From contig WYBN01000010.1 of the NCBI GenBank assembly GCA_011525875.1, forward strand, positions 1 through 64,000: DNA of 64,000 bases, written 5' to 3'. Position numbers and translations under genes: made by a program. The DNA is from Melioribacteraceae bacterium. Its GTDB lineage: Bacteria > Bacteroidota > Ignavibacteria > Ignavibacteriales > Melioribacteraceae. The notes beneath the pieces are model-generated. The model searched no databases and was not told the DNA's origin. It saw only the letters and a program-made list of their open reading frames with translations. This document shows positions 1 to 64,000 of the stretch, piece after piece (within the stretch, counting starts at the first letter, position 1; every line of letters begins with the position of its first letter).

Positions 1-62
1 AACTCTCCGAATTCAAATGAATGATAAAGAACTATTTACAATATTTTCAAGACCGCTGCATT

Positions 63-147
63 TCCCGCAAGGCGGGACAAGCAACCTTTATCCCGCTATG
101 CGGGAACTCTGCCAACTCTCCGAACGGAGCCCGGTATATTTTCGGGC
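63..147. repeat. cluster of four short palindromes
   Basis: Four inverted repeats follow one another in 85 bp: TCCCGC/GCGGGA (63-68 and 72-77), TCCCGC/GCGGGA (91-96 and 100-105), CTCCG/CGGAG (118-122 and 125-129), and GCCCG/CGGGC (129-133 and 143-147). A related half-unit (GGCAGGCGGGATCAAG) lies near 2361. No credible gene covers the region. This looks like an intergenic REP-type or decayed repeat rather than a terminator, because the T-tracts are missing. Confidence 0.5.
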
Positions 148-210
148 ACGCAAAAATAGAATAATTTCCCGAATTTTTATAATTTTTTTTGATGCAAAAG
201 ATCAATAAAA

Positions 211-238
211 AAGCCCTTCGCAGTTAGGCGAAGGGCTT
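211..238 (-). terminator. Rho-independent terminator (strong on minus, weaker on plus)
   Basis: An 11-bp perfect stem, AAGCCCTTCGC (211-221) with GCGAAGGGCTT (228-238), has a 6-nt loop. Read on the minus strand it is followed by six T; on the plus strand only by TTTAAA. It probably ends a transcript from a gene left of the window, or one that has been lost. Confidence 0.75.
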
Positions 239-643
239 TAAACCTCCTTCTGTCATTTCAGACAGCTCTCCAAAAAATAAGTGGGACAAAAACCACCCGG
301 ATGATTCACCGTAAATTTTGTTTGTTCGGTTTACAGAGAAACCCTAATAAAAATTATGTTTTAGTTCCTCATCCAGAGCAAAATTATGAAACCGTATAAA
401 CAGAGTCAAGTTAAATGTACTTTGAGATTCAATCAACTTTTTTTTTATCATAAACACAAAAGAAAATGAAAAGATTAAAAATAAAATTCGCTTAAGGGAA
501 CTAAAAAATACGCGGATTGTATTAAGACAGCTTTTGAACAAATCTGCCGAACATTGTGTTTTCAAAATATTAGTGTTACTTTGAAAGCAAATTAATTCTT
601 CACATAAAGATTATTTGAAAACAATCGAATTTTTAACTTATTT
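239..643. other. gene-free stretch upstream of mltF
   Basis: About 400 bp between the terminator and the transglycosylase gene. It is AT-rich, with no convincing coding frame, RNA gene or repeat. It presumably carries the mltF promoter, but no clear promoter motif could be assigned. Confidence 0.4.
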
Positions 644-2077
644 ATGAAAAAAATAATTATAGCTGCAATTTTTTCGCTGCAGTTTTTTCTGGTTATCAGC
701 TGTGGTTTTTTTAAGGAAGAGGATAGCGAATTCATCGCCGATATAGACCTCGAAGAAATAAAAACCAGAGGAAAGCTTATTGCGATAACAGGATATAATG
801 CTTACAATTATTTTATTTTTAGGGGTCAGCCTATGGGTTTCGAATACGACCTCGTAAAAAATTTTGCCGATCACCTGGGCGTTGATTTAGAAATTATTGT
901 AGAACGTGATATTAATAAAATGTTTGAATTATTGAACAGCGGGGAAGGAGATTTAATAGCCTTTAATCTAACTGTTACAAAGGATAGGTCTAAACGAATT
1001 GCTTATACTAATCACCTAAATACTATCAGACAGGTACTCGTACAAAGGCGGCCGGACAACTGGCGTGATAAAAAAAGCCATCAAATTGAAAGACGGTTGA
1101 TCAGAAATCCGATTGAACTGGAAGGCAAAACTGTTCATGTGCGCAGCGGCTCTGCTTTTGTTCAACGGCTTGCTAATTTATCCGATGAAATCGGCGGCGA
1201 AATTAACATAATCGAAGCGGGACCTGAACAAACCGTAGAAGATCTAATCGAATTAGTTGCAGCCGGAGAAATTGATTATACTATTTCTGACGACAACATT
1301 GCCCGGTTGAGTCAGGCATATTTTTCAAACGTTGACGTGAACACCTATATTTCGTTCCCGCAGAGGATTGCCTGGGGTGTAAGACGTACTTCAGTAATGT
1401 TTCTCGAAGAACTTGATAAATGGATTGATTCGGTTAAAAAAGGTTCAGATTTTCATTACACCTACGAAAAGTATTATATAAACCGGAACGCATACAGAAG
1501 CAGACTCGAAAGCCAGTATTTTTCAAAAACCGGCGGTAAGATATCCCAGTATGATGATATTATGAAAGAAGTATCAAAAGAAATTAATTGGGATTGGCGT
1601 CTATTGGCGTCATTGATTTTTCAAGAATCACAGTTTAAGAATGATCTGCAATCTTGGGCGGGCGCCACCGGGTTGATGCAGATGATGCCTCAGACAGCAG
1701 CTCAGTTCGGCGTAAATAATATAAATGACCCGATTGAAAGCCTCAAAGGTGGAGCGGCTTATTTAGGTTATCTGGACCGGTTCTGGCAGCCGATGGTAAC
1801 CGATGAAGGCGAAAGAATCAAATTCGTCCTCGCATCTTATAATATAGGACCGGGGCATATACTAGACGCAAGAAATCTCGCCGAGAAACACGGCTCAGAT
1901 CCCGCTGTTTGGGCTTTTAACGTGGAGACATTTTTATTAAAAAAATCAAATGCCAAATATTATAATGATCCTGTAGTAAAATTAGGCTATGCCAAGGGGA
2001 TTGAGACAGTAAAATATGTTCGAGAAGTTCTTGAAAGATATGAAAGGTATAAACAATTTATTAACGCCGATGATTAA
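644..2077 (+). CDS. mltF: membrane-bound lytic murein transglycosylase F (MltF-like lipoprotein)
   Basis: Predicted to cleave the MurNAc-GlcNAc bond of peptidoglycan non-hydrolytically, releasing 1,6-anhydro products, at the envelope. A lipoprotein signal precedes Cys20 (VISCG). Residues about 44-275 are an extracellular solute-binding family 3 domain (RGKLIAITGYN, GFEYDLVKNFADHLG). Residues about 305-440 are an SLT domain: FQESQFKND with the likely catalytic Glu328, then AGATGLMQMMPQTA and ASYNIGPGH. The two-domain order and 477-aa length fit MltF. The ATG at 644 gives a normal signal peptide, but no strong ribosome-binding site is visible. It stands alone and is followed by the 201-bp repeat. 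Confidence 0.9.
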   Translation: MKKIIIAAIFSLQFFLVISCGFFKEEDSEFIADIDLEEIKTRGKLIAITGYNAYNYFIFRGQPMGFEYDLVKNFADHLGVDLEIIVERDINKMFELLNSGEGDLIAFNLTVTKDRSKRIAYTNHLNTIRQVLVQRRPDNWRDKKSHQIERRLIRNPIELEGKTVHVRSGSAFVQRLANLSDEIGGEINIIEAGPEQTVEDLIELVAAGEIDYTISDDNIARLSQAYFSNVDVNTYISFPQRIAWGVRRTSVMFLEELDKWIDSVKKGSDFHYTYEKYYINRNAYRSRLESQYFSKTGGKISQYDDIMKEVSKEINWDWRLLASLIFQESQFKNDLQSWAGATGLMQMMPQTAAQFGVNNINDPIESLKGGAAYLGYLDRFWQPMVTDEGERIKFVLASYNIGPGHILDARNLAEKHGSDPAVWAFNVETFLLKKSNAKYYNDPVVKLGYAKGIETVKYVREVLERYERYKQFINADD

Positions 2078-2117
2078 AGAGTCAGTAGAATAAGACATGT
2101 AATTACTGCTCACTTCG

Positions 2118-2318
2118 GAGTCTGTTGCACAAGTCTTAAAATTGCCGTTCACTTTAGTGAACAGGGGAAATAGCAACAAACTATACGGACTTTAGTCCCA
2201 TAAAATGGCAAGAATGGGGCTAAAGCCCAGAGATAAGTTGGCAATCTTAATCCCCGACTTTCCCATAGGGATGCCCTTGGCAAAAAATCGGGGCAAATAA
2301 AAGTTATGCAACAGACTC
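2118..2318 (+). mobile_element. 201-bp MITE-like element, intact copy
   Basis: Bounded by a perfect 12-bp terminal inverted repeat: GAGTCTGTTGCA (2118-2129) and TGCAACAGACTC (2307-2318). The tetranucleotide TTCG lies directly outside both ends (2114-2117 and 2319-2322), as expected for a target-site duplication. It is too short for a transposase and has no open frame. Inside are several palindromes: GTTCACT/AGTGAAC (2147-2162), GGACTTTAGTCC (2187-2198), GGGCTAAAGCCC (2217-2228) and a long hairpin closed by CCCCGA/TCGGGG (2252-2257 and 2288-2293). A second, nearly identical copy in the same orientation starts at 63628. It is probably moved in trans by a transposase elsewhere in the genome; the IS family cannot be named from this window. 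Confidence 0.8.
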
Positions 2319-2499
2319 TTCGGTGAACGGTGAAAAACCAGCAATAAAATCTTCCCTTCCGGCAGGCGGGATCAAGATGGTAAATTAGTTCTGCTTCACA
2401 ATCTAAAACCTAAGGCAAATCGTTTTATTAATTCTTTTTTCTTTCATTAAGTAACTATCTATTTTTGTCATCAAAAAAAATCTTATTTCGGAGTATTGA

Positions 2500-3849
2500 A
2501 TGAAAAATATTTTAGTTCTCGGCGCCGGACAGAGCGCGCCGTATTTGATTTCGTATTTATTGAACGAAGCAAAAAAAAATGATTGGTTTGTTACACTATG
2601 CGATATGAACTATGAACTCGCTTGTTCAAGGATTAATAATCACCCTAACGGCAACGCCGTGGAATTTGATGTAAACGACGAGACTCTTAGAAACACATTA
2701 ATCAAGAATTCGGATGTAGTAGTTAATTTTCTTGCACCGACTTTTCAATATTTGATAGCAATTGACTGCCTTACTCACGGAAAGCATGTTGTTACGGCAT
2801 CTTATGAAAATGTGCGTGTTGCCGATCTGCATAAAGATGCTTTACGAAAAGGGATTTTAATACTGAACGAAATGGGGCTTGATCCGGGTATTGATCATAT
2901 GACGGCAATGCAAGTGGTTGACGGTATTAGAAAACGCAGCGGAATAATTGAAAGTTTTATCTCATACGGTAGCGGTCTGCCGTCTCCGGAGGTTGATTCT
3001 AATCCTCTTAAATATTGTATTACCTGGAATCCACGTAATGTTGCTATGGCTGGCGATGCCGGCGCCCAGTATATGGAGGATGGTAAAATAAAAATACTAT
3101 CGCATCATCAAGTCTTTCAACGCACATGGACTGTTGACGTTGATGAATTCGGCACATTAGAAGCATATCCGAACAGGGACTCTCTAATCTATCAGAATAT
3201 TTTTCAACTTGATAAGGTAAAAACGATGATAAGAGGAACGCTGCGCTATCCCGGCTGGAGTGAAACATGGCTGCAGATTGTTAGACTTGGAATGCCGAAT
3301 GAGAACATGAAGATACCTGGAATAAGCGGGAAATCATTTTCCGAATTTACGGAGATGTTTATACCGGTAAACTCTAACGGCACTAAACTTGAGACACGTG
3401 TCGCTAATTTTTTGGGTATTAATCCTACTGGTAAAATAATGCAGAATTTGAAATGGCTCGGACTTTTCAGCGGCGAAAAAATCGGTGGTGAAGTTAAAAC
3501 CGCAGCAGAAGTTCTAACAAAAATCCTATCTAACAAACTTCCGCTGCCTGAGGGTGCCAGAGATATCGTAATTCTTGTTCATGAAATAATTGCACATTTT
3601 CCTGAAGAGAGTAAACGGCAGAAAATAACTTCAACTTTTATTGAATACGGGGAACCGAATGGATTTACAGCAATCGCAAAAACAGTCGGACTTCCCGCAG
3701 CAATTGCAGCCAAGTTAATTCTGCAAGGCGAACTGCCCATCACCGGCTGCCAGATCCCAACTCACCCGGTAATTTATACAAAAGTACTTGAAGAATTAAA
3801 AACTCACGGGTTTGTTTTCAGCGAGAAAATCAGTGATTTAGAATCCTAA
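2500..3849 (+). CDS. saccharopine dehydrogenase family protein (LYS9-like)
   Basis: A 449-aa NAD(P)-dependent oxidoreductase. The N-terminal Rossmann motif LGAGQSAPYLISYL (residues 6-19) is followed by the saccharopine dehydrogenase core (NSDVVVNFLAP, HGKHVVTASYE, GLDPGIDHMTA) and the C-terminal catalytic domain (YGSGLPSPEVDSNPLKYCITWNPRNV, then LPITGCQIPTHPVIY). Sequence and length match the glutamate-forming saccharopine reductase of lysine metabolism. Many bacterial homologues act in lysine degradation or have uncertain substrates, so the direction is not settled. The ATG at 2500 follows TCGGAG. It is a single gene, convergent with btuB; no other lysine gene is nearby. Confidence 0.85.
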   Translation: MKNILVLGAGQSAPYLISYLLNEAKKNDWFVTLCDMNYELACSRINNHPNGNAVEFDVNDETLRNTLIKNSDVVVNFLAPTFQYLIAIDCLTHGKHVVTASYENVRVADLHKDALRKGILILNEMGLDPGIDHMTAMQVVDGIRKRSGIIESFISYGSGLPSPEVDSNPLKYCITWNPRNVAMAGDAGAQYMEDGKIKILSHHQVFQRTWTVDVDEFGTLEAYPNRDSLIYQNIFQLDKVKTMIRGTLRYPGWSETWLQIVRLGMPNENMKIPGISGKSFSEFTEMFIPVNSNGTKLETRVANFLGINPTGKIMQNLKWLGLFSGEKIGGEVKTAAEVLTKILSNKLPLPEGARDIVILVHEIIAHFPEESKRQKITSTFIEYGEPNGFTAIAKTVGLPAAIAAKLILQGELPITGCQIPTHPVIYTKVLEELKTHGFVFSEKISDLES

Positions 3850-3863
3850 GTTGATTAAACCAA

Positions 3864-3894
3864 CCTCGAGGGTATTTCGTCTTCACCCTCGAGG
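3864..3894. terminator. hairpin between convergent genes
   Basis: A perfect 10-bp stem, CCTCGAGGGT (3864-3873) with ACCCTCGAGG (3885-3894), lies between the saccharopine dehydrogenase and btuB stop codons. Neither side has a clear T-tract, so it is a likely but atypical bidirectional terminator. Confidence 0.55.
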
Positions 3895-3911
3895 ATTAGC
3901 ATTCAAAAAAA

Positions 3912-5831
3912 TCAAATATCAAAACTAAATCCCGCATAAAAAGCTCTTCCGAGGCTTCCGTAATAGAGCACGTCTTCATAATATTTGTCAAATAAATTTT
4001 CAACTCGCATTTTTAAGGATAGATTTTTAATTATACTATATGAAACGGCTAAATCGGCGAGTAAATAATCGCTCAATGTAATTCTCTTGAAAGGGAATGA
4101 AGCAAAATCGTTGTCTTCTCTTTCACCGGTGTAATTTAGGGTGAAGTTAAAATTCAATTTATCGACCGGGCTATAATTGACAAGTAATGATGCTTTATGA
4201 TTTGGACGTCTGATAAGATTTTCGAATTCTTTCGTAACGCCGGGAGATCTATCCACCGCATTATTATAAGTATAATTCATAGTCACTCTAAGATCGCTAA
4301 AGTTATTATAACCGATAAAGAATTCAACTCCTGATGTCAGGGCTTTATTAATGTTTATAGCCCGGAAATTTTCGTCGAAGCCGAGCATGCTTTCAAAATT
4401 AATTTTGAAGTATGTTAAGCCGAAAGATATTCTGCTGTTGAATAAGTATTGCTCAAATCCCGCATCCCATCCGAAACTTTCTTCCGGTTTTAAATCCGGA
4501 TTACCTAAAAACGGGTCGTAAAGATAATAGATAGATGGCGATTTGAATCCGGTACCGTAAGTTAATTTCAACTTTGTTGCTGTTGATGATATATAATATG
4601 CCGGCGCAACTCTGTATGTAAGTTTTGAACCAAATCTTTCATGATCGTCTAAACGAATACCGGCTGCGGCGAAAAAGTTTTTAAACAGGGTTACTTGGTC
4701 TTGCACATAAAGACCGGTTATTGCAACAGACTTGGAAGGGAAGATCGACTCGTAAGGTCCCCATTCACTCTCTGAGCGATAAGAACTTTCTGCAGTCTCG
4801 ATTTTGTGTTCGACACCGAAAGTAATTATGTTGTTCTTAAAAAAGGATAAACTATTCTGCCATCCTAATTTTATTCTTGAAGCGTTCGTAAAACTCCTTG
4901 AAGATGAAGCGGGACGTGCTTCGTCAATATCATCAATTGCGTGACTGATTTTCCTTACGACAGCGGCATAAACTTTCTGTTTCCAATTATCTCTAAAAAA
5001 AGAAGTATGAATATTTGTTTGGAATAAATGCTCTTCGGAATCAAATACATAGTTAGGGTCGTCCCCAGTCTTTTCTGCTTGATCCAAATCCGTATCCGCA
5101 TTATTGTATCTGTAATTCATTTCCATACTTAAATTGTTTAGCATATTAATGCCAAAGTTAGCAGAAACGAAAGTATTCTTGAATCCGTCTGTTTCGGTGT
5201 TTCCGTACTTTGAAGAAATTGATGAGACGCCTTCTGATTTCAGTTGCGAGAAAAGTATCGTGTAACTAAGAAAATCATATTTGCCCGCAGTTAATACGCT
5301 TCCGTTGTAATAATTATTCGAACCGCCTTCACCGTTTAGGGAAATTGAAGGCGAGCCTTCACCCGTCTTTGTTATAATATTGATCACACCAGCCATAGCT
5401 TCAGAGCCGTACAACGTACTCTGTGGTCCTCTTACTATCTCAATTCTATCGATATTGTTAGTTTGAAGATTAGCAAAATCGAATGCATTCCCGGGTGAGC
5501 TCGGGTCTGTTACGTCAATGCCGTTTATTAAAACAAGCGTATGATTGGAATTTGCACCTCTCATAAAAACCGATGCCAATTTACCGGGACCGCCCTGTTG
5601 AACTATGCTCAACCCCTCTACAGTTTTAAGTACATCAAGCACAGAAGTTTTTTGAAATTGTTTTAATTGTTCAGAGGTGATTACCGTGTAAGAGGAAGCA
5701 ATCTCTATACCTAGTGTATTTGTGCGTGTAGCAGTCACTACAACTTCAGATAATTTGTTGTTTGTATCTTCGCTTTGAGCGAATTGCTGTGTTGAAATTA
5801 AAACAAATAGAAAAAAATAAAAAGTTTTCAT
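3912..5831 (-). CDS. btuB: TonB-dependent outer-membrane cobalamin receptor (BtuB family)
   Basis: A 639-aa receptor that imports a ligand, very likely vitamin B12, across the outer membrane using TonB energy. It has a signal peptide (KTFYFFLFVLISTQQFAQS), a TonB box and start of plug (LSEVVVTATRTNT), plug motifs (VLDVLKTVEGLSIVQQGG, IDRIEIVRGPQSTLYGSEAMAGVINIIT), and a C-terminal barrel ending in an aromatic/hydrophobic strand (FYAGFSFDI). Its length fits BtuB better than siderophore or SusC receptors. The substrate call rests mainly on the cobalamin riboswitch just upstream. The ATG at 5831 is preferred over the TTG one codon earlier (5834) because AAGGAG lies 8-9 nt upstream. It is convergent with the saccharopine dehydrogenase. 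Confidence 0.9.
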   Translation of the reverse strand: MKTFYFFLFVLISTQQFAQSEDTNNKLSEVVVTATRTNTLGIEIASSYTVITSEQLKQFQKTSVLDVLKTVEGLSIVQQGGPGKLASVFMRGANSNHTLVLINGIDVTDPSSPGNAFDFANLQTNNIDRIEIVRGPQSTLYGSEAMAGVINIITKTGEGSPSISLNGEGGSNNYYNGSVLTAGKYDFLSYTILFSQLKSEGVSSISSKYGNTETDGFKNTFVSANFGINMLNNLSMEMNYRYNNADTDLDQAEKTGDDPNYVFDSEEHLFQTNIHTSFFRDNWKQKVYAAVVRKISHAIDDIDEARPASSSRSFTNASRIKLGWQNSLSFFKNNIITFGVEHKIETAESSYRSESEWGPYESIFPSKSVAITGLYVQDQVTLFKNFFAAAGIRLDDHERFGSKLTYRVAPAYYISSTATKLKLTYGTGFKSPSIYYLYDPFLGNPDLKPEESFGWDAGFEQYLFNSRISFGLTYFKINFESMLGFDENFRAININKALTSGVEFFIGYNNFSDLRVTMNYTYNNAVDRSPGVTKEFENLIRRPNHKASLLVNYSPVDKLNFNFTLNYTGEREDNDFASFPFKRITLSDYLLADLAVSYSIIKNLSLKMRVENLFDKYYEDVLYYGSLGRAFYAGFSFDI

Positions 5832-5956
5832 CAAAGTTACTCCTTTTAAAATATTGAAAAAGTTGTAACTTCGAGGGTGTAATTAAAGAAAGAATTAGAA
5901 GATGTGAAAAATCTTTACTAATACCCCTCACCCGCGAAGGTAGATTAATTAATTTT

Positions 5957-6141
5957 GTCTTCGGCAGGTTTCCTGGCTTAGAACTCCTTCAACGCCTTCC
6001 CATTTAAGCCTAAACAGTGGCATCATGCTGAAAGATATATGTTCTCTACAGTTGCGGGGCAGCACCGGATTTTTCAAAAAAAAAGGAATCACCGGTTTCC
6101 CTTTTACTCCCGATTTTTACGGGACACCGAAAACATTCTTT
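5957..6141 (-). promoter_or_regulatory. cobalamin (B12) riboswitch
   Basis: On the minus strand the leader carries the expected conserved blocks in order: the first stem strand TTTTCGGTGTCCCG, the AAAGGGAAACCGGTG region, a GCGGGGCAGC-like segment on the opposite strand, ATGCCACTGTTTAGGC, and the terminal B12 box AGCCAGGAAACCTGCCGAAG (near 5960-5980). The first and last segments can pair (TTCGGTG with TGCCGAA). It ends about 125 nt upstream of the btuB start, so adenosylcobalamin would repress receptor synthesis. Outer limits are approximate. Confidence 0.9.
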
Positions 6142-6192
6142 GAAAGAACAAACGTAACTTAAATATTCGTTGGAAAAACTACAAATAAAAAT

Positions 6193-6378
6193 TTACTCTT
6201 CAGGGGGCTGCATTACAATCCAGAGAATAATATAAACTACAAGCCCGGGCAGAACCGCGGAGACCAGTGACAATACAACCCAGATAATTCTTATTAAGTA
6301 TGGATTTAGATTAAAGTATTCAGCAATACCGCCGCAAACACCGCCTAAGTATCTGTCGTTCGATCTTTTTAGTTTCAT
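6193..6378 (-). CDS. PspC-domain small membrane protein
   Basis: A 61-aa protein that is almost entirely a PspC domain: MKLKRSNDRYLGGVCGGIAEYFNLNP, then one long hydrophobic stretch (IRIIWVVLSLVSAVLPGLVVYIILWIVM). PspC proteins act in envelope stress or inner-membrane homeostasis; stand-alone copies like this are common and mostly uncharacterised. The ATG at 6378 gives the usual MKLxRS start. An in-frame ATG three codons upstream (6387) adds MWF and cannot be excluded. It sits 72 nt downstream of the DUF819 gene on the same strand and ends before the cobalamin riboswitch. Confidence 0.75.
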   Translation of the reverse strand: MKLKRSNDRYLGGVCGGIAEYFNLNPYLIRIIWVVLSLVSAVLPGLVVYIILWIVMQPPEE

Positions 6379-6450
6379 AAACCACATGCGATTTATTTTG
6401 GTGAATTTAACGCTCTATTTTCTTATTCCCCAAATTATACGATAAAATAA

Positions 6451-7602
6451 TTAGAACGATTTAAGCCAGTAACCAAGAGCAACTCCTAAAAAAGTGGCAA
6501 CTGCATAACCGAGTGTTCCGCATAATATTGCGGGAATTACAAGTTCTTTCCATTTACGCGCTACGGCCATTGCGGCGGCAGTTGTTGGTCCGCCCATGTT
6601 TGCATTCGAGGCAATAACAATTTCTGCAAGATCAAGTTTAAAGATTCTTCCGGCAGCTAAAATGAAAACAAGATGCGTTGTCAATATAATCGCTGCAAAT
6701 ACAAATAGAACTGGTCCGTAGTTTAAAACTACGTATATATTTGCGCTTGCTCCTATTGCAGCGAAAAATATCTGCATCAAGAAAGTGCCGATTTTATCGG
6801 CTCCGTTTATCTGCTCAAATTGTTTGTGGAATAGTGTCGCTAATAAAACTACAACAGCAGTAATTATTAATATGCCGCTTCCTTTTATACCGGAAACATC
6901 TTGAAGAAAAAAGCCGACCGCACAAATTGAAAAAGCGATAGCAAGTGACTTCCCCAGATCCATTAAATTTATGTCGCCGGATTCGAGGGCAGCGTTTTTT
7001 GTTTCGCTGGAATTATCAGCTTTATCCTGATGTGCCGTAGGGAAAATTTTTTTCAGGATTGATATGGAAGGAAGTGCAAATAAAACAATAAAATAAACTG
7101 CCATAACCAGATTATCGGCAGCAACTCCGGCAGTAAGTATCTCAGGAGAATTTAACTGAACTGCCTCTGCGGCGGCAATATAATTCATAGAACCTCCGAT
7201 ATATGTTGACGCAAAAATTGCAGCCAGCTTCCAGCCTGCTTCTCCCAAAGGTATAATGGCAAAGGCAATTACAGTCCCGATAGCCGTTCCGATTGCACCG
7301 AACAAAAATGCCAGAAGTGTGGGTCCGGCTTCTTTAATAATTCTTTTGATATTTGCTTTGAATAACAGCATAGGAATTGCAAGCGGAACAAGATAAGACC
7401 ATACAATATCGTAAGAGGTTGCTTCGTTAGGGATTATTGAGAAGTTTGACAACAAAAAAGTACCGAGAATCGCAATTACAACCGCAGAAAGTTTTGAACC
7501 CCATTTGGTTTTTTCTGCCCAAAGACTGAATGCTGCAACAGATATTAATACTGCCCAAAGTATCCAGTGTTGTTCGGAAGAGATTAATGTATTTTCAAAC
7601 AT
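6451..7602 (-). CDS. DUF819 family integral membrane protein
   Basis: A 383-aa polytopic inner-membrane protein with about ten hydrophobic segments and the DUF819 signature (AAIFASTYIGGSMNYIAAAEA, GVAADNLVMAVYF, IVIASNANMGGPTTAAAMAVARKW, PAILCGTLGYAVATFLGVALG). The family resembles two-fold repeated anion or amino-acid carriers, but no substrate is established. The ATG at 7602 has GAAAG upstream and lies 18 nt after the cupin stop; a longer reading from 7641 would overlap the cupin gene. Co-transcription with cupin and DUF1028 suggests shared handling of one small molecule; this is an inference. Confidence 0.8.
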   Translation of the reverse strand: MFENTLISSEQHWILWAVLISVAAFSLWAEKTKWGSKLSAVVIAILGTFLLSNFSIIPNEATSYDIVWSYLVPLAIPMLLFKANIKRIIKEAGPTLLAFLFGAIGTAIGTVIAFAIIPLGEAGWKLAAIFASTYIGGSMNYIAAAEAVQLNSPEILTAGVAADNLVMAVYFIVLFALPSISILKKIFPTAHQDKADNSSETKNAALESGDINLMDLGKSLAIAFSICAVGFFLQDVSGIKGSGILIITAVVVLLATLFHKQFEQINGADKIGTFLMQIFFAAIGASANIYVVLNYGPVLFVFAAIILTTHLVFILAAGRIFKLDLAEIVIASNANMGGPTTAAAMAVARKWKELVIPAILCGTLGYAVATFLGVALGYWLKSF

Positions 7603-7619
7603 TACGCTTTCTTTCTTTT

Positions 7620-7949
7620 TTATAGATGAACGGCAATCCATATATTATTAATGTCGGGATTGGTCCATTTTACCCTGTGTTTATTATGTGCAGGTATAAA
7701 AATAAAATCGCCTTTGTACATTTTGATTTCATTCCCGCCGGCAAATTCGATTATTGATTCTCCTTGTATAAGGAATGCCAGTTCATCATTTTCCTGGTCA
7801 TACCAAAAGTTTTCAGGTGAAGAATTCCCTCTTGAAATAATCCTTTCTATTCTTATCCCCGGTTTTTGAAGTATGATATCGAAAATTTCTTCTGGAAAAC
7901 TTTCCGGTATATTCTCGAATAAATTTTTCTTAATTAAATTATCGCTCAT
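7620..7949 (-). CDS. small cupin-domain protein
   Basis: A 109-aa single-domain cupin. The beta-barrel core covers residues about 45-105 (ENFWYDQENDELAFLIQGESIIEFAGG, then MYKGDFIFIPAHNKHRVKWT). Motif 1 lacks the usual HxH pair (FWYDQENDE), while motif 2 keeps a histidine (AHNKHRV), so metal binding may be partial or absent. The start codon directly follows the TAA of the DUF1028 gene (TAAATG), so translation is probably coupled. It could be a sugar- or lactone-binding or isomerase-like cupin; the substrate is unknown. Confidence 0.75.
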   Translation of the reverse strand: MSDNLIKKNLFENIPESFPEEIFDIILQKPGIRIERIISRGNSSPENFWYDQENDELAFLIQGESIIEFAGGNEIKMYKGDFIFIPAHNKHRVKWTNPDINNIWIAVHL

Positions 7950-8936
7950 TTAATTAATGCCGAGAATTAATTTTAACTCATTATCGCTCACGTTCAAAAG
8001 TCCGCTCGCCGGCAGACGCTTTAAAAGAATTTTCCAATTATTATTCATTCCGAAAACATCTTTGAAAATATTCAAAGATTTTTCAACCATTCCATTATTT
8101 GCAAGAGTTACCGCATGCCAGAACTTCATTTCTTCATTATCGGGATACATCTCACCTGCAGAACTGTATTCCTTCAGTGCTGTTTCCATATTGCCGTGTT
8201 CAATCGCGAGATCACCTCTGTTCATGTGTTCATAAGCGCGATGAACCTTTAAGATTCTTTTTAATTCAACAAGCGGTTCACGGTTATCATCAATTCTAAT
8301 ATCAACCAATTTGTCTTCCCAAACTTTGCCGGAGGCTTCGCCTTTAAATACTAGCAAAGCTGCCGACTGTTTGCCTCGAATATCTCCGCCAGCAGTTTCA
8401 GCCGCTTCCAGTGCGGCAAGTAATCTTTCTGCTAAAGGCCCGGTGGAAATTCTAAAACTTTCAGCCATTGCATTACATACATTACCGTTAAGCATCATAT
8501 TCGCCTGTACAGAATAATTTCTGCCGACTATCTGGCACCTTTCTTCGATACAATTCTTTCCTGTGAAAGCAGCGGCATTGCCTCTAGTATCAAGAACAGC
8601 CAGCTGTCTGAATTCTCTGCCTTCGTCGGAATTTATAAGCGAATCCAACACTTGCTGGGCTGTGAATCCCTCCTTTAGTAAATTTAATCCATGGGGACCG
8701 AACGACGCATTTACAAACGACTGGGTGGCTATTACGCCAGCGCTAGCCTCGCCCCACGAGACTATTGTTCCTACGGAGAACCAATGCGACTGAACTGCAA
8801 CGCCGATTTCACCCGTCGCCTCGTCACGTCCAACAATTGAGTAAGTGCTGGCAAGAGGGTAGTCAGAATAAAATGTTTGTGAAAAATTGGAACCGCAAAT
8901 TAAAATGAAAATCATCAGAGAAAATATAGTTTTCAC
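7950..8936 (-). CDS. secreted DUF1028 protein with C-terminal helical repeat
   Basis: A 328-aa exported protein. Residues 1-19 form a signal peptide (TIFSLMIFILICGSNFSQ). Residues about 28-220 are the DUF1028 domain (STYSIVGRDEATGEIGVAVQSHWFSVG, GVIATQSFVNASFGPHGLNLL), a fold related to Ntn hydrolases but with no proven reaction. Residues about 235-310 look TPR-like (AYEHMNRGDLAIEHGNMETALKEYSSAGEMYPDNEE). The start is a GTG at 8936, with AAGGAAA upstream on the minus strand. It is first of the DUF1028-cupin-DUF819 set. Confidence 0.8.
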   Translation of the reverse strand: MKTIFSLMIFILICGSNFSQTFYSDYPLASTYSIVGRDEATGEIGVAVQSHWFSVGTIVSWGEASAGVIATQSFVNASFGPHGLNLLKEGFTAQQVLDSLINSDEGREFRQLAVLDTRGNAAAFTGKNCIEERCQIVGRNYSVQANMMLNGNVCNAMAESFRISTGPLAERLLAALEAAETAGGDIRGKQSAALLVFKGEASGKVWEDKLVDIRIDDNREPLVELKRILKVHRAYEHMNRGDLAIEHGNMETALKEYSSAGEMYPDNEEMKFWHAVTLANNGMVEKSLNIFKDVFGMNNNWKILLKRLPASGLLNVSDNELKLILGIN

Positions 8937-9032
8937 TTTTGTCTTATTTCCTTTAGAAATTCGTTAATCTTAGTTGTAATTTAAGCACATAAAAAATTTA
9001 TTTCTACAAAAACATTCAGCCGGGCGAATAAA

Positions 9033-10100
9033 ATGAATAAAAAAAGAAAGATATTACGTAAGAGTGTTTTCCTGCTGCTGATCCATTCGCTTTTATTTTC
9101 TCAAGACAATAGTTCTGATAAAATTGAAAAACTGCAGCAAGATTTATTGCACAGACTTGATGTGTTGGAAAAGAAAGTTGACGATGCCCTATGGTTTCAA
9201 CGTCTTGATGATTATGCATTCATAGATAAAGTCTTTATGCATGGCCCGCCGCTTTGGAAAGAAAAAAATCCCGACGGACAGGGCGCGGGCAATCCTGTAA
9301 AATTTTGGTCTTATGTTTTTATACCCAAAGGGATAGACTTTAATAAAAAATATCCGTTAATAGTTTTTCCGCATGGCGGAGTTCACAGCAACTTTTCAAC
9401 TTATTATACTCATATTATTAAAGAACTTCTGTTTCAACAATATATTGTCGTAGCAGCCGAGTACCGCGGCAGCACGGGTTATGGAAAGAGTCATTACGAA
9501 AAAATTGATTACGGCGGATTGGAAATTGAAGATATTGATTACAGCCGGCAGTACATGATCGAAAATTACTCGTTTGTTGACAAAGACAGGGTTGGAATCA
9601 TCGGATGGAGCCATGGCGGTTTGATTTCTTTAATGAACGTATTCGATCACCCCGAAAATTACAAAGTATGTTTTGCAGGAGTTCCGGTCAGTGATATAAT
9701 TGCCCGGATGGGTTATAAAGATGACAGCTATCGGAAATTGTTTTCGGCTGATTATCATATCGGCCAATCAGCTGATGAAAATGTAGCTGAATACCGCAGA
9801 AGATCGCCCGCATGGCAGGCACACAAACTTCAGACTCCGCTGCTGATTCATACCAACACAAATGATGAAGACGTAAACGTGCTGGAGGTTGAACATCTTA
9901 TTAAATCCCTTAAAGCAGCAAACAAAAAATTTGAATATGAAATCTATGAAAGCATTCCCGGCGGTCATTCTTTTGATCGAATGGATACAAAAACAGCGCG
10001 TGAGATTAGAGTTAAAATTTATAAATTTCTCGATAAATATTTGAATCCGCCTAAAAAAATACGGAGTATTGAAGATATCAATATTAACATTTACAGATAG
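9033..10100 (+). CDS. secreted S9-type alpha/beta hydrolase
   Basis: A 355-aa protein with a hydrophobic N-terminal export signal (KSVFLLLIHSLLFSQ), a short coiled segment (residues 28-50) and a prolyl-oligopeptidase-like hydrolase domain. Visible catalytic elements: the oxyanion region PLIVFPHGGVH, the AAEYRGSTGYG loop, nucleophile Ser193 in GWSHGG, Asp near 278 in NTNDEDV, and His312 in GGHSF. The beta-propeller of true prolyl oligopeptidases is missing, so it may be an esterase or a short aminopeptidase-like hydrolase. It is followed 12 nt later by a small lipoprotein gene on the same strand. Confidence 0.8.
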   Translation: MNKKRKILRKSVFLLLIHSLLFSQDNSSDKIEKLQQDLLHRLDVLEKKVDDALWFQRLDDYAFIDKVFMHGPPLWKEKNPDGQGAGNPVKFWSYVFIPKGIDFNKKYPLIVFPHGGVHSNFSTYYTHIIKELLFQQYIVVAAEYRGSTGYGKSHYEKIDYGGLEIEDIDYSRQYMIENYSFVDKDRVGIIGWSHGGLISLMNVFDHPENYKVCFAGVPVSDIIARMGYKDDSYRKLFSADYHIGQSADENVAEYRRRSPAWQAHKLQTPLLIHTNTNDEDVNVLEVEHLIKSLKAANKKFEYEIYESIPGGHSFDRMDTKTAREIRVKIYKFLDKYLNPPKKIRSIEDININIYR

Positions 10101-10112
10101 AGGAGAAAAATT

Positions 10113-10475
10113 ATGAGGGTAATATCGTTATTATTTCTCGCTGCAGTATTAGTAACCGCTTGCAGCGATGCATCAAAAGAATCTTTCACAGGAAGTTGGC
10201 AAATGAATTTGGAGGGGGATTTCAACGATATTGTTCAAATCGTTATTGATGAACACAATAAGTTCAACTCGAATCACTATGCGGTTGTTCAAGGCAACTC
10301 AATGAATATTGAATTCAAAGGCAGCGTTGAACCTGATGGAAAAATTTTCGGAATAATTTCAATAGAAGGCAGAGCAATCGGAGATTTGAACGGTCTGCTA
10401 AACATTAATACCGGCGAAGGTGCATGGAAGGGATACGGTTTCAGCGGCACTTGGAATGCAACCAAGAAAAAATAA
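10113..10475 (+). CDS. small lipoprotein of unknown function
   Basis: A 120-aa protein with a clear lipobox (LVTACSD, Cys17), so probably membrane-anchored. The mature part reads like a single small beta-barrel or lipocalin-type domain (FTGSWQMNLEGDF, GLLNINTGEGAWKGYGFSGTWNATKKK), with alternating strands and Gly/Trp-rich ends. No named family was recognised. GAGGAG lies 10-11 nt before the ATG. It is likely co-transcribed with the S9 hydrolase upstream and the broken PIG-L gene downstream (5-nt gap). Confidence 0.65.
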   Translation: MRVISLLFLAAVLVTACSDASKESFTGSWQMNLEGDFNDIVQIVIDEHNKFNSNHYAVVQGNSMNIEFKGSVEPDGKIFGIISIEGRAIGDLNGLLNINTGEGAWKGYGFSGTWNATKKK

Positions 10476-10480
10476 AAGCT

Positions 10481-11212
10481 TTGAAGCCAAGAAAATTGAG
10501 AATTCTCTACATCTTTCCGCATCCGGATGATGAATCTTTCGGCGCCGCCCACGCTATGGCTAAACAAATTAGAATGGGAGATGATGTTTATCTTCTAACG
10601 TTAACCCGGTGAGGAGCTGCAAAAATACGTTACAAGCTCCGTCTTTCCGTTAAGGAAATGGGTAAAAAGAGATTGAGCGAGATGCGTAATGTTCAATCGG
10701 TTCTTGGTTTGACCGGAATGAAAGTGCTTGACCTTCCGGACGGCGGATTGAAATTTTTGGACCCGCGTGTTGTTGAAAACGAAATCAAAAAAACGATAAA
10801 ACAAATAAAGCCCCATATTCTTGTAACCTATGCTGTACATGGTATTAGCGGTTTTCATGACCACCTCGTAACTCATGCATGCGTCAAAAGAGTTTTCTGT
10901 GAGTTGATTGATAAAAAAAGCAGACCAGTAAGACTTGCTTTGTTTACTGTGAATGAAGTTCAAGCAAAGCAAGCGAAAAAATTTAATTTAATTTTTTCTA
11001 CTAAAGAAGAAATTAATTGCATTGTAAAAACTACGGAAGAAGACATTAATAAGGCTTTCGCAGCTTTGGACTGCTATAAAACTTATTCTGAAGTAATAGC
11101 AGAATCTAAAATAAAAGATATGATCAAAAACGAAGTGTATTTCGAAATTTTCGGCGAGAGATTTAAAAGACCGATTAAAGATCTATGTGAAAAATTATCT
11201 CGGCGGCAGTAA
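10481..11212 (+). pseudogene. PIG-L/LmbE deacetylase interrupted by one in-frame TGA
   Basis: A single reading frame encodes a PIG-L (LmbE-like) zinc deacetylase: IFPHPDDESFGAAHAMAK (zinc motif HPDD), then LLTLTR, a TGA (10610-10612, codon 44), then GAAKIRYKLRLSVKEMGKKRLSEM, LDLPDGGLKFLDP and HGISGFHDHLVTH (second metal motif). The frame does not shift across the stop. Relatives usually have glycine here (TLTRGGEAT...), and GGA to TGA is one base change. The first codon is most simply the TTG at 10481, though no good ribosome-binding site is seen; the open frame extends back to an ATG at 10424. Either a recent nonsense mutation, a sequence error, or read-through. Intact relatives de-N-acetylate sugars or related small molecules. 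Confidence 0.8.
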
Positions 11213-11245
11213 AAAAAAATTAACTGCCGCCCCAAGGGACGGCAG
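11211..11245 (-). terminator. Rho-independent terminator of the alkaline phosphatase gene
   Basis: On the minus strand CTGCCGTCCC pairs with GGGGCGGCAG (plus strand 11236-11245 and 11224-11233) and is followed by TTAATTTTTTTTT. A competing stem, GGCGGCAGT (11202-11210) with ACTGCCGCC (11223-11231), could serve plus-strand transcripts from the PIG-L side. Confidence 0.85.
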
Positions 11246-11259
11246 CTGCAAAATAACAA

Positions 11260-12570
11260 TTAAACTCCCGGAATTTTCCCGAATAATGTTGCATATATTA
11301 TTTTATAAATATCAGTATTCTGAATAGAGCCCTTTACCAAGTCAGCATTCAACCCGGCAGCTCTAACGACAACCGAGCCGTAAGCATCGGCGCCCAAAGC
11401 CCATGAAACCCTGAAATACATTCTATTTCCAAATTGATCCGGCGCGGCTAAAAAATGTTTCGTGGAGGTACCCTCAATTCCGTCAATCGGGGCTCCGTTA
11501 TAATCTTTTTCAGGCGTAACTGAATCGGGGGGAAAGTTTTTTGGGTTAACCCCCAGCAGATGCATTCCTCCGGCTTCGCTGTCCGAAGCAACCAGCACGA
11601 GGGTTTTTTGGTTCTTGCCCAAAAATTTTTGAGCTACCCCTATAGTTTCATCCGCACGGCTAAGAGATTCAAGCGTTCCGCTTGCATTATTGTAATTGGC
11701 AAAATTATCCGTACCTTCTTCCTCAACTACGAGGAAAAATCTTCCGCCTTTTTTCGAGAGAAAATCTATAGCTGCTTCAGTCATCTCAGCTACAGTTGGA
11801 GCCTCGGGGTTAAAATTCTTCAAGCCGAGCTCACGTTGTTTTTCTTCAGTCATATCGTTGAATGTATTTTCGTATGCAAATATCCCCAGCAGTTTTTCGG
11901 TATTAGCCGGAATGGATTTTAGTTCATCGCGTGTATAAATAACATGATAACCAATTTGCGTAGCGATTTCAACAACATTTAAACTGTCTTTTCTTCTGCC
12001 GGTTCCGTACCTGCCTTCAACGCCTTCAGGAAGAAACCATTGTTCGCCTCCCGATAAAATAAGGTCGGCTTTTGACTGTATCACTTTCAAAGTAATTGAC
12101 TCAGCGTTAGCTCTGGAAGTGTCGCTCGCAACAAAAACTGCCGAACCAGGCTCGATAATATCGCCGGAATTAATTATTCCGATGTGAATACCGGCTTGTT
12201 TTGCTTCCATCATAATGCTTTTTTCGCTTCCGGATAACGCTTTAAGCTTTTCTTTTTCATTCATGCCGAATGAATGATATGGCACCTTTAGACCGTAAGC
12301 GTGCATAGTTGCTCCGGCATTTGATGAAGTGGTTAATCTATCTTTTGGATGCGAACGATAAAGCCCGATGTTGGGGAGTTTGTCCCAGTTTAGCTCGCCG
12401 TCGGGTCCTTTGGTCAAAATTCTTAATATATTCCAAGTTGATAACCCAACGCCGTCGGGATGAATAAAAATTACGTTTCCTTTTTTCAGTTTAGTGTCTT
12501 CGATGTCCCTTAAACAGCTTGTCAACAGAACAGCCGGCAACAACAATAAGAGTGAAAATTTTTTCATCAT
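11260..12570 (-). CDS. alkaline phosphatase family lipoprotein
   Basis: A 436-aa phosphomonoesterase-like enzyme. It has a lipoprotein signal with Cys19 (LLTSCLRD), a metal-binding start (VIFIHPDGVGLSTWN, Asp39), the nucleophile region LTTSSNAGATMHAYG (likely Ser83), and C-terminal metal sites (FLVVEEEGTDNFANYN, VLVASDSEAGGMHLLG, STKHFLAAPDQFG). Near the nucleophile the common TDSA is TSSN, so substrate preference may differ from PhoA. The ATG at 12570 follows a weak AGGT. It is convergent with the PIG-L gene and divergent from the tricorn protease gene. Predicted location is the periplasm or outer membrane. Confidence 0.85.
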   Translation of the reverse strand: MMKKFSLLLLLPAVLLTSCLRDIEDTKLKKGNVIFIHPDGVGLSTWNILRILTKGPDGELNWDKLPNIGLYRSHPKDRLTTSSNAGATMHAYGLKVPYHSFGMNEKEKLKALSGSEKSIMMEAKQAGIHIGIINSGDIIEPGSAVFVASDTSRANAESITLKVIQSKADLILSGGEQWFLPEGVEGRYGTGRRKDSLNVVEIATQIGYHVIYTRDELKSIPANTEKLLGIFAYENTFNDMTEEKQRELGLKNFNPEAPTVAEMTEAAIDFLSKKGGRFFLVVEEEGTDNFANYNNASGTLESLSRADETIGVAQKFLGKNQKTLVLVASDSEAGGMHLLGVNPKNFPPDSVTPEKDYNGAPIDGIEGTSTKHFLAAPDQFGNRMYFRVSWALGADAYGSVVVRAAGLNADLVKGSIQNTDIYKIIYATLFGKIPGV

Positions 12571-12742
12571 AGTGAATACCTGTCGGTTTATTAGTAAAAT
12601 ATTGACGTCAAAAACTAATCATATTCTGGGAAATTTTTTTTAAATTAAATTCGAGATTAGAGAAAAGATTGATGTGAATACTCAATGTGCGATGCAATTC
12701 ATAAATATTTTAAAATAAACTAATAACTCAAAGGGTCTTATC

Positions 12743-15700
12743 ATGAAAATATTAATTTTGTTTTTTACTCTATTCATTAATTTATTTACATTGCATGCCG
12801 CGGCAGATGCAAATCCCTTTGTTAGATTTCCCGCTTTGAACAGCGACGGTTCAAAATTAGCTTTCTCTTATCAAGGCGATATTTGGACGGTTAATTCCGA
12901 AGGCGGCAAAGCAGAGCGAATAACCGTGCATAAAGGATATGATTCTCACCCGTTCTGGACGGGCAGCGATGAACAAATTGTTTTCAGCGGAGAAAGATTC
13001 GGCAGCAAAGATATATTCAGTATTCCAGCCGGAGGGGGCAGCGCAAAACGACTGACCTATCATTCCTCGCAAGATTTAATCAATCATATAACTGCAGATA
13101 ATAAAATTCTTTTTACGACCGCAAGGCTATTCAAACAGGTGGAATGGGACAGTGAAATATACTCGGTTGATTTAAACGGAGGCACCGAATCAAGATTTCT
13201 TAATGTTTTGGGCGACTATCCCGCAGTATCTCCGGATGGGAGATTTGTTGCTGTGTGCATTGGATGGGGAAGAGTAACAAGAGAAGCTTATAAAGGCTCG
13301 GCTAATTATGACATCTGGATTTACGATACTTTGAAAAAAAGTTACAGTAGGTTAACCGACTATGACGGGCACGACTTTTACCCAAGATGGTCTGATGATA
13401 GAACAATATATTTCATAAGTTCAAGAAGCGGTGTATATAATGTATTCAAATTAAAGATTGATGCCGAAGGGAATCTTGAATCTGACCCGGCACAGACAAC
13501 TTTTTTTACCGAGAATGGCATTAGATATCTGAATATTAGCGGCGACGGCTCAACCTTGGTTATGGAAAGAGAGACCGATATTTACACGATGAAAAATGAA
13601 GGCGTGCCGAATGAAGTTAATATCCAAATCTCGGCAGACTACAGATTCGATCCCGTTGAAAGAAAATCTTTTTCGAGCAGCCTCTCTGAATATGCCGTTT
13701 CACCAAACGGTAAATATAGTCTTCTTGTCGTTAGAGGCGATATCTTTATGACGGAGAATAATAAAGATAAAAGCAGAACCATTAATCTTACAAATCATTC
13801 TGCAAGAGACTATCAGCCGAAATGGCTTAATGATTCAACAATTATTTTTTCTTCCGACCGCGATGGCAAATTCGAGTTGTACAGGATTAAGTCAGCAGAT
13901 GAAGCTGAATCAAATCTGTTCAGAAGTTTCCGTGTAGACGTTAAAAAAATTGTAACGTCCGAAAGCGATATAAACGATCCGATAGTATCTCCCGATTTAA
14001 AAAAGATTGCCTACGTAGAAGGCTTGGGCAAATTAACGACCGCAGATATTTCGGAAGACGGGGTGTTATCCAATAAGAAAATTCTGCTCGACGGATGGTC
14101 TACGCCGGGCAATATTGCCTGGAGTCCGGACAGTAAATGGCTTGCATATTCGTTAAGCGATCTTTCTTTCAATTCAGAAATCTTTATTCATTCGGCGGAA
14201 GGCGCTTTGGAACCCGTGAATGTCAGTATGCACCCGAGAGGGGATTATAATCCGGTTTGGAGTCTTGACGGCAAAAAACTTGCATTCATTTCGGAAAGGA
14301 GCGGAAGTAATAATGATATTTGGTTTGCGTGGCTGAGTAAATCTGACTGGGAAAAAACTAAATCCGACTGGGATGAAATGGATGATAAAGAAGAGAAGAA
14401 AGACGGAAAGAAAGATGAGAACGGCAAAACCATTGAGCCGCTGAATATTGATTTCGAAAATATTCACGAAAGATTAGTTCAAGTAACATCCCTGCCGGGA
14501 AACGAAAGCAATCCTCTTTTTTCAAAAGACGGCGAAACGGTTTTCTTTACGGCGTATAATATCACAGATAAAGGCAACGATCTTTACAGCTCTAAATGGG
14601 ACGGGACTGAAATTAAACAACTAACAAAAGGCGGACAGAATCCCTACAATATGGTTTTCGATAATGAGTATAAATTCATCTATCTGATGAAAAAGGGAAA
14701 GCTTGCCCGGCTTGACAATAAAGGCGCAAACGAAGAGGGTATGTCATTCTCCGCCGATGTTGTAATTAATCATGAAGAAGAGAGAGAGCAGATTTTTGAA
14801 GAAGCATGGCGAACGCTGCGCGATAGATTTTATGATCCCAACTTTCACGGCAAGGACTGGATGGCGCTCAAAAGAATTTTCAAACCGTGGTGTTTAAAAG
14901 CATCAACTCCAAACGACTTTCAAGATATGTTCAATAATTTGCTTGGGCAGGTAAATGCAAGTCATATGGGTCTAAGGAATGTTCCCGAAAGGGAGGAGAC
15001 TCAAAAAGAAAAAACAGGTTTGATAGGAGTTGAACTTGAAAAGTTGAAATACGGGGCGAGAGTAACTAAAGTAATTCTCAATTCGCCTGCTTATAAAGAA
15101 TCAAGCAGACTGAACAGCGGCGATATTATTTTAAGTGTTAATGGAAATGAAATAAACGACAGAATTAATTTTTATTCTCTGATGATTGATAACAGCGGCA
15201 AAAATGTCCTTCTTGAAGTAGAAGATAAAAACGGCAAAAAGCGCGATGTAATAATTAGACCGTCAGCTTCTCTTAGCGAAGAGCTTTATGAAGATTGGGT
15301 TGCTCAAAAGAAAAAGTTAGTTGACGAATACAGCGGGGGAAAACTCGGGTATCTTCATATTAGGGGAATGAGCATGCCGAGTTTTGAAAGGTTTGAAAGA
15401 GAACTTACTGCACGCGGATACGGTAAAGACGGAATAGTGATTGACGTTAGATATAACGGAGGAGGCTGGACTACAGATTATCTTATGACTATTCTGAATT
15501 ACAAGCAGCATGCTTACACAATACCAAGAGGCGCGGCAAAGGAACTGGAAACAGAGCACCAAAATTTTAGGCAATATTATCCGCTCGGGGAACGGCTTCC
15601 TTTTGCCGCATGGACCAAACCCTCAATCGCTCTCTGCAACCAGAACAGTTATTCAAATGCGGAGATATTTTCGCATGCTTACAAATACCTCGAGATCGGT

Positions 15701-15952
15701 AAACTCGTCGGCGTACCGACATTCGGAGCAGTTATCTCAACCGGCGGCAAGATATTGATGGATGGTTCTTTGGTACGTCTACCCGGCAGAGGCTGGTTTG
15801 CTCTTGAAACCGAAAAAAATATGGACTTTGTGCCTGCTGTGCCGGATATAATAATCTTTAACTCACCGGACTCCAAATCGAAAGGAATAGACGAGCAGCT
15901 TAAACGTGCGGTGGTTGAATTATTGAGTGATATTAAGATGAACGATAGATGA
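12743..15952 (+). CDS. tricorn-type S41 protease
   Basis: A 1069-aa exported protease. It has a signal peptide (LILFFTLFINLFTLHAAA), an N-terminal beta-propeller with repeated SPDG-type strands (residues about 25-330), and a second propeller (about 330-660) containing a highly charged insert (DWDEMDDKEEKKDGKKDENG, about 535-560). A tricorn core domain with a likely catalytic His near 702 (FHGKDW), a PDZ domain (about 760-840, VILNSPAYKESSRLNSGDIILSVNG) and the S41 domain follow. The Ser nucleophile is near 970 (NSYSNAEIFSHAY). The layout matches bacterial tricorn homologues that degrade peptides. AAAGGG lies 7-8 nt before the ATG. It is a single-gene unit. Confidence 0.9.
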   Translation: MKILILFFTLFINLFTLHAAADANPFVRFPALNSDGSKLAFSYQGDIWTVNSEGGKAERITVHKGYDSHPFWTGSDEQIVFSGERFGSKDIFSIPAGGGSAKRLTYHSSQDLINHITADNKILFTTARLFKQVEWDSEIYSVDLNGGTESRFLNVLGDYPAVSPDGRFVAVCIGWGRVTREAYKGSANYDIWIYDTLKKSYSRLTDYDGHDFYPRWSDDRTIYFISSRSGVYNVFKLKIDAEGNLESDPAQTTFFTENGIRYLNISGDGSTLVMERETDIYTMKNEGVPNEVNIQISADYRFDPVERKSFSSSLSEYAVSPNGKYSLLVVRGDIFMTENNKDKSRTINLTNHSARDYQPKWLNDSTIIFSSDRDGKFELYRIKSADEAESNLFRSFRVDVKKIVTSESDINDPIVSPDLKKIAYVEGLGKLTTADISEDGVLSNKKILLDGWSTPGNIAWSPDSKWLAYSLSDLSFNSEIFIHSAEGALEPVNVSMHPRGDYNPVWSLDGKKLAFISERSGSNNDIWFAWLSKSDWEKTKSDWDEMDDKEEKKDGKKDENGKTIEPLNIDFENIHERLVQVTSLPGNESNPLFSKDGETVFFTAYNITDKGNDLYSSKWDGTEIKQLTKGGQNPYNMVFDNEYKFIYLMKKGKLARLDNKGANEEGMSFSADVVINHEEEREQIFEEAWRTLRDRFYDPNFHGKDWMALKRIFKPWCLKASTPNDFQDMFNNLLGQVNASHMGLRNVPEREETQKEKTGLIGVELEKLKYGARVTKVILNSPAYKESSRLNSGDIILSVNGNEINDRINFYSLMIDNSGKNVLLEVEDKNGKKRDVIIRPSASLSEELYEDWVAQKKKLVDEYSGGKLGYLHIRGMSMPSFERFERELTARGYGKDGIVIDVRYNGGGWTTDYLMTILNYKQHAYTIPRGAAKELETEHQNFRQYYPLGERLPFAAWTKPSIALCNQNSYSNAEIFSHAYKYLEIGKLVGVPTFGAVISTGGKILMDGSLVRLPGRGWFALETEKNMDFVPAVPDIIIFNSPDSKSKGIDEQLKRAVVELLSDIKMNDR

Positions 15953-16265
15953 AAAATTAGTTTCTTTGTTTTAGAACCATAGTTTTCTTCTGTCGATGAC
16001 CGAAGCATTCGGCTGGTGGAATAAATACAACTTCTTATTGAGTAAGAGTGTAAGCGATGATAAGTTGCCATCGGTTTTCAACAGGCAAATTATAAATGCA
16101 GAAAAATCTGCTTTAGTTTCATCTTTTGAGCATACTATTCCAGCTGATAAACTATTGCTCTGTGGTTTTAAGACGCACGTAAAGAGAGGATATAAATAAT
16201 TTTTAAACTCCATGATAGCCTGGCGGATAGTTAATAATCTCTTGCAAGATTTTGGGAGTTAAATC
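15953..16265. other. gene-poor stretch downstream of the tricorn gene
   Basis: About 310 bp. Two overlapping opposite frames of 67 and 80 codons exist (15996-16199 plus, 15971-16213 minus), but neither has a ribosome-binding site, a recognised domain or a convincing composition. It could be decayed coding DNA. No repeat or RNA structure stands out. Confidence 0.35.
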
Positions 16266-16295
16266 AAAAAAAAATCCCGCATTAAACGGGATTTT
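16266..16295 (-). terminator. Rho-independent terminator of tRNA-Lys
   Basis: On the minus strand AAAATCCCG pairs with CGGGATTTT (plus strand 16287-16295 and 16271-16279) and runs into eight or more T. It lies 8 nt beyond the tRNA 3' end. Confidence 0.85.
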
Positions 16296-16303
16296 AATTT
16301 TTG

Positions 16304-16375
16304 TGAGCGCGGGTGGTCTCGAACCACCGACCCTCTGCTTAAAAGGCAGATGCTCTACCACTGAGCTACGCGCCC
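16304..16375 (-). tRNA. tRNA-Lys(TTT)
   Basis: The minus strand folds as a cloverleaf of 72 nt. The acceptor is GGGCGCG with CGCGCTC (one G-U). The D arm is GCTC..GAGC. The anticodon stem TCTGC/GCAGA has loop CTTTTAA, giving anticodon TTT. The T arm is GGTGG/CCACC with loop TTCGAGA. The discriminator is A and no CCA is encoded. Confidence 0.95.
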
Positions 16376-16485
16376 AACACCAACTCAAAAATTCAGATGC
16401 CAAATTTATCATTATTAATCTATTTCTACAACCCCGAAACACGATTTTAGTGAAGAAAGTTTGTGTTTCAACCTAAATTCGGTGT

Positions 16486-18339
16486 TTATCTTTTCAAGAG
16501 AAGCATTTTACCAGTCATGCTTTCAACAGTGATTTTCAAATTTCCATCTATCTTAAGCTGTTGATCGGTCAGCAACTCAGTTGCGGATTTAAAAATTCCA
16601 ATATCGGGCAGATGCCTTTCTGGTTCAAATTGCACGGATTTTTCCGAAGCATTTATAATATTTAGAACGGTTTGACCATCCAGTGTTTTAATATAGACAT
16701 ATAAATCATCCCGCGGAGGAAAGTGTGTCAACTTGCCGGTTGAAAGGGATTTATAATTCTTCCTTAGATGAAGAAGTTTTGAGAGGAAGTTAAAAATATC
16801 ATTTTCGTATTCTGTTCGTCCGCCCGCTGTAAAAGCATTTCTTTCATCACCCGGGAAACCTCCTGGAAATGTTTTACGCAGTGTGCCGTGATCTTCGTTT
16901 TGAATCATTCCAAGTTCGGTCCCGTAAAAAATCTGGGGTATTCCCCTTGTTGTTAAAAGCAGCTGATAGACGAGTTTGAATCTTGCAATATTTGTGTCCG
17001 CAAAAAACATAGCCCTGCCGACATCGTGGTTATCCACAAAAGTTACGAGCTTCTCTGGATGCGGGTATAAAAAATCATGACTCAGAGTATTGTAGATATG
17101 ATAAATATTTTTCTTTCCGGATAAAAAATTTACATAAGCATCGCGCATTGCGAAATCCGTAATCGATTTAATTTTAGTATCATATTCTTTAGGGAAAAAA
17201 CTTTCTGCTTGATATGATGAAAGAAATGCCGGCTCGCCTGTCCACACTTCGGCAAGAATTGTGAATCGCGGATATTCATTTTGAATGGCTTCAGCCCAGA
17301 CCGACATAAATTCCTGATCGCAGTAAGGATAAGTGTCTTCTCTTATTCCGTCAACCCCGCTGAATTCAATCCACCATAAAGTGTTTTGTATAATGTAATT
17401 TCTAACGAACGGATTTTGATGATTCAAATCGGGCATGTAGCTTGTGAACCAGCCTTCCTGAACCGCACGGATGGTTAAACTATCACGGTAAATATCGGCA
17501 AAAACCATTTTGTTATGGTTAGCGGGAAGATGTTCTGCAACAGTGCCGTTGATCCATGTTGGTTCCGGAAGATTTTTCATCCATGGATGGTCAACGGAAA
17601 TATGATTAGCAACATGATCCATGATAACTTTGATGCCTTTTTCATGAGCCTTATTTACCAGTGTTTTATACAACTCATTGGTTCCAAGTCTCGGGTCAAC
17701 CAAATAATGATCTGTTGCAGAGTAGCCGTGGTAGCTTCTGAACGTGTTGTTCTCAATAACAGGAGTAATCCAGAGAGCAGTAATTCCAAGCTCATTAAAA
17801 TAATTGAGTTTGTCGGAAATGCCCTGCAGGTCGCCGCCTTTTCTTTGCTGTGCCGTGATATGCTGCATCGAATCAGTGTAACCTTCAATATAGTCGTTTG
17901 ATGTTACGCTGTTTGCAAATCTATCGGGCATCAAAAGATAAATGACGTCTTCGTTTGTAAATCCTTGATGTCTGTTGTCTCCGAAGTTCCTTTTTTGTAA
18001 ATCGTATTTTACTTGCGCCGTGCCGGATTCATTTGAAAACATCATTGTGTATCTTCCAGCTTTTGCATCTTCTGGAATTTCAATATCAATAAAAACATAA
18101 GAAGGATTCTCAACAAAGCGGATTTGATCAATTTTGATTGTCTTGTTTGCAAATTCAGCATTCAGTCCCGAAAGGTTTTTTCCGTAAACCATTAGCTGAA
18201 CTTTATTCCATTTCATCCCCGTCCACCAATTAGGCGGTTCAATTTTTTCAATGACCGGCGCTTGAGCTTTTAAAATTATTTGAATGAATAAAAAGAAAAT
18301 TAACAAAACATTTTTTGTTGAGTGAGATATATTGTTCAT
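16486..18339 (-). CDS. GH13 cyclomaltodextrinase / neopullulanase-like amylase
   Basis: A 617-aa exported alpha-amylase family enzyme expected to hydrolyse cyclodextrins, pullulan or maltooligosaccharides. It has a signal peptide (NVLLIFFLFIQIILKAQA). Residues about 27-120 match the N-terminal domain of cyclomaltodextrinases (IEKIEPPNWWTGMKWNKVQLMVYGKNL). The TIM barrel has DRFANS, GGDLQGISDKLNYFNELGITALWITP and IMDHVANH. Likely catalytic residues are Asp near 331 (DGIREDTYP), Glu near 363 (ILAEVWTG) and Asp near 438 (FVDNHDVGR). A C-terminal beta domain follows. Export of this family is a Bacteroidota trait. It is 20 nt downstream of nothing on its own strand and just upstream of the DUF5686 gene's end, so probably transcribed from its own or the upstream gene's promoter. 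Confidence 0.88.
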   Translation of the reverse strand: MNNISHSTKNVLLIFFLFIQIILKAQAPVIEKIEPPNWWTGMKWNKVQLMVYGKNLSGLNAEFANKTIKIDQIRFVENPSYVFIDIEIPEDAKAGRYTMMFSNESGTAQVKYDLQKRNFGDNRHQGFTNEDVIYLLMPDRFANSVTSNDYIEGYTDSMQHITAQQRKGGDLQGISDKLNYFNELGITALWITPVIENNTFRSYHGYSATDHYLVDPRLGTNELYKTLVNKAHEKGIKVIMDHVANHISVDHPWMKNLPEPTWINGTVAEHLPANHNKMVFADIYRDSLTIRAVQEGWFTSYMPDLNHQNPFVRNYIIQNTLWWIEFSGVDGIREDTYPYCDQEFMSVWAEAIQNEYPRFTILAEVWTGEPAFLSSYQAESFFPKEYDTKIKSITDFAMRDAYVNFLSGKKNIYHIYNTLSHDFLYPHPEKLVTFVDNHDVGRAMFFADTNIARFKLVYQLLLTTRGIPQIFYGTELGMIQNEDHGTLRKTFPGGFPGDERNAFTAGGRTEYENDIFNFLSKLLHLRKNYKSLSTGKLTHFPPRDDLYVYIKTLDGQTVLNIINASEKSVQFEPERHLPDIGIFKSATELLTDQQLKIDGNLKITVESMTGKMLLLKR

Positions 18340-18358
18340 CCTAATCCCGCATTAATAT

Positions 18359-20791
18359 TTATAGAAGAACCGAATTAATTCCGAAAACAAAATTATTTTT
18401 CCCGAAGTGATTAAGCTTCCAGGAAAACTCGAATTTGAGCGGTGTAAGCGCCTGTCCGATGCCGAAACCGATCTCAAAGAAAGGCTTTTTAAATTCAACC
18501 GGATTTGAATTTAACAAAACTTCGTTTAACAAACGGGAATCCTCGGAGGTTGAGAGCCAAGCGGCGTTGAAATGCGCAGTTAAACTAAGCCGGAGTTTTT
18601 GAAAAAACCTTAACCCGGACAAACGAAATAATTCTTCGTTGAAATTATACTGCATTCCGGCTGTAAAAACCCTGTCGCCGAATATCTCGTTGAAGCTCAA
18701 TGTCCTGAAAGTAAAATCCTGTCCGATTGATTTAATATTACCCGGCAGCGCATACATCAGCTGCAGCGGAACAGCTCCGGTGGCGTAAATTCCTTTCAAA
18801 CGGATATTCAAGCGGGTGGAAGAAAACGATAATATTTCGGCAATTAAATTTAAATTGTAAGTGTTCAGTTTAGCGCCCTGCAGTGCGTTGTTCAATCCTA
18901 CTATCATTCCGCCTGATAAAAGAAAATAAGATTTTCCCTGCGAAGTTCTTCTTCTGAAATAGCCGTCCTCAATATATTTACGGGGGTCTAAGGTAAAATC
19001 CGCTGTAACTGCGCTGAGTCTGAAGGGGATCACCCGTTGATTGTCGTCGTAATTTTCTTTTCTGTTGAAAAATGAAAAATCGGATTTGGTCAGCGCGTCT
19101 TTATCTGTTCTGTTCAAATAGCCGGCTCCAATTTTAATAGCCGGAAAAACTTCCCCGTCAATGCCGATCTTAAACCCGGTTGAATAGAAATAATCTTTAA
19201 AATCGTATTTGCCGAATAAACTGGTGAGTGTGGTTGTCAGTCTGTTGTATTGATCAGATTCACCAAAAAGAACATCAAGTCTATCGTAGACCGAAAAATT
19301 TATTTTGTATGTTCTGTATTCGCCAAGAAAATATTCCGAATAAAAATCCCACTTAAATTTTTCATCGGCAAATCCGTAGCTGAGATTAAGATCAGAATTA
19401 AATCTCCTTCCAAAATATTCTGAAGCGTAAATGTCAAAATCAATAGTGCTGCCTTCTGCTTTATTCAAATGATACAACCCGAGGGGTCCGCTTATCGAAA
19501 GATTTTCATTTAGATTAAATTGTGGCGAGAGAAAAGAAAAATTGTCCCAGACGGAGCGCGGCAGCGATTCAAGGCTGTCTATTCGCTGGTATGCATCGTT
19601 CTCTTCAAGCGTGCTTGGAATTGACTGCGAGCTTATCCAATAGGCCTGATCTTTAATGTCGGCATCGGGCAGAACTTTCAAAATGCTCATATCGAAAAAG
19701 CTGACAGGAATTCCTTGATTGATTGAATAATCGTACATTATAGAGTTGAGTTCAAAACCGAATTTAGCCAGACCGAGAACATTACCTTCTACAAAAAGGC
19801 GGTAGTCAATAGGCATATAAATATTTTCAAACGGAACAAACTGCTGAAAAATATTTACTTCGGTAAGAATTCCGCCGGGATTAGCTGCATCGTTAAGCTT
19901 TACATCGAGCTTAATCAAGTTAAAATCGTCTGAGGTAATAAACAGCCTTCCATAAAAACCGGGGTCGAATTTATTATCCGGTTCAAAGTAAATTCGATAA
20001 ACTATACTGCCGTTATAAGCGAGCGAGTCTTCGAGATTATAGAAATAGAAACTTAATCCGTCTTTAGAAACAGGGCTTGTTATCTGCCGGTTGAAGAAAC
20101 GAACATCGTCGTCATAAAAATTTTGAATAACTCTTCCGCCTGTTAATGTGTTTATCGCTGCGGGAAAATTCGAAGTCTGCTTTCGGGCGGTAATTTCTTC
20201 TTTATAGTTGTCAGGTTTTTTGAAATAACCTTTGCTGATATTTTCAAGAACTCCGGTTATCTTAAGCTGTGCAGTGTCTTTTTCTCCAATGCTAAGCGAG
20301 ACGGAACTGTTCCGCGTTGAAATATCTCTTGTTGTTCTGACCAGTCCCTTTGAATATGCCCCGAAAGTATAATCGTTAATTAATTCTTTCCGTTTCTCCT
20401 TAGTTGCAACTGCTTTTTCGATAATTCTTAAGGCTGGATTAATGCCCGGAAGAACGGTTATTTGACCCAGCTCCAGAGAAACGGGATCAAGTCCGATCTT
20501 TACGAATGTATTTTCAGTCAATTCGATGTCTAATGTATCCGATTTAAAACCGATATACGAAAAAATAATTTTATATCCGCCCGCATTAAGTTTTAATTCA
20601 AACTGCCCTTCTACATTAGCAGCGGTTCCGTAATTAGTATTCTGTGCGATAATATTTGCGTAGCTCAGCCCTTCGCCGGTTTTATTCGAAAAAACAAAAC
20701 CGCTTAAAGAAACTTGCTGTGAGTATGCAGTGGCGGCGCAAAAAATCCAGAATAAAAAGAAGCTGAAAATATTCATATATCTAAGCACCAT
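18359..20791 (-). CDS. DUF5686 / carboxypeptidase-regulatory-like outer-membrane protein
   Basis: About 810 aa. After a signal peptide (NIFSFFLFWIFCAATAYSQ), residues about 25-105 form a CarboxypepD_reg-like domain (LSGFVFSNKTGEGLSYANIIAQNTNYGTAANVEGQFELKLNAGGYKIIFSYIGF). The rest is a DUF5686 region that looks like a long beta-barrel, ending in FVFGINSVLL. These proteins sit in the outer membrane of Bacteroidota; their function is unknown. Two ATGs are possible (20791 and 20776), both keeping the signal peptide. The open frame runs further upstream only from a TTG, which is unlikely to be used. It is divergent from the epimerase gene. Confidence 0.75.
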   Translation of the reverse strand: MVLRYMNIFSFFLFWIFCAATAYSQQVSLSGFVFSNKTGEGLSYANIIAQNTNYGTAANVEGQFELKLNAGGYKIIFSYIGFKSDTLDIELTENTFVKIGLDPVSLELGQITVLPGINPALRIIEKAVATKEKRKELINDYTFGAYSKGLVRTTRDISTRNSSVSLSIGEKDTAQLKITGVLENISKGYFKKPDNYKEEITARKQTSNFPAAINTLTGGRVIQNFYDDDVRFFNRQITSPVSKDGLSFYFYNLEDSLAYNGSIVYRIYFEPDNKFDPGFYGRLFITSDDFNLIKLDVKLNDAANPGGILTEVNIFQQFVPFENIYMPIDYRLFVEGNVLGLAKFGFELNSIMYDYSINQGIPVSFFDMSILKVLPDADIKDQAYWISSQSIPSTLEENDAYQRIDSLESLPRSVWDNFSFLSPQFNLNENLSISGPLGLYHLNKAEGSTIDFDIYASEYFGRRFNSDLNLSYGFADEKFKWDFYSEYFLGEYRTYKINFSVYDRLDVLFGESDQYNRLTTTLTSLFGKYDFKDYFYSTGFKIGIDGEVFPAIKIGAGYLNRTDKDALTKSDFSFFNRKENYDDNQRVIPFRLSAVTADFTLDPRKYIEDGYFRRRTSQGKSYFLLSGGMIVGLNNALQGAKLNTYNLNLIAEILSFSSTRLNIRLKGIYATGAVPLQLMYALPGNIKSIGQDFTFRTLSFNEIFGDRVFTAGMQYNFNEELFRLSGLRFFQKLRLSLTAHFNAAWLSTSEDSRLLNEVLLNSNPVEFKKPFFEIGFGIGQALTPLKFEFSWKLNHFGKNNFVFGINSVLL

Positions 20792-20904
20792 AAATTTATT
20801 GCCAATAAAGACGTATCGTCTGCTCAAAGTTAAAAAAAATCGTATGATATAGGAAACGATGCGATTCTTGTTGACTACCAACCATGAATTAACAAATTTT
20901 GTAT

Positions 20905-21834
20905 ATGTCAAAAAAAATTATTGTAACCGGCGCTACCGGATTGATTGGCAGAAAGGTCTGCGCGTCTCTTATTAGAAGAGGAGATAACGTAATTGTTTTT
21001 TCCCGCTCGCCGTCAAAATCTGAAAGCTTAATAACTGATGCTGCCGGATATGTTGAGTGGGACCCGGAGAACTCCGCCGATAATTCCGAATGGATTGAGC
21101 ATCTAAATCATGCGGATGCAGTCATTCATCTGGCAGGCGTAAAGGTTATAGGCAGACCCTGGACGGAATATTATAAACAAAGAATTATTGACAGCCGGGT
21201 AGCAACTACGCAGGCTCTTGTAAGAGCAATTTCTTTGATAAAAAATAAACCCCGTAAATTCATTTCCGCTTCAGCCGTCGGCTATTACGACAATTCAATT
21301 GATAAGGAATATGACGAGTACTCGCAAAAGGGGAATGATTTTCTTGCATACGTTACTGACAGATGGGAGGAAGGCGCAAGAAGCGTTACTAAATACGGGC
21401 TGCTTGAAGCCCGAATCCGTATGGGGATTGTGCTCGATAAAAACGAGGGCGCGCTTCCTAAGTTTTTGCTGCCCTTTAAATTATTTGCCGGCGGTCCGCT
21501 CGCTAAAGGCACGCAATGGTTTCCCTGGGTGCATATAGACGATGCAGCGGCGCTGTTCATTTATGCCGTTGATAAGCCCGGCGTAACCGGCGTTCTTAAT
21601 GCTTCCGCTCCGGATTTTGTTAGCATGAATCAGTTCGCCAAAACACTCGGAAAGGTTTTGAATCGTCCTTCAATATTCAGAGTGCCCGGATTCATATTGA
21701 AATTAGCTTTCGGCGAAGCGGCTGACGTTCTTCTCAAAGGCTCTAAGATAATCCCCAAAAGAACTCTTGAACTTGGCTTTAAGTTCCGCTTCGGCGATTT
21801 AGAGAATGCGTTGAGAGATATTCTAATTAAGTAA
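20905..21834 (+). CDS. TIGR01777 family NAD-dependent epimerase (YfcH/SDR39U1-like)
   Basis: A 309-aa extended short-chain dehydrogenase-like protein. The nucleotide-binding motif is VTGATGLIGRKVCASL (residues 7-22). Family motifs follow: DAVIHLAGVKVIGRPWTEYYKQRIIDSRV, FISASAVGYYD (active-site Tyr region), RMGIVLDKNEGALPKFLLPFKLFAGGPLAKGTQWFPWVHIDD, and the C-terminal DUF1731-type segment with LGFKFRFGDLENAL. The substrate is unknown; eukaryotic and E. coli homologues remain uncharacterised. The ATG at 20905 is preferred to the TTG at 20899. Confidence 0.88.
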   Translation: MSKKIIVTGATGLIGRKVCASLIRRGDNVIVFSRSPSKSESLITDAAGYVEWDPENSADNSEWIEHLNHADAVIHLAGVKVIGRPWTEYYKQRIIDSRVATTQALVRAISLIKNKPRKFISASAVGYYDNSIDKEYDEYSQKGNDFLAYVTDRWEEGARSVTKYGLLEARIRMGIVLDKNEGALPKFLLPFKLFAGGPLAKGTQWFPWVHIDDAAALFIYAVDKPGVTGVLNASAPDFVSMNQFAKTLGKVLNRPSIFRVPGFILKLAFGEAADVLLKGSKIIPKRTLELGFKFRFGDLENALRDILIK

Positions 21835-21871
21835 GTTCCCGGCGTTACAAAGTTAGTTCGTTACAGCACTC

Positions 21872-21900
21872 AAAAAAAAGCCGCCCTTTTGGGCGGCTTT
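21872..21900. terminator. bidirectional Rho-independent terminator
   Basis: AAAGCCGCCC and GGGCGGCTTT pair around a TTTT loop. An A-tract on the left provides a long T-tract for minus-strand transcripts. It separates the epimerase from the convergent cytochrome operon and ends both. Confidence 0.9.
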
Positions 21901-21924
21901 CAATCGCAGAGTTAAGATATTATA

Positions 21925-22809
21925 TTAATTACCGAAAGTATTGGCTAAACCGTTGATGTGTTTTGTTTTGTCAATGATATTACCTTGACTGTCAACAACG
22001 CCCTGATGGCAGTTTGCACATTCGTTTAATGAGTAAGTTCCGGCATGTCCGTTTGGCAGAGCGCTTACGAGCTGTCCGTTTTCAATCTTTCCGTGGCAGG
22101 TTCCGCAAGCAGCTTGTGTGCCGTCCACTTTATTCCATATAGGCGTAAAATTATTTCCGGTCATAAAATCTTCGGTATAAATCCAGGATGCGGCGGATTC
22201 TGCTTTGGCAAATTTAAAATTTCCGTGGCAGTATGTATTAGAGCAAGTCAGATTATCAAAACTGTAGCCGGCATTTCCTTCGGTATCGGCAAAAGCATTG
22301 AACTTCATTTCCGCAGGCAATCCGTCAATGTGCGCAAATACAAATTTTTCTTCAGTCGGATTAGACATATCATGGCATGAACTGCATCTTGAAGCAGCCG
22401 CAAGAGAGTTATCGTATAAGTGGGCTACATGGGCGCCGACACCTTTAGAAGCTGCAGAAATATTATTATCGAGATCGGTCGGAGGTGCAATTCGTGAAGG
22501 ATCGGTAAAATCGCCGTGACAGGTATTGCATGCTTCGGGTCCGTTTGTATTGTTGTGACAGCCCAAACATGACGAGCCAGTAACGCCCCCGGAGTAATCG
22601 CTGCCGTGGCATTCAATACAGTGTTTCAAATCCCAATTTATGTACTTAAAGACATGCGAATGAAAATTCTGTGAACCGGGTTCGGCAAAACCTTTAGAGT
22701 GAACCGAAACGGGTTCGGGCTTGGTTAAATCTTCCTGCAATTCGCTGCAAGCCGAAGCGATCAAAAAGAGCAGAAGAGAAGCGATCAAATATTTTATGAC
22801 AGATTTCAT
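21925..22809 (-). CDS. heptaheme c-type cytochrome lipoprotein (six CXXCH, one CX4CH)
   Basis: A 294-aa lipoprotein (lipobox LIASAC, Cys21), so likely anchored to the outer membrane. Heme sites in order: CIECH, CLGCH, CNTCH, CSSCH, CSNTYCH (a CX4CH site), CGTCH and CANCH. The mixture of CXXCH with CX4CH resembles Geobacter-type CxxxxCH/CxxCH cytochromes. It is the last gene of a four-gene minus-strand set with a c554-like cytochrome, a beta-barrel and a 14-heme cytochrome. A role as the surface or outer-leaflet electron carrier is inferred. The gap to the 14-heme gene is 33 nt; a strong terminator follows. Confidence 0.85.
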   Translation of the reverse strand: MKSVIKYLIASLLLFLIASACSELQEDLTKPEPVSVHSKGFAEPGSQNFHSHVFKYINWDLKHCIECHGSDYSGGVTGSSCLGCHNNTNGPEACNTCHGDFTDPSRIAPPTDLDNNISAASKGVGAHVAHLYDNSLAAASRCSSCHDMSNPTEEKFVFAHIDGLPAEMKFNAFADTEGNAGYSFDNLTCSNTYCHGNFKFAKAESAASWIYTEDFMTGNNFTPIWNKVDGTQAACGTCHGKIENGQLVSALPNGHAGTYSLNECANCHQGVVDSQGNIIDKTKHINGLANTFGN

Positions 22810-22842
22810 ATTTAAACCCAGAGTTTAAATTATATTCAATTT

Positions 22843-24042
22843 TTATTTATGACAGTAACCGCAGAAACCCTGCCCTGCAATGCCTGCTCGAGCGCCGGCA
22901 TCGTTATGGCAGTCGAAACATACAGAGCCTTTGTCGCTGTGCCAATCGCCGTTGACGGATTTCATGTACCCGCTCTGATGAGTTTTGGGGTTAGTTCCTT
23001 TAATTCCGTCCGGGTCTACATGGCAGAGAACACATGAAGCATCGGCGCCGTAGGTGTCATGGCAAGATGCACATCTTTCAATATCCCTTCTTGCCAATAC
23101 TGCATGAGACCCGCCGCCCGAGCCGACTCCGAATCGTATAAAATCCGGCTGGCGGTGTGAAAGGGGAACCATGCCTTCAAGAGCAAAATCACCCCCGCCG
23201 CCTTGATGGCATTCAGCACAGAACGAAGAAGTTTCATGGCATGTCTGGCATTCCATGTTTTTTCCTTTAGCGTCAACTCCGTGTGTGAATCGGTAATTCA
23301 GATCATGAACACGGTTTAATTGCTGAACTTTAGCGTTATCTGTGTAGCGGTGCGGAGAATAAGGCGTGTAAAAATCACGTGAACTGTTTGAAGCGTCAAG
23401 TCTGTTTGTAGAGACATGGCACGATTCGCAGAAATCATTTTCGTGGCACATAGCGCATTCGGCATCTTCTTTTTGAGCATGAAATTTGTGATTATCAAAA
23501 AAGCTAAGCACTTTGTGATCCTGCGGGATTAAATCGGCAGTTGAAATATGACAAGCTTCACAAGCCATCGAAGCAACGGAATAATCGTTATGACATGAAT
23601 AGCATGAGTTCATTGGAGGATGAGGCTGCGATGCTTCATAGCTGTAATCAACATCGGCAAAGCCTTTGTGGCAGTCTTCGCAATTAAGACCCTGCGCAGA
23701 ATGAAATGAATGATCATAAATTAACGATGGATTGGATTTAATGAACGGCTCGTATATTTCATCGTAATGGCACGTTTGACATTGCGAGTCGTCTTCAACG
23801 TCATGGCAGCTTGCACAAACGTCTTTTTCAGGCAGCAGTCTGTCGTTTAAGCTTTTACTAGAAACAACGTTTGTGTGGCATGCGCTGCAGTCAAACTCCA
23901 ATTCTGCATGGAGTTTGTGCGAGAATTTAATAATGTCTTTGTTATTCTTACCGCTGTCGCTCAATACGGCTTTGCTCGAAGCCGAAAAAATGAAAGCAAG
24001 AATAAAGACAGCTGTCAATATGTAAATGTATTTTGTTTTCAT
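22843..24042 (-). CDS. 14-heme c-type cytochrome
   Basis: A 399-aa exported cytochrome with a signal peptide (YIYILTAVFILAFIFSASSKA) and fourteen CXXCH heme-binding motifs spread through the chain, from CSACH near residue 52 to CGYCH at the C-terminus. Several distal His residues precede motifs in the cytochrome c3/c7 style (FSHKLHAELEFDCSACH, YDHSFHSAQGLNCEDCH, DNHKFHAQKEDAECAMCH). It most likely acts as a periplasmic or barrel-inserted electron wire. Its ATG lies 1 nt after the TAG of the upstream barrel gene, so the two are probably translationally coupled. No catalytic heme signature (such as CXXCK) was seen. Confidence 0.9.
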   Translation of the reverse strand: MKTKYIYILTAVFILAFIFSASSKAVLSDSGKNNKDIIKFSHKLHAELEFDCSACHTNVVSSKSLNDRLLPEKDVCASCHDVEDDSQCQTCHYDEIYEPFIKSNPSLIYDHSFHSAQGLNCEDCHKGFADVDYSYEASQPHPPMNSCYSCHNDYSVASMACEACHISTADLIPQDHKVLSFFDNHKFHAQKEDAECAMCHENDFCESCHVSTNRLDASNSSRDFYTPYSPHRYTDNAKVQQLNRVHDLNYRFTHGVDAKGKNMECQTCHETSSFCAECHQGGGGDFALEGMVPLSHRQPDFIRFGVGSGGGSHAVLARRDIERCASCHDTYGADASCVLCHVDPDGIKGTNPKTHQSGYMKSVNGDWHSDKGSVCFDCHNDAGARAGIAGQGFCGYCHK

Positions 24043-24043
24043 A

Positions 24044-25315
24044 CTACATCACATCTAAGTTAGTATTGAACCAGTAATTAATTTTAAAGAAGAACCGCAG
24101 GTCATTATTATATATCTTATTGTTAAAATACTGTCCTTGCAGATCGAACGAAAGCGCTCTGAAAGGTCTTACGTTAACTCCGGCAAGAGCTGAAATAATG
24201 TTATTCGTTTCTGCATCGGGGGATAATTTGTAAGATGTATATGCAATTCCGGCGGAAGGGGTAAGGTATCCGTCGAAATAAGACCTTGCAGAGTATAAAG
24301 ATACCGCATCAAGTTCGCCGGCATATCCAAATGTTTTTCTGTAATGAATCGAACCCCAATTAGAAATCAAACCAACACCGAGTCTTTGTGCATCCTCGTC
24401 TTCATAGGTAACATGTGCAAATTTACCTGATACGGTAAAATTATCGTCAATCTTATAATCCAGTCCGCCTTCAATTTCGTGCGTGTTGCCGTAGTTGAAT
24501 ACCGAAAATATAGAATTATAGCGTATAGTCGGTTCGCGGAAATTATAATAAAAATTAATTCCGAGATCTTTAATCTGCTCGTATCTTCCGCTAAGTTCAA
24601 ATTTGGAAAGCGTTTCGAAATTTAAGTCGTAATCAACCTTTGTGTTTATATCGAAAACGTCGTTCATATAATACGAAGCTTCAGCGGAAGCAAATCTGAA
24701 TTGATTAGAATTTCTCCTGATTAAAACCGTTATCGGGTCATAGTTCTCATCTAATCTAATGGCTTCATATTCAAGCGGTTTGAAATTCTTATCAATGTAA
24801 GAAAAACCGAATCTGAAATTGTCAACGACATTTGCGGTAAGCTTACCGCCAAGCACATAATCATTGTTGAAGTCGTTGCTGATATCAAATTTTTGATAAG
24901 CGGGAACATTGCCCCCAAAGAAGCCGTTTAGTGTAAGTCCCCATTTTTTTAAATCCAGACTTATTCCATCGTAAACTCCGCCTGCAATGCCGTTAATTAA
25001 TGACTGACGTCCCAGCTTGAAAGTTGCAATATCCCAAATATTTCTTCCCTCAAAATAAAAATTGTAGAATCTTACCCGTGGATCTTTATCGAGCGGTTTG
25101 AGCAGATCGGCTTCCATGCTGAATCGTGTGCGCAAAGCAAATTGCTTGCTGTTTAAGTTCATTACGAACGTTTGATACTGCCTCAGAAATGTTTCGGAGT
25201 TGTTCTCCGTATCAAATCGTTCGAAAGAATACAGACTGTATGAAACGCGCCCGTTAAAATTTTGAGCGGCTGCAACAGCTGATATTAGCAATAAAACAAA
25301 TAAAATCTTTTTCAT
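24044..25315 (-). CDS. outer-membrane beta-barrel protein in the cytochrome cluster
   Basis: A 423-aa protein with a signal peptide (ILFVLLLISAVAAAQ) and alternating amphipathic strands throughout (RVSYSLYSFERF, FALRTRFSMEADLL, FNLYFEGRNIWDIATFKLGRQSL-like segments, and LRFFFKINYWFNTNLDVM at the end). No CXXCH is present. Length and composition suggest roughly 16-20 strands, similar in size to the porin of Geobacter porin-cytochrome complexes and smaller than MtrB. Its position between a tetraheme and a 14-heme cytochrome supports a porin sheath role. A generic porin or structural barrel is the alternative. Confidence 0.75.
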   Translation of the reverse strand: MKKILFVLLLISAVAAAQNFNGRVSYSLYSFERFDTENNSETFLRQYQTFVMNLNSKQFALRTRFSMEADLLKPLDKDPRVRFYNFYFEGRNIWDIATFKLGRQSLINGIAGGVYDGISLDLKKWGLTLNGFFGGNVPAYQKFDISNDFNNDYVLGGKLTANVVDNFRFGFSYIDKNFKPLEYEAIRLDENYDPITVLIRRNSNQFRFASAEASYYMNDVFDINTKVDYDLNFETLSKFELSGRYEQIKDLGINFYYNFREPTIRYNSIFSVFNYGNTHEIEGGLDYKIDDNFTVSGKFAHVTYEDEDAQRLGVGLISNWGSIHYRKTFGYAGELDAVSLYSARSYFDGYLTPSAGIAYTSYKLSPDAETNNIISALAGVNVRPFRALSFDLQGQYFNNKIYNNDLRFFFKINYWFNTNLDVM

Positions 25316-25331
25316 TTTCTATCCGCTAAGT

Positions 25332-25895
25332 TTATTTAGCAGTGTTAGGATTTGGATGAGCAACCTTAGGATATTGAACAGCGAAATCAAATTCGTTGTG
25401 CGGATGTCCTTCGGGTTTTTTATCCATTGCATGACAAGTTAAACACATATTAGAAATTCCTTCGTCATTCTCCCATACAACAAGCCCGTTTTTAACAGAC
25501 TCTTCGCGGCTTTTCATGACTTTAAGGGATTTATAACCTTGACCGGCGCCGTGGCAGGCTTCGCATCCTACCCCTTCGGTATGACTAAATTTAGCATCAT
25601 TCAAAGAAGCATCGGAGCCGTAACCGGTTGCATGGCATGACAAACAATTTTCATTTTCAACGGCTTTGCCGCCGGCTAATTTATCGGCATCTTCGCTCTT
25701 AAGAGTCTCATAAGCTTTGGCGTGATCGCTTTCCTTCCAAATCTTAAGCTGATTGCCGTCGGCATCTTTCTTATGGCACATTCCACATTTTTCCGAGCCG
25801 GTATAACCGAATTTTGTTTCATCCGCACTTAAGTAAAATGCGAGCGAGGAAAGTACCATTCCAAATATGAGTATTAATGAAATTTTGTTGTTCAT
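25332..25895 (-). CDS. tetraheme cytochrome, c554 family
   Basis: A 187-aa exported cytochrome with a signal peptide (SLILIFGMVLSSLAFYLSA) and four CXXCH sites: CGMCH, CLSCH, CEACH and CLTCH. The start of the mature protein (FGYTGSEKCGMCHKKDADGNQLKIWKESDHAKAYETL) and GVGCEACHGAGQGY closely resemble cytochrome c554/NrfB-like tetraheme proteins. It is probably a periplasmic carrier handing electrons to the downstream barrel-cytochrome pair. It is first in the operon, 16 nt before the barrel gene, with GGAGG-type ribosome-binding sequence upstream of the ATG at 25895. Confidence 0.88.
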   Translation of the reverse strand: MNNKISLILIFGMVLSSLAFYLSADETKFGYTGSEKCGMCHKKDADGNQLKIWKESDHAKAYETLKSEDADKLAGGKAVENENCLSCHATGYGSDASLNDAKFSHTEGVGCEACHGAGQGYKSLKVMKSREESVKNGLVVWENDEGISNMCLTCHAMDKKPEGHPHNEFDFAVQYPKVAHPNPNTAK

Positions 25896-26267
25896 GGCTG
25901 CCTCCTAAATAGATAGATAATTTGAAAATATATCTGAATTATTTTTTCGTTGTCAATATAATAAAAGAGAATAAAAACATCCAAATTTCTTTTTGTGTCA
26001 TACAAAGAAAAAATTCTAATTAAAAAAATCCAGTTAATTCCCACAACATGTCCTTTATTTCCATTCTATTTAATTCAGATTTTGTTCAATACTCCGGGAA
26101 TATTAAATTTTGTTTTTAAGAGCCATTTATTTTATTTTGATAATCAGAATCTATTATACAATTCGTTTTTCTATGACACTTATGAATTTTCAGCCAAAAG
26201 TTTTTTCTCTTCATAAAAATAAATTATATACTCATACCTTGTCAGAATTAAAAATAGGAGGGTCTGA
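25896..26267. other. divergent promoter region between cytochrome operon and sdhCAB
   Basis: 372 bp, very AT-rich and without a believable gene. Promoters for both operons should lie here, but no motif was assigned with confidence. A strong ribosome-binding site (AGGAGG, near 26258) sits before sdhC. Confidence 0.5.
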
Positions 26268-26936
26268 ATGGGCTGGCTTCTTGAAAGCTTAAATTCATCT
26301 TTAGGCAAAAAATTTATAATGGCTGTAACTGGCATCTGCTTGATCCTGTTTTTGATCATTCATTTGATTAACAATCTTACTTTATTCTTAGGCCCCGAAG
26401 TATTTAACAATGTTGTTAAGAATCTTGAGACAATTAAACCTTTGGTGCGAGTGGTTGAAGTAATTCTTTTGTTGATATTTATTTTTCATATCTTTAATGG
26501 TATCAGGCTCTGGATTGAAAACAGGCAAGCAAGACCCGAGCGTTATGCAGTAAATGGTTCTTCAAAGAACGCGGATGTTTTCTCGCGCACTATGGTGCAA
26601 ACTGGGAGTGTCATTTTCGTTTTTCTTGTCGTTCATCTTCAAACATTTTGGTATGCATTTAATTTCGGCAGTCCTCTGACAGATCTTCACAAATATTATG
26701 AATTTGTTGCCGATTCATTTAAAAGCTATGCATACTCAGGGTTTTACATCGCAGCCATGATAATTCTCGGCGTTCATCTCAATCACGGATTTCAGAGCGC
26801 ATTTCAAACGTTCGGCTGGAATCACAAGAAATACTTTTCGTTCATAAAGATACTCGGAGCAGTTTACTCCATAATTATGGCGGTTGGTTTTGGTTCAATA
26901 CCGGTGTACTTTTTATTTTTCTACGGAGGTAACTAA
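26268..26936 (+). CDS. sdhC: succinate dehydrogenase/fumarate reductase cytochrome b subunit
   Basis: A 222-aa membrane anchor with five predicted transmembrane helices that binds hemes b and quinone for complex II. Candidate heme ligands are His32 ([11 protein letters not shown]), His74 ([10 protein letters not shown]), His123 (VVHLQTFWY) and His170 or His173 ([12 protein letters not shown]). This is the single-subunit diheme form (cytochrome b558 family) typical of Bacteroidota and epsilonproteobacterial fumarate reductases. AGGAGG precedes the ATG at 26268. The stop overlaps the sdhA start (TAATG). Confidence 0.93.
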
Positions 26937-28849
26937 TGGCAACGATACTTAATGCAAAAATTCCGGAAGGAAATATATCGGAAAAGTGGACAAATCATAA
27001 GTTCAACATGAAGTTGATTAATCCGGCTAATAAGAGAAAATATCAGATAATAGTAGTAGGCACCGGACTTGCCGGCGCTTCGGCTGCAGCATCACTCGGC
27101 GAATTGGGGTATAACGTTTCGGCTTTTACATATCACGATAGCGCCAGAAGAGCTCACAGTATAGCGGCTCAGGGAGGGATTAACGCAGCGAAGAATTATC
27201 AAAACGACGGGGATTCGGTTTATAGATTATTTTACGATACAGTTAAAGGCGGAGATTACAGATCGCGCGAAGCCAATGTATACAGGCTTGCCGAGGTAAG
27301 CGGCAATATTATGGATCAATGTGTGGCGCAGGGCGTGCCCTTTGCAAGAGAATACGGCGGGCTGCTCGATAATCGCTCCTTTGGGGGAGCGCAGGTATCA
27401 AGAACTTTTTATGCAAAAGGTCAAACCGGTCAACAGCTCCTTTTGGGCGCATACAGTGCATTGAGCAGACAGGTCGGGAAGGAAAAGGTTAAACTGCACA
27501 CGCACAAAGAAATGCTCGAACTTGTTGTAGTTGACGGAATAGCAAAGGGAATAATTACTCGGGATTTATTAACCGGGGAAATTGAAAGCCACAGCGCGCA
27601 TGCAGTTATTCTTGCCACCGGCGGATATGCAAATGTTTATTTTCTTTCGACCAATGCTATGAATTGCAATACCACTGCGATCTGGCGGGCTCATAAGAAA
27701 GGAGCTCTCTTTGCGAATCCATGCTTCACACAAATTCACCCGACATGTTTGCCGGTTCATGGGGAGGGACAGTCTAAGTTGACTTTAATGAGTGAGAGTT
27801 TAAGAAATGACGGACGCGTTTGGGTTTCAAAAATTAAAAAAGATATGCGAGAACCAAATGATATTCCCGAAGAAGAAAGGGATTATTACTTAGAAAGAAA
27901 ATATCCTTCATTTGGCAACTTATCGCCGAGAGATATTTCGTCAAGAAGTGCAAAAGAAGTTGTTGACGACGGAAGAGGCGTCAAAGGCGGAGAAGCAGTC
28001 TACCTTGATTTCAGAGACGCAATAAATAGACTTGGCAAAAATGCTATAGAGGAAAAATACGGCAATCTGTTCGAGATATACGAAACGATTACAGGCGACA
28101 ATCCTTACAATATGCCGATGAAAATCTATCCTGCGCCTCATTATACTATGGGTGGTCTCTGGGTAGATTATAATTTGATGAGCACAATTCCGGGGCTATT
28201 TGTCTTAGGCGAGGCAAACTTCTCCGATCACGGGGCTAACAGATTGGGTGCCAGCGCATTGATGCAAGGGCTCGCTGACGGGTATTTTGTTATTCCTTAT
28301 ACTATCGGGAATTATCTTGCATCTGATAAACCCGAACTGATCCCCGCCGATCACGATCAATTCAAAAAAGATAAATCCGGGATTGAAGATTTAACTAAAA
28401 AACTAATTTCGATTAACGGCAAGCATACTGTTGATGAATTACATAAAAAGCTGGGCAGGATAATGTGGAACAAGGTCGGAATGGCCCGCAATGAAAAACG
28501 ATTGAATGAAGCGATTGACGAAATCAGAAATTTAAGAGAAGAATTTTGGAAGAACGTAAAGGTAGTGGGTTCTGCTGAAGGGCTTAATCAAACCCTCGAA
28601 AGAGCCGGAAGAGTTGCTGATTATCTCGAACTTGGCGAACTGATGGCATACGACGCGCTTGAAAGAAAAGAATCATGCGGCGGTCACTTCCGGGAAGAAT
28701 ATCAAACTGAAGACGGCGAAGCCTTGAGAGACGATCAGAATTATTCATACGTTTCTGCATGGGAGTTCAAGGAACTCGGCAAATGGGAACATCACAAAGA
28801 ACCACTTGAATTCGAATATGTTAAATTAGCCACCAGGAGTTACAAATAA
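26936..28849 (+). CDS. sdhA: succinate dehydrogenase/fumarate reductase flavoprotein subunit
   Basis: A 637-aa catalytic subunit oxidising succinate to fumarate or the reverse. The dinucleotide-binding motif is [15 protein letters not shown] (residues about 40-54). The covalent FAD histidine is His74 in [11 protein letters not shown]. Active-site regions include [10 protein letters not shown] and [12 protein letters not shown], then [17 protein letters not shown]. The C-terminus carries the helical domain ([22 protein letters not shown]). It starts within the sdhC stop and ends in another TAATG overlap with sdhB, indicating coupled 1:1:1 synthesis. Direction in vivo cannot be read from sequence. 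Confidence 0.95.
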
Positions 28850-29625
28850 TGAGCGACGGCAGAATAAATCTAAAATTAAAAATTTGGAAACAGTCGGGGC
28901 CAAATTTCCCCGGATCATTCGCAGATTTTGAAGTTCAAGTATCACCGGACGCATCATTCCTTGAGATGCTTGATGAATTGAATAACGATCTTGAAAGTAA
29001 AGGGTTGGAGCCCGTAGCTTTTGAAAGCGACTGCAGAGAGGGTATATGCGGAACATGCGGGCTTGTCATTAACGGGCAGCCTCACGGTCCCATTCCCAAA
29101 ATAGCGACATGCCAGCTGCACATGCGAAATTTTAAGGATGAGGACACAATTTGGGTTGAACCATTCAGAGCGAAAGCTTTTCCGGTTGTAAAAGACCTGA
29201 TTGTAAAACGCTCTGCTTTCGATAAAATAATGTACGCAGGAGGATTTGTTTCTGTTAATACCGGAGGCGTACCTGACGCAAATGCAATACTAATTCCGAA
29301 AGAAAAAGCTGCTGAATCGTTTGATGCGGCAGCCTGCATCGGATGTGGAGCTTGCGTAGCTGCATGTAAAAATGCCTCGGCAATGTTATTTGTTAGTGCT
29401 AAAGTTTCACAGTTCGCTCTGCTTCCACAAGGGCAGCCTGAAAGATACGAACGGGTTCAAAAAATGGTAAAAGTTATGGATGATTTGGGTTTTGGCAGCT
29501 GCACAAATACTTATGCCTGCGAGGCGGAGTGCCCTAAAGGAATTTCGGTAAGAAATATTGCAAGGATGAACCGGGATTATTTTGTTGCAAAGGTTAAATC
29601 CGCCAATCTTGAAGTTGAGGTATAA
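28849..29625 (+). CDS. sdhB: succinate dehydrogenase/fumarate reductase iron-sulfur subunit
   Basis: A 258-aa subunit passing electrons from FAD to quinone. [2Fe-2S] ligands are Cys62, Cys67 and Cys70 (CREGICGTC) and probably Cys88 (ATCQLHM). The [4Fe-4S] motif is [11 protein letters not shown] (about residues 164-174), followed by a Cys group with [14 protein letters not shown] for the [3Fe-4S] cluster. This spacing fits the B-type/Bacteroidota complex II. It is last in the operon; a strong terminator follows. Confidence 0.95.
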
Positions 29626-29651
29626 GAAAACCATTAAATGTTTTTTTTTTG

Positions 29652-29684
29652 ATCCCGGCTAATTTAGTCGGGATTTTTATTTTT
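29652..29684 (+). terminator. Rho-independent terminator of sdhCAB
   Basis: ATCCCGGCT and AGTCGGGAT pair (one G-T) around AATTT and are followed by TTTTATTTTT. It lies 27 nt after the sdhB stop. Confidence 0.85.
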
Positions 29685-29748
29685 CAATTCGCTATTATTG
29701 TTATGATTTTGAATCCAAGATTTCATTAAACAATTAACGTATCTTAAT

Positions 29749-31578
29749 ATGTTCGAACGCGAAATTCAATTTATATATGATTTTAACCATAACAAGCTGA
29801 GAAAGCTCGGTTCTTTTATTACATTCGAACAACTCAGCGGCATTGATCTTCATCCGGCAATTCTTCAGTATATCTCAGGCGAGATTGATTTTTTGATATA
29901 CGAAGACCGCCAGAAATTATTGAAGGACTCGCTGTTCGACTATTCGGGCGATTCAATCAACAGACATTTTTTGATGATAAGCCATGAGATTAAAAAAGTA
30001 AAAAGGTTTTCCTCCGGGTATATCGAAAAATTAATTCTTCATGCCTCATCATTCACAGTTAGTTACCTCACAAGGCCTAACTGGGCGTTGTCTCGGTTTA
30101 TATTCGAAGAAGAAAAGGATAAGTCCGGTTCGGAAGTAAAGCAAATTCTAAATTATCTATACTACTATCCGCATGTTAAAAAAATTATATCTGCCTATAT
30201 AGATAAGAAAAAAATTCTGAACATGACTTCTAAAGAATTTTCCGAACTGCTTAATCAAATAGACTCGCTTACACTCGAGGGCGATTATATGAAAGTAATT
30301 TCGGAATCATTAAACTCAATGGCAGATTTTTTCAACATAGGAGTTTCAAAGAAAAGTCTTATACCTCTTAAGGCAGTCGAATTGTTTCTTTCTGATAAAC
30401 TATTGAGTGAACATAAAAAGAAACTCGGTCTGACACTGTCTGATCCGAACATAACAAAATATGAAATACAGGATTACGAAAGGATTTTAAGTAGTGTTGT
30501 CTATGAAAAATTAGAGACATTTATAGAGACGGAGGATGAAACTCGGCTTGAGTCGGAAGAAATTATAGAAGTTGCTCATGCTGATAAAATTAATTACGTA
30601 ACCGATTCAGTTGAAGGTGAAGCCGCCCGTGCCGCAGAAAGCATAGAGGAACAAATTCAAGCCCCGGCGGATGATTCTTTAGAGGAGGTTAGTTATTCCC
30701 CGGAAGATATTGAGGTTGCCGAAATAGAAGACGATACAACCCTCGAAAGCGAAAAAATACTTGAAGCGAATGAGCTCGTCCGAGAAGTTGAAGAAGAAGA
30801 GATTCTAAAATCAGAGCGGATTGAAGATGAATTATTCGCCGGCAGCCATGCAGGCGAAGATATTGAAGAGGAAGAAAATCTGGGACCAGAAAAAGTTATT
30901 GACGATGCCGAAGAAATTTATCTTAAAGAAACCTCAGAACCTCTAAGCGAAGTGGATATGGACGCTGACGATATACGGATTGACTCGCTTGTTATAGAAG
31001 AACCTGAGGACCAAAAGGAAGAAGATCATCTTGAGGTTGATAACACAGAAATAACCTTTTATGAAGATTCGGTTCCAATATCAGATGAGGATGGAATTTT
31101 GCCAAATGAACATGAAGAATACTCACCCATGAATGAGGATAAACAAGAGGAAATAATTAATGAGGCGGTGAACGATATTGAGGATGAAGATAATGACGAA
31201 CCTTTGAGCTTATTTAAAGACTTGCAGGAAGAAGAAGTTAAAAAGGAAGAGAGCAGGCTTGACGAAATTCAAAAGGAAGTCTTGCGTGAAATGAATGAAT
31301 CTATTGAACCTGCCCGCAATAGCCGGTATGAATCAACTCCTTCGATTAACTTATCCGAGATGCTCGAGAATAAAAAAATGACAAGGATACTTGATGCGGT
31401 TTTTGATTATGACATGGAAGAGTTTGCCAATTCAATCGAGAAAATATCGGAGTGTTCTTCCAAAGCCGAAGCTTACTTAATAATAGATAAATTATGCGAA
31501 TCGGCTCATCTTAGCACAACCTCAAAGGAGGCAAAGATGTTTAAGTCAGTCATCTCAGATTATTTTGACCGCCGATAA
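29749..31578 (+). CDS. unknown acidic protein with Glu-rich repeated middle
   Basis: A 609-aa cytoplasmic protein (no signal or membrane segment) that I do not recognise. Residues 1-240 look globular and helical (FEREIQFIYDFNHNKLRKLGSF, SHEIKKVKRFSSGYIEKLILHASSF). Residues about 255-500 are very acidic and low in complexity, with an imperfect repeat of the form LxSExIxE near residues 266, 331, 352 and 377. Residues about 525-609 form a second compact helical domain (MTRILDAVFDYDMEEFANSIEKISECSSKAEAYLIIDKLCE). It ends 5 nt before obgE, so it is probably co-transcribed and could relate to ribosome or cell-cycle functions; this is a guess. Confidence 0.7.
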   Translation: MFEREIQFIYDFNHNKLRKLGSFITFEQLSGIDLHPAILQYISGEIDFLIYEDRQKLLKDSLFDYSGDSINRHFLMISHEIKKVKRFSSGYIEKLILHASSFTVSYLTRPNWALSRFIFEEEKDKSGSEVKQILNYLYYYPHVKKIISAYIDKKKILNMTSKEFSELLNQIDSLTLEGDYMKVISESLNSMADFFNIGVSKKSLIPLKAVELFLSDKLLSEHKKKLGLTLSDPNITKYEIQDYERILSSVVYEKLETFIETEDETRLESEEIIEVAHADKINYVTDSVEGEAARAAESIEEQIQAPADDSLEEVSYSPEDIEVAEIEDDTTLESEKILEANELVREVEEEEILKSERIEDELFAGSHAGEDIEEEENLGPEKVIDDAEEIYLKETSEPLSEVDMDADDIRIDSLVIEEPEDQKEEDHLEVDNTEITFYEDSVPISDEDGILPNEHEEYSPMNEDKQEEIINEAVNDIEDEDNDEPLSLFKDLQEEEVKKEESRLDEIQKEVLREMNESIEPARNSRYESTPSINLSEMLENKKMTRILDAVFDYDMEEFANSIEKISECSSKAEAYLIIDKLCESAHLSTTSKEAKMFKSVISDYFDRR

Positions 31579-31583
31579 ATCAA

Positions 31584-32570
31584 ATGTTTCTTGATTATGT
31601 AAAAATCTATGTTAAAGCCGGCAGGGGCGGCGACGGCGCGGTTGCTTTCAGACGTGAAAAGTATGTCCCTAAAGGAGGCCCTTCGGGCGGTAACGGTGGA
31701 AAGGGCGGTGATATAATTTTTGTAGCAGATAGAAATGAAAATACTCTAATCAATTTTCGATATAAAAGAAAATTCGTCGCCGATAATGGTTCCCCTGGGG
31801 GCTCTTCTCTGAAAGACGGTAAAAGCGGAAGCGATGTTATTATTAAAGTTCCTGTAGGCACTTTAATAAGAGACACAGATACACAAGAAGATTTATATGA
31901 CATGGACGAAGATCAAAAGAAAGTCGTCTTTCTCTCAGGCGGAAGAGGAGGCAAGGGTAATTCGAATTTTGCTACTTCAACTAATCAAACGCCGCGATTC
32001 GCCGAAAACGGAAGAGAAGGCGAGGAAAGAAATTTAGTTCTTGAACTAAAACTTATCGCCGATATAGGCTTGGTTGGCTTTCCTAATGCAGGCAAATCTA
32101 CTTTTATTTCATCTGTCTCGGCGGCTAAACCTAAAATTGCCGATTACCCTTTTACAACTCTCGAACCTGTTCTTGGAATTGTAAATTATAAAGATCATCA
32201 GAGTTTTGTTATTGCCGATATTCCCGGCATAATTGAAGGAGCGCATAAAGGCAGAGGGCTTGGGCACAAATTCCTGCGCCATATTGAAAGAACCAATGTA
32301 TTATTATTAGTAATCGATTCAACGAGCGAAGACATCCAGAAACAGTATAACATTTTAAATGCTGAATTGAAAAATTTCAGCCCGGAGCTTTTTAATAAGA
32401 AAAAGATTGTTGCTCTCACTAAAATTGATTTGCTTGACGAACAAATGCTAAAAAAATTAAAGAAGAAAAAAATCCGCGGCTACAGCGATAAGATTCTAAT
32501 CTTTTCGGCGGTATCAAGAACGGGTATTAACGATACATTGGATTATCTATGGGAAATGCTTTCGGTTTAA
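31584..32570 (+). CDS. obgE: GTPase Obg/CgtA
   Basis: A 328-aa essential-type GTPase for 50S ribosome maturation and stress control. The N-terminal glycine-rich Obg fold covers residues 1-157 (VKIYVKAGRGGDGAVAFRREKYVPKGGPSGGNGGKGG). The G domain has G1 GFPNAGKST (about 167-175), the switch region DYPFTTLEPVLG, G3 DIPGIIEGAHKGRGLGHKFLRH, G4 TKID and G5 FSAVS. The C-terminal OCT domain of Bacillus Obg is absent, as is common in this phylum. Its 3' end overlaps the next gene by 22 nt. Confidence 0.95.
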   Translation: MFLDYVKIYVKAGRGGDGAVAFRREKYVPKGGPSGGNGGKGGDIIFVADRNENTLINFRYKRKFVADNGSPGGSSLKDGKSGSDVIIKVPVGTLIRDTDTQEDLYDMDEDQKKVVFLSGGRGGKGNSNFATSTNQTPRFAENGREGEERNLVLELKLIADIGLVGFPNAGKSTFISSVSAAKPKIADYPFTTLEPVLGIVNYKDHQSFVIADIPGIIEGAHKGRGLGHKFLRHIERTNVLLLVIDSTSEDIQKQYNILNAELKNFSPELFNKKKIVALTKIDLLDEQMLKKLKKKKIRGYSDKILIFSAVSRTGINDTLDYLWEMLSV

Positions 32571-33562
32571 ATCCGGGCTCTTATGTTATAAGAATATTAT
32601 TACTTTTTTTGATTCTTGCAGTATCGGCAGCTGTATGTATTTCAATCGGAACTACATCTATTTCTATCCATGAAATTTTAGCAGTATTTACAGGCAATCC
32701 GCAAAACGAGCTGACGAAGCAAATAATAATTGATATCAGGCTGCCAAGAATACTGCTTGCAATAGCTGTTGGAGGCGGATTATCGGCAGCTGGTGCGGTC
32801 TTTCAAGCTATTCTCAAAAATCCTTTAGCCGAACCATATATTCTTGGAATATCAAGCGGTGGAGCATTTGGGGCAGTGCTTTCTTTTATGCTTGGCGTTT
32901 CATTTGTCGGCACGCAGGTATTTTCTTTTGCCGGATCGCTGGCAGTTATTTTTCTGGTATTTATGCTCGGGAGAAGATTCGGAGGTATCGAACCCAATAT
33001 ATTACTTCTCAGCGGTGTTATGGTCGGAGCTTTTTTTTCAGCCTTCATACTTTTGATGATGTCATTTGCAGACAGCTCATTTCGAACAGCAATTTTTTGG
33101 TTGATCGGTAATCTTTCCCTCGCCGATAAAGATGTTGTCGGCTATATATTGGCAAGCAGTTTTTTAGTTTCGGTTATTCTTTCTTTTGACGGTTATAAAT
33201 TCAATCTAATAACAATGGGAGACGAATCGGCTTCTAATCTCGGCTTGAATGTTAATCGATTTAAGATAAAGAGTTATGTTCTTGCTAGTTTACTCGTAGG
33301 GGTTGTTGTTTCGGTAAGCGGAATTATAGGATTTGTCGGTTTATTAGTGCCACATATCTGCAGAATGATTTTCGGAGCCGATAACAGAATTGTAATTCCC
33401 GCCGCCTTTATGCTCGGGGGTGCGTTTTTAATCTTAAGCGACACGATTGCCAGGTCAATCATTCCCCCTTCTGAATTGCCGGTCGGAGCTATTACAGCGA
33501 TTCTGGGCGCACCGGTTTTTATTTATTTGCTTCGAAAACAGTTCAAAAAAGAATACTTTTAG
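32549..33562 (+). CDS. FecCD/BtuC-type ABC transporter permease, no partners adjacent
   Basis: A 337-aa inner-membrane permease with about nine to ten transmembrane helices and family motifs (RLPRILLAIAVGGGLSAAGAVFQAILKNPLAEPYILGISSGGAFGAVL, LLSGVMVGAFFSA, GLLVPHICRMIFG, ELPVGAITAILGAPVFIYLL). Homologues import B12, heme or ferric siderophores with an ATPase and a binding protein, neither of which is encoded nearby. The riboswitch-controlled BtuB in this window makes cobalamin one plausible cargo, but nothing links the two directly. It overlaps obgE by 22 nt. Confidence 0.85.
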   Translation: MGNAFGLNPGSYVIRILLLFLILAVSAAVCISIGTTSISIHEILAVFTGNPQNELTKQIIIDIRLPRILLAIAVGGGLSAAGAVFQAILKNPLAEPYILGISSGGAFGAVLSFMLGVSFVGTQVFSFAGSLAVIFLVFMLGRRFGGIEPNILLLSGVMVGAFFSAFILLMMSFADSSFRTAIFWLIGNLSLADKDVVGYILASSFLVSVILSFDGYKFNLITMGDESASNLGLNVNRFKIKSYVLASLLVGVVVSVSGIIGFVGLLVPHICRMIFGADNRIVIPAAFMLGGAFLILSDTIARSIIPPSELPVGAITAILGAPVFIYLLRKQFKKEYF

Positions 33563-33648
33563 TTCACAAGAGAAAAAAATAACTCTGATAACACTTTGAC
33601 GTTTCTCATTAGAAATCATATATTTGTCACTCGTTTTTTTAAAGAAAC

Positions 33649-33722
33649 GGCGAGGTAGCTCAGTAGGTTAGAGCAGTGGAATCATAATCCACGTGTCGGG
33701 GGTTCGAATCCCTCCCTCGCTA
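33649..33722 (+). tRNA. tRNA-Met(CAT)
   Basis: A 74-nt cloverleaf. The acceptor is GGCGAGG with CCTCGCT (G-U at the first pair). The anticodon stem GTGGA/TCCAC has loop ATCATAA, giving anticodon CAT. The T arm is GGGGG/CCCTC-like with TTCGAAT. The discriminator is A and no CCA is encoded. It resembles Bacteroidota elongator tRNA-Met. Because the first pair is not mismatched it is not an initiator; a tRNA-Ile2 (lysidine-modified CAT) is the remaining alternative. Confidence 0.9.
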
Positions 33723-33745
33723 CGATTATTTAGGAGATAATATAT

Positions 33746-34126
33746 ATGTACACACTTTTAATCACGATATCTATAGTTGTTTCGTTTCTTTTGATCATTG
33801 TTGTTTTGCTTCAATCGAGTAAAGGGGGCGGTTTGGCAGGAATAACCGGTGGAGCCGGGAACATAGGTCAAATGTTTGGATCGAGGAGAACAGCAGATTT
33901 TTTGAGTAAATCAACATGGTGGCTTGGCAGCATGCTTATTGTTCTTGCGATTGTTACAAATTTATTTTTTCTGCCGGGTCAGTCAACCTCCGAGCAAAGG
34001 GAAAGTATAATTCAAAGCGGAAGACAGAGCCAATCAGTGCCCTCAACACCCGTGCTTCCTCAGCAATCTGATGAAGGAACAGAATCAGGAACTTCATCCG
34101 AAAGCGAAACGCCTATCGGGCAATAA
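33746..34126 (+). CDS. secG: preprotein translocase subunit SecG
   Basis: A 126-aa membrane subunit of SecYEG. Two transmembrane helices (TLLITISIVVSFLLIIVVLLQ and STWWLGSMLIVLAIVTNLFFL) flank the diagnostic SSKGGGLAGITGGAGNIGQMFGSRRTADFLSKSTWWLGSM. The Ser/Glu/Pro-rich tail (residues 80-126) is variable and typical. AGGAG precedes the ATG. It is located between tRNA-Met and its own terminator, so it may be read with the tRNA. Confidence 0.93.
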   Translation: MYTLLITISIVVSFLLIIVVLLQSSKGGGLAGITGGAGNIGQMFGSRRTADFLSKSTWWLGSMLIVLAIVTNLFFLPGQSTSEQRESIIQSGRQSQSVPSTPVLPQQSDEGTESGTSSESETPIGQ

Positions 34127-34146
34127 ATTATTGTTATATTAAATGA

Positions 34147-34183
34147 GCCTGTTCTGTTTAAAGGGAACAGGCTTTTTTGTTTT
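34147..34183 (+). terminator. Rho-independent terminator of secG
   Basis: GCCTGTTC (34147-34154) pairs with GAACAGGC (34165-34172) and is followed by TTTTTTGTTTT. Confidence 0.9.
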
Positions 34184-34202
34184 AAAATAAAATGGACTTG
34201 TC

Positions 34203-35063
34203 ATGTTCAAAAAAGAAGAAAAAATTGAAAAAGCCTATAAGAATTTGAAATTTCTTAACTCATCAAGCGCACGTACTATCAGAATACTATCCGAGTTTTA
34301 TGAGCCTGAATCGAGATTCAAAAAAAATAATATCGTTGATACTATAGTTTTTTTTGGCTCAGCTAGAATTAAAAGTAAAAAGAGTGCATTAGAGGAATTA
34401 AAGAATTTCAAAACGATGGAAAGAAAATCTTCTGGTTATGAAGCAAAACTAAAGAGGCTTGAAGCCAATTTGATAATGTCAAAATACTACGAAGATGCTG
34501 TTGAATTATCCAAGAGGCTGACTTCATGGTCAATATCGCTTCCGACAGATGAACATAGATTCATAATTTGCAGCGGCGGCGGTCCGGGTATTATGGAAGC
34601 TGCTAATAAAGGAGCGAAACTTGCCAAGGGCAAATCGCTCGGACTCAATATCAGCATTCCGTACGAACAATTCGTAAATAAATATGTTGACCCGGAATTT
34701 GCTTTCGAGTTCCATTATTTTTTTATGCGGAAATTTTGGTTTGTATATCTGGCAAAAGCATTAATAGTTTTTCCCGGCGGTTTCGGCACTCTTGACGAGT
34801 TGATGGAATTGCTTACTTTGATTCAAACGGGCAAGGTAAAGAAACAAATGAAGGTTATTGTTTACGACGAAAAATTCTGGAATAAGGTAATCAATTTTGA
34901 TGCATTGATAGAGATGGGAACAATCAGCAAAGGGGATCTAAAATTGTTTGAATTCAGCAACAGCGTAGATGACGCTTTTAATAAAATAACCAAACACTTT
35001 GCAAAACATTATTTAATTAACGGCGGAAAAAAGCCAAATAAAAGAAAACCCCTGTGGGGTTAG
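34203..35063 (+). CDS. TIGR00730/LOG-family nucleotide-binding protein
   Basis: A 286-aa Rossmann-fold protein. The LOG core covers residues about 45-265 with FFGSARIKSKKS, ICSGGGPGIMEAANKGA (about 121-137), and the signature ALIVFPGGFGTLDELMELLTLIQTGK (PGGFGTLDE about 191-199). Family members cleave the N-glycosidic bond of nucleoside 5'-monophosphates (LOG activity) or, in longer forms such as PpnN, AMP and GMP. The N-terminal extension of about 45 residues suggests the longer bacterial form. The C-terminal codons lie inside a terminator hairpin. Confidence 0.85.
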   Translation: MFKKEEKIEKAYKNLKFLNSSSARTIRILSEFYEPESRFKKNNIVDTIVFFGSARIKSKKSALEELKNFKTMERKSSGYEAKLKRLEANLIMSKYYEDAVELSKRLTSWSISLPTDEHRFIICSGGGPGIMEAANKGAKLAKGKSLGLNISIPYEQFVNKYVDPEFAFEFHYFFMRKFWFVYLAKALIVFPGGFGTLDELMELLTLIQTGKVKKQMKVIVYDEKFWNKVINFDALIEMGTISKGDLKLFEFSNSVDDAFNKITKHFAKHYLINGGKKPNKRKPLWG

Positions 35064-35069
35064 GGGTTT
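35046..35069. terminator. bidirectional terminator overlapping two stop codons
   Basis: AAACCCC (35046-35052) pairs with GGGGTTT (35063-35069). It contains the last codons of the LOG-family gene and the stop of rpsU on the other strand. T-rich sequence follows on both strands (TCTGTTTTCT on plus, TCTTTT on minus). Confidence 0.7.
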
Positions 35070-35265
35070 ATCTGTTTTCTCTTGCAGTCTCTTTTGAAGC
35101 CCGTCTCTTCGCTTTAATTCTTTCCATTCTTTTTTCAATAGAAGGCTTTACGAAGAATGTCCTTTTCTTGTATTCCTTAAGAACACCAGAGCGTTCGTAT
35201 TTCTTTTTGAACCTTTTAAGAGCTTTGTCAATGTTTTCGCTCTCTTGAAGAACAATACCTACCAA
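35068..35265 (-). CDS. rpsU: 30S ribosomal protein S21
   Basis: A 65-aa basic protein of the small subunit platform: ENIDKALKRFKKKYERSGVLKEYKKRTFFVKPSIEKRMERIKAKRRAS. Length and sequence are typical. The start is not certain. A TTG at 35265 gives the usual MVGI(V)LQESENID beginning and has AAGGTGGT about 8 nt upstream. The GTG codons at 35274 and 35277 lie inside that Shine-Dalgarno-like sequence and would add three or four residues. It is convergent with the LOG-family gene and has its own upstream spacer. Confidence 0.9.
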   Translation of the reverse strand: MVGIVLQESENIDKALKRFKKKYERSGVLKEYKKRTFFVKPSIEKRMERIKAKRRASKETARENR

Positions 35266-35277
35266 GTAATTCACCAC

Positions 35278-35632
35278 CTTTTTTGTTAAAATTTAGACAC
35301 CAAATATATTTCTATAAGCCCTAAACCGCAAGAAATTTTTAATTTTAAATTCCGGCGGGTCAAATACCAATACCCAATGTCTTGAAATTAGATTATTTAT
35401 GCTTTAATCTCGGAAATAATTTTATTTATTAAGTGAACAGAACATTTGATTTTCTTTTATTTGCGTCTGATAAGATTCTTTTAGATGATATAATCGTTTT
35501 TGAGCTCTTTATTACTCATTATTAGGGAAAATAGAGTTTTCTCTCTTCAATGTCGGTAATTCTATTATCGTTGTGTGAGGTAATATCGTAAATTATCAAA
35601 TCATACATTTTTTTGTCCTAAAGCCAGCAAAG
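35278..35632. other. spacer between sigma factor and rpsU
   Basis: 355 bp, AT-rich, with no convincing gene, RNA or repeat. It should hold the rpsU promoter on the minus strand. A weak stem around AGAG..CTCT near 35533-35545 is too short to call. Confidence 0.4.
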
Positions 35633-36223
35633 TTAATTTGTTTTTAAATATCCTCTATCCTTTGCATAACTATGAAGTTTGGTATAAAGCATCTTTCTTG
35701 CCCTGTGCAGTCTGGACCTGACTGTACCGACCGGACTATCAATAAAGTCTGCAATTTCTTCATAGGTGAATCCTTCCACATCCGAAAGAATTATCACAGT
35801 TTTAAAATCTTCGGGCAAAGAACTTAGTGCAGTTGTTAATTCATCGTCAAAATGTTTTGCGAAAACATCCTCCTCGAAGTGCTGAGTTTTTACTTCGGAG
35901 GCTTTAATGTTCTCATAAAAGTTTTGTATATCATCGTAATCAACCTTGCTTGGGCCCTTCGTATTTTTTCTATAATCATTAATAAATGAATTTTTCAATA
36001 TTCTAAACAACCAGGCTTTGCAATTAGTGCCGCGTTCAAACTTATCAAAAAACCGGAAAGCCTTCAAATAAGTTTCCTGTACAAGGTCATCCGCATCGTC
36101 TGAATCGCCTGTGATTCTATAAGCATAGTTGTAAAGAGAATTAATATGTGGTAGAGCTTCTTTTTCAAATTCTGAGTAAAGGTCGTTATCTTTACGAGGC
36201 AAAATATTTTCTACAATGCTCAT
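35633..36223 (-). CDS. ECF-type RNA polymerase sigma factor
   Basis: A 196-aa sigma-70 family factor. Region 2 is LPHINSLYNYAYRITGDSDDADDLVQETYLKAFRFFDKFERGTNCKAWLFRILKNSFINDYRK (residues about 24-87). Region 4 is LSSLPEDFKTVIILSDVEGFTYEEIADFIDSPVGTVRSRLHRARKML (about 132-180). No sigma 1.1 or 3 regions and no adjacent anti-sigma gene are present. It starts 13 nt after an M14 peptidase gene on the same strand. It resembles Bacteroidota SigE/RpoE-like housekeeping ECF factors; its regulon is unknown. Confidence 0.9.
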   Translation of the reverse strand: MSIVENILPRKDNDLYSEFEKEALPHINSLYNYAYRITGDSDDADDLVQETYLKAFRFFDKFERGTNCKAWLFRILKNSFINDYRKNTKGPSKVDYDDIQNFYENIKASEVKTQHFEEDVFAKHFDDELTTALSSLPEDFKTVIILSDVEGFTYEEIADFIDSPVGTVRSRLHRARKMLYTKLHSYAKDRGYLKTN

Positions 36224-36236
36224 TCAAGTTGCCGTA

Positions 36237-37703
36237 TTACTTCAAAATTAATCCGTTAAGAATATAATTCTTATTGCTAATAAGATCGTAAAGAAATCCA
36301 TTTATAACCACGAATCTCACTTTTTCATTCTGCCAGATAGTTAAATCAGCAATATTTCCAACGCGTATTTTGTTGTTAAATTTTCTTTCGGTTGATAACA
36401 CAATTATGGGTGATTCCGAATAAATATAATTTGTGTCTATATCTTTAACCCTTACGGATGTATAGCCTTGTTTGTACAGTTCGGTGAATTTTAGCATTTC
36501 AAGCTGCTTTAAATTTTTGAGTGTATCGGGCATTGTACTACCCGGTTTTACTACCATGCTCGAGCAGTCTATCTCGTCGTAACCGTAAAAAGTTGAAAGG
36601 TCGCCTATGTCTTCAATAGTTCCGACAAAATAATCGTCGCGGTTATTTTTAATACCCCTTTCGTTATGATTTATACCTATGTCAATTACATACTTGCCGC
36701 CTTCAAATTCGATGTAAAGATTTCGAAGCATTAAATCAAAGAGCCTCCTCTCGTTTTCGGGCATTGCATTATAGGTCTCAACATCAGCGTTTTTATATTT
36801 GCCGGCAGCAATCGAATTAAAACCTGCTAATAAGGCAATAAAATTCAATTTTCGGATGAATTGTTTTTCGTGATTGTTTTTCCATCCTCCGGATTCGATT
36901 AGTATAGAACTTGTGCCCCATTTCATAAAATTATCGCCGAAAGCGCGGGGCTCAAATTCATCATCATATTTAGCGATATGACCAGGAATAAATTTGGAAA
37001 GTTCTTCGTGAATATTTACAATGACTTTCATTGTATTTAGCCGGACTTGATTAATTTCTTTTTCATGATTATAAGCCGGAGCGAGAAAGGCAATAGTAGC
37101 CGCTTTAAATGATTTGCCTGAAGTATATCTTGTGCTTTGATCGTGCAGATTAAAACCGAAGTCTGCATTCAGCGAATCTCTTGCCGATTTCAAAATTTTT
37201 GATTCGGGAAACTGCAGTCGTGCTGCATCTCTGTTCAGATCAATGTCAAGAGCATTGCGTCTGCTGTAACGTTCTGCGCCGTCAGGATTGAGCATAGGAA
37301 TAAGATGAATGGTAACCTTATCAAGAATCTCTTTTCGTAATTCATCAAATTCATCTTCTGCAGCAAAGAATTTTAAAATATCAAGCAGCGCCATAGAAGC
37401 GGTTGATTCGTCGCCGTGCATTTGAGACCAGGCTAATATATTTACGGGGCCTCTGCCAAAACTTATTAAATATATCGGTCGGTTCTGAAGCGATTTGCCC
37501 AGCTCTTTAATTTTGAATTTTTGGTTTTCTTTGTAGCTTAAAACGTAGGGCATTATTTCATCATGACTGATTCTTTTATCCTTTACGGATTTCTCTTTAT
37601 AGTTTTCGTAGCTGCTATAAAGACTATGGGCAGAAAAATTTTGTGCATTCATTGTAGTTAGTGAAAGAATAATAATGATTAGTAAAATTACAGTTTTTTG
37701 CAT
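36237..37703 (-). CDS. secreted M14 family zinc carboxypeptidase
   Basis: A 488-aa exported enzyme. It has a signal peptide (ILLIIIILSLTTMNAQ). The peptidase domain (residues about 50-300) carries the metal ligands His96 and Glu99 (SQMHGDEST) and His187 (FNLHDQS), plus LIPMLNPDGAERYSRRNALDIDLNRDA. The C-terminal half (about 310-488) is a less familiar domain with an amidohydrolase-like ending (RVGNIADLTIWQ..KVRFVVINGFLYDL). This suggests M14 activity on peptides or muropeptides at the envelope. It directly precedes the ECF sigma gene on the same strand. Confidence 0.85.
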   Translation of the reverse strand: MQKTVILLIIIILSLTTMNAQNFSAHSLYSSYENYKEKSVKDKRISHDEIMPYVLSYKENQKFKIKELGKSLQNRPIYLISFGRGPVNILAWSQMHGDESTASMALLDILKFFAAEDEFDELRKEILDKVTIHLIPMLNPDGAERYSRRNALDIDLNRDAARLQFPESKILKSARDSLNADFGFNLHDQSTRYTSGKSFKAATIAFLAPAYNHEKEINQVRLNTMKVIVNIHEELSKFIPGHIAKYDDEFEPRAFGDNFMKWGTSSILIESGGWKNNHEKQFIRKLNFIALLAGFNSIAAGKYKNADVETYNAMPENERRLFDLMLRNLYIEFEGGKYVIDIGINHNERGIKNNRDDYFVGTIEDIGDLSTFYGYDEIDCSSMVVKPGSTMPDTLKNLKQLEMLKFTELYKQGYTSVRVKDIDTNYIYSESPIIVLSTERKFNNKIRVGNIADLTIWQNEKVRFVVINGFLYDLISNKNYILNGLILK

Positions 37704-37797
37704 GGTAGATAAATTGACTCTATTTATATGTCAAATATAAAGATAAATCAACTAACTTTTTGAATTATGAGGGTAGCCGCAGTCGGCTGATATATGA

Positions 37798-38439
37798 TTA
37801 ATACATCAGCCCGATGTTCAATGTGACATAAAAAGAATGAATTTCTTTGCGGAATTTCGTGTGAAGATTTTCAACGCCTTTATTGAGAAGATAAGCATAA
37901 TAATAACGGAAATTAATGCCGACAAGATTCGTTTTGCTCAGTCCGAAATTTGCGCCGAAGCCGGCATAACCGCCAACAGCCCAATTTAATTTAGCCTTGC
38001 CGAAAGAATCAAAAAATTCCAGGGCATACGGCGTGGTTATAAATAAGTTAGGTCCAATACCTCCTGAAAGATAGGGGCGTAAATTATCTGTGAGAGTATT
38101 TTCGAATAAACGATACTGAATACCTAAATTCAACGGGAGAAAAAATACTCTGTTTTTCTTCCCAGCCACAAAAGTTCTTCCGAAATAATCCACGAATTCA
38201 AATTCCCGCTCGTCTTTTGATTCAGAAATGGAAAAATCAATAAAGCCAGTCGATTTTGTGCTGAAGGAATGGCGGTAGAAAGTGCCCAGCCCGAAGCCGC
38301 TCTCACCAATCAAAACATCAACACCCCATGCATTCAAGGGAAATTCATCCGGAGGTCTTTCCGGAGCGAGCTCTCCGATCCTCTGAGCATATATATTCGT
38401 TAATAAAAATAGAAACAGCACCGTCAAGTAATTTTTCAT
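37798..38439 (-). CDS. small outer-membrane beta-barrel protein
   Basis: A 213-aa exported protein with a signal peptide (YLTVLFLFLLTNIYAQ). The mature part is an eight-strand-type barrel (GVDVLIGESGFGLGTFYRHSF, FLPLNLGIQYRLFENTLTDNLRPYLSGGIGPNLF, WAVGGYAGFGANFG) ending in FYVTLNIGLMY with a terminal aromatic. It belongs to the broad OmpA-like/porin-like barrel group; no specific function is apparent. It is alone, divergent from the methyltransferase gene. Confidence 0.7.
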   Translation of the reverse strand: MKNYLTVLFLFLLTNIYAQRIGELAPERPPDEFPLNAWGVDVLIGESGFGLGTFYRHSFSTKSTGFIDFSISESKDEREFEFVDYFGRTFVAGKKNRVFFLPLNLGIQYRLFENTLTDNLRPYLSGGIGPNLFITTPYALEFFDSFGKAKLNWAVGGYAGFGANFGLSKTNLVGINFRYYYAYLLNKGVENLHTKFRKEIHSFYVTLNIGLMY

Positions 38440-38515
38440 TTTTAACCTTTTCTTAAACCTTGGTAATGAAAATTAATTATTATATATTAAAAATCAATGT
38501 CAAAAATAAATCATT

Positions 38516-39130
38516 ATGCATCCGAAATATCAATCTATAGATACACCTGAATATTGGGACGAAAGATATAAGACAAATGAAGACACATGGACTTTTAACA
38601 ATTACAACCCCACTTTTGTTCATTTACTGAAAAGCGGTTTTCTGAATAAGGATCAAAAGATTTTGATAATCGGCGCAGGCAAAGGTTATGATGCAGTTGA
38701 AGCCGCAAAACTCGGTTTCGATGTAACAACCATCGATTTTTCCACACAGGCAAATGAGTTCACAAGAAAACTTGCCGCTGGTGCAGACGTTAATATTAAA
38801 CTGATCAATAAAGATATATTTGAACTGAACTCGCTAAACACTAAATACGACCTGATTTACGAATATGTAACCATCTGCTCTATAATTCCTGAGAGGTGGG
38901 GAGAATTGCTTGAAAAAATTGATTATGCCTTAAATGCCGGCGGTTATTTCGTTACAGTACTTTTCCCTGTAAACCGACATTATGAACCACCTCCCTTTAC
39001 TGTTGAGTTAAAGGATTTTTATAATCTGGCTGTAAAGTGCTGGAAACTCGTATATTTTCAGAGGGATATTCCGTCGATTAAACCCCGTAAAGGAAATGAG
39101 CTGTTATTAATTTTTAAGAAAAGCGCATAG
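38516..39130 (+). CDS. TPMT-like SAM-dependent methyltransferase
   Basis: A 204-aa class I methyltransferase. It begins with the thiopurine methyltransferase-like DTPEYWDERYKTNEDTWTFNNYNPTF. The SAM motif is ILIIGAGKGYDAVEAAKLGFDVTTIDFS (residues about 49-76), and YDLIYEYVTICSIIPERW replaces the common YEQTAFCAI-type loop. Related bacterial enzymes methylate thiols, selenite/tellurite or halide ions. The real acceptor is unknown. It is first of a tight set (4-nt gap to CYTH, then an overlap). Confidence 0.8.
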   Translation: MHPKYQSIDTPEYWDERYKTNEDTWTFNNYNPTFVHLLKSGFLNKDQKILIIGAGKGYDAVEAAKLGFDVTTIDFSTQANEFTRKLAAGADVNIKLINKDIFELNSLNTKYDLIYEYVTICSIIPERWGELLEKIDYALNAGGYFVTVLFPVNRHYEPPPFTVELKDFYNLAVKCWKLVYFQRDIPSIKPRKGNELLLIFKKSA

Positions 39131-39134
39131 TTAA

Positions 39135-39644
39135 ATGTCTGCAAATCTTGAAATAAAAATCCGTCTTGATGAATTCGAAAGAATTTTGGACTTACTGAAG
39201 AAATCAAATGCGCGGTTCAGCGGCATATTAACTCAGAAAGATGTTTATTACAATGTAGAGGAATTTCTGCTTAAGTTGCGAATTGAAGATGGAAAGAATT
39301 ATCTCATCAAATATAAAAGGGATGAATCCGGCAAGGACAGATTCAGTCATTACAATATCCTTTCTTTGAGCGGCGAAAAAGTTGATGATTATCTAAGTGA
39401 AATTTTTAATATTGAGGCTGTCGTCGAGAAAAAAAGAACTGTTTTTATAATAGATAATACAAGAATACATCTCGATGAGGTAAAAAATCTGGGAAAATTC
39501 ATTGAGCTTGAAACTGTGGTTACGGCAAATTATGAAGATGCTAAATCAGAATTCGAGACGGTTATGAAAATTCTTGAATTAGATAGAAAAAAGCAAATTC
39601 TTAACTCATACAAAAACTTGATTTCACCCGATGATTTTAAGTAA
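39135..39644 (+). CDS. CYTH-domain protein (class IV adenylate cyclase-like)
   Basis: A 169-aa protein filling a CYTH tunnel fold. It has LEIKIRL at residues 5-11, DVYYNVEEFLLKLRIEDGKNYLIKYKRDESGKD in the middle, and IHLDEVKNLGKFIELETVV near the end. CYTH proteins bind triphosphates or their analogues through paired acidic and basic residues and may act as adenylate cyclase, thiamine triphosphatase or tripolyphosphatase. The first motif here is ExKxR rather than ExExK, as in many CyaB-like proteins. Its end overlaps the nuclease gene by 14 nt. Confidence 0.8.
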   Translation: MSANLEIKIRLDEFERILDLLKKSNARFSGILTQKDVYYNVEEFLLKLRIEDGKNYLIKYKRDESGKDRFSHYNILSLSGEKVDDYLSEIFNIEAVVEKKRTVFIIDNTRIHLDEVKNLGKFIELETVVTANYEDAKSEFETVMKILELDRKKQILNSYKNLISPDDFK

Positions 39645-42600
39645 GGAAAATATCGAATCGATTAATATCGGCGGGCTGATATCTGATTTAATAGCCGGCG
39701 GAAACCACGAAAAATTCCTGCTGATAGTTCCTACGAATAGACGGCTGCGCAAATTGAAAAAGGAAATAATTGATTCATCGCCTGGAAAAGTTACGGGGAA
39801 AATAAATATTGAAACATTTTCTACACTTTCTTCCCGCTTACTGAAACAGTATAATGAGTTTAGTGAATTAAGCGAAGCAGCATCTACGGTTTTTATTAAA
39901 CAAAGTTCTTCCGAGGCTGCGTTAAAATATTTTCTAAATTACAGAGATGAGTTTCCGGCGGGCACTCTCGATAGAATCAGGAATGTTATTTCTAAGTATA
40001 AAGAGAATGGCGTATCGCCCCAGCGCATTCGTGCCGAAGCTCAAAATTTAAGTGACCCGGAAAAACAAAAAGCGCTTGACATAGCTGAAATCTATGACAT
40101 CTATCTGCAGAAATGCTCGGAGCTTAAAGCTTACGAGATAGGCGATATATATAATAAATTATTAGAGATTAAAGTTGATAATACTATCGAATCTTTCCTT
40201 AGACTTTTTACCTCGGTTGATTTGACAGTTATTGACGGATTCGATGAATTTACGGATCCTGAGATTCAAATTATAGACCGATTGAGCAGGCTTAAATCTA
40301 ACAGACTGTTCATTGTGTTCGATTATTATCGATATAATCCTTCGATATTTACACATCTTGATAAATGTTATGATAAATTCATTTTAGCGGGGTTTAAGAA
40401 CATAGCCGGAACAGCTCCGCATGAAGACAATAAATTTAAGCAAGCAATTAAGGAAAAATTATTTCTAAAAAAACCCGTTAAACCTGACAACTCTTTTAGA
40501 GAAAAAATTATTAAGCTTTCCGCTCTTGACAGAAATAATGAAGTTGAATTAATAGCCAAGGAAATCAAATATATTTTATCAAAAGATAAAGTCAAGCCCT
40601 CTCATATTTGCGTTGCCTTCAATCTGATAGATAATTATTCGCATATCGTAGAGGATGTGTTTAATACTTACGGCATCCCGACTAATCTAACTGACAGAAT
40701 TTATCTTAAAAGAACAGTCCCTGCGCTAACGATTCTAAATTTCCTGGAGATTATTGGGAGCGATTACCATTTTAAAAATATTGCAAGGGCTTTCAGCGGC
40801 GAAACATTACTTAACAGAAATATTGATCTGTCGAATTTAATTTCCGTTGCAAATAATTTGAAAATCATTTACGGCTTCTATAAATGGAACTCAAGGATTA
40901 AAGAAGCGCTGAATATGCTTGAGGTGTCGGGCGAAGAGCCGTATGAAATCTTTAGAAAGAAAAACAGTTTTGAGAAAGCATTAACCGATTTGAATTATAT
41001 AGATGACCTGTTGAATCCTTTTAAGTGCAAGTTAACTATAAAAGCATTTATGATCGAACTAAATGATTTGATTTTCAAACTGGGTTTGACTCAAAATTTA
41101 CTCAAGGACGGAAGCTCGAGAGCCGAGGAAAATATCAAGTCTCTCACAACATTTATCGAGACCATGGAAGAAATCTTCGGACTGTTAAATACTGGTATGA
41201 ACAAAACAACAAAATTTGAGCTGAACTTTTTTATCGATAACATAAAAACAACTCTCGGCTGGGCTCGTTTCAATGTTAAAGAAAAATCTGACTACGGCGT
41301 GCTGGTAACTTCCTTTAATGAAATACGCGGATTGAGGTTTGATCATTTGTTTATTGGCGGTTTGATTGACGGAGACTTCCCCACGCGATTCTCACCGGAG
41401 ATTTTTATGTCCGGCTCATATCAAAAAAGCGAGTTAATTCACCAGAGCGAGGAAAGATACAGGTTTTATCAAACGCTTTGTGCATGGGATAAGTCGCTTT
41501 ATTTATCGGCTCCCCGGGTTGAAGCTGGTAAGGAACTCGTAGAATCGTCATTTATCAAAGAATTAAGTCAGCTCTTTACGGTGGCTGAAAAAAACGAGAA
41601 CGATTTCCGAAACCAAATCTATTCATTTGAAGAGTTTCAAATTAATTTTGTGCCGGATAAAATTGAAGAAAGTTTAATTGGAATATTTGATGCGGAAAAT
41701 TTAAAGAGACGGGTTGGCATCGAAAATGCGAGACTGGAAGATGGCAGCTATAAAGGAGTATTCAATGGTTATCTGCTTGGCGATGATATAGATATTAATC
41801 AATCCGATAAAGATTTTATATCGGCGAAACTAAATGATTTTATTACAAAGCAGTTTTCCCCATCCGAGCTGGAAACCTACGCAAAATGCCCCTTTAAATA
41901 TTTTCTCGAGAAAATACTTAAAATAAGCGCCGCCTTAGAACCCACTGAAACTCTCGAAGCAATTGAACTCGGCAGCCTCATCCATTCTATACTTTTTGAC
42001 TTTTACTCTGCGGTAACCCGAAAAAATATTAGAATACAGGGATGCGATGACAAAACCTTTCGCTACGTTTTTGAATTGTTGCGAAAAATAAGCGAGGCTA
42101 AACTGGAGATGATCCTTTTTAATAAGGATTATGCATTTTATGACATTGAGAAACTAATCGGTATGAACGGTGATTTCAAACAGTCAATTCTTTATAAGTT
42201 TATTGAAGCTGAACGAAATGAAGAGAAATTTCTCCCAAACTTTTTTGAAGTAAGTTTCGGTGCGGCAAATAAACTTGATACGGATACTGCCTTAAGCAGC
42301 AGAGAACCGGTAACGATTGAAGATGTTAAACTTCGCGGCAAAATTGACCGCATAGATATTTGCCGGAGCGAATCGAAATTCAACATAGTTGATTATAAAT
42401 TAAGCGGCGCAAAACCTTCGGAAAATGATCTCCGCCAGGGGGTTTCTTTGCAGCTGCCGGTATACATGCTCGCTGCAAAGATACTTTTAGAAAATAATTT
42501 AGGAAAAGAGTTTTTGCCGAACGAAATGCAGATATTCTCCTTAAAATATAACGAACGAGATTTCGGCAAGAAAAAAATATCGCTATCGAGGAAAAAGGAT

Positions 42601-42780
42601 TCGGATCACCTTGAATTATGCGCCGAATTAATTGAGACGGCAAAAACCCACATCAAAAAATATATTGAACAGATTCAAAAAGGGAATTTCAATTTAAGCC
42701 GGCTTGAGGGCAGGGAAGAAAAGGTCTGCAGGTTCTGCAATTTCAAGGCTGTCTGCAGAATTGAGGATATTGTCTCTTAA
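39631..42780 (+). CDS. AddB/RecC-like exonuclease subunit with PD-(D/E)XK domain
   Basis: A 1049-aa protein resembling the AddB subunit of recombination nucleases. The N-terminal region is helicase-like but lacks a Walker A (FLLIVPTNRRLRKLKKEI), and has a Walker-B-like DLTVIDGFDEFTDPE. The C-terminal nuclease has FSPSELETYAKCPFKYFLEKIL, LGSLIHSILFDF, LRGKIDRIDI and NIVDYKLSGA (catalytic Asp/Lys). A Cys near residue 754 plus CRFCNFKAVC at the C-terminus probably bind a 4Fe-4S cluster. No addA follows; its partner must be elsewhere or it acts alone. The predicted role is DNA end processing in double-strand break repair. Confidence 0.85.
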   Translation: MILSKENIESINIGGLISDLIAGGNHEKFLLIVPTNRRLRKLKKEIIDSSPGKVTGKINIETFSTLSSRLLKQYNEFSELSEAASTVFIKQSSSEAALKYFLNYRDEFPAGTLDRIRNVISKYKENGVSPQRIRAEAQNLSDPEKQKALDIAEIYDIYLQKCSELKAYEIGDIYNKLLEIKVDNTIESFLRLFTSVDLTVIDGFDEFTDPEIQIIDRLSRLKSNRLFIVFDYYRYNPSIFTHLDKCYDKFILAGFKNIAGTAPHEDNKFKQAIKEKLFLKKPVKPDNSFREKIIKLSALDRNNEVELIAKEIKYILSKDKVKPSHICVAFNLIDNYSHIVEDVFNTYGIPTNLTDRIYLKRTVPALTILNFLEIIGSDYHFKNIARAFSGETLLNRNIDLSNLISVANNLKIIYGFYKWNSRIKEALNMLEVSGEEPYEIFRKKNSFEKALTDLNYIDDLLNPFKCKLTIKAFMIELNDLIFKLGLTQNLLKDGSSRAEENIKSLTTFIETMEEIFGLLNTGMNKTTKFELNFFIDNIKTTLGWARFNVKEKSDYGVLVTSFNEIRGLRFDHLFIGGLIDGDFPTRFSPEIFMSGSYQKSELIHQSEERYRFYQTLCAWDKSLYLSAPRVEAGKELVESSFIKELSQLFTVAEKNENDFRNQIYSFEEFQINFVPDKIEESLIGIFDAENLKRRVGIENARLEDGSYKGVFNGYLLGDDIDINQSDKDFISAKLNDFITKQFSPSELETYAKCPFKYFLEKILKISAALEPTETLEAIELGSLIHSILFDFYSAVTRKNIRIQGCDDKTFRYVFELLRKISEAKLEMILFNKDYAFYDIEKLIGMNGDFKQSILYKFIEAERNEEKFLPNFFEVSFGAANKLDTDTALSSREPVTIEDVKLRGKIDRIDICRSESKFNIVDYKLSGAKPSENDLRQGVSLQLPVYMLAAKILLENNLGKEFLPNEMQIFSLKYNERDFGKKKISLSRKKDSDHLELCAELIETAKTHIKKYIEQIQKGNFNLSRLEGREEKVCRFCNFKAVCRIEDIVS

Positions 42781-42853
42781 TCCTGCTTGAAACTCCGCTT
42801 ATTCGCTCTTTTATACTTGAATAGCACGATATTTTTTTTTAGTTTTGAATAAG

Positions 42854-42881
42854 CCACTGCCGAAGCAGTGGTATTTTTTTT
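42854..42881 (+). terminator. Rho-independent terminator of the AddB-like gene
   Basis: CCACTGC (42854-42860) and GCAGTGG (42865-42871) pair around CGAA, followed by TATTTTTTTT. It separates the AddB-like gene from greA. Confidence 0.9.
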
Positions 42882-42909
42882 ATATTCATTAACTTTTAAG
42901 GGAAAAAAC

Positions 42910-43380
42910 GTGTCAAATTTTGTGTACTTGTCGAAAGAAAGGTTGAAAGAGCTTGAGGATGAAATTAGGGAATTAAAATCTAACGGCAGAAAGAAAATGG
43001 CAGAGAGAATAGCAGAGGCTCGTTCGCACGGCGACTTATCAGAAAACGCCGAATATGATGCCGCTAAGGAAGAACAAGGTCTGCTTGAGCTGAAGATAAG
43101 TAAACTTGAAGATTTACTTTCGCGCGCAAGGATAATAGACACCTCTTCACTGCCCCAGGATCAAGTTCATATACTCTCTAAAGTTAAAGTCAAGAATTTG
43201 AAAAACGGTAAGACATTCGAATATATTTTGGTTTCTGAGGAAGAAGCCAATATTGAGCAGAGCAAAATTTCAATAACTTCGCCTGTCGGCCAGGCTTTTA
43301 TGGGACACAAAGCCGGTGAAATTGTCACAGCAAATGTTCCCGCCGGGTTAATTAAATTCGAAATAATCAGCATTGACTGA
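42910..43380 (+). CDS. greA: transcription elongation factor GreA
   Basis: A 156-aa factor that rescues backtracked RNA polymerase by stimulating transcript cleavage. The N-terminal coiled coil runs through residues about 8-70 (LSKERLKELEDEIRELKSNGRKKMAERIAEARSHGDLSENAEYDAAKEEQGLLELKISKLEDLL), with the acidic tip DLSENAEYDAAKEEQ. The C-terminal FKBP-like domain ends with SPVGQAFMGHKAGEIVTANVPAGLIKFEI. The start is a GTG at 42910 with AAGGGA about 7 nt upstream. Earlier in-frame starts would lie within the preceding terminator. Confidence 0.95.
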   Translation: MSNFVYLSKERLKELEDEIRELKSNGRKKMAERIAEARSHGDLSENAEYDAAKEEQGLLELKISKLEDLLSRARIIDTSSLPQDQVHILSKVKVKNLKNGKTFEYILVSEEEANIEQSKISITSPVGQAFMGHKAGEIVTANVPAGLIKFEIISID

Positions 43381-43452
43381 ACCCCGACCCACGCTTTCAA
43401 TAATAATTCCGGTTTTAGTGTTTACTCAATTATTTTTTCTTAATTTTTCCTC

Positions 43453-44832
43453 ATGGATTCGTTGAAAAATTTAAAAACAATCGAACAGAAGGTGATTAAG
43501 TTCATCAAGAGGTATCACTTAATCAACAAAGGAGAGAAGCTTTTGCTTGGCTTAAGCGGAGGCTCGGATTCGGTTTTTGCCTTATTCTTTATGCATAAAT
43601 TTAAGAAACTATTCAATGCAGAACTTTCAGCAGTCCATATTAATCATAATTTAAGGGGCAGGGATTCTCTTCTTGATGAAAAATTCTGCCGGGAATTATG
43701 CCGAAGGCTGGATGTGCCTTTTTTTAACGATTCCGTTTTTCCTCAAGAATTAGTTAAACAAAATAAAGTGTCTTTGGAAGAAGCATGCAGAGAATTGAGA
43801 TATAACATATTCGGTAAAATCCTTGAGGAGAATAATCTCGATAAAATAATTACCGCTCATATTCAAGATGACAACACCGAAACAGTATTTCTAAATATTA
43901 TCAAAGGCACTGGTGTTGCCGGACTGTCCGGCATCCCGATAAGCAGAAATAATATAATCCGTCCGCTGCTCTGCCTTACAAAAGAAGAAGTTCTGCTTTA
44001 CCTTAAAGCTAACAGAATAAAATATCGTAAGGATAAATCTAATTTCTCGGATGAATTTCAAAGAAATTTAATCAGGAATAAAATTATTCCTGTAGTAAAA
44101 AAATCTTTGAATCCTTCCGTTCATGAGGCTGTTTTCCGTACGACTCAAAACATTGCCGGATTTCAAAAAGTTTTTTTTAACGAGCTTGAAACAAAATTGG
44201 ATTTATATTTCAAAGTATCCAAGCGCGGATTAGTAATAAATAAAATCCTTTTCAAGTCAGGCGAAGCATACACTAGGGAAATGTTGAGGGCATATTTCCG
44301 CAAAGCCGGCGGTTATAGTTTTGCATTTGAAGACGCCGAGAAGCTGATAGAGCTTTCTTCAAAACAGACAGGGTATTCGATTCAGCTTAAGAAAAATTTA
44401 ATTGCTCTGAACGAAAGAAAAACGATTCATATATTGCCCCGCCCACGGAAAACACCTGAAACAAAATATTTCAAACTCGGCGAATCGGTTATAATCGACA
44501 GAATGAGAATCGGAGCCTTAAGAATCAAAAATTTATCCCTAAAGAAATCATCGTCCGAGGTTGAATATATTTCGGGCGATAATATTGATGATCTGTTTGA
44601 ATTGAGAAATTGGAAAGCCGGGGATAAATTTCAACCCCTTGGAATGACAAATTCAAAAAAAATATCTGACTTTCTTACGGATAGAAAAATCCCAGCCGGC
44701 GAAAAAAGAGATTTCAAAATTCTGCTCAACCGGAACAATATTGTCTGGGCGGTTGGTTTAAGGATTGACGAAAGAGTTAAAATTACTAATGAAACAAAAT
44801 CGGTGGTAAAGTTATGGAGAAAGAAAATTTAA
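43453..44832 (+). CDS. tilS: tRNA(Ile)-lysidine synthetase TilS
   Basis: A 459-aa ATP-pyrophosphatase-type enzyme that converts C34 of tRNA-Ile2(CAU) to lysidine so it reads AUA. The P-loop is LSGGSDS (residues 34-40). The conserved VHINHNLRGRDSLLDEKFC, EEACRELRYN, TAHIQDDNTETVFLNIIKGTGVAGLSGIP and the C-terminal domain (NWKAGDKFQPLGMTNSKKISDFLTDRKIP) are all present. It overlaps hpt by 19 nt, and the tilS-hpt-ftsH order is the widely conserved arrangement. Confidence 0.95.
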   Translation: MDSLKNLKTIEQKVIKFIKRYHLINKGEKLLLGLSGGSDSVFALFFMHKFKKLFNAELSAVHINHNLRGRDSLLDEKFCRELCRRLDVPFFNDSVFPQELVKQNKVSLEEACRELRYNIFGKILEENNLDKIITAHIQDDNTETVFLNIIKGTGVAGLSGIPISRNNIIRPLLCLTKEEVLLYLKANRIKYRKDKSNFSDEFQRNLIRNKIIPVVKKSLNPSVHEAVFRTTQNIAGFQKVFFNELETKLDLYFKVSKRGLVINKILFKSGEAYTREMLRAYFRKAGGYSFAFEDAEKLIELSSKQTGYSIQLKKNLIALNERKTIHILPRPRKTPETKYFKLGESVIIDRMRIGALRIKNLSLKKSSSEVEYISGDNIDDLFELRNWKAGDKFQPLGMTNSKKISDFLTDRKIPAGEKRDFKILLNRNNIVWAVGLRIDERVKITNETKSVVKLWRKKI

Positions 44833-45374
44833 ACAGGGACATAATTCAAATAGGAAACGAGAAATTTGTTCCAATGTTAAACGAAGAAAAGATAAAAACC
44901 CGAATAAAAGAACTGGGTGAACAAATATCGAATGATTATATGAATAAACTGCCGATTTTTATCGGCGTTCTCAACGGTTCTTTCATGTTCATGTCGGATT
45001 TATTGAAACACGTTAACATTCATTGTGAGATTGACTTTATCAAACTCTCAAGCTATGGTGACGCTAAAATTTCCTCGGGTAATGTAAGAACTCTAAAAGA
45101 ACTTAATGCCGATATCAGCGAAAGACACATTATAATAGTCGAAGATATCGTAGATACGGGTCTGTCAATAAATTATATTACTGAAATTTTGAATTATCAT
45201 AAGCCCGCCAGCGTTAAGTATGTATCGCTTTTGGTCAAACCAGCAAGCTTAAAATTTGATATTAAAATTGATTATATTGGTTTTGAAATTCCTAATCAAT
45301 TTGTAATTGGTTATGGATTAGATTATGCTCAGAAATATCGAAATTTAACTTCGATTTATGCGCTGAGCGAATAG
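44814..45374 (+). CDS. hpt: hypoxanthine phosphoribosyltransferase
   Basis: A 186-aa purine-salvage enzyme making IMP or GMP from hypoxanthine or guanine and PRPP. The PRPP-binding motif is IIIVEDIVDTG (residues about 106-116). IGVLNGSFMFMSDLLKHV, SYGDAKISSGNV and FVIGYGLDYAQKYRNL match the HPRT family. It starts inside tilS (19-nt overlap), indicating coupled expression, and is followed by ftsH. Confidence 0.93.
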   Translation: MEKENLNRDIIQIGNEKFVPMLNEEKIKTRIKELGEQISNDYMNKLPIFIGVLNGSFMFMSDLLKHVNIHCEIDFIKLSSYGDAKISSGNVRTLKELNADISERHIIIVEDIVDTGLSINYITEILNYHKPASVKYVSLLVKPASLKFDIKIDYIGFEIPNQFVIGYGLDYAQKYRNLTSIYALSE

Positions 45375-45401
45375 AAATATTTAATGATGAAGGGTCTTAA
45401 A

Positions 45402-47471
45402 ATGTCGGATAAACAAAATTTCAGTTCCAACCAGCAAAACAAAAAAGGATTCAAGGGCGGTCCACAGAAACCAGACGGTGACTTTGACTGGTCGAAGATA
45501 ATAAGAACCGTCTTAAGCTGGGGAGCTGTGATAATTGCCGCAGTAATTTTTATGCAGATAATGCGTGGAGGGTCCTCAGGCCCTATGCAGGTGGATTATT
45601 ATGTCTACAAAGAATTCCTAAATACAGATAAAATTTTAGAGGCGAAGATTGTTAAGGTTGATTTAAACGATTATGTCTTTGAAGGTACACTTAAGAATAA
45701 AGAGTTTTATAATAATGCCAGAATAGAAAAATTCTCCGTTACACTTGTCGAGCCTCTGATGGAAGAAGAAATTAAGATCTGGCGGGAAAAAGACATCAAA
45801 TTTACATTCGTCAAAGAATCTAATGAGTGGCTGACAGTTTTGATAAGCATTATCCCATGGATATTGATTATAGGTGTTTGGATTCTTTTCATGCGAAGAA
45901 TGCAAGCCGGGGGCGGCAGTTCGCGAGGAATATTTAATTTCGGTAAAAGCAGGGCAAAACTCGTATCAGACTCGGCTGTTAAAATAACATTTAAGGATGT
46001 AGCCGGAGCGGACGAAGCCAAGCAGGAGCTTCATGAAATAATTGAATTCTTAAAAGAACCATCAAAATTTCAGCGGCTGGGCGGCAAAATACCCAGAGGA
46101 GTGCTTCTTTTAGGACCACCCGGAACAGGCAAAACATTGCTTGCCAGAGCTGTTGCAGGTGAAGCGGGTGTTCCATTCTTCTCAATTTCAGGCGCAGATT
46201 TCGTCGAAATGTTTGTCGGCGTTGGCGCAAGCCGTGTCCGTGACCTTTTCGAACAGGGCAAAAAAAGCGCTCCCTGCATAATTTTTATTGACGAAATTGA
46301 CGCTGTGGGCAGGCATAGAGGTGCTGGATTAGGCGGCGGACATGATGAACGTGAACAGACTTTGAACGCATTACTTGTTGAGATGGATGGATTTGAACAA
46401 AACAGCGGCGTAATAATTATTGCTGCCACTAATAGACCCGACGTGCTCGATCCGGCTTTACTTAGACCGGGAAGGTTTGATAGGCAGGTGGTAGTTGACC
46501 GGCCCGACGTTAAAGGAAGAGAAGGCATCTTGAAAGTACACACACGGAAAATTCCTCTGTCGCCCGAAGTTAATCTGCAGATACTCGCAAAAGGAACTCC
46601 GGGCTTGGCTGGCGCCGAACTAGCCAATATGGTTAATGAAGCAGCTCTGCTTGCCGCAAGAAAAAACAAGCAGAAAGTTGACATGACAGATTTTGAAGAG
46701 GCTAAAGACAAAGTTATGATGGGCATGGAAAGGAAGAGCATGATCATCTCAGAAGAAGAAAAGAAAATCACTTCCTATCATGAAATTGGACACGTGCTTG
46801 TAGCTAAAATGATCCCCGAGTCGGATCCTGTCCATAAGGTTACAATAATACCCCGCGGACGGGCTCTCGGCGTTACAACTTACCTTCCCGTAGATGAGAA
46901 ACATACCTACTCAAAAGAATATTTGGAAGCGATTATTACCTATGCTCTTGGCGGTCGCGCCGCCGAAAAGCTTATTTTTAATAGACTTACTACCGGAGCC
47001 GGCAATGATATTGAACGGGCAACTAATCTTGCTAGAAAAATGGTTTGCGAATGGGGAATGAGTGAAAAGTTAGGCCCGCTTGCCTACGGTAAAAATGAGG
47101 AAGAAATTTTCCTTGGCAGAGAAATTACAAAACAGCAGAATTATAGCGAGAAAACTGCCGAAGAAATTGATGAAGAGATCAAAAATATAGTTTTAAAAGG
47201 GATGGAAAGAGCCGAGAAAATTTTGCGGGATAATATCGATCTACTGAATAAACTCTCAAAAGAGCTTCTCGAAAGGGAAATTCTTGATGCCGAGGAAATA
47301 GATAAAATTATTAATGGCGAAGAACTCTCACCGTTGAAAAAAACAGATTTAATTGCAGAGCTTTCTGAAAATAAAAATTCCGAGATTCCAGATCATGTTC
47401 AAAAATTAATGGACGAAAAAAAGAAAAGATCAGCCGAAGATAAGACGAACGATGCAGATGATAACAAGTAG
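45402..47471 (+). CDS. ftsH: ATP-dependent zinc metalloprotease FtsH
   Basis: A 689-aa membrane protease that degrades unfolded or regulatory membrane and cytosolic proteins. Two N-terminal transmembrane helices ([41 protein letters not shown]) flank a periplasmic segment. The AAA domain has GPPGTGKT (about 238-245), [11 protein letters not shown] and the second region of homology [21 protein letters not shown]. The zinc site is H460-E-I-G-H464, where most FtsH have HEAGH. The ATG at 45402 is chosen because AAGGGT precedes it by 8 nt; two ATGs 15-18 nt upstream lie before that site. It overlaps the next gene by 20 nt. Confidence 0.95.
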
Positions 47472-48126
47472 TCAAAGTACAATTGATTATAAAACTGAAG
47501 TACTTAGGAAAGCAATTCATTTATGTTCGCTCTCAATTTCCATTATTTATTATCACATCACAAAGGAGCTGGCATTAAGCATTTTAATTCCCTTAACCGC
47601 ACTTTCAATAATACTGGATGTTGCGCGTTATATTTTCCCGAAATTTGGTAAAATATTTTATATGATTTTCGGTTTTATGCTCAGGCAGCACGAAATGGAT
47701 GAAAAGAAAAGAAATCTTAACGGAGCTACCTATGTTCTTCTTGCAGCAACAATCGTTATTGCGGTGTTTCCTAAAGTATTTGTTATCCCAGCAATTGCAA
47801 TATTAATTCTTGGCGATATTTCAGCGGCTCTAATCGGCAGAAAGTTCGGAAAAAATAAATTTCTTGCAAAAAGCCTTGAAGGGACATTAGCCTTTTTGGC
47901 TGCCGGCAGTATTGTTATTATTTTTTCGCCTAAACTTGTCGGGACCCAACTCGAGTATTTTATAGGGATTATTGCTGCAGGCGCGGGAGCTATTGCAGAA
48001 AACATATCATTCGGCTGGGCTGATGATAATTTAACAATTCCGATTGCTGTCTGCCTTACTATGTACATTTTATACTATATTCTACTGCCCGATGTGCCCC
48101 TTGTTTTGCCCAATGTTCCAGTTTAA
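47452..48126 (+). CDS. dolichol/polyprenol kinase-like membrane protein
   Basis: A 224-aa integral membrane protein with about six or seven hydrophobic segments. It belongs to the group combining SEC59/DGK1-like CTP-dependent kinases and phosphatidate cytidylyltransferases: [70 protein letters not shown] (the kinase-like LGD and KSLEGT motifs) and AEN. It likely phosphorylates a polyprenol or lipid alcohol. It starts within ftsH (20-nt overlap; a second ATG is two codons later). Confidence 0.8.
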
Positions 48127-48186
48127 CGGAAACAAGTTGATTCAGAATTTGTATAAAAATCATTCTTAATAAAAGTTGACGCTAAA

Positions 48187-49284
48187 ATGCCTTCGTTAAA
48201 ATTAATACTACTTGCCGCGGCTTCATTAGTAATTGTATTATTACTAATTTCGTGCGATTCACAAAAACCGGCGGTCGGTCTTGAAGACGAGATTTTTGTA
48301 ATTGCAGATACTTCCGAATATTATGAACTTGAACCGGCTCTTGCAGAAGTCTTCGAAAAAGTTATCTATACACCTCAGCCTGAGAAATTATTCGAACTAA
48401 AAAGAAAACCCTTTGAACAGCTGAACGGCGTAAAAAACAAAAAGAATGTGATTATTATTGCACCGCTAAATTCCGGTTCGCTGACTTCTGATTATATTTC
48501 CGGATTGTTAGATTCGAACGTTAATAAATTAGTCAGTGATGGAAGCGAATACGCTTTTATTAAAAACGAACTCTGGGCGCGGGACCAACTGGTTATGATA
48601 CTGACTGCTCCAACCATAGATGACCTTAAGCAAAATATACTTATCAATAAAGAAAATCTTATACATTATTTCAAAACTATATCCAATAAGCGTTTGTACA
48701 AAAGTCTTTATAACGCAAAATATGAACGAAAAGATGTTGAAGCCCAGCTACTGAAAGATCACGGATGGATTATTTATGTTCAGGCGGATTTTCAACTTGC
48801 TAAAAATGCACACGAGGATAATTTTGTATGGCTTAGGAGATCACCGAATTCAGAAATGGAACGATGGATTTTCGTTCACTGGATTGAAAACGCATCGCCC
48901 GAATTGCTAATGCCAGATTCGATTTTTGCTATACGTAACAGGTTGACTAAAAAACATTATCTTACTAGCGACAATCAAGAATTTGTCGAGATATCAAACG
49001 ACCAGCTTCCCGCAGTAACCGAAGTAAATTTTTTGGATAGATATGCCCTGTTGACCCAAGGTTTCTGGAGGTTTTCAATGAAAAGCGGCGGAGGTCCTTT
49101 CTTGAGCTATACTTTCTTTGACGAACAAACCAAGCGGATTTATATGCTTGACGGCTCCGTCTATGCACCGAAATACTATAAGAAAAAAATACTGCAGCAG
49201 CTTGATGTCATTCTTCAGTCATGGATGCCCGCATATGAATTGCCTGAATCTAAAATTAAAAGTTTGATGAGTGAATTAGAGTAG
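48187..49284 (+). CDS. DUF4837 family lipoprotein
   Basis: A 365-aa Bacteroidota-type lipoprotein. The signal and lipobox are LIVLLLISCDSQ (Cys23). The DUF4837 body has IFVIADTSEYYELEPALAEVFEKVIYTPQPEKLFEL, NVIIIAPLN, ELWARDQLVMILTAP, DFQLAKNAHEDNFVWLRR and the paired KSGGGPFLSYTFFDEQTKRIYMLDGSVYAP. Function is unknown; homologues lie in the periplasm or outer membrane and often near housekeeping genes. It is 60 nt downstream of the polyprenol-kinase-like gene and converges with the acetyltransferase. Confidence 0.85.
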   Translation: MPSLKLILLAAASLVIVLLLISCDSQKPAVGLEDEIFVIADTSEYYELEPALAEVFEKVIYTPQPEKLFELKRKPFEQLNGVKNKKNVIIIAPLNSGSLTSDYISGLLDSNVNKLVSDGSEYAFIKNELWARDQLVMILTAPTIDDLKQNILINKENLIHYFKTISNKRLYKSLYNAKYERKDVEAQLLKDHGWIIYVQADFQLAKNAHEDNFVWLRRSPNSEMERWIFVHWIENASPELLMPDSIFAIRNRLTKKHYLTSDNQEFVEISNDQLPAVTEVNFLDRYALLTQGFWRFSMKSGGGPFLSYTFFDEQTKRIYMLDGSVYAPKYYKKKILQQLDVILQSWMPAYELPESKIKSLMSELE

Positions 49285-49287
49285 ATA

Positions 49288-49992
49288 TTACAATATCAAG
49301 CTCATTCTTAAAACGTCTTGATATTTGCCGTCTATGTTTACTTCATCGCGGAGAATTCCTTCGACTTTAAAACCAAGTTCCTCATTAATTTGAATATTAC
49401 GGATGTTAGTGTTAACAGTGCTTAAATAGATTTTATGCAGTTTTAATCCCTGTCTTCCAAATTCTATCCATAATTCTGTGGCTTCTTTGCCATAACCGTG
49501 TCCCCTTAGTTCCGGAATGCCTATCAACTTTCTTAACTCTGCCTTTCTGCTTTCTTTATCGTAATTTAAAAAAGCAACCATTCCAATCGGGTCGTTATTA
49601 TCTAAAGTAATTACACCGAGAATATTATTTTCATTATTCAACAAATTTTCAAGTTTTATTATGGAAGAATTTGAAACTGACAGCAGAAAATATCGTCCAT
49701 AGCTGTCTTGTATCCAGTCGGTAAGCATTTTTAAGTCTATTTCTTTTTCAAATTGTCTAATTTTTAGTCTGCCAAACGAAAGGGGAAGGTTTTTACAATC
49801 AAGGAAGATATTATTTTCAGCGGCTTCTCCGGCGCTGGTATCTCTGTAATCCTTTTTAGTAAGCGCAAACTCAAGGAGCGTATTAACGAACTTCAGATAA
49901 TGCTCGTATTGAAATCCATACGATTCGGCTTCCTTAAAAAAATTTCTGCTCAAGGCTTCAATTGTTGTTCCGGTGATTACCTTCTTTTTCAT
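49288..49992 (-). CDS. GNAT family N-acetyltransferase with N-terminal extension
   Basis: A 234-aa protein. Residues about 75-234 are a RimJ/RimL-type acetyltransferase domain (LSFGRLKIRQFEKEIDLKMLTDWIQDS, GMVAFLNYDKESRKAELRKLIGIPELRGHGYGKEATELWIEFGR with the acetyl-CoA loop, then NIQINEELGFKVEGILRDEVNIDGKYQDVLRMSLI). The first 70 residues (MKKKVITGTTIEALSRNFFKEAESYGFQYEHYLKFVNTLLEFAL) are outside the usual domain. The acceptor is unknown. It lies alone between convergent and co-directional genes. Confidence 0.82.
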   Translation of the reverse strand: MKKKVITGTTIEALSRNFFKEAESYGFQYEHYLKFVNTLLEFALTKKDYRDTSAGEAAENNIFLDCKNLPLSFGRLKIRQFEKEIDLKMLTDWIQDSYGRYFLLSVSNSSIIKLENLLNNENNILGVITLDNNDPIGMVAFLNYDKESRKAELRKLIGIPELRGHGYGKEATELWIEFGRQGLKLHKIYLSTVNTNIRNIQINEELGFKVEGILRDEVNIDGKYQDVLRMSLIL

Positions 49993-50077
49993 GATACAGC
50001 CTTAGTAAAAATTATTAAAAAAAATTATAATACTCTTAATAAAAACTTTGCCAAGGGTAAAATAAACATAATTCCTA

Positions 50078-52018
50078 TTATTCAATAAGTCTTTTCAATG
50101 AAACAGGCAAACTGAATTCCGGAAATTCCAGAGTTAATTTTTCCACATAAATTCTTGCTTGATTAAATTTATTGTGCTGCATCTCGTAAGCCGCTCTGTA
50201 AGCGTACATCGAAGCTATAAGTCTTCTTATTGAATCTGTATATTTATTCCCGTATTCGGGGAATCGGATTTTGGCATCAGGGACAGGAGCTTCCAAATAG
50301 TCGTTGTTATTAACGACTTTAAATAATAGTTGATAAGGCGCCAGATAGTATCCGTCCGGCAATGAAAACTCGCCGCGGCGCATTTCGTTTTCAAAAATTT
50401 CAGGGGCGATATAAAAATTTTTATTGACTGAATTAAATGCAACAAGGTTGGTCATAATTTTTCTAAAATAAAACTCTAATTTATTAGGGTCATATTTCTC
50501 AGATTGCTCAAACGGTGCCAGAGCTTTCAGAAATTCAGTGACGTCGTTCTCAAATCCGTAAAATATATCGGGATAATTCCGATTGAGTTGATGATAATAC
50601 CACGATCTTCTCAACAATTCTTTATCTACTACCGCTGCATCTGCTCTATAATTCTCCACGAACTGAAAATAATAAGAAGCCGAAATAAAATAATCCCACT
50701 GATAACTGAAAATAATCGAATTTAATTCTGTGCTATTCAATATCGCTTTTGTATAGTCCTCAAAAATTAATAATCCGCTCTGATCGACCTTCTTATAATT
50801 AATAGCGGAATGAGTTGCGGTAATGATAAAAAATATGATTATGACAAGATTGTAATATTTTTTTTTGTCGGGCAGTAGTCGAAGAATAAAAAGCAGTCCA
50901 AAAGGGAAACAGAAGGCAATAACTAAATATGCAAGAAGGAAATATGAATCTATATCGTTGATGTCGTAATTGATTGAATAAAAAACTGTGGTCAAAAAAC
51001 ATATTAAAAGAAAGATAAATAATTGCCGGTTTTGTTTGATCAAAAAAATACAACCTAAAAAGGTTATAAAAAGAATTGGCATAAAAAATTCGTTCGGAAG
51101 ACTATTGAAAAAATAAGCAAGCTGTTTTTTTGCAGAATCGAATGATGAAAATATCCAAACCTGGTACTGCTTGCCCGTGAAATGCCTGACGAAGTTTTCG
51201 AAATTGACCGGATTACCCCAATTTAACCGGGGACTCAGCGAAGCTCTCAGCGGCAGATACGAATAAATTAATACAAGCAATGGAACGAACACAGAAAGCA
51301 TCTGGAAAATTTTAGTAAAACTTTTTTCCCCGAATTTTTCTTTAGTAAAAAATACATAAGCAAGACCCGGAATAATAAGCAGCGTAGTCATATGATTGGC
51401 GAAAGAAAGCGCGAGCAGGATGGATGCCATCAACCATTGTTTTAATTCTACAGTTCTGCTTTCATTTAATAGACGGATCAAAATATATATTATAACCGAG
51501 ATTAAAAAGATATGCAGAGAATATACTTCAACAGATGTGCTTTGAAGCCCGAAAGTTCTGCTAAATGCTAAAGCGAATCCTGATATTACCGCAATAATCT
51601 TGGAATTAAATTCATCTATGAATATTGACTTTTTTCTGACGATATCAACAGACCCAGTTCGTTTCCTCTTGACCCCTTTTGGTGTTTCGGCTTTATCGTG
51701 ATTTTTCTTAATTGTATTGTTGATCGAAACGTGAATTGATTTCATAAAGAAATAAACGGAAATACTGACAAAGACGGCAGAGAGCAGATTTAATTGAGTA
51801 ATAACTGAGACCGGAAGCGGAAGTAATAAAAACAAATATCCTAAAAGGGTAAAAAGAGGGTAACCGGTAGGATGCGAAATCCCCAAAGTTGCCTGTACCG
51901 CAGCCAGCTCGCCCGAATCAATCTGCACGACCGAAGGCGCCATGGTTGTTAAATAGAAAATGAAAACAGCAAATGAGGAAATACCGATTATATTGTTTTT
52001 TGGAAAATCCGTTTTCAT
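50078..52018 (-). CDS. DUF2723 family membrane glycosyltransferase-like protein
   Basis: A 646-aa inner-membrane protein with about eleven to thirteen transmembrane segments. The N-terminus has the DUF2723 signature (MAPSVVQIDSGELAAVQATLGISHPTGYPLFTLLGYLFLLLP), similar to the first loop of GT-C mannosyltransferases with an acidic active-site pair. A charged cytoplasmic insert (KAETPKGVKRKRTGSV) follows. The C-terminal 170 residues form a soluble domain ending in a short TPR-like helix pair. The ATG at 52018 overlaps the glnE stop (TGATG). It probably transfers a lipid-linked sugar; the acceptor is unknown. Confidence 0.78.
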   Translation of the reverse strand: MKTDFPKNNIIGISSFAVFIFYLTTMAPSVVQIDSGELAAVQATLGISHPTGYPLFTLLGYLFLLLPLPVSVITQLNLLSAVFVSISVYFFMKSIHVSINNTIKKNHDKAETPKGVKRKRTGSVDIVRKKSIFIDEFNSKIIAVISGFALAFSRTFGLQSTSVEVYSLHIFLISVIIYILIRLLNESRTVELKQWLMASILLALSFANHMTTLLIIPGLAYVFFTKEKFGEKSFTKIFQMLSVFVPLLVLIYSYLPLRASLSPRLNWGNPVNFENFVRHFTGKQYQVWIFSSFDSAKKQLAYFFNSLPNEFFMPILFITFLGCIFLIKQNRQLFIFLLICFLTTVFYSINYDINDIDSYFLLAYLVIAFCFPFGLLFILRLLPDKKKYYNLVIIIFFIITATHSAINYKKVDQSGLLIFEDYTKAILNSTELNSIIFSYQWDYFISASYYFQFVENYRADAAVVDKELLRRSWYYHQLNRNYPDIFYGFENDVTEFLKALAPFEQSEKYDPNKLEFYFRKIMTNLVAFNSVNKNFYIAPEIFENEMRRGEFSLPDGYYLAPYQLLFKVVNNNDYLEAPVPDAKIRFPEYGNKYTDSIRRLIASMYAYRAAYEMQHNKFNQARIYVEKLTLEFPEFSLPVSLKRLIE

Positions 52019-54816
52019 CACTCAATAAACTCCTTGAATAACAAATTATTCCTCATTAACTCATCCTTAATACGCGCAATAAGTTTTTCAGGATTCTTGA
52101 AGCCGAATAATCCCGAAATGGTTTTGAGTTTTGACTTATCGGCAGGCATTTTCGTAGATCTGATATTGAATATGTTTTGAAGCAGCAGCTCAGCTTTCTT
52201 CAAAAAATTATAGGAGCTTCTTAAAGATCTTAATTTTGAAAATTCTTTTTTATCGGCAAGAGTATCAAATATGGTTTGAGGCGTTAAACCCCCAGCCTTC
52301 TCGAGAAGATTATTGTTGAACATTATCGAGGAAAAAATCAGATAATCAATAGTGAACAGACCGCCTCTACTTTTTTTTATGTCAACCGATCCGAAAAGAG
52401 TGCCGGCGCCGCTTTCAAAATATTTAGTATATGTGCTTAATAAGCCGTTCTTCAGCGCAGATTTATCAGCTTGCAAAATTCTCTGCTTAACTAAACTGTT
52501 GAATTCATAGAATAAATTTTTATTGCCGGAGACAAACTTAATTTTAAGAAGCGACATTAATTCCCATGAACCGGCTCTCGATAATAAGTATTTTTTATAA
52601 TTCATAATATCAGTGACAAGAGGAGATGATCTGCCTTCGGGCCTGAGTCTAAAATCGATTTCCAATTCGGGTAATATTTGTTTTGCTTCCGACAAAAAAT
52701 CTTGAAATTTTGATTGCAGATCCCCCATGCCGTCTATCCGATCAACAACTACGAGCAAATCGCAATCGGAAAAAAAACTCATTTCTTCAGCAGCAAAACT
52801 TCCCAGTCCCGCCAAAAAGTATTTTGTTCTAATGTTCATCGAAACGCAAAGCCTATCTAACTTTAACATGATATATTCCGATAACAACCGGCTTACTTGA
52901 TCCCTTTCTTTAATGCCGAGGATATGTTGAACAGCTAAAATAAATTTTATTTGTTGGAAGCTGAAGCCCGATAAATCATAAGGTTCTTGCGGCGTTAATG
53001 CTCTTCGATTGATAAGAAGATCGCAGAGAGATGAGTTGACATTTATCAAATCAACCGAATACTGAGAGAATTCGCAGAGCTTCAAGAAACATTCGAAGAA
53101 AAAAACATCTTCGAATTCTTTATACCAAACCGAAACTAATTTTGTCGACTGAATTATCTTCATCATATTCTTCAGTACAAGGTCTGGGTTATCCGAGTTT
53201 TTCAAATACTTTAATAACTCGGGTTTTATTGAATCGAAAAGCGAGATTACCTTTGCGTCAAAGTTTTTTTGCGTACCGATGCCGCTGCCGTCACGAAGAT
53301 ATTTTAAGTACTTTTCCGATGATGTTCTTTCCGCAAACCTAATTCCGGAATAATCATTTGTGTATAAAATATCCGCCGTGTTCTTAGAATCAATTACAGA
53401 ATTATAAATATCTCTAACTGAATTTCTATTAAACTCAATTGCTTCCTTAAAATCTTTCAAGTTTCTGAAGCCAAAGAAAAACGAGATTTTGTTTTGAATT
53501 TCTTCGTCTTCCGGTATTTCATGCGTCTGTGTGTCGTTCATAAGTTGAAGATAATGTTCGATGCGTCTGTAAAAGGTATAGGCGCCGTTAAATACATTTT
53601 TTTCTGAATCGGATAACAGGTTTAACTGATTAAGGCGGTCAATAGTCTCGAGAGTGTTTGGATTTTGAAGTACAATATTTCTTCTGCCGTTCAGTAATTG
53701 CAAGGCTTGAACCGTGAACTCGATATCTCTTATCCCACCGGCGAAAGTTTTTACGTTTGACGGTGAAAAACTATTGCGTTCAATGGACTGTTTCATCCTC
53801 GCGATCATTTGCAGCGGCGAGTTGTTAATAACCGGACTGTAGACGAAAGAGCGGACGAATGAATTAAATTCATTAAAAAGCGATTTGCTGCCGCAGAGGA
53901 AATTCATTTTTATCAGCATCTGTCTTTCCCATTCCTCTCCTCTTGTTTCGTAATAATTTATGGTGTCGTGAATTGTTCTGACTAACGGCGAAGACTTTCC
54001 GTCTGGTCGAAGCCTGAAATCAATTCTATATAGATAACCTCTGCTTGAAATCTCTGTTGATGTGGCAGCAAATAACTGCGCGCTATCACTTAGAATTTCG
54101 AAATATCCGCACCTGCCTATTTTGCTGTTTTTGTCAAAAATAACCATTAAGTCTACGTCTGAAGAATAATTCAATTCGCCTCCGCCCAGTTTGCCGAAGG
54201 ATAATACGGCGTATTTCCTGCTTGATTTTTTAAGCGAATGTTTTTGTAATGTTTCCTCATAGCAGAGTTCAAAAACGGATTTGTTTATTGAATTAGCAAG
54301 ATTAGATAATAATTGTGTTGTCTCGACAACTCCTGCTTTTAGAAGTATATCATTAAGCCCTATCCTAAAGATAATTCTCCTTTTAAATGAACGGATGAAA
54401 TTAATCTTAGAAGAAAAAGACCTGTAGTTTTTTAAGCCGTGTTTTATTTCACCACTAAGCGCATCCGCAGAATATTTCTTTGCGTTGAAAGTATTGTTAA
54501 AATACCAGTAGAGATATTCCGGGTTGCAGACAATAATATCGGTCAGATAATTGCTGTTTGAAGATACAGCAATAATGGTTTCCGCATAGTATGGAAATTT
54601 TAGACACTCCCTCAAGAAAACTGCTTTATCGAAAAGAGCATTAATTATCCGGTAAAGATTTGCTTCCGAGTTTTTAGTGAAGTAGTGATTAGAAACATAA
54701 TTTTCGAAAAGTTTTATTAATTCGGCGAATTGTTCAACGGATAAAAAACCGCCGGATGATTTAAACAAAAAATCAACAAATCCGGGACTTAGAGATGACT
54801 GCCTATTTGTAATCAA
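52018..54816 (-). CDS. glnE: glutamine synthetase adenylyltransferase/deadenylase
   Basis: A 932-aa bifunctional enzyme that adenylylates or deadenylylates glutamine synthetase in response to PII and glutamine. The first nucleotidyltransferase domain has LSFGKLGGGELNYSSDVDLMVIFD (about residues 205-228), the second GLGSFAAEEMSFFSDCDLLVVVD (about 669-692), each followed by its helical domain (RFRLRPDGKSSPLVRT and DFRLRPEGRSSPLVTD). Two active sites and full length suggest function. The start is unsure: a TTG at 54816 is the only early candidate, without a clear ribosome-binding site. It is divergent from secA-glnB. Confidence 0.9.
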   Translation of the reverse strand: MITNRQSSLSPGFVDFLFKSSGGFLSVEQFAELIKLFENYVSNHYFTKNSEANLYRIINALFDKAVFLRECLKFPYYAETIIAVSSNSNYLTDIIVCNPEYLYWYFNNTFNAKKYSADALSGEIKHGLKNYRSFSSKINFIRSFKRRIIFRIGLNDILLKAGVVETTQLLSNLANSINKSVFELCYEETLQKHSLKKSSRKYAVLSFGKLGGGELNYSSDVDLMVIFDKNSKIGRCGYFEILSDSAQLFAATSTEISSRGYLYRIDFRLRPDGKSSPLVRTIHDTINYYETRGEEWERQMLIKMNFLCGSKSLFNEFNSFVRSFVYSPVINNSPLQMIARMKQSIERNSFSPSNVKTFAGGIRDIEFTVQALQLLNGRRNIVLQNPNTLETIDRLNQLNLLSDSEKNVFNGAYTFYRRIEHYLQLMNDTQTHEIPEDEEIQNKISFFFGFRNLKDFKEAIEFNRNSVRDIYNSVIDSKNTADILYTNDYSGIRFAERTSSEKYLKYLRDGSGIGTQKNFDAKVISLFDSIKPELLKYLKNSDNPDLVLKNMMKIIQSTKLVSVWYKEFEDVFFFECFLKLCEFSQYSVDLINVNSSLCDLLINRRALTPQEPYDLSGFSFQQIKFILAVQHILGIKERDQVSRLLSEYIMLKLDRLCVSMNIRTKYFLAGLGSFAAEEMSFFSDCDLLVVVDRIDGMGDLQSKFQDFLSEAKQILPELEIDFRLRPEGRSSPLVTDIMNYKKYLLSRAGSWELMSLLKIKFVSGNKNLFYEFNSLVKQRILQADKSALKNGLLSTYTKYFESGAGTLFGSVDIKKSRGGLFTIDYLIFSSIMFNNNLLEKAGGLTPQTIFDTLADKKEFSKLRSLRSSYNFLKKAELLLQNIFNIRSTKMPADKSKLKTISGLFGFKNPEKLIARIKDELMRNNLLFKEFIE

Positions 54817-55124
54817 TTTTTTTATAAAACTTTAAGAAATGATGACAAATTTAACAAATAATATTCTTGGTTTACAGTTTTCCGGGAGATGAATGTTTCA
54901 TTAGGCAACTTTTCTATATTGCCGCATTAACAAAAAAAATATTCTATCGGGAATCTTATGAAATAATTAACGTAAATTTGAAACGCCAATTAAAATATTT
55001 GGTATAAAACACGCGCTTGTTGATTGTCTTTAAAAAACCGGCTGATTCAGCATATTTAAACCTCAGTTTGGAATAATCAACTTAGCTCTTTAAATTTATT
55101 TTCAGGAAATAAGAGGAGATTTGA
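54817..55124. other. divergent promoter region between glnE and secA
   Basis: 308 bp, AT-rich, no gene. It should hold the promoters of both transcripts. A short palindrome GCTGATTCAGC (55041-55051) is the only notable motif; it could be an operator but is unsupported. AGAGGAG precedes secA. Confidence 0.45.
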
Positions 55125-58531
<3,407 letters not shown>

Positions 58532-58577
58532 TTTGTTTTTGACTATTTCTTTTTTTATTTAGTGAATAATTTTAACC

Positions 58578-60779
58578 ATGAAAAAGCATCTTTTTCTTAA
58601 AATAGTATCAGCCGGAATTCTCTTATTTGCTCTTACAACATGCAGCGTCTGGGAAAATTTTACTACTTATTTCAACAGATATTATAACGCAAGTCTTAAA
58701 TTTGATGAAGCCGAAGAGAAATTAGAGGAAGAATCGAAACAATCTTTATTCGAGTTCAGAGAAGAACAACCCTCGGCAGCTACGCGAAAACTGCTTGATG
58801 AAGTCATAGAAAAATGTTCTAAAATTCTGCAGTTCAATCAAGAATCCGCTTTCTTCGACAAAGCTTTGTCCATGATTGGAAAAGCTTACTACTATCAGGG
58901 CAATTATACAAAGGCGCTGAGAAAATTCCAGGAGCTTGATGCATTAGAAGACAGTAAACTTAAACTTGAAAATTCCCTCTGGGTCGCACGTTCATTAATG
59001 CAAATGAGAAGATTTGATGAAGGTCTCAACCTTCTCGGCTCGGTTAAAGAACTTGCTTTGGAAAACGAAGAAGAAGAATTGCTTGCCGGAGTTTATCTTA
59101 CCGAGATTAGATTTTTTGTTTTTAGGGAAGAATATGATCTGGCGATAGAATCCGTAAAAAATCTTTTTGAAATATCGCCCTCAGATGAATATTCTGCCGA
59201 AGTTGCCTATGAATTAGGAAAAATCTATTTACTGCAAAATAACCTTGAAGCGGCAGCCGCAGCTTTTCAATCAGTATCGGAATATTCCCCCTCTTTTGAT
59301 ATTGACTTCAGAAGCAGGCTTGAATTTGCTAAAGTGAATAAAGAACTGAAGGATACAGAAAAAAGCATTGAAGTTTTGAATTCCCTTAGAGCCGAGGAAA
59401 AGTTCAAAGACAATTGGGATAAAGTTGATCTCGAAATAGCCGAAGTTTTTTATTTAAATGGTTCAATATCGGAAGCCCTTGAAAAATTATTTATTATAGA
59501 TACAACATATAAAAAATCAGAAAGCTCAGGCATGGCAAATTTTAGAATGGCAGAAATAATTGAAAAAGACTTTCAATATTTCGATTCTGCTAAAACGCTT
59601 TATGACCGGGTGAATCTTTCAACGGCGCCAAAAGAACTAAAGGAAAAAGCAAGAGTTAAAGCGCAGCTCTTAAAAAAACGTTACGACTTTACTGCCGATA
59701 TAATTAAGAACAAGCGCCAGCTTGCATATTTGATTGATACAACATTGTACAGAAGCGACTCGGCGGCATACTTCGATTATTTTGCGAGAAAAGATTCTGC
59801 TGAAAATCTTATGAAAGAAATGAAAGCGCTGGAAGGCGAAAATTTTGACTCGACAAAGTACTTATTTACCGAAAAAGAGCCTTTCAGAGCCCAGCCCGTT
59901 ATGCTTAAAATAAGCGTAGATTCGGCTAAAACCCGGTTAGCGCAAAATAAATACGAATTGGGGAATTTGTATTTCGGCGATTTAAATGTTCCCGACAGCG
60001 CTTATGTTCAATATATCCGCGCTCTTAGAAACTATTCCGGCACTGGTTACCAAGCAAAAATTATGTATGCGCTTGGCAGTTACTATTTAACTGTTAACAA
60101 GCAGGAAATAGCCGACAGTTTGTTCCTGGAAATTTATACGGAATATCCCGAAGACCCAATTGTAAATGCTGCAGCGGAAAAACTCGGCAAAGAAATAATA
60201 ACACATTCAGCCGATCCAGCCCAGAAAAAGTATTCTGAAGCAGAAAAAAATATATTTGATGAAAAGTATAGGAATGCCATCTCGGCATTCCGCGGTATTG
60301 TTCATGACCACCCTTTATCGCCTTATGCCGCCAAGTCTCTTTATGCAATCGGTTACTTATTCGAAAATAAATTATCAATGCCTGATTCGGCTGTATCGGT
60401 TTATGATTCTCTGCTCGCAAAATACGGCAATTCAGAATATGCCGGCGCGGTTAAACCACGTATCAATTTCTATCACTCTTATCATAAAGCAAAGCAGGAT
60501 TCGATTAAAAATCTCGAGCAATCACGTTTGGATTCAATTAGATTGAAAACCGAAGCTGAAGCCGCAAAAGCAGACAGTTTGTTGTACTCCGATGAAGAAG
60601 TTATTGAGAATGCTGAAAAGCAGATTCAAAATACTGAAAAATCAGATTCGGCAAAAACAAATAAACCCTCAACTCTTAAAGAGAAAACCGAAGAATTAAG
60701 AAAAGCATTCAAAGATAATTTGCCGGCTGAGTATGATTCGACATTTAGTTTGCCCGATAGTTCGAAAAAAACAAAATAA
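58578..60779 (+). CDS. TPR-repeat lipoprotein
   Basis: A 733-aa lipoprotein (lipobox LFALTTCSVW, Cys22). At least eight tetratricopeptide-like repeats run through residues about 35-660 (SLKFDEAEEKLEEESK, YYQGNYTKALRKFQELDAL, LLQNNLEAAAAAFQSVSEYSPSF, IFDEKYRNAISAFRGIVHDHPLSPYAAKSLYAIGYLFE). The C-terminal tail is highly charged. It is probably a periplasmic or outer-membrane scaffold, like the TPR proteins near gliding or Bam-type complexes, but no partner can be named. It follows glnB by 46 nt and precedes the AlbA gene by 15 nt. Confidence 0.78.
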   Translation: MKKHLFLKIVSAGILLFALTTCSVWENFTTYFNRYYNASLKFDEAEEKLEEESKQSLFEFREEQPSAATRKLLDEVIEKCSKILQFNQESAFFDKALSMIGKAYYYQGNYTKALRKFQELDALEDSKLKLENSLWVARSLMQMRRFDEGLNLLGSVKELALENEEEELLAGVYLTEIRFFVFREEYDLAIESVKNLFEISPSDEYSAEVAYELGKIYLLQNNLEAAAAAFQSVSEYSPSFDIDFRSRLEFAKVNKELKDTEKSIEVLNSLRAEEKFKDNWDKVDLEIAEVFYLNGSISEALEKLFIIDTTYKKSESSGMANFRMAEIIEKDFQYFDSAKTLYDRVNLSTAPKELKEKARVKAQLLKKRYDFTADIIKNKRQLAYLIDTTLYRSDSAAYFDYFARKDSAENLMKEMKALEGENFDSTKYLFTEKEPFRAQPVMLKISVDSAKTRLAQNKYELGNLYFGDLNVPDSAYVQYIRALRNYSGTGYQAKIMYALGSYYLTVNKQEIADSLFLEIYTEYPEDPIVNAAAEKLGKEIITHSADPAQKKYSEAEKNIFDEKYRNAISAFRGIVHDHPLSPYAAKSLYAIGYLFENKLSMPDSAVSVYDSLLAKYGNSEYAGAVKPRINFYHSYHKAKQDSIKNLEQSRLDSIRLKTEAEAAKADSLLYSDEEVIENAEKQIQNTEKSDSAKTNKPSTLKEKTEELRKAFKDNLPAEYDSTFSLPDSSKKTK

Positions 60780-60794
60780 CGATATTAACCTTCG

Positions 60795-61451
60795 ATGACT
60801 GCAAGAGATGTAATTCAATTAATTGAAGGGGGCGAAAACCTTTCAGTTGAATTTAAACAGCGTTTTTCGACCCATGAAAAAATGGCTAAAGAAATGATCG
60901 CATTTGCAAATACTAAGGGCGGTTATATTTTGATCGGCATTGATGATAATAAATCAATCTACGGGGTTGAAAGCGAAAAAGGCGAAGCGGAACTCGTTAA
61001 AGAAACGGCGCTTAAGTATTGCATGCCCGAAATTGAATTTCAAATTCATTATGTTGAAGTTGATCATAAAGAAATTGTCGTAATTGAAATAGCTGAATCA
61101 AGCAATAAACCCCATAGGATTCAAGATTATCTGCCTCAAATTAATTTAAATACAGCGCAGGTTTTTGTGAGAATTAATGATAAAAGTGTTCCGGCAAGTA
61201 AAGAAATGATCAAGATATTGCAGGCGAGGGCTAAAGATACCGGTCTTCGGAACTATGTTTTCGGCAAAACCGAAAAGAGTGTATTCGAGTATCTAAAGAA
61301 TAAAGACAGTATTTCAGTAAAAGACTTTGCCGAATATGCCAATATTTCCGGCAGGCGGGCTTCTCGGACGCTGATTAAACTGGTGCGCGCAGATTTACTT
61401 AATATACATACACGGGATAACGGAGAGAATTTTTTTACATCCGCAGTTTGA
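60795..61451 (+). CDS. AlbA_2/Schlafen-type ATP-binding transcriptional regulator
   Basis: A 218-aa protein. Residues about 8-135 form an AlbA_2 (divergent AAA-4) domain (LSVEFKQRFSTHEKMAKEMIAFANTKGGYILIGIDDNKSIYGVE, then PHRIQDYLPQINLNTAQVFVRINDKSVPAS). Residues about 155-215 look like a winged helix-turn-helix (SVFEYLKNKDSISVKDFAEYANISGRRASRTLIKLVRADLL). This is the pattern of ATP-dependent transcriptional regulators or Schlafen-like proteins; the target is unknown. It is probably transcribed with the TPR gene. Confidence 0.78.
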   Translation: MTARDVIQLIEGGENLSVEFKQRFSTHEKMAKEMIAFANTKGGYILIGIDDNKSIYGVESEKGEAELVKETALKYCMPEIEFQIHYVEVDHKEIVVIEIAESSNKPHRIQDYLPQINLNTAQVFVRINDKSVPASKEMIKILQARAKDTGLRNYVFGKTEKSVFEYLKNKDSISVKDFAEYANISGRRASRTLIKLVRADLLNIHTRDNGENFFTSAV

Positions 61452-61455
61452 TTAT

Positions 61456-62010
61456 TTATTTTTCCGCTTTCTTCTTGGACAAATCATAAATCTTTCTTAA
61501 TTCAAAGACTGCTATTCCGTATGCAACGGCGACATTCAATGATTGCTTAATGCCGTATTGAGGTATTTCCAAAGACATATCGCAAAAGTCCAACAGCTCT
61601 TGCTTAACACCTGTGATTTCATTTCCCACAATCAAACAAATCGGTTCATTCAAAGAACTAAATTTGTAATAAGGAATACTATTTTCGGTCAATTCAAGAG
61701 CGACGATTTTTATGCCTTGTTTCTTTAATGATCTTATAACTGCAGCCGGATCTTTTTCATATTCCCATTGCACGCTGTCTGTTGAGCCGAGCGCCGTTTT
61801 AAGCACCTCTTTTTGAGGAGGATAAGGCGTATATCCGCAAAGAAAGAGTTTATTTATCATTGCGCCGTCTGAAGTCCGGAATATTGATCCCACATTATAA
61901 GCGCTGCGTATGCTATCAAGTAAAACATAGACGGGAAGTTTATCCGCCATGTCTATAGTTTCAAGTTTGCTTCTGTTGATTGAAATTTCAGAGTGTGTAA
62001 GTTTTCGCAT
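61456..62010 (-). CDS. TrmH/SpoU family RNA 2'-O-methyltransferase
   Basis: A 184-aa SPOUT methyltransferase. Motif 1 is LLDSIRSAYNVGSIFRTSDGAMINKLFLCG (residues about 30-59), motif 2 is ICLIVGNEITGVKQELL, and motif 3 is EIPQYGIKQSLNVAVAYGIAVFELRK. It lacks the usual N-terminal L30e-like substrate-binding domain, so it is a short form. The target, tRNA or rRNA, is not assigned. It is the last gene of the rlmN-exporter-SPOUT set, 26 nt after the exporter gene. Confidence 0.87.
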   Translation of the reverse strand: MRKLTHSEISINRSKLETIDMADKLPVYVLLDSIRSAYNVGSIFRTSDGAMINKLFLCGYTPYPPQKEVLKTALGSTDSVQWEYEKDPAAVIRSLKKQGIKIVALELTENSIPYYKFSSLNEPICLIVGNEITGVKQELLDFCDMSLEIPQYGIKQSLNVAVAYGIAVFELRKIYDLSKKKAEK

Positions 62011-62036
62011 TATATCGGTCTTTGTTTTGAAAAATT

Positions 62037-62360
62037 TTATGTGGTTCTTGCAGTTAAACGCAGTCCAATTATTCCAGCTATGATCAATAAAATGAAAAAT
62101 ATTCTTAGCATCTCACGCGGTTCAGAAAAAAATAATATGCCGTAAATCGCTGTTCCTACAGCGCCAATACCAGTCCAAACAGCATAAGCCGTTCCAATGG
62201 GAAGACCTTTCACTCCCATTGCAAGGAATATATAGCTTAATATCATTGCTGCAATAGTAACGATGCTTGCTTTCAATTCGGTAAATCCGTTTGAATACTT
62301 TAGTCCTACCGCCCAGGTGATTTCAAAAACAGAAGCAATAATTATATATAACCAATACAT
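62037..62360 (-). CDS. SMR-family transporter of the SugE/Gdx type
   Basis: A 107-aa four-helix small multidrug-resistance-type protein. The conserved membrane Glu is Glu13 (ASVFEITWAVGLKYSNGF). WAVGLKYS and GTAYAVWTGIGAVGTAIYGILFFSEP are hallmarks of the Gdx (guanidinium exporter, formerly SugE) branch rather than EmrE. It would export guanidinium in exchange for protons, as a dimer. It begins 4 nt after rlmN ends, so it has no room for its own guanidine riboswitch. Confidence 0.85.
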   Translation of the reverse strand: MYWLYIIIASVFEITWAVGLKYSNGFTELKASIVTIAAMILSYIFLAMGVKGLPIGTAYAVWTGIGAVGTAIYGILFFSEPREMLRIFFILLIIAGIIGLRLTARTT

Positions 62361-62364
62361 AAGT

Positions 62365-63438
62365 TCATATCCTTAAACTTAAATATTTAACGGCTAATTG
62401 ACCGCAGGCTGCCGCAATATCATCGCCTTGAGTCTCTCTAATAAAAACAGATATATGGTTCTCCCTCAACTTTTCAACAAAAAGAGCGATCCTTTCGGGC
62501 GGAGTGCTTTCAAGTTCAGCCGAAATACCCGAAGGGTTCATGTGCTTTATACTGTTAAACGGAATCACATTAATTTTTGAAGGCAGCGAAGAACATAATT
62601 TGATTAACGCATTTACGTCTTCATCTCTGTCGTTAATGTTTTTCAACATAGTGTATTCAAATGTTATTCGAGTTTTTGTTTTCTTTGAATAGATTCTAAC
62701 AGCGGCAATGTTTTCCCGTAGAGAATATCTTTGATTAATAGGCATTATTTTCGATCGGATATCCTCGAAACAGGAGTGAAGCGAAAGCGCAAGTTTTGCC
62801 CTGATTCCGCTTTCTGCCAGTTCAATAATTTTGTGCGGAATTCCCGCGGTTGAAATAGTGATTCTGTTTCTGCTTACTCCTTTTGTGATTTCATTTGTAA
62901 AAATTTGAAGAGAGGAAATGGTTCGCTCATAATTAAGCAGCGGTTCGCCCATGCCCATGTAAACAATATTGGTAATATATCCCTTGCCATTTTCCTTTGC
63001 GCTAAGCAGATATTGATCGACTATTTCTCCGGTTGTCAAGTTTCGTTTGTAACCCATCACTCCGGTTGCGCAGAACTTGCAATCAAGCGGGCATCCTACC
63101 TGAGTCGAAATACACAGCGTGTTTCTTCCCTTTTCGGGGATTATCACGGATTCAATGTTTTGATTGTCTGATGTTCTGAAGAGATACTTTGTGGTGCCGG
63201 TTTTTGGTGAATACTGTTTATCGATTAACTGAAGCGAAGAAATTATTGAATTGAGTTTAAGCTTCTCCCTTAACGGTTTCGGAAGATTTCTCATCTGATC
63301 AAAATCGAAAACCAAATGGTTATATATCCAGTTGAATACCTGATCGCCTCTGAATTTCCGCTCGCCGAGAGATTCAAAATATTTTTGTATTTCGCCGGGC
63401 GTTAAGCCTTTTAACTCTGTTCTAAATAAGTTATCCAT
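62365..63438 (-). CDS. rlmN: 23S rRNA/tRNA adenine-C2 methyltransferase RlmN
   Basis: A 357-aa radical-SAM enzyme that methylates A2503 of 23S rRNA and A37 of some tRNAs. The CX3CX2C cluster is Cys116, Cys120 and Cys123 (VGCPLDCKFCATG). The methyl-carrying cysteines correspond to Cys345 near the C-terminus (AAACGQL) and Cys109 (TLCISTQ). YMGMGEPLLNYE and RITISTAGIPHKI are also present. It is first of a three-gene set with an SMR exporter (4-nt gap) and a SPOUT methyltransferase. Confidence 0.95.
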   Translation of the reverse strand: MDNLFRTELKGLTPGEIQKYFESLGERKFRGDQVFNWIYNHLVFDFDQMRNLPKPLREKLKLNSIISSLQLIDKQYSPKTGTTKYLFRTSDNQNIESVIIPEKGRNTLCISTQVGCPLDCKFCATGVMGYKRNLTTGEIVDQYLLSAKENGKGYITNIVYMGMGEPLLNYERTISSLQIFTNEITKGVSRNRITISTAGIPHKIIELAESGIRAKLALSLHSCFEDIRSKIMPINQRYSLRENIAAVRIYSKKTKTRITFEYTMLKNINDRDEDVNALIKLCSSLPSKINVIPFNSIKHMNPSGISAELESTPPERIALFVEKLRENHISVFIRETQGDDIAAACGQLAVKYLSLRI

Positions 63439-63501
63439 CGCCGGTAAAAATAATAAATGATTTCTTCTTTTTATAATTAAGCGGGGCAGAGCATAATATC
63501 G

Positions 63502-63627
63502 CTAATTTATTTTCTGAAATATTATTATCCTGGCGTCGTAATATAACTGGTAATCATCTCCGCATTTACCGATATAGAAGCCGCAATCCGCCCAGGCAGT
63601 TGTTCCTCTGTTTACTGTTGCTTTTAG
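63502..63627 (-). pseudogene. 3' remnant of an unidentified gene abutting a repeat copy
   Basis: The minus strand stays open to a TAG at 63502 and encodes TVNRGTTAWADCGFYIGK then CGDDYQLYYDARIIIFQKIN. This reads like the last strands of a secreted or beta-rich protein. It has no start: at its upstream end it runs directly into the left end of the 201-bp repeat at 63628. Nothing recognisable as the missing N-terminal part is seen beyond the repeat. It may be chance, but the composition looks coding. The family is not identified. Confidence 0.4.
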
Positions 63628-63812
63628 AGTCTGTTGCACAAGTCATAAAATTGCCGTTCACTTTAGTGAACGGGGGAAATAGCAACAAACTATACGAACT
63701 TTAGTCCTATTAAATAGAATGAATGGGGCTAAAGCCCAGAGATAAGTTGGCAATCTTAATCCCCGACTTTCCCATAGGGATGCCCTTGGCAAAAAGTCGG
63801 GGCAAATTGAAG
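63628..63812 (+). mobile_element. second copy of the MITE-like element, right end decayed
   Basis: Starts with the same 12-bp end GAGTCTGTTGCA (63628-63639) and follows the copy at 2118-2318 base for base with few differences until about 63808 (GGCAAAT). The closing hairpin CCCCGA..TCGGGG and the ACTTTAGT palindromes are retained. The expected TGCAACAGACTC right end is missing and the sequence diverges (AAGTAATTAAAAGACAAG), so no target duplication can be shown. It has no coding capacity and is an older or partly deleted copy. Confidence 0.75.
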
Positions 63813-63962
63813 TAATTAAAAGACAAGTGGTGCGTTTTGATGCGGAATTAATTCTGCGGGCAAGTTAAATTCATTGTTGAAATTTCAGATCACATTCATT
63901 AGTTTTAATTATTGATATACCTCTAAGTAATTTTTTTATTCCAAATAACTGAGGAAAATTTT

Positions 63963-64000
63963 ATGAAATTCGATTTAACCGAAGACCAATTAATGATTCA
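63963..64000 (+). CDS. acyl-CoA dehydrogenase, N-terminal fragment (cut by window end)
   Basis: The last 38 bases encode MKFDLTEDQLMI, matching the very conserved start of acyl-CoA dehydrogenases (MxFxLTEEQxMI). GAGG lies about 9 nt before the ATG. Only this start is in the window, so substrate class and integrity cannot be judged. Confidence 0.7.
   Translation, partial: MKFDLTEDQLMI

Follow-up and report, generated by a model that had tools for sequence, protein, structure and literature searches.

We analysed a window of 64,000 nucleotides (positions 1 to 64,000 of contig WYBN01000010.1, forward strand) from a Melioribacteraceae bacterium (assembly GCA_011525875.1). Open reading frame and motif scans placed a minus-strand operon of four genes, with 25 heme sites in total, at positions 21925-25895. 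In operon order, these genes encode a tetraheme c554-type cytochrome (c4; 25332-25895; 187 aa, 4 CxxCH) that is predicted to be periplasmic, a predicted outer-membrane beta-barrel without cysteine (24044-25315; 423 aa), a 14-heme c-type cytochrome (c14; 22843-24042; 399 aa, 14 CxxCH), and a heptaheme cytochrome bearing a lipobox (21925-22809; 294 aa, 6 CxxCH and 1 Cx4CH). The intergenic gaps are 16, 1, and 33 nt, with the barrel and c14 genes separated by a single nucleotide. Recomputing the genes, coordinates, heme sites, and gaps returned the values of the original prediction, and the terminator that it placed after the last gene corresponds to an intrinsic-terminator-like hairpin on the minus strand (21876-21901; 11 pairs, 7 G-C, T tail) directly 3′ of the lipoprotein gene. 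Upstream of the operon, a promoter-like site on the same strand (25927-25956; TTGACA, 18 nt, TATATT) lies 31 nt before the first ATG. This site matches 11 of 12 consensus positions and is the best of 26 promoter-like matches in the region, a total not above chance (24.1 in shuffles). Heme-motif scanning of the window's genome, which is 81% complete and in 14 contigs, detected 169 sites.

We determined how the barrel and c14 genes are distributed among relatives. Among 58 genomes of the order, counting that of the window, a barrel homologue was found in 48, and a c14 homologue at E ≤ 1e-40 likewise in 48. Comparison of the two sets revealed that 48 genomes carry both genes and 10 carry neither (G003, G004, G006, G018, G024, G028, G029, G033, G037, and G041, six of which are at least 90% complete), while no genome carries one alone. 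The barrel thus does not behave like a stand-alone porin, as it was present or absent together with c14 in 58/58 genomes. We also ran the barrel profile against 395 genomes drawn from the whole phylum. It matched 57, all of them the window's own genome or members of the same family, order, or class. Since these 57 genomes span eleven families, while at least 17 class genomes outside the order (families f6, f7, f9, f11, f12, and f13), among those listed, had no barrel match, the conduit gene set occurs widely in the class without being universal. The named carriers (best 80 of 152) were Ignavibacteria-type records, such as Melioribacteraceae metagenome-assembled genomes and Stygiobacter electus strain 09-Me. 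Some named carrier records are titled simply Bacteroidetes, Chlorobiota, or bacterium.

Gene order was conserved as well. The comparison covered 20 class-level loci and 48 order-level loci, the latter drawn from 47 genomes and excluding that of the window. Each of the 48 order-level loci yielded a barrel frame, although it was partial in G017, where it is broken near its start, and in G042, where it consists of two contig-end halves. Single in-frame stops in some barrel matches look like terminal stops within the aligned range. The c14 gene lay downstream of the barrel gene in 44/44 order-level loci with room for it and in 20/20 class-level loci. Most c14 frames have 14 motifs (43 of 47 at the order level, 17 of 20 at the class level); the remaining order-level frames have 13, 12, 10, and 6, all at contig ends except L070, and the remaining three class-level frames have 12. 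A fourth multiheme gene was found in 41/42 order-level loci with room and in 20/20 class-level loci, and every one found bears Cx4CH. Among the 80 named loci, which partly coincide with the order-level set and are counted separately, c14 was present in 75/75 loci with room and the fourth gene in 67/68. In contrast to these three genes, a 4-motif cytochrome gene occurred no more than 2.5 kb upstream of the barrel gene in 43/46 order-level loci with room and 12/20 class-level loci; it was absent from that interval in 3/46 and 8/20 loci, lying further upstream in some. From these counts, the conserved core consists of the barrel, c14, and the Cx4CH-bearing cytochrome, kept in that order across the order and in the class-level loci, and c4 is a frequent addition outside the invariant core.

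These loci also bear on the three plus-strand genes that diverge from the operon (26268-29625), which were named by eye as complex II. Their back-to-back position was as described in the original prediction, but a partnership did not hold up, since an frdA homologue lies near the conduit in only 5/48 order-level and 0/20 class-level loci. Adjacency to complex II is thus not part of the system. We rejected complex II as a functional partner of the conduit and regard it as an incidental bystander.

The fold of the barrel is predicted from an AlphaFold2 model, which is plugless with about 22 main strands. Structural comparison of this model using VIA-align ranked TonB-dependent receptors best, while the top Foldseek rows were generic barrels, ushers and AlgE among them. 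The best 50 rows of each search contained barrel families only, with no cytochrome-conduit barrel among them. The barrel profile gave a single, unrelated match to PDB sequences (E 0.049), and the barrel had no Pfam match up to E 1. Comparison with the known MtrA and MtrB families, which had been suggested as a check, revealed that PF11854 (MtrB_PioB) has no match in the barrel or anywhere else in the window's genome, while c14 scored 22.3 bits against TIGR03508 (decaheme MtrA/DmsE type), for which the cut-off is 192.2. By these models, neither protein was assigned to the Mtr families.

All 28 cysteines of c14 lie within CxxCH motifs. In an alignment of 64 sequences from the best 120 matches, 14/14 heme motifs and 12 further histidines were invariant. 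The c14 profile matched PDB chain 3ov0 (E 1.3e-20) over its N-terminal half, and the AlphaFold2 model of c14 was poor (pLDDT 56.5). Searching the named contig records with c14 as a single query confirmed no relatives, while a query with the barrel alignment did find loci. We consider c14 likely to be a heme wire that would cross the outer membrane within the barrel.

The first protein, c4, matched PF13435 at 74 bits (cut-off 20.8), and its closest solved relative is cytochrome c-554 (1bvb, E 5.4e-10). The c554-like family is known from nitrification. Over all the cytochromes, no nitrite, nitrate, or tetrathionate equivalog reached its cut-off, so a match that the original prediction had named as refuting did not occur. 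A likely role for c4 is that of an electron carrier feeding the conduit.

The arrangement at the locus is that of porin-cytochrome (Pcc) systems. In Pcc clusters, a porin gene lies next to a gene for a periplasmic multiheme cytochrome; the porin has 18-22 trans-outer-membrane segments, and the cytochrome carries 5-14 hemes (Shi et al., 2014, PMC4245776). Here, c14, whose periplasmic location would follow from this comparison, is encoded 1 nt from the barrel and lies downstream of it in 44/44 and 20/20 loci with room; the barrel model has about 22 strands, and c14 has 14 CxxCH motifs. As in Pcc clusters, a further cytochrome, with a lipobox, 7 motifs, and a putative outer-membrane location, is encoded adjacent to the porin and c14. 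Ignavibacterium album has a pcc cluster made up of IALB_1840 (the associated periplasmic cytochrome), IALB_1839 (the porin), IALB_1838 (400 aa and 14 motifs; no larger Pcc periplasmic cytochrome was known in 2014), and IALB_1837 (an outer-membrane cytochrome whose heme motifs include an atypical one) (PMC4245776). Judged by this published description rather than by alignment, IALB_1840-1837 comprises the same four parts in the same locus-tag order. Genome G035 (one contig) also has the layout of the window, with a c14 of 400 aa. Since the matching I. album cluster was published in 2014 (PMC4245776), the window's operon is not new in kind. A Pcc-type gene set was in print by then, and our analysis adds that the core is kept in many families and that its probable surface arm is variable in length, by repeated diheme units. 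IALB_1839 was described as distantly related to the groups of that study (PMC4245776). OmbB-like porins were found in Ignavibacteria with a study's own HMM (PMC7399161), and such porins have been described in further Ignavibacteria (PMC6137239, PMC7399161).

The better-known conduits share parts with this one and differ in detail. Geobacter sulfurreducens OmbB-OmaB-OmcB likewise pairs a porin with periplasmic and outer-membrane multiheme cytochromes, but these have 8 and 12 hemes rather than 14 and 7, and the tetraheme gene is extra here (PMC4245776). Geobacter ExtABCD also has four genes, for a 12-heme periplasmic cytochrome, a barrel, and outer lipoprotein cytochromes, with a variable outer part; its order and heme numbers (12, barrel, 5, 12) differ from those of our operon (PMC6148476). 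Shewanella MtrCAB, like the operon, combines a barrel, a heme wire, and an outer lipoprotein. It differs in that the window's genome has no MtrB_PioB match and in having 10 motifs where c14 has 14, and 28 motifs are stated for MtrB (PMC4245776) compared with about 22 predicted strands. Taking the observed gene order, spacing, heme motifs, and lipobox with their conservation and co-occurrence in relatives and the plugless barrel model, we consider it likely that the four genes encode an outer-membrane electron conduit of the Pcc type, as originally predicted.

To understand the putative outer arm, we characterized the fourth protein. It carries CxxCH motifs at residues 64, 81, 94, 142, 235, and 264, Cx4CH (CSNTYCH) at residue 189, and the lipobox LIASAC, and it matched TIGR01904 (CxxxxCH/CxxCH domain) at 35.6 bits (cut-off 27). 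The protein is built of one N-terminal diheme unit (residues ~37-90) and a C-terminal pentaheme domain that includes Cx4CH. The unit is ~54 aa long and reads roughly HxxGxxxxxSxxFHGKYxxxxxxxxxxCxxCHGxxxxGGxxxxxCxxCHxxI. After proteins identical over their last 150 residues were dropped (129 rows to 108), most of the 108 distinct fourth proteins had at least one such unit before a constant five-heme domain including Cx4CH. Among the 88 order-level and named proteins, with the window's included, there was one unit in 55, two in 20, three in 6, six in 2, and twelve in 1, while 4 had none recognised. The largest array is that of L031 (genome G031), an 874-aa protein with 12 units and 29 heme motifs. 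For proteins with at least one unit, each further unit corresponded to 51.6 residues of length (r 0.94). The heme total equalled 5 + 2k, where k is the number of units, in 74/88 order-level and named proteins and 11/20 class-level proteins under the third counting rule that we used; the second rule fitted 67/108. The relationship is thus good but not exact. Two proteins, L032 and L181, show another mode of growth and repeat the Cx4CH domain instead.

Identity between units was 28% within proteins and 26% between proteins by a crude definition that also catches pairs from the C-terminal domain. Mean identity within single proteins was 43% in L031, 35% in L045 (best pair 78%), and 22% in L034, which suggests recent duplication of units in L031 and L045 but not in L034. 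To our reading the diheme-unit array is apparently unreported: the literature we consulted, including sections of PMC7399161, PMC12977616, and PMC6148476, held no description of it for the Ignavibacteria conduit. Variable heme numbers have been noted in homologous cytochromes of Burkholderiales and Anaerolineales (PMC7399161).

We tentatively propose a model in which, across many families, the barrel and c14 stay constant while the surface wire lengthens or shortens in place by ~54-aa diheme units (1-12 copies, 7-29 hemes), such that lineages may tune electron reach by changing the repeat number instead of exchanging one protein for another. The Geobacter group, in contrast, typically exchanges the outer lipoprotein for a non-orthologous one, where here a single family grows by diheme units (PMC6148476). 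That the array instead provides added heme capacity, as a charge store, or reflects neutral drift, and is not a longer conductive arm, we consider less likely than not. A quick c14 tree of 88 rows, for which no shuffled control was given, implies 16 or more changes in the number of units, and since a single unit is the commonest state (55/88), long arrays are dispensable. However, because units of the long arrays in L031 and L045 retain both heme motifs and the FHG...GG framework, they look maintained. If read as an arm of graded length, the array would offer a natural length series for the effect of heme-wire length on extracellular electron transfer.

The residues that follow the lipid-bearing cysteine may also point outward. 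Serine was at +2 in 66/74 lipobox-bearing fourth proteins, and acidic residues were frequent at +3 (76%), +6 (55%), and +7 (68%). The resulting consensus, C-S-(D/E)-L-x-(E/D)-D, appears similar to SDDFE and SDDDD, published signals for lipoprotein export in Bacteroidetes (PMC5080379). Acidic residues at +3 to +7 averaged 2.19 in 62 fourth proteins and 1.54 in 35 other lipoproteins, a weak control given its size and because the topology of these lipoproteins is not established. A lipobox was recognised in 33/41 order-level and 9/20 class-level fourth proteins. The fourth protein is probably a lipid-anchored cytochrome that would be exposed on the cell surface.

Two proteins encoded elsewhere in the window's genome could link the conduit to the quinone pool. 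The first, on contig C5 (31602-34076), is a CbcL-like protein of 824 aa with 16 CxxCH motifs and a C-terminal cytochrome b561 domain (PF01292 at residues 547-725, 66.8 bits, cut-off 30.1); a crude hydropathy scan detected five C-terminal segments, compared with the six helices of the CbcL/MtrH/MtoC b-type cytochrome. The second, on contig C14 (3211-4719), has 502 aa, three hydrophobic segments that begin at residues 20, 46, and 99 in the same kind of scan, and 6 CxxCH motifs plus Cx3CH (CGELCH), and it matched PF03264 at 49.5 bits (cut-off 24.1). These features agree with the description of ImcH (three N-terminal helices, similarity to NapC/NirT, and ~7 heme motifs including CX3CH), and we call the protein ImcH-like from this description and the domain match rather than from alignment to ImcH. 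We searched the retrieved loci for relatives of both proteins (BLASTP, more than 150 bits over at least half of the query, anywhere in a locus). Relatives of the CbcL-like protein were present in at least 18/48 order-level and 11/20 class-level conduit loci, and those of the ImcH-like protein in at least 3/48 and 9/20. All of these counts are lower bounds, since the loci extend to about 18 kb at most and some end at contig ends.

A model that accommodates these data is that electrons would leave the menaquinol pool through the CbcL-like and ImcH-like proteins and pass to the tetraheme carrier or other periplasmic cytochromes. From there they would enter c14, seated in the plugless ~22-strand barrel, and move on to the lipid-anchored cytochrome, probably at the cell surface. 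How far this lipoprotein reaches would depend on how many ~54-aa diheme units precede its constant pentaheme domain; the window's protein has one. Such a conduit would most likely serve to respire Fe(III) or a different acceptor outside the cell. Electrons could in principle run inward, with Fe(II), a cathode, or a partner cell feeding the quinone pool, as in Mto/Pio. The CbcL-like protein is compatible with this direction, but we consider it unlikely, as the genome also encodes the ImcH-like protein, homologues of ImcH being reported only from Fe(III) reducers in one published account, and as Fe(III) may serve as an electron acceptor for the cultured relative Melioribacter roseus, a heterotroph (PMC3534657). 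The main text of a multi-omics paper on M. roseus makes no mention of the terms porin, multiheme, or extracellular (PMC5492636). It is highly improbable that the barrel is an ordinary solute porin beside purely periplasmic cytochromes that serve a different respiratory process, for example the turnover of nitrite or hydroxylamine: although the operon begins with a c554-like gene and generic porins come up in the Foldseek search, c4 falls far under the CycA equivalog cut-off (52.7 versus 400 bits), no reductase gene is among the four genes of the operon, the fourth product bears a lipobox, and the inseparability of barrel and c14 over 58 genomes is unexpected of a general porin.

If the conduit carries electrons outward, the presence of the gene set in 48/58 genomes of the order, always with c14, would place extracellular respiration among the near-core traits of the order, and the gene set would be a more specific marker than multiheme counts. 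Habitats from which Ignavibacteria have been reported include sediments, aquifers, and hot springs as well as anode biofilms (PMC7399161, PMC6137239), the last of these by PMC7399161. Contig C8 of the window's genome also encodes a lipobox protein with 10 + 1 motifs, relatives of which occur in none of the 20 class-level and at least 10 of the 48 order-level conduit loci.

At the locus G031:C32:68000-86000 (L031), the cytochrome encoded by the fourth gene of the conduit operon is 874 aa long. It contains 12 diheme units and carries 29 heme motifs in all, whereas the window's protein in the same operon position is a 294-aa heptaheme cytochrome. In the fourth proteins of two other loci, L181 (genome G278) and L032 (genome G008), the Cx4CH domain is repeated and the diheme unit is not. 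Repetition of the Cx4CH domain is a second mode by which the fourth protein lengthens.

Searching the 58 genomes for the MtrB/PioB family gave a single strong match (E 1.4e-64), at G047:C19:2233-4635 (L204). This genome also carries the barrel conduit (L070), whose c14 there is 347 aa long with just 12 heme motifs.

Elsewhere in the window's genome, a 13-heme cytochrome gene (G000:C13:21001-22110; L202) adjoins genes for NrfD-like (PF03916) and 4Fe-4S subunits. The set resembles Hmc-type quinone-linked complexes but scored below the Hmc equivalog cut-offs. Beside it are genes that, judged by eye, resemble those of a two-component system. The CbcL-like gene (within locus L198, G000:C5:28000-38000) is on a separate contig from the conduit and is followed by genes that, by eye, appear CRISPR-associated.
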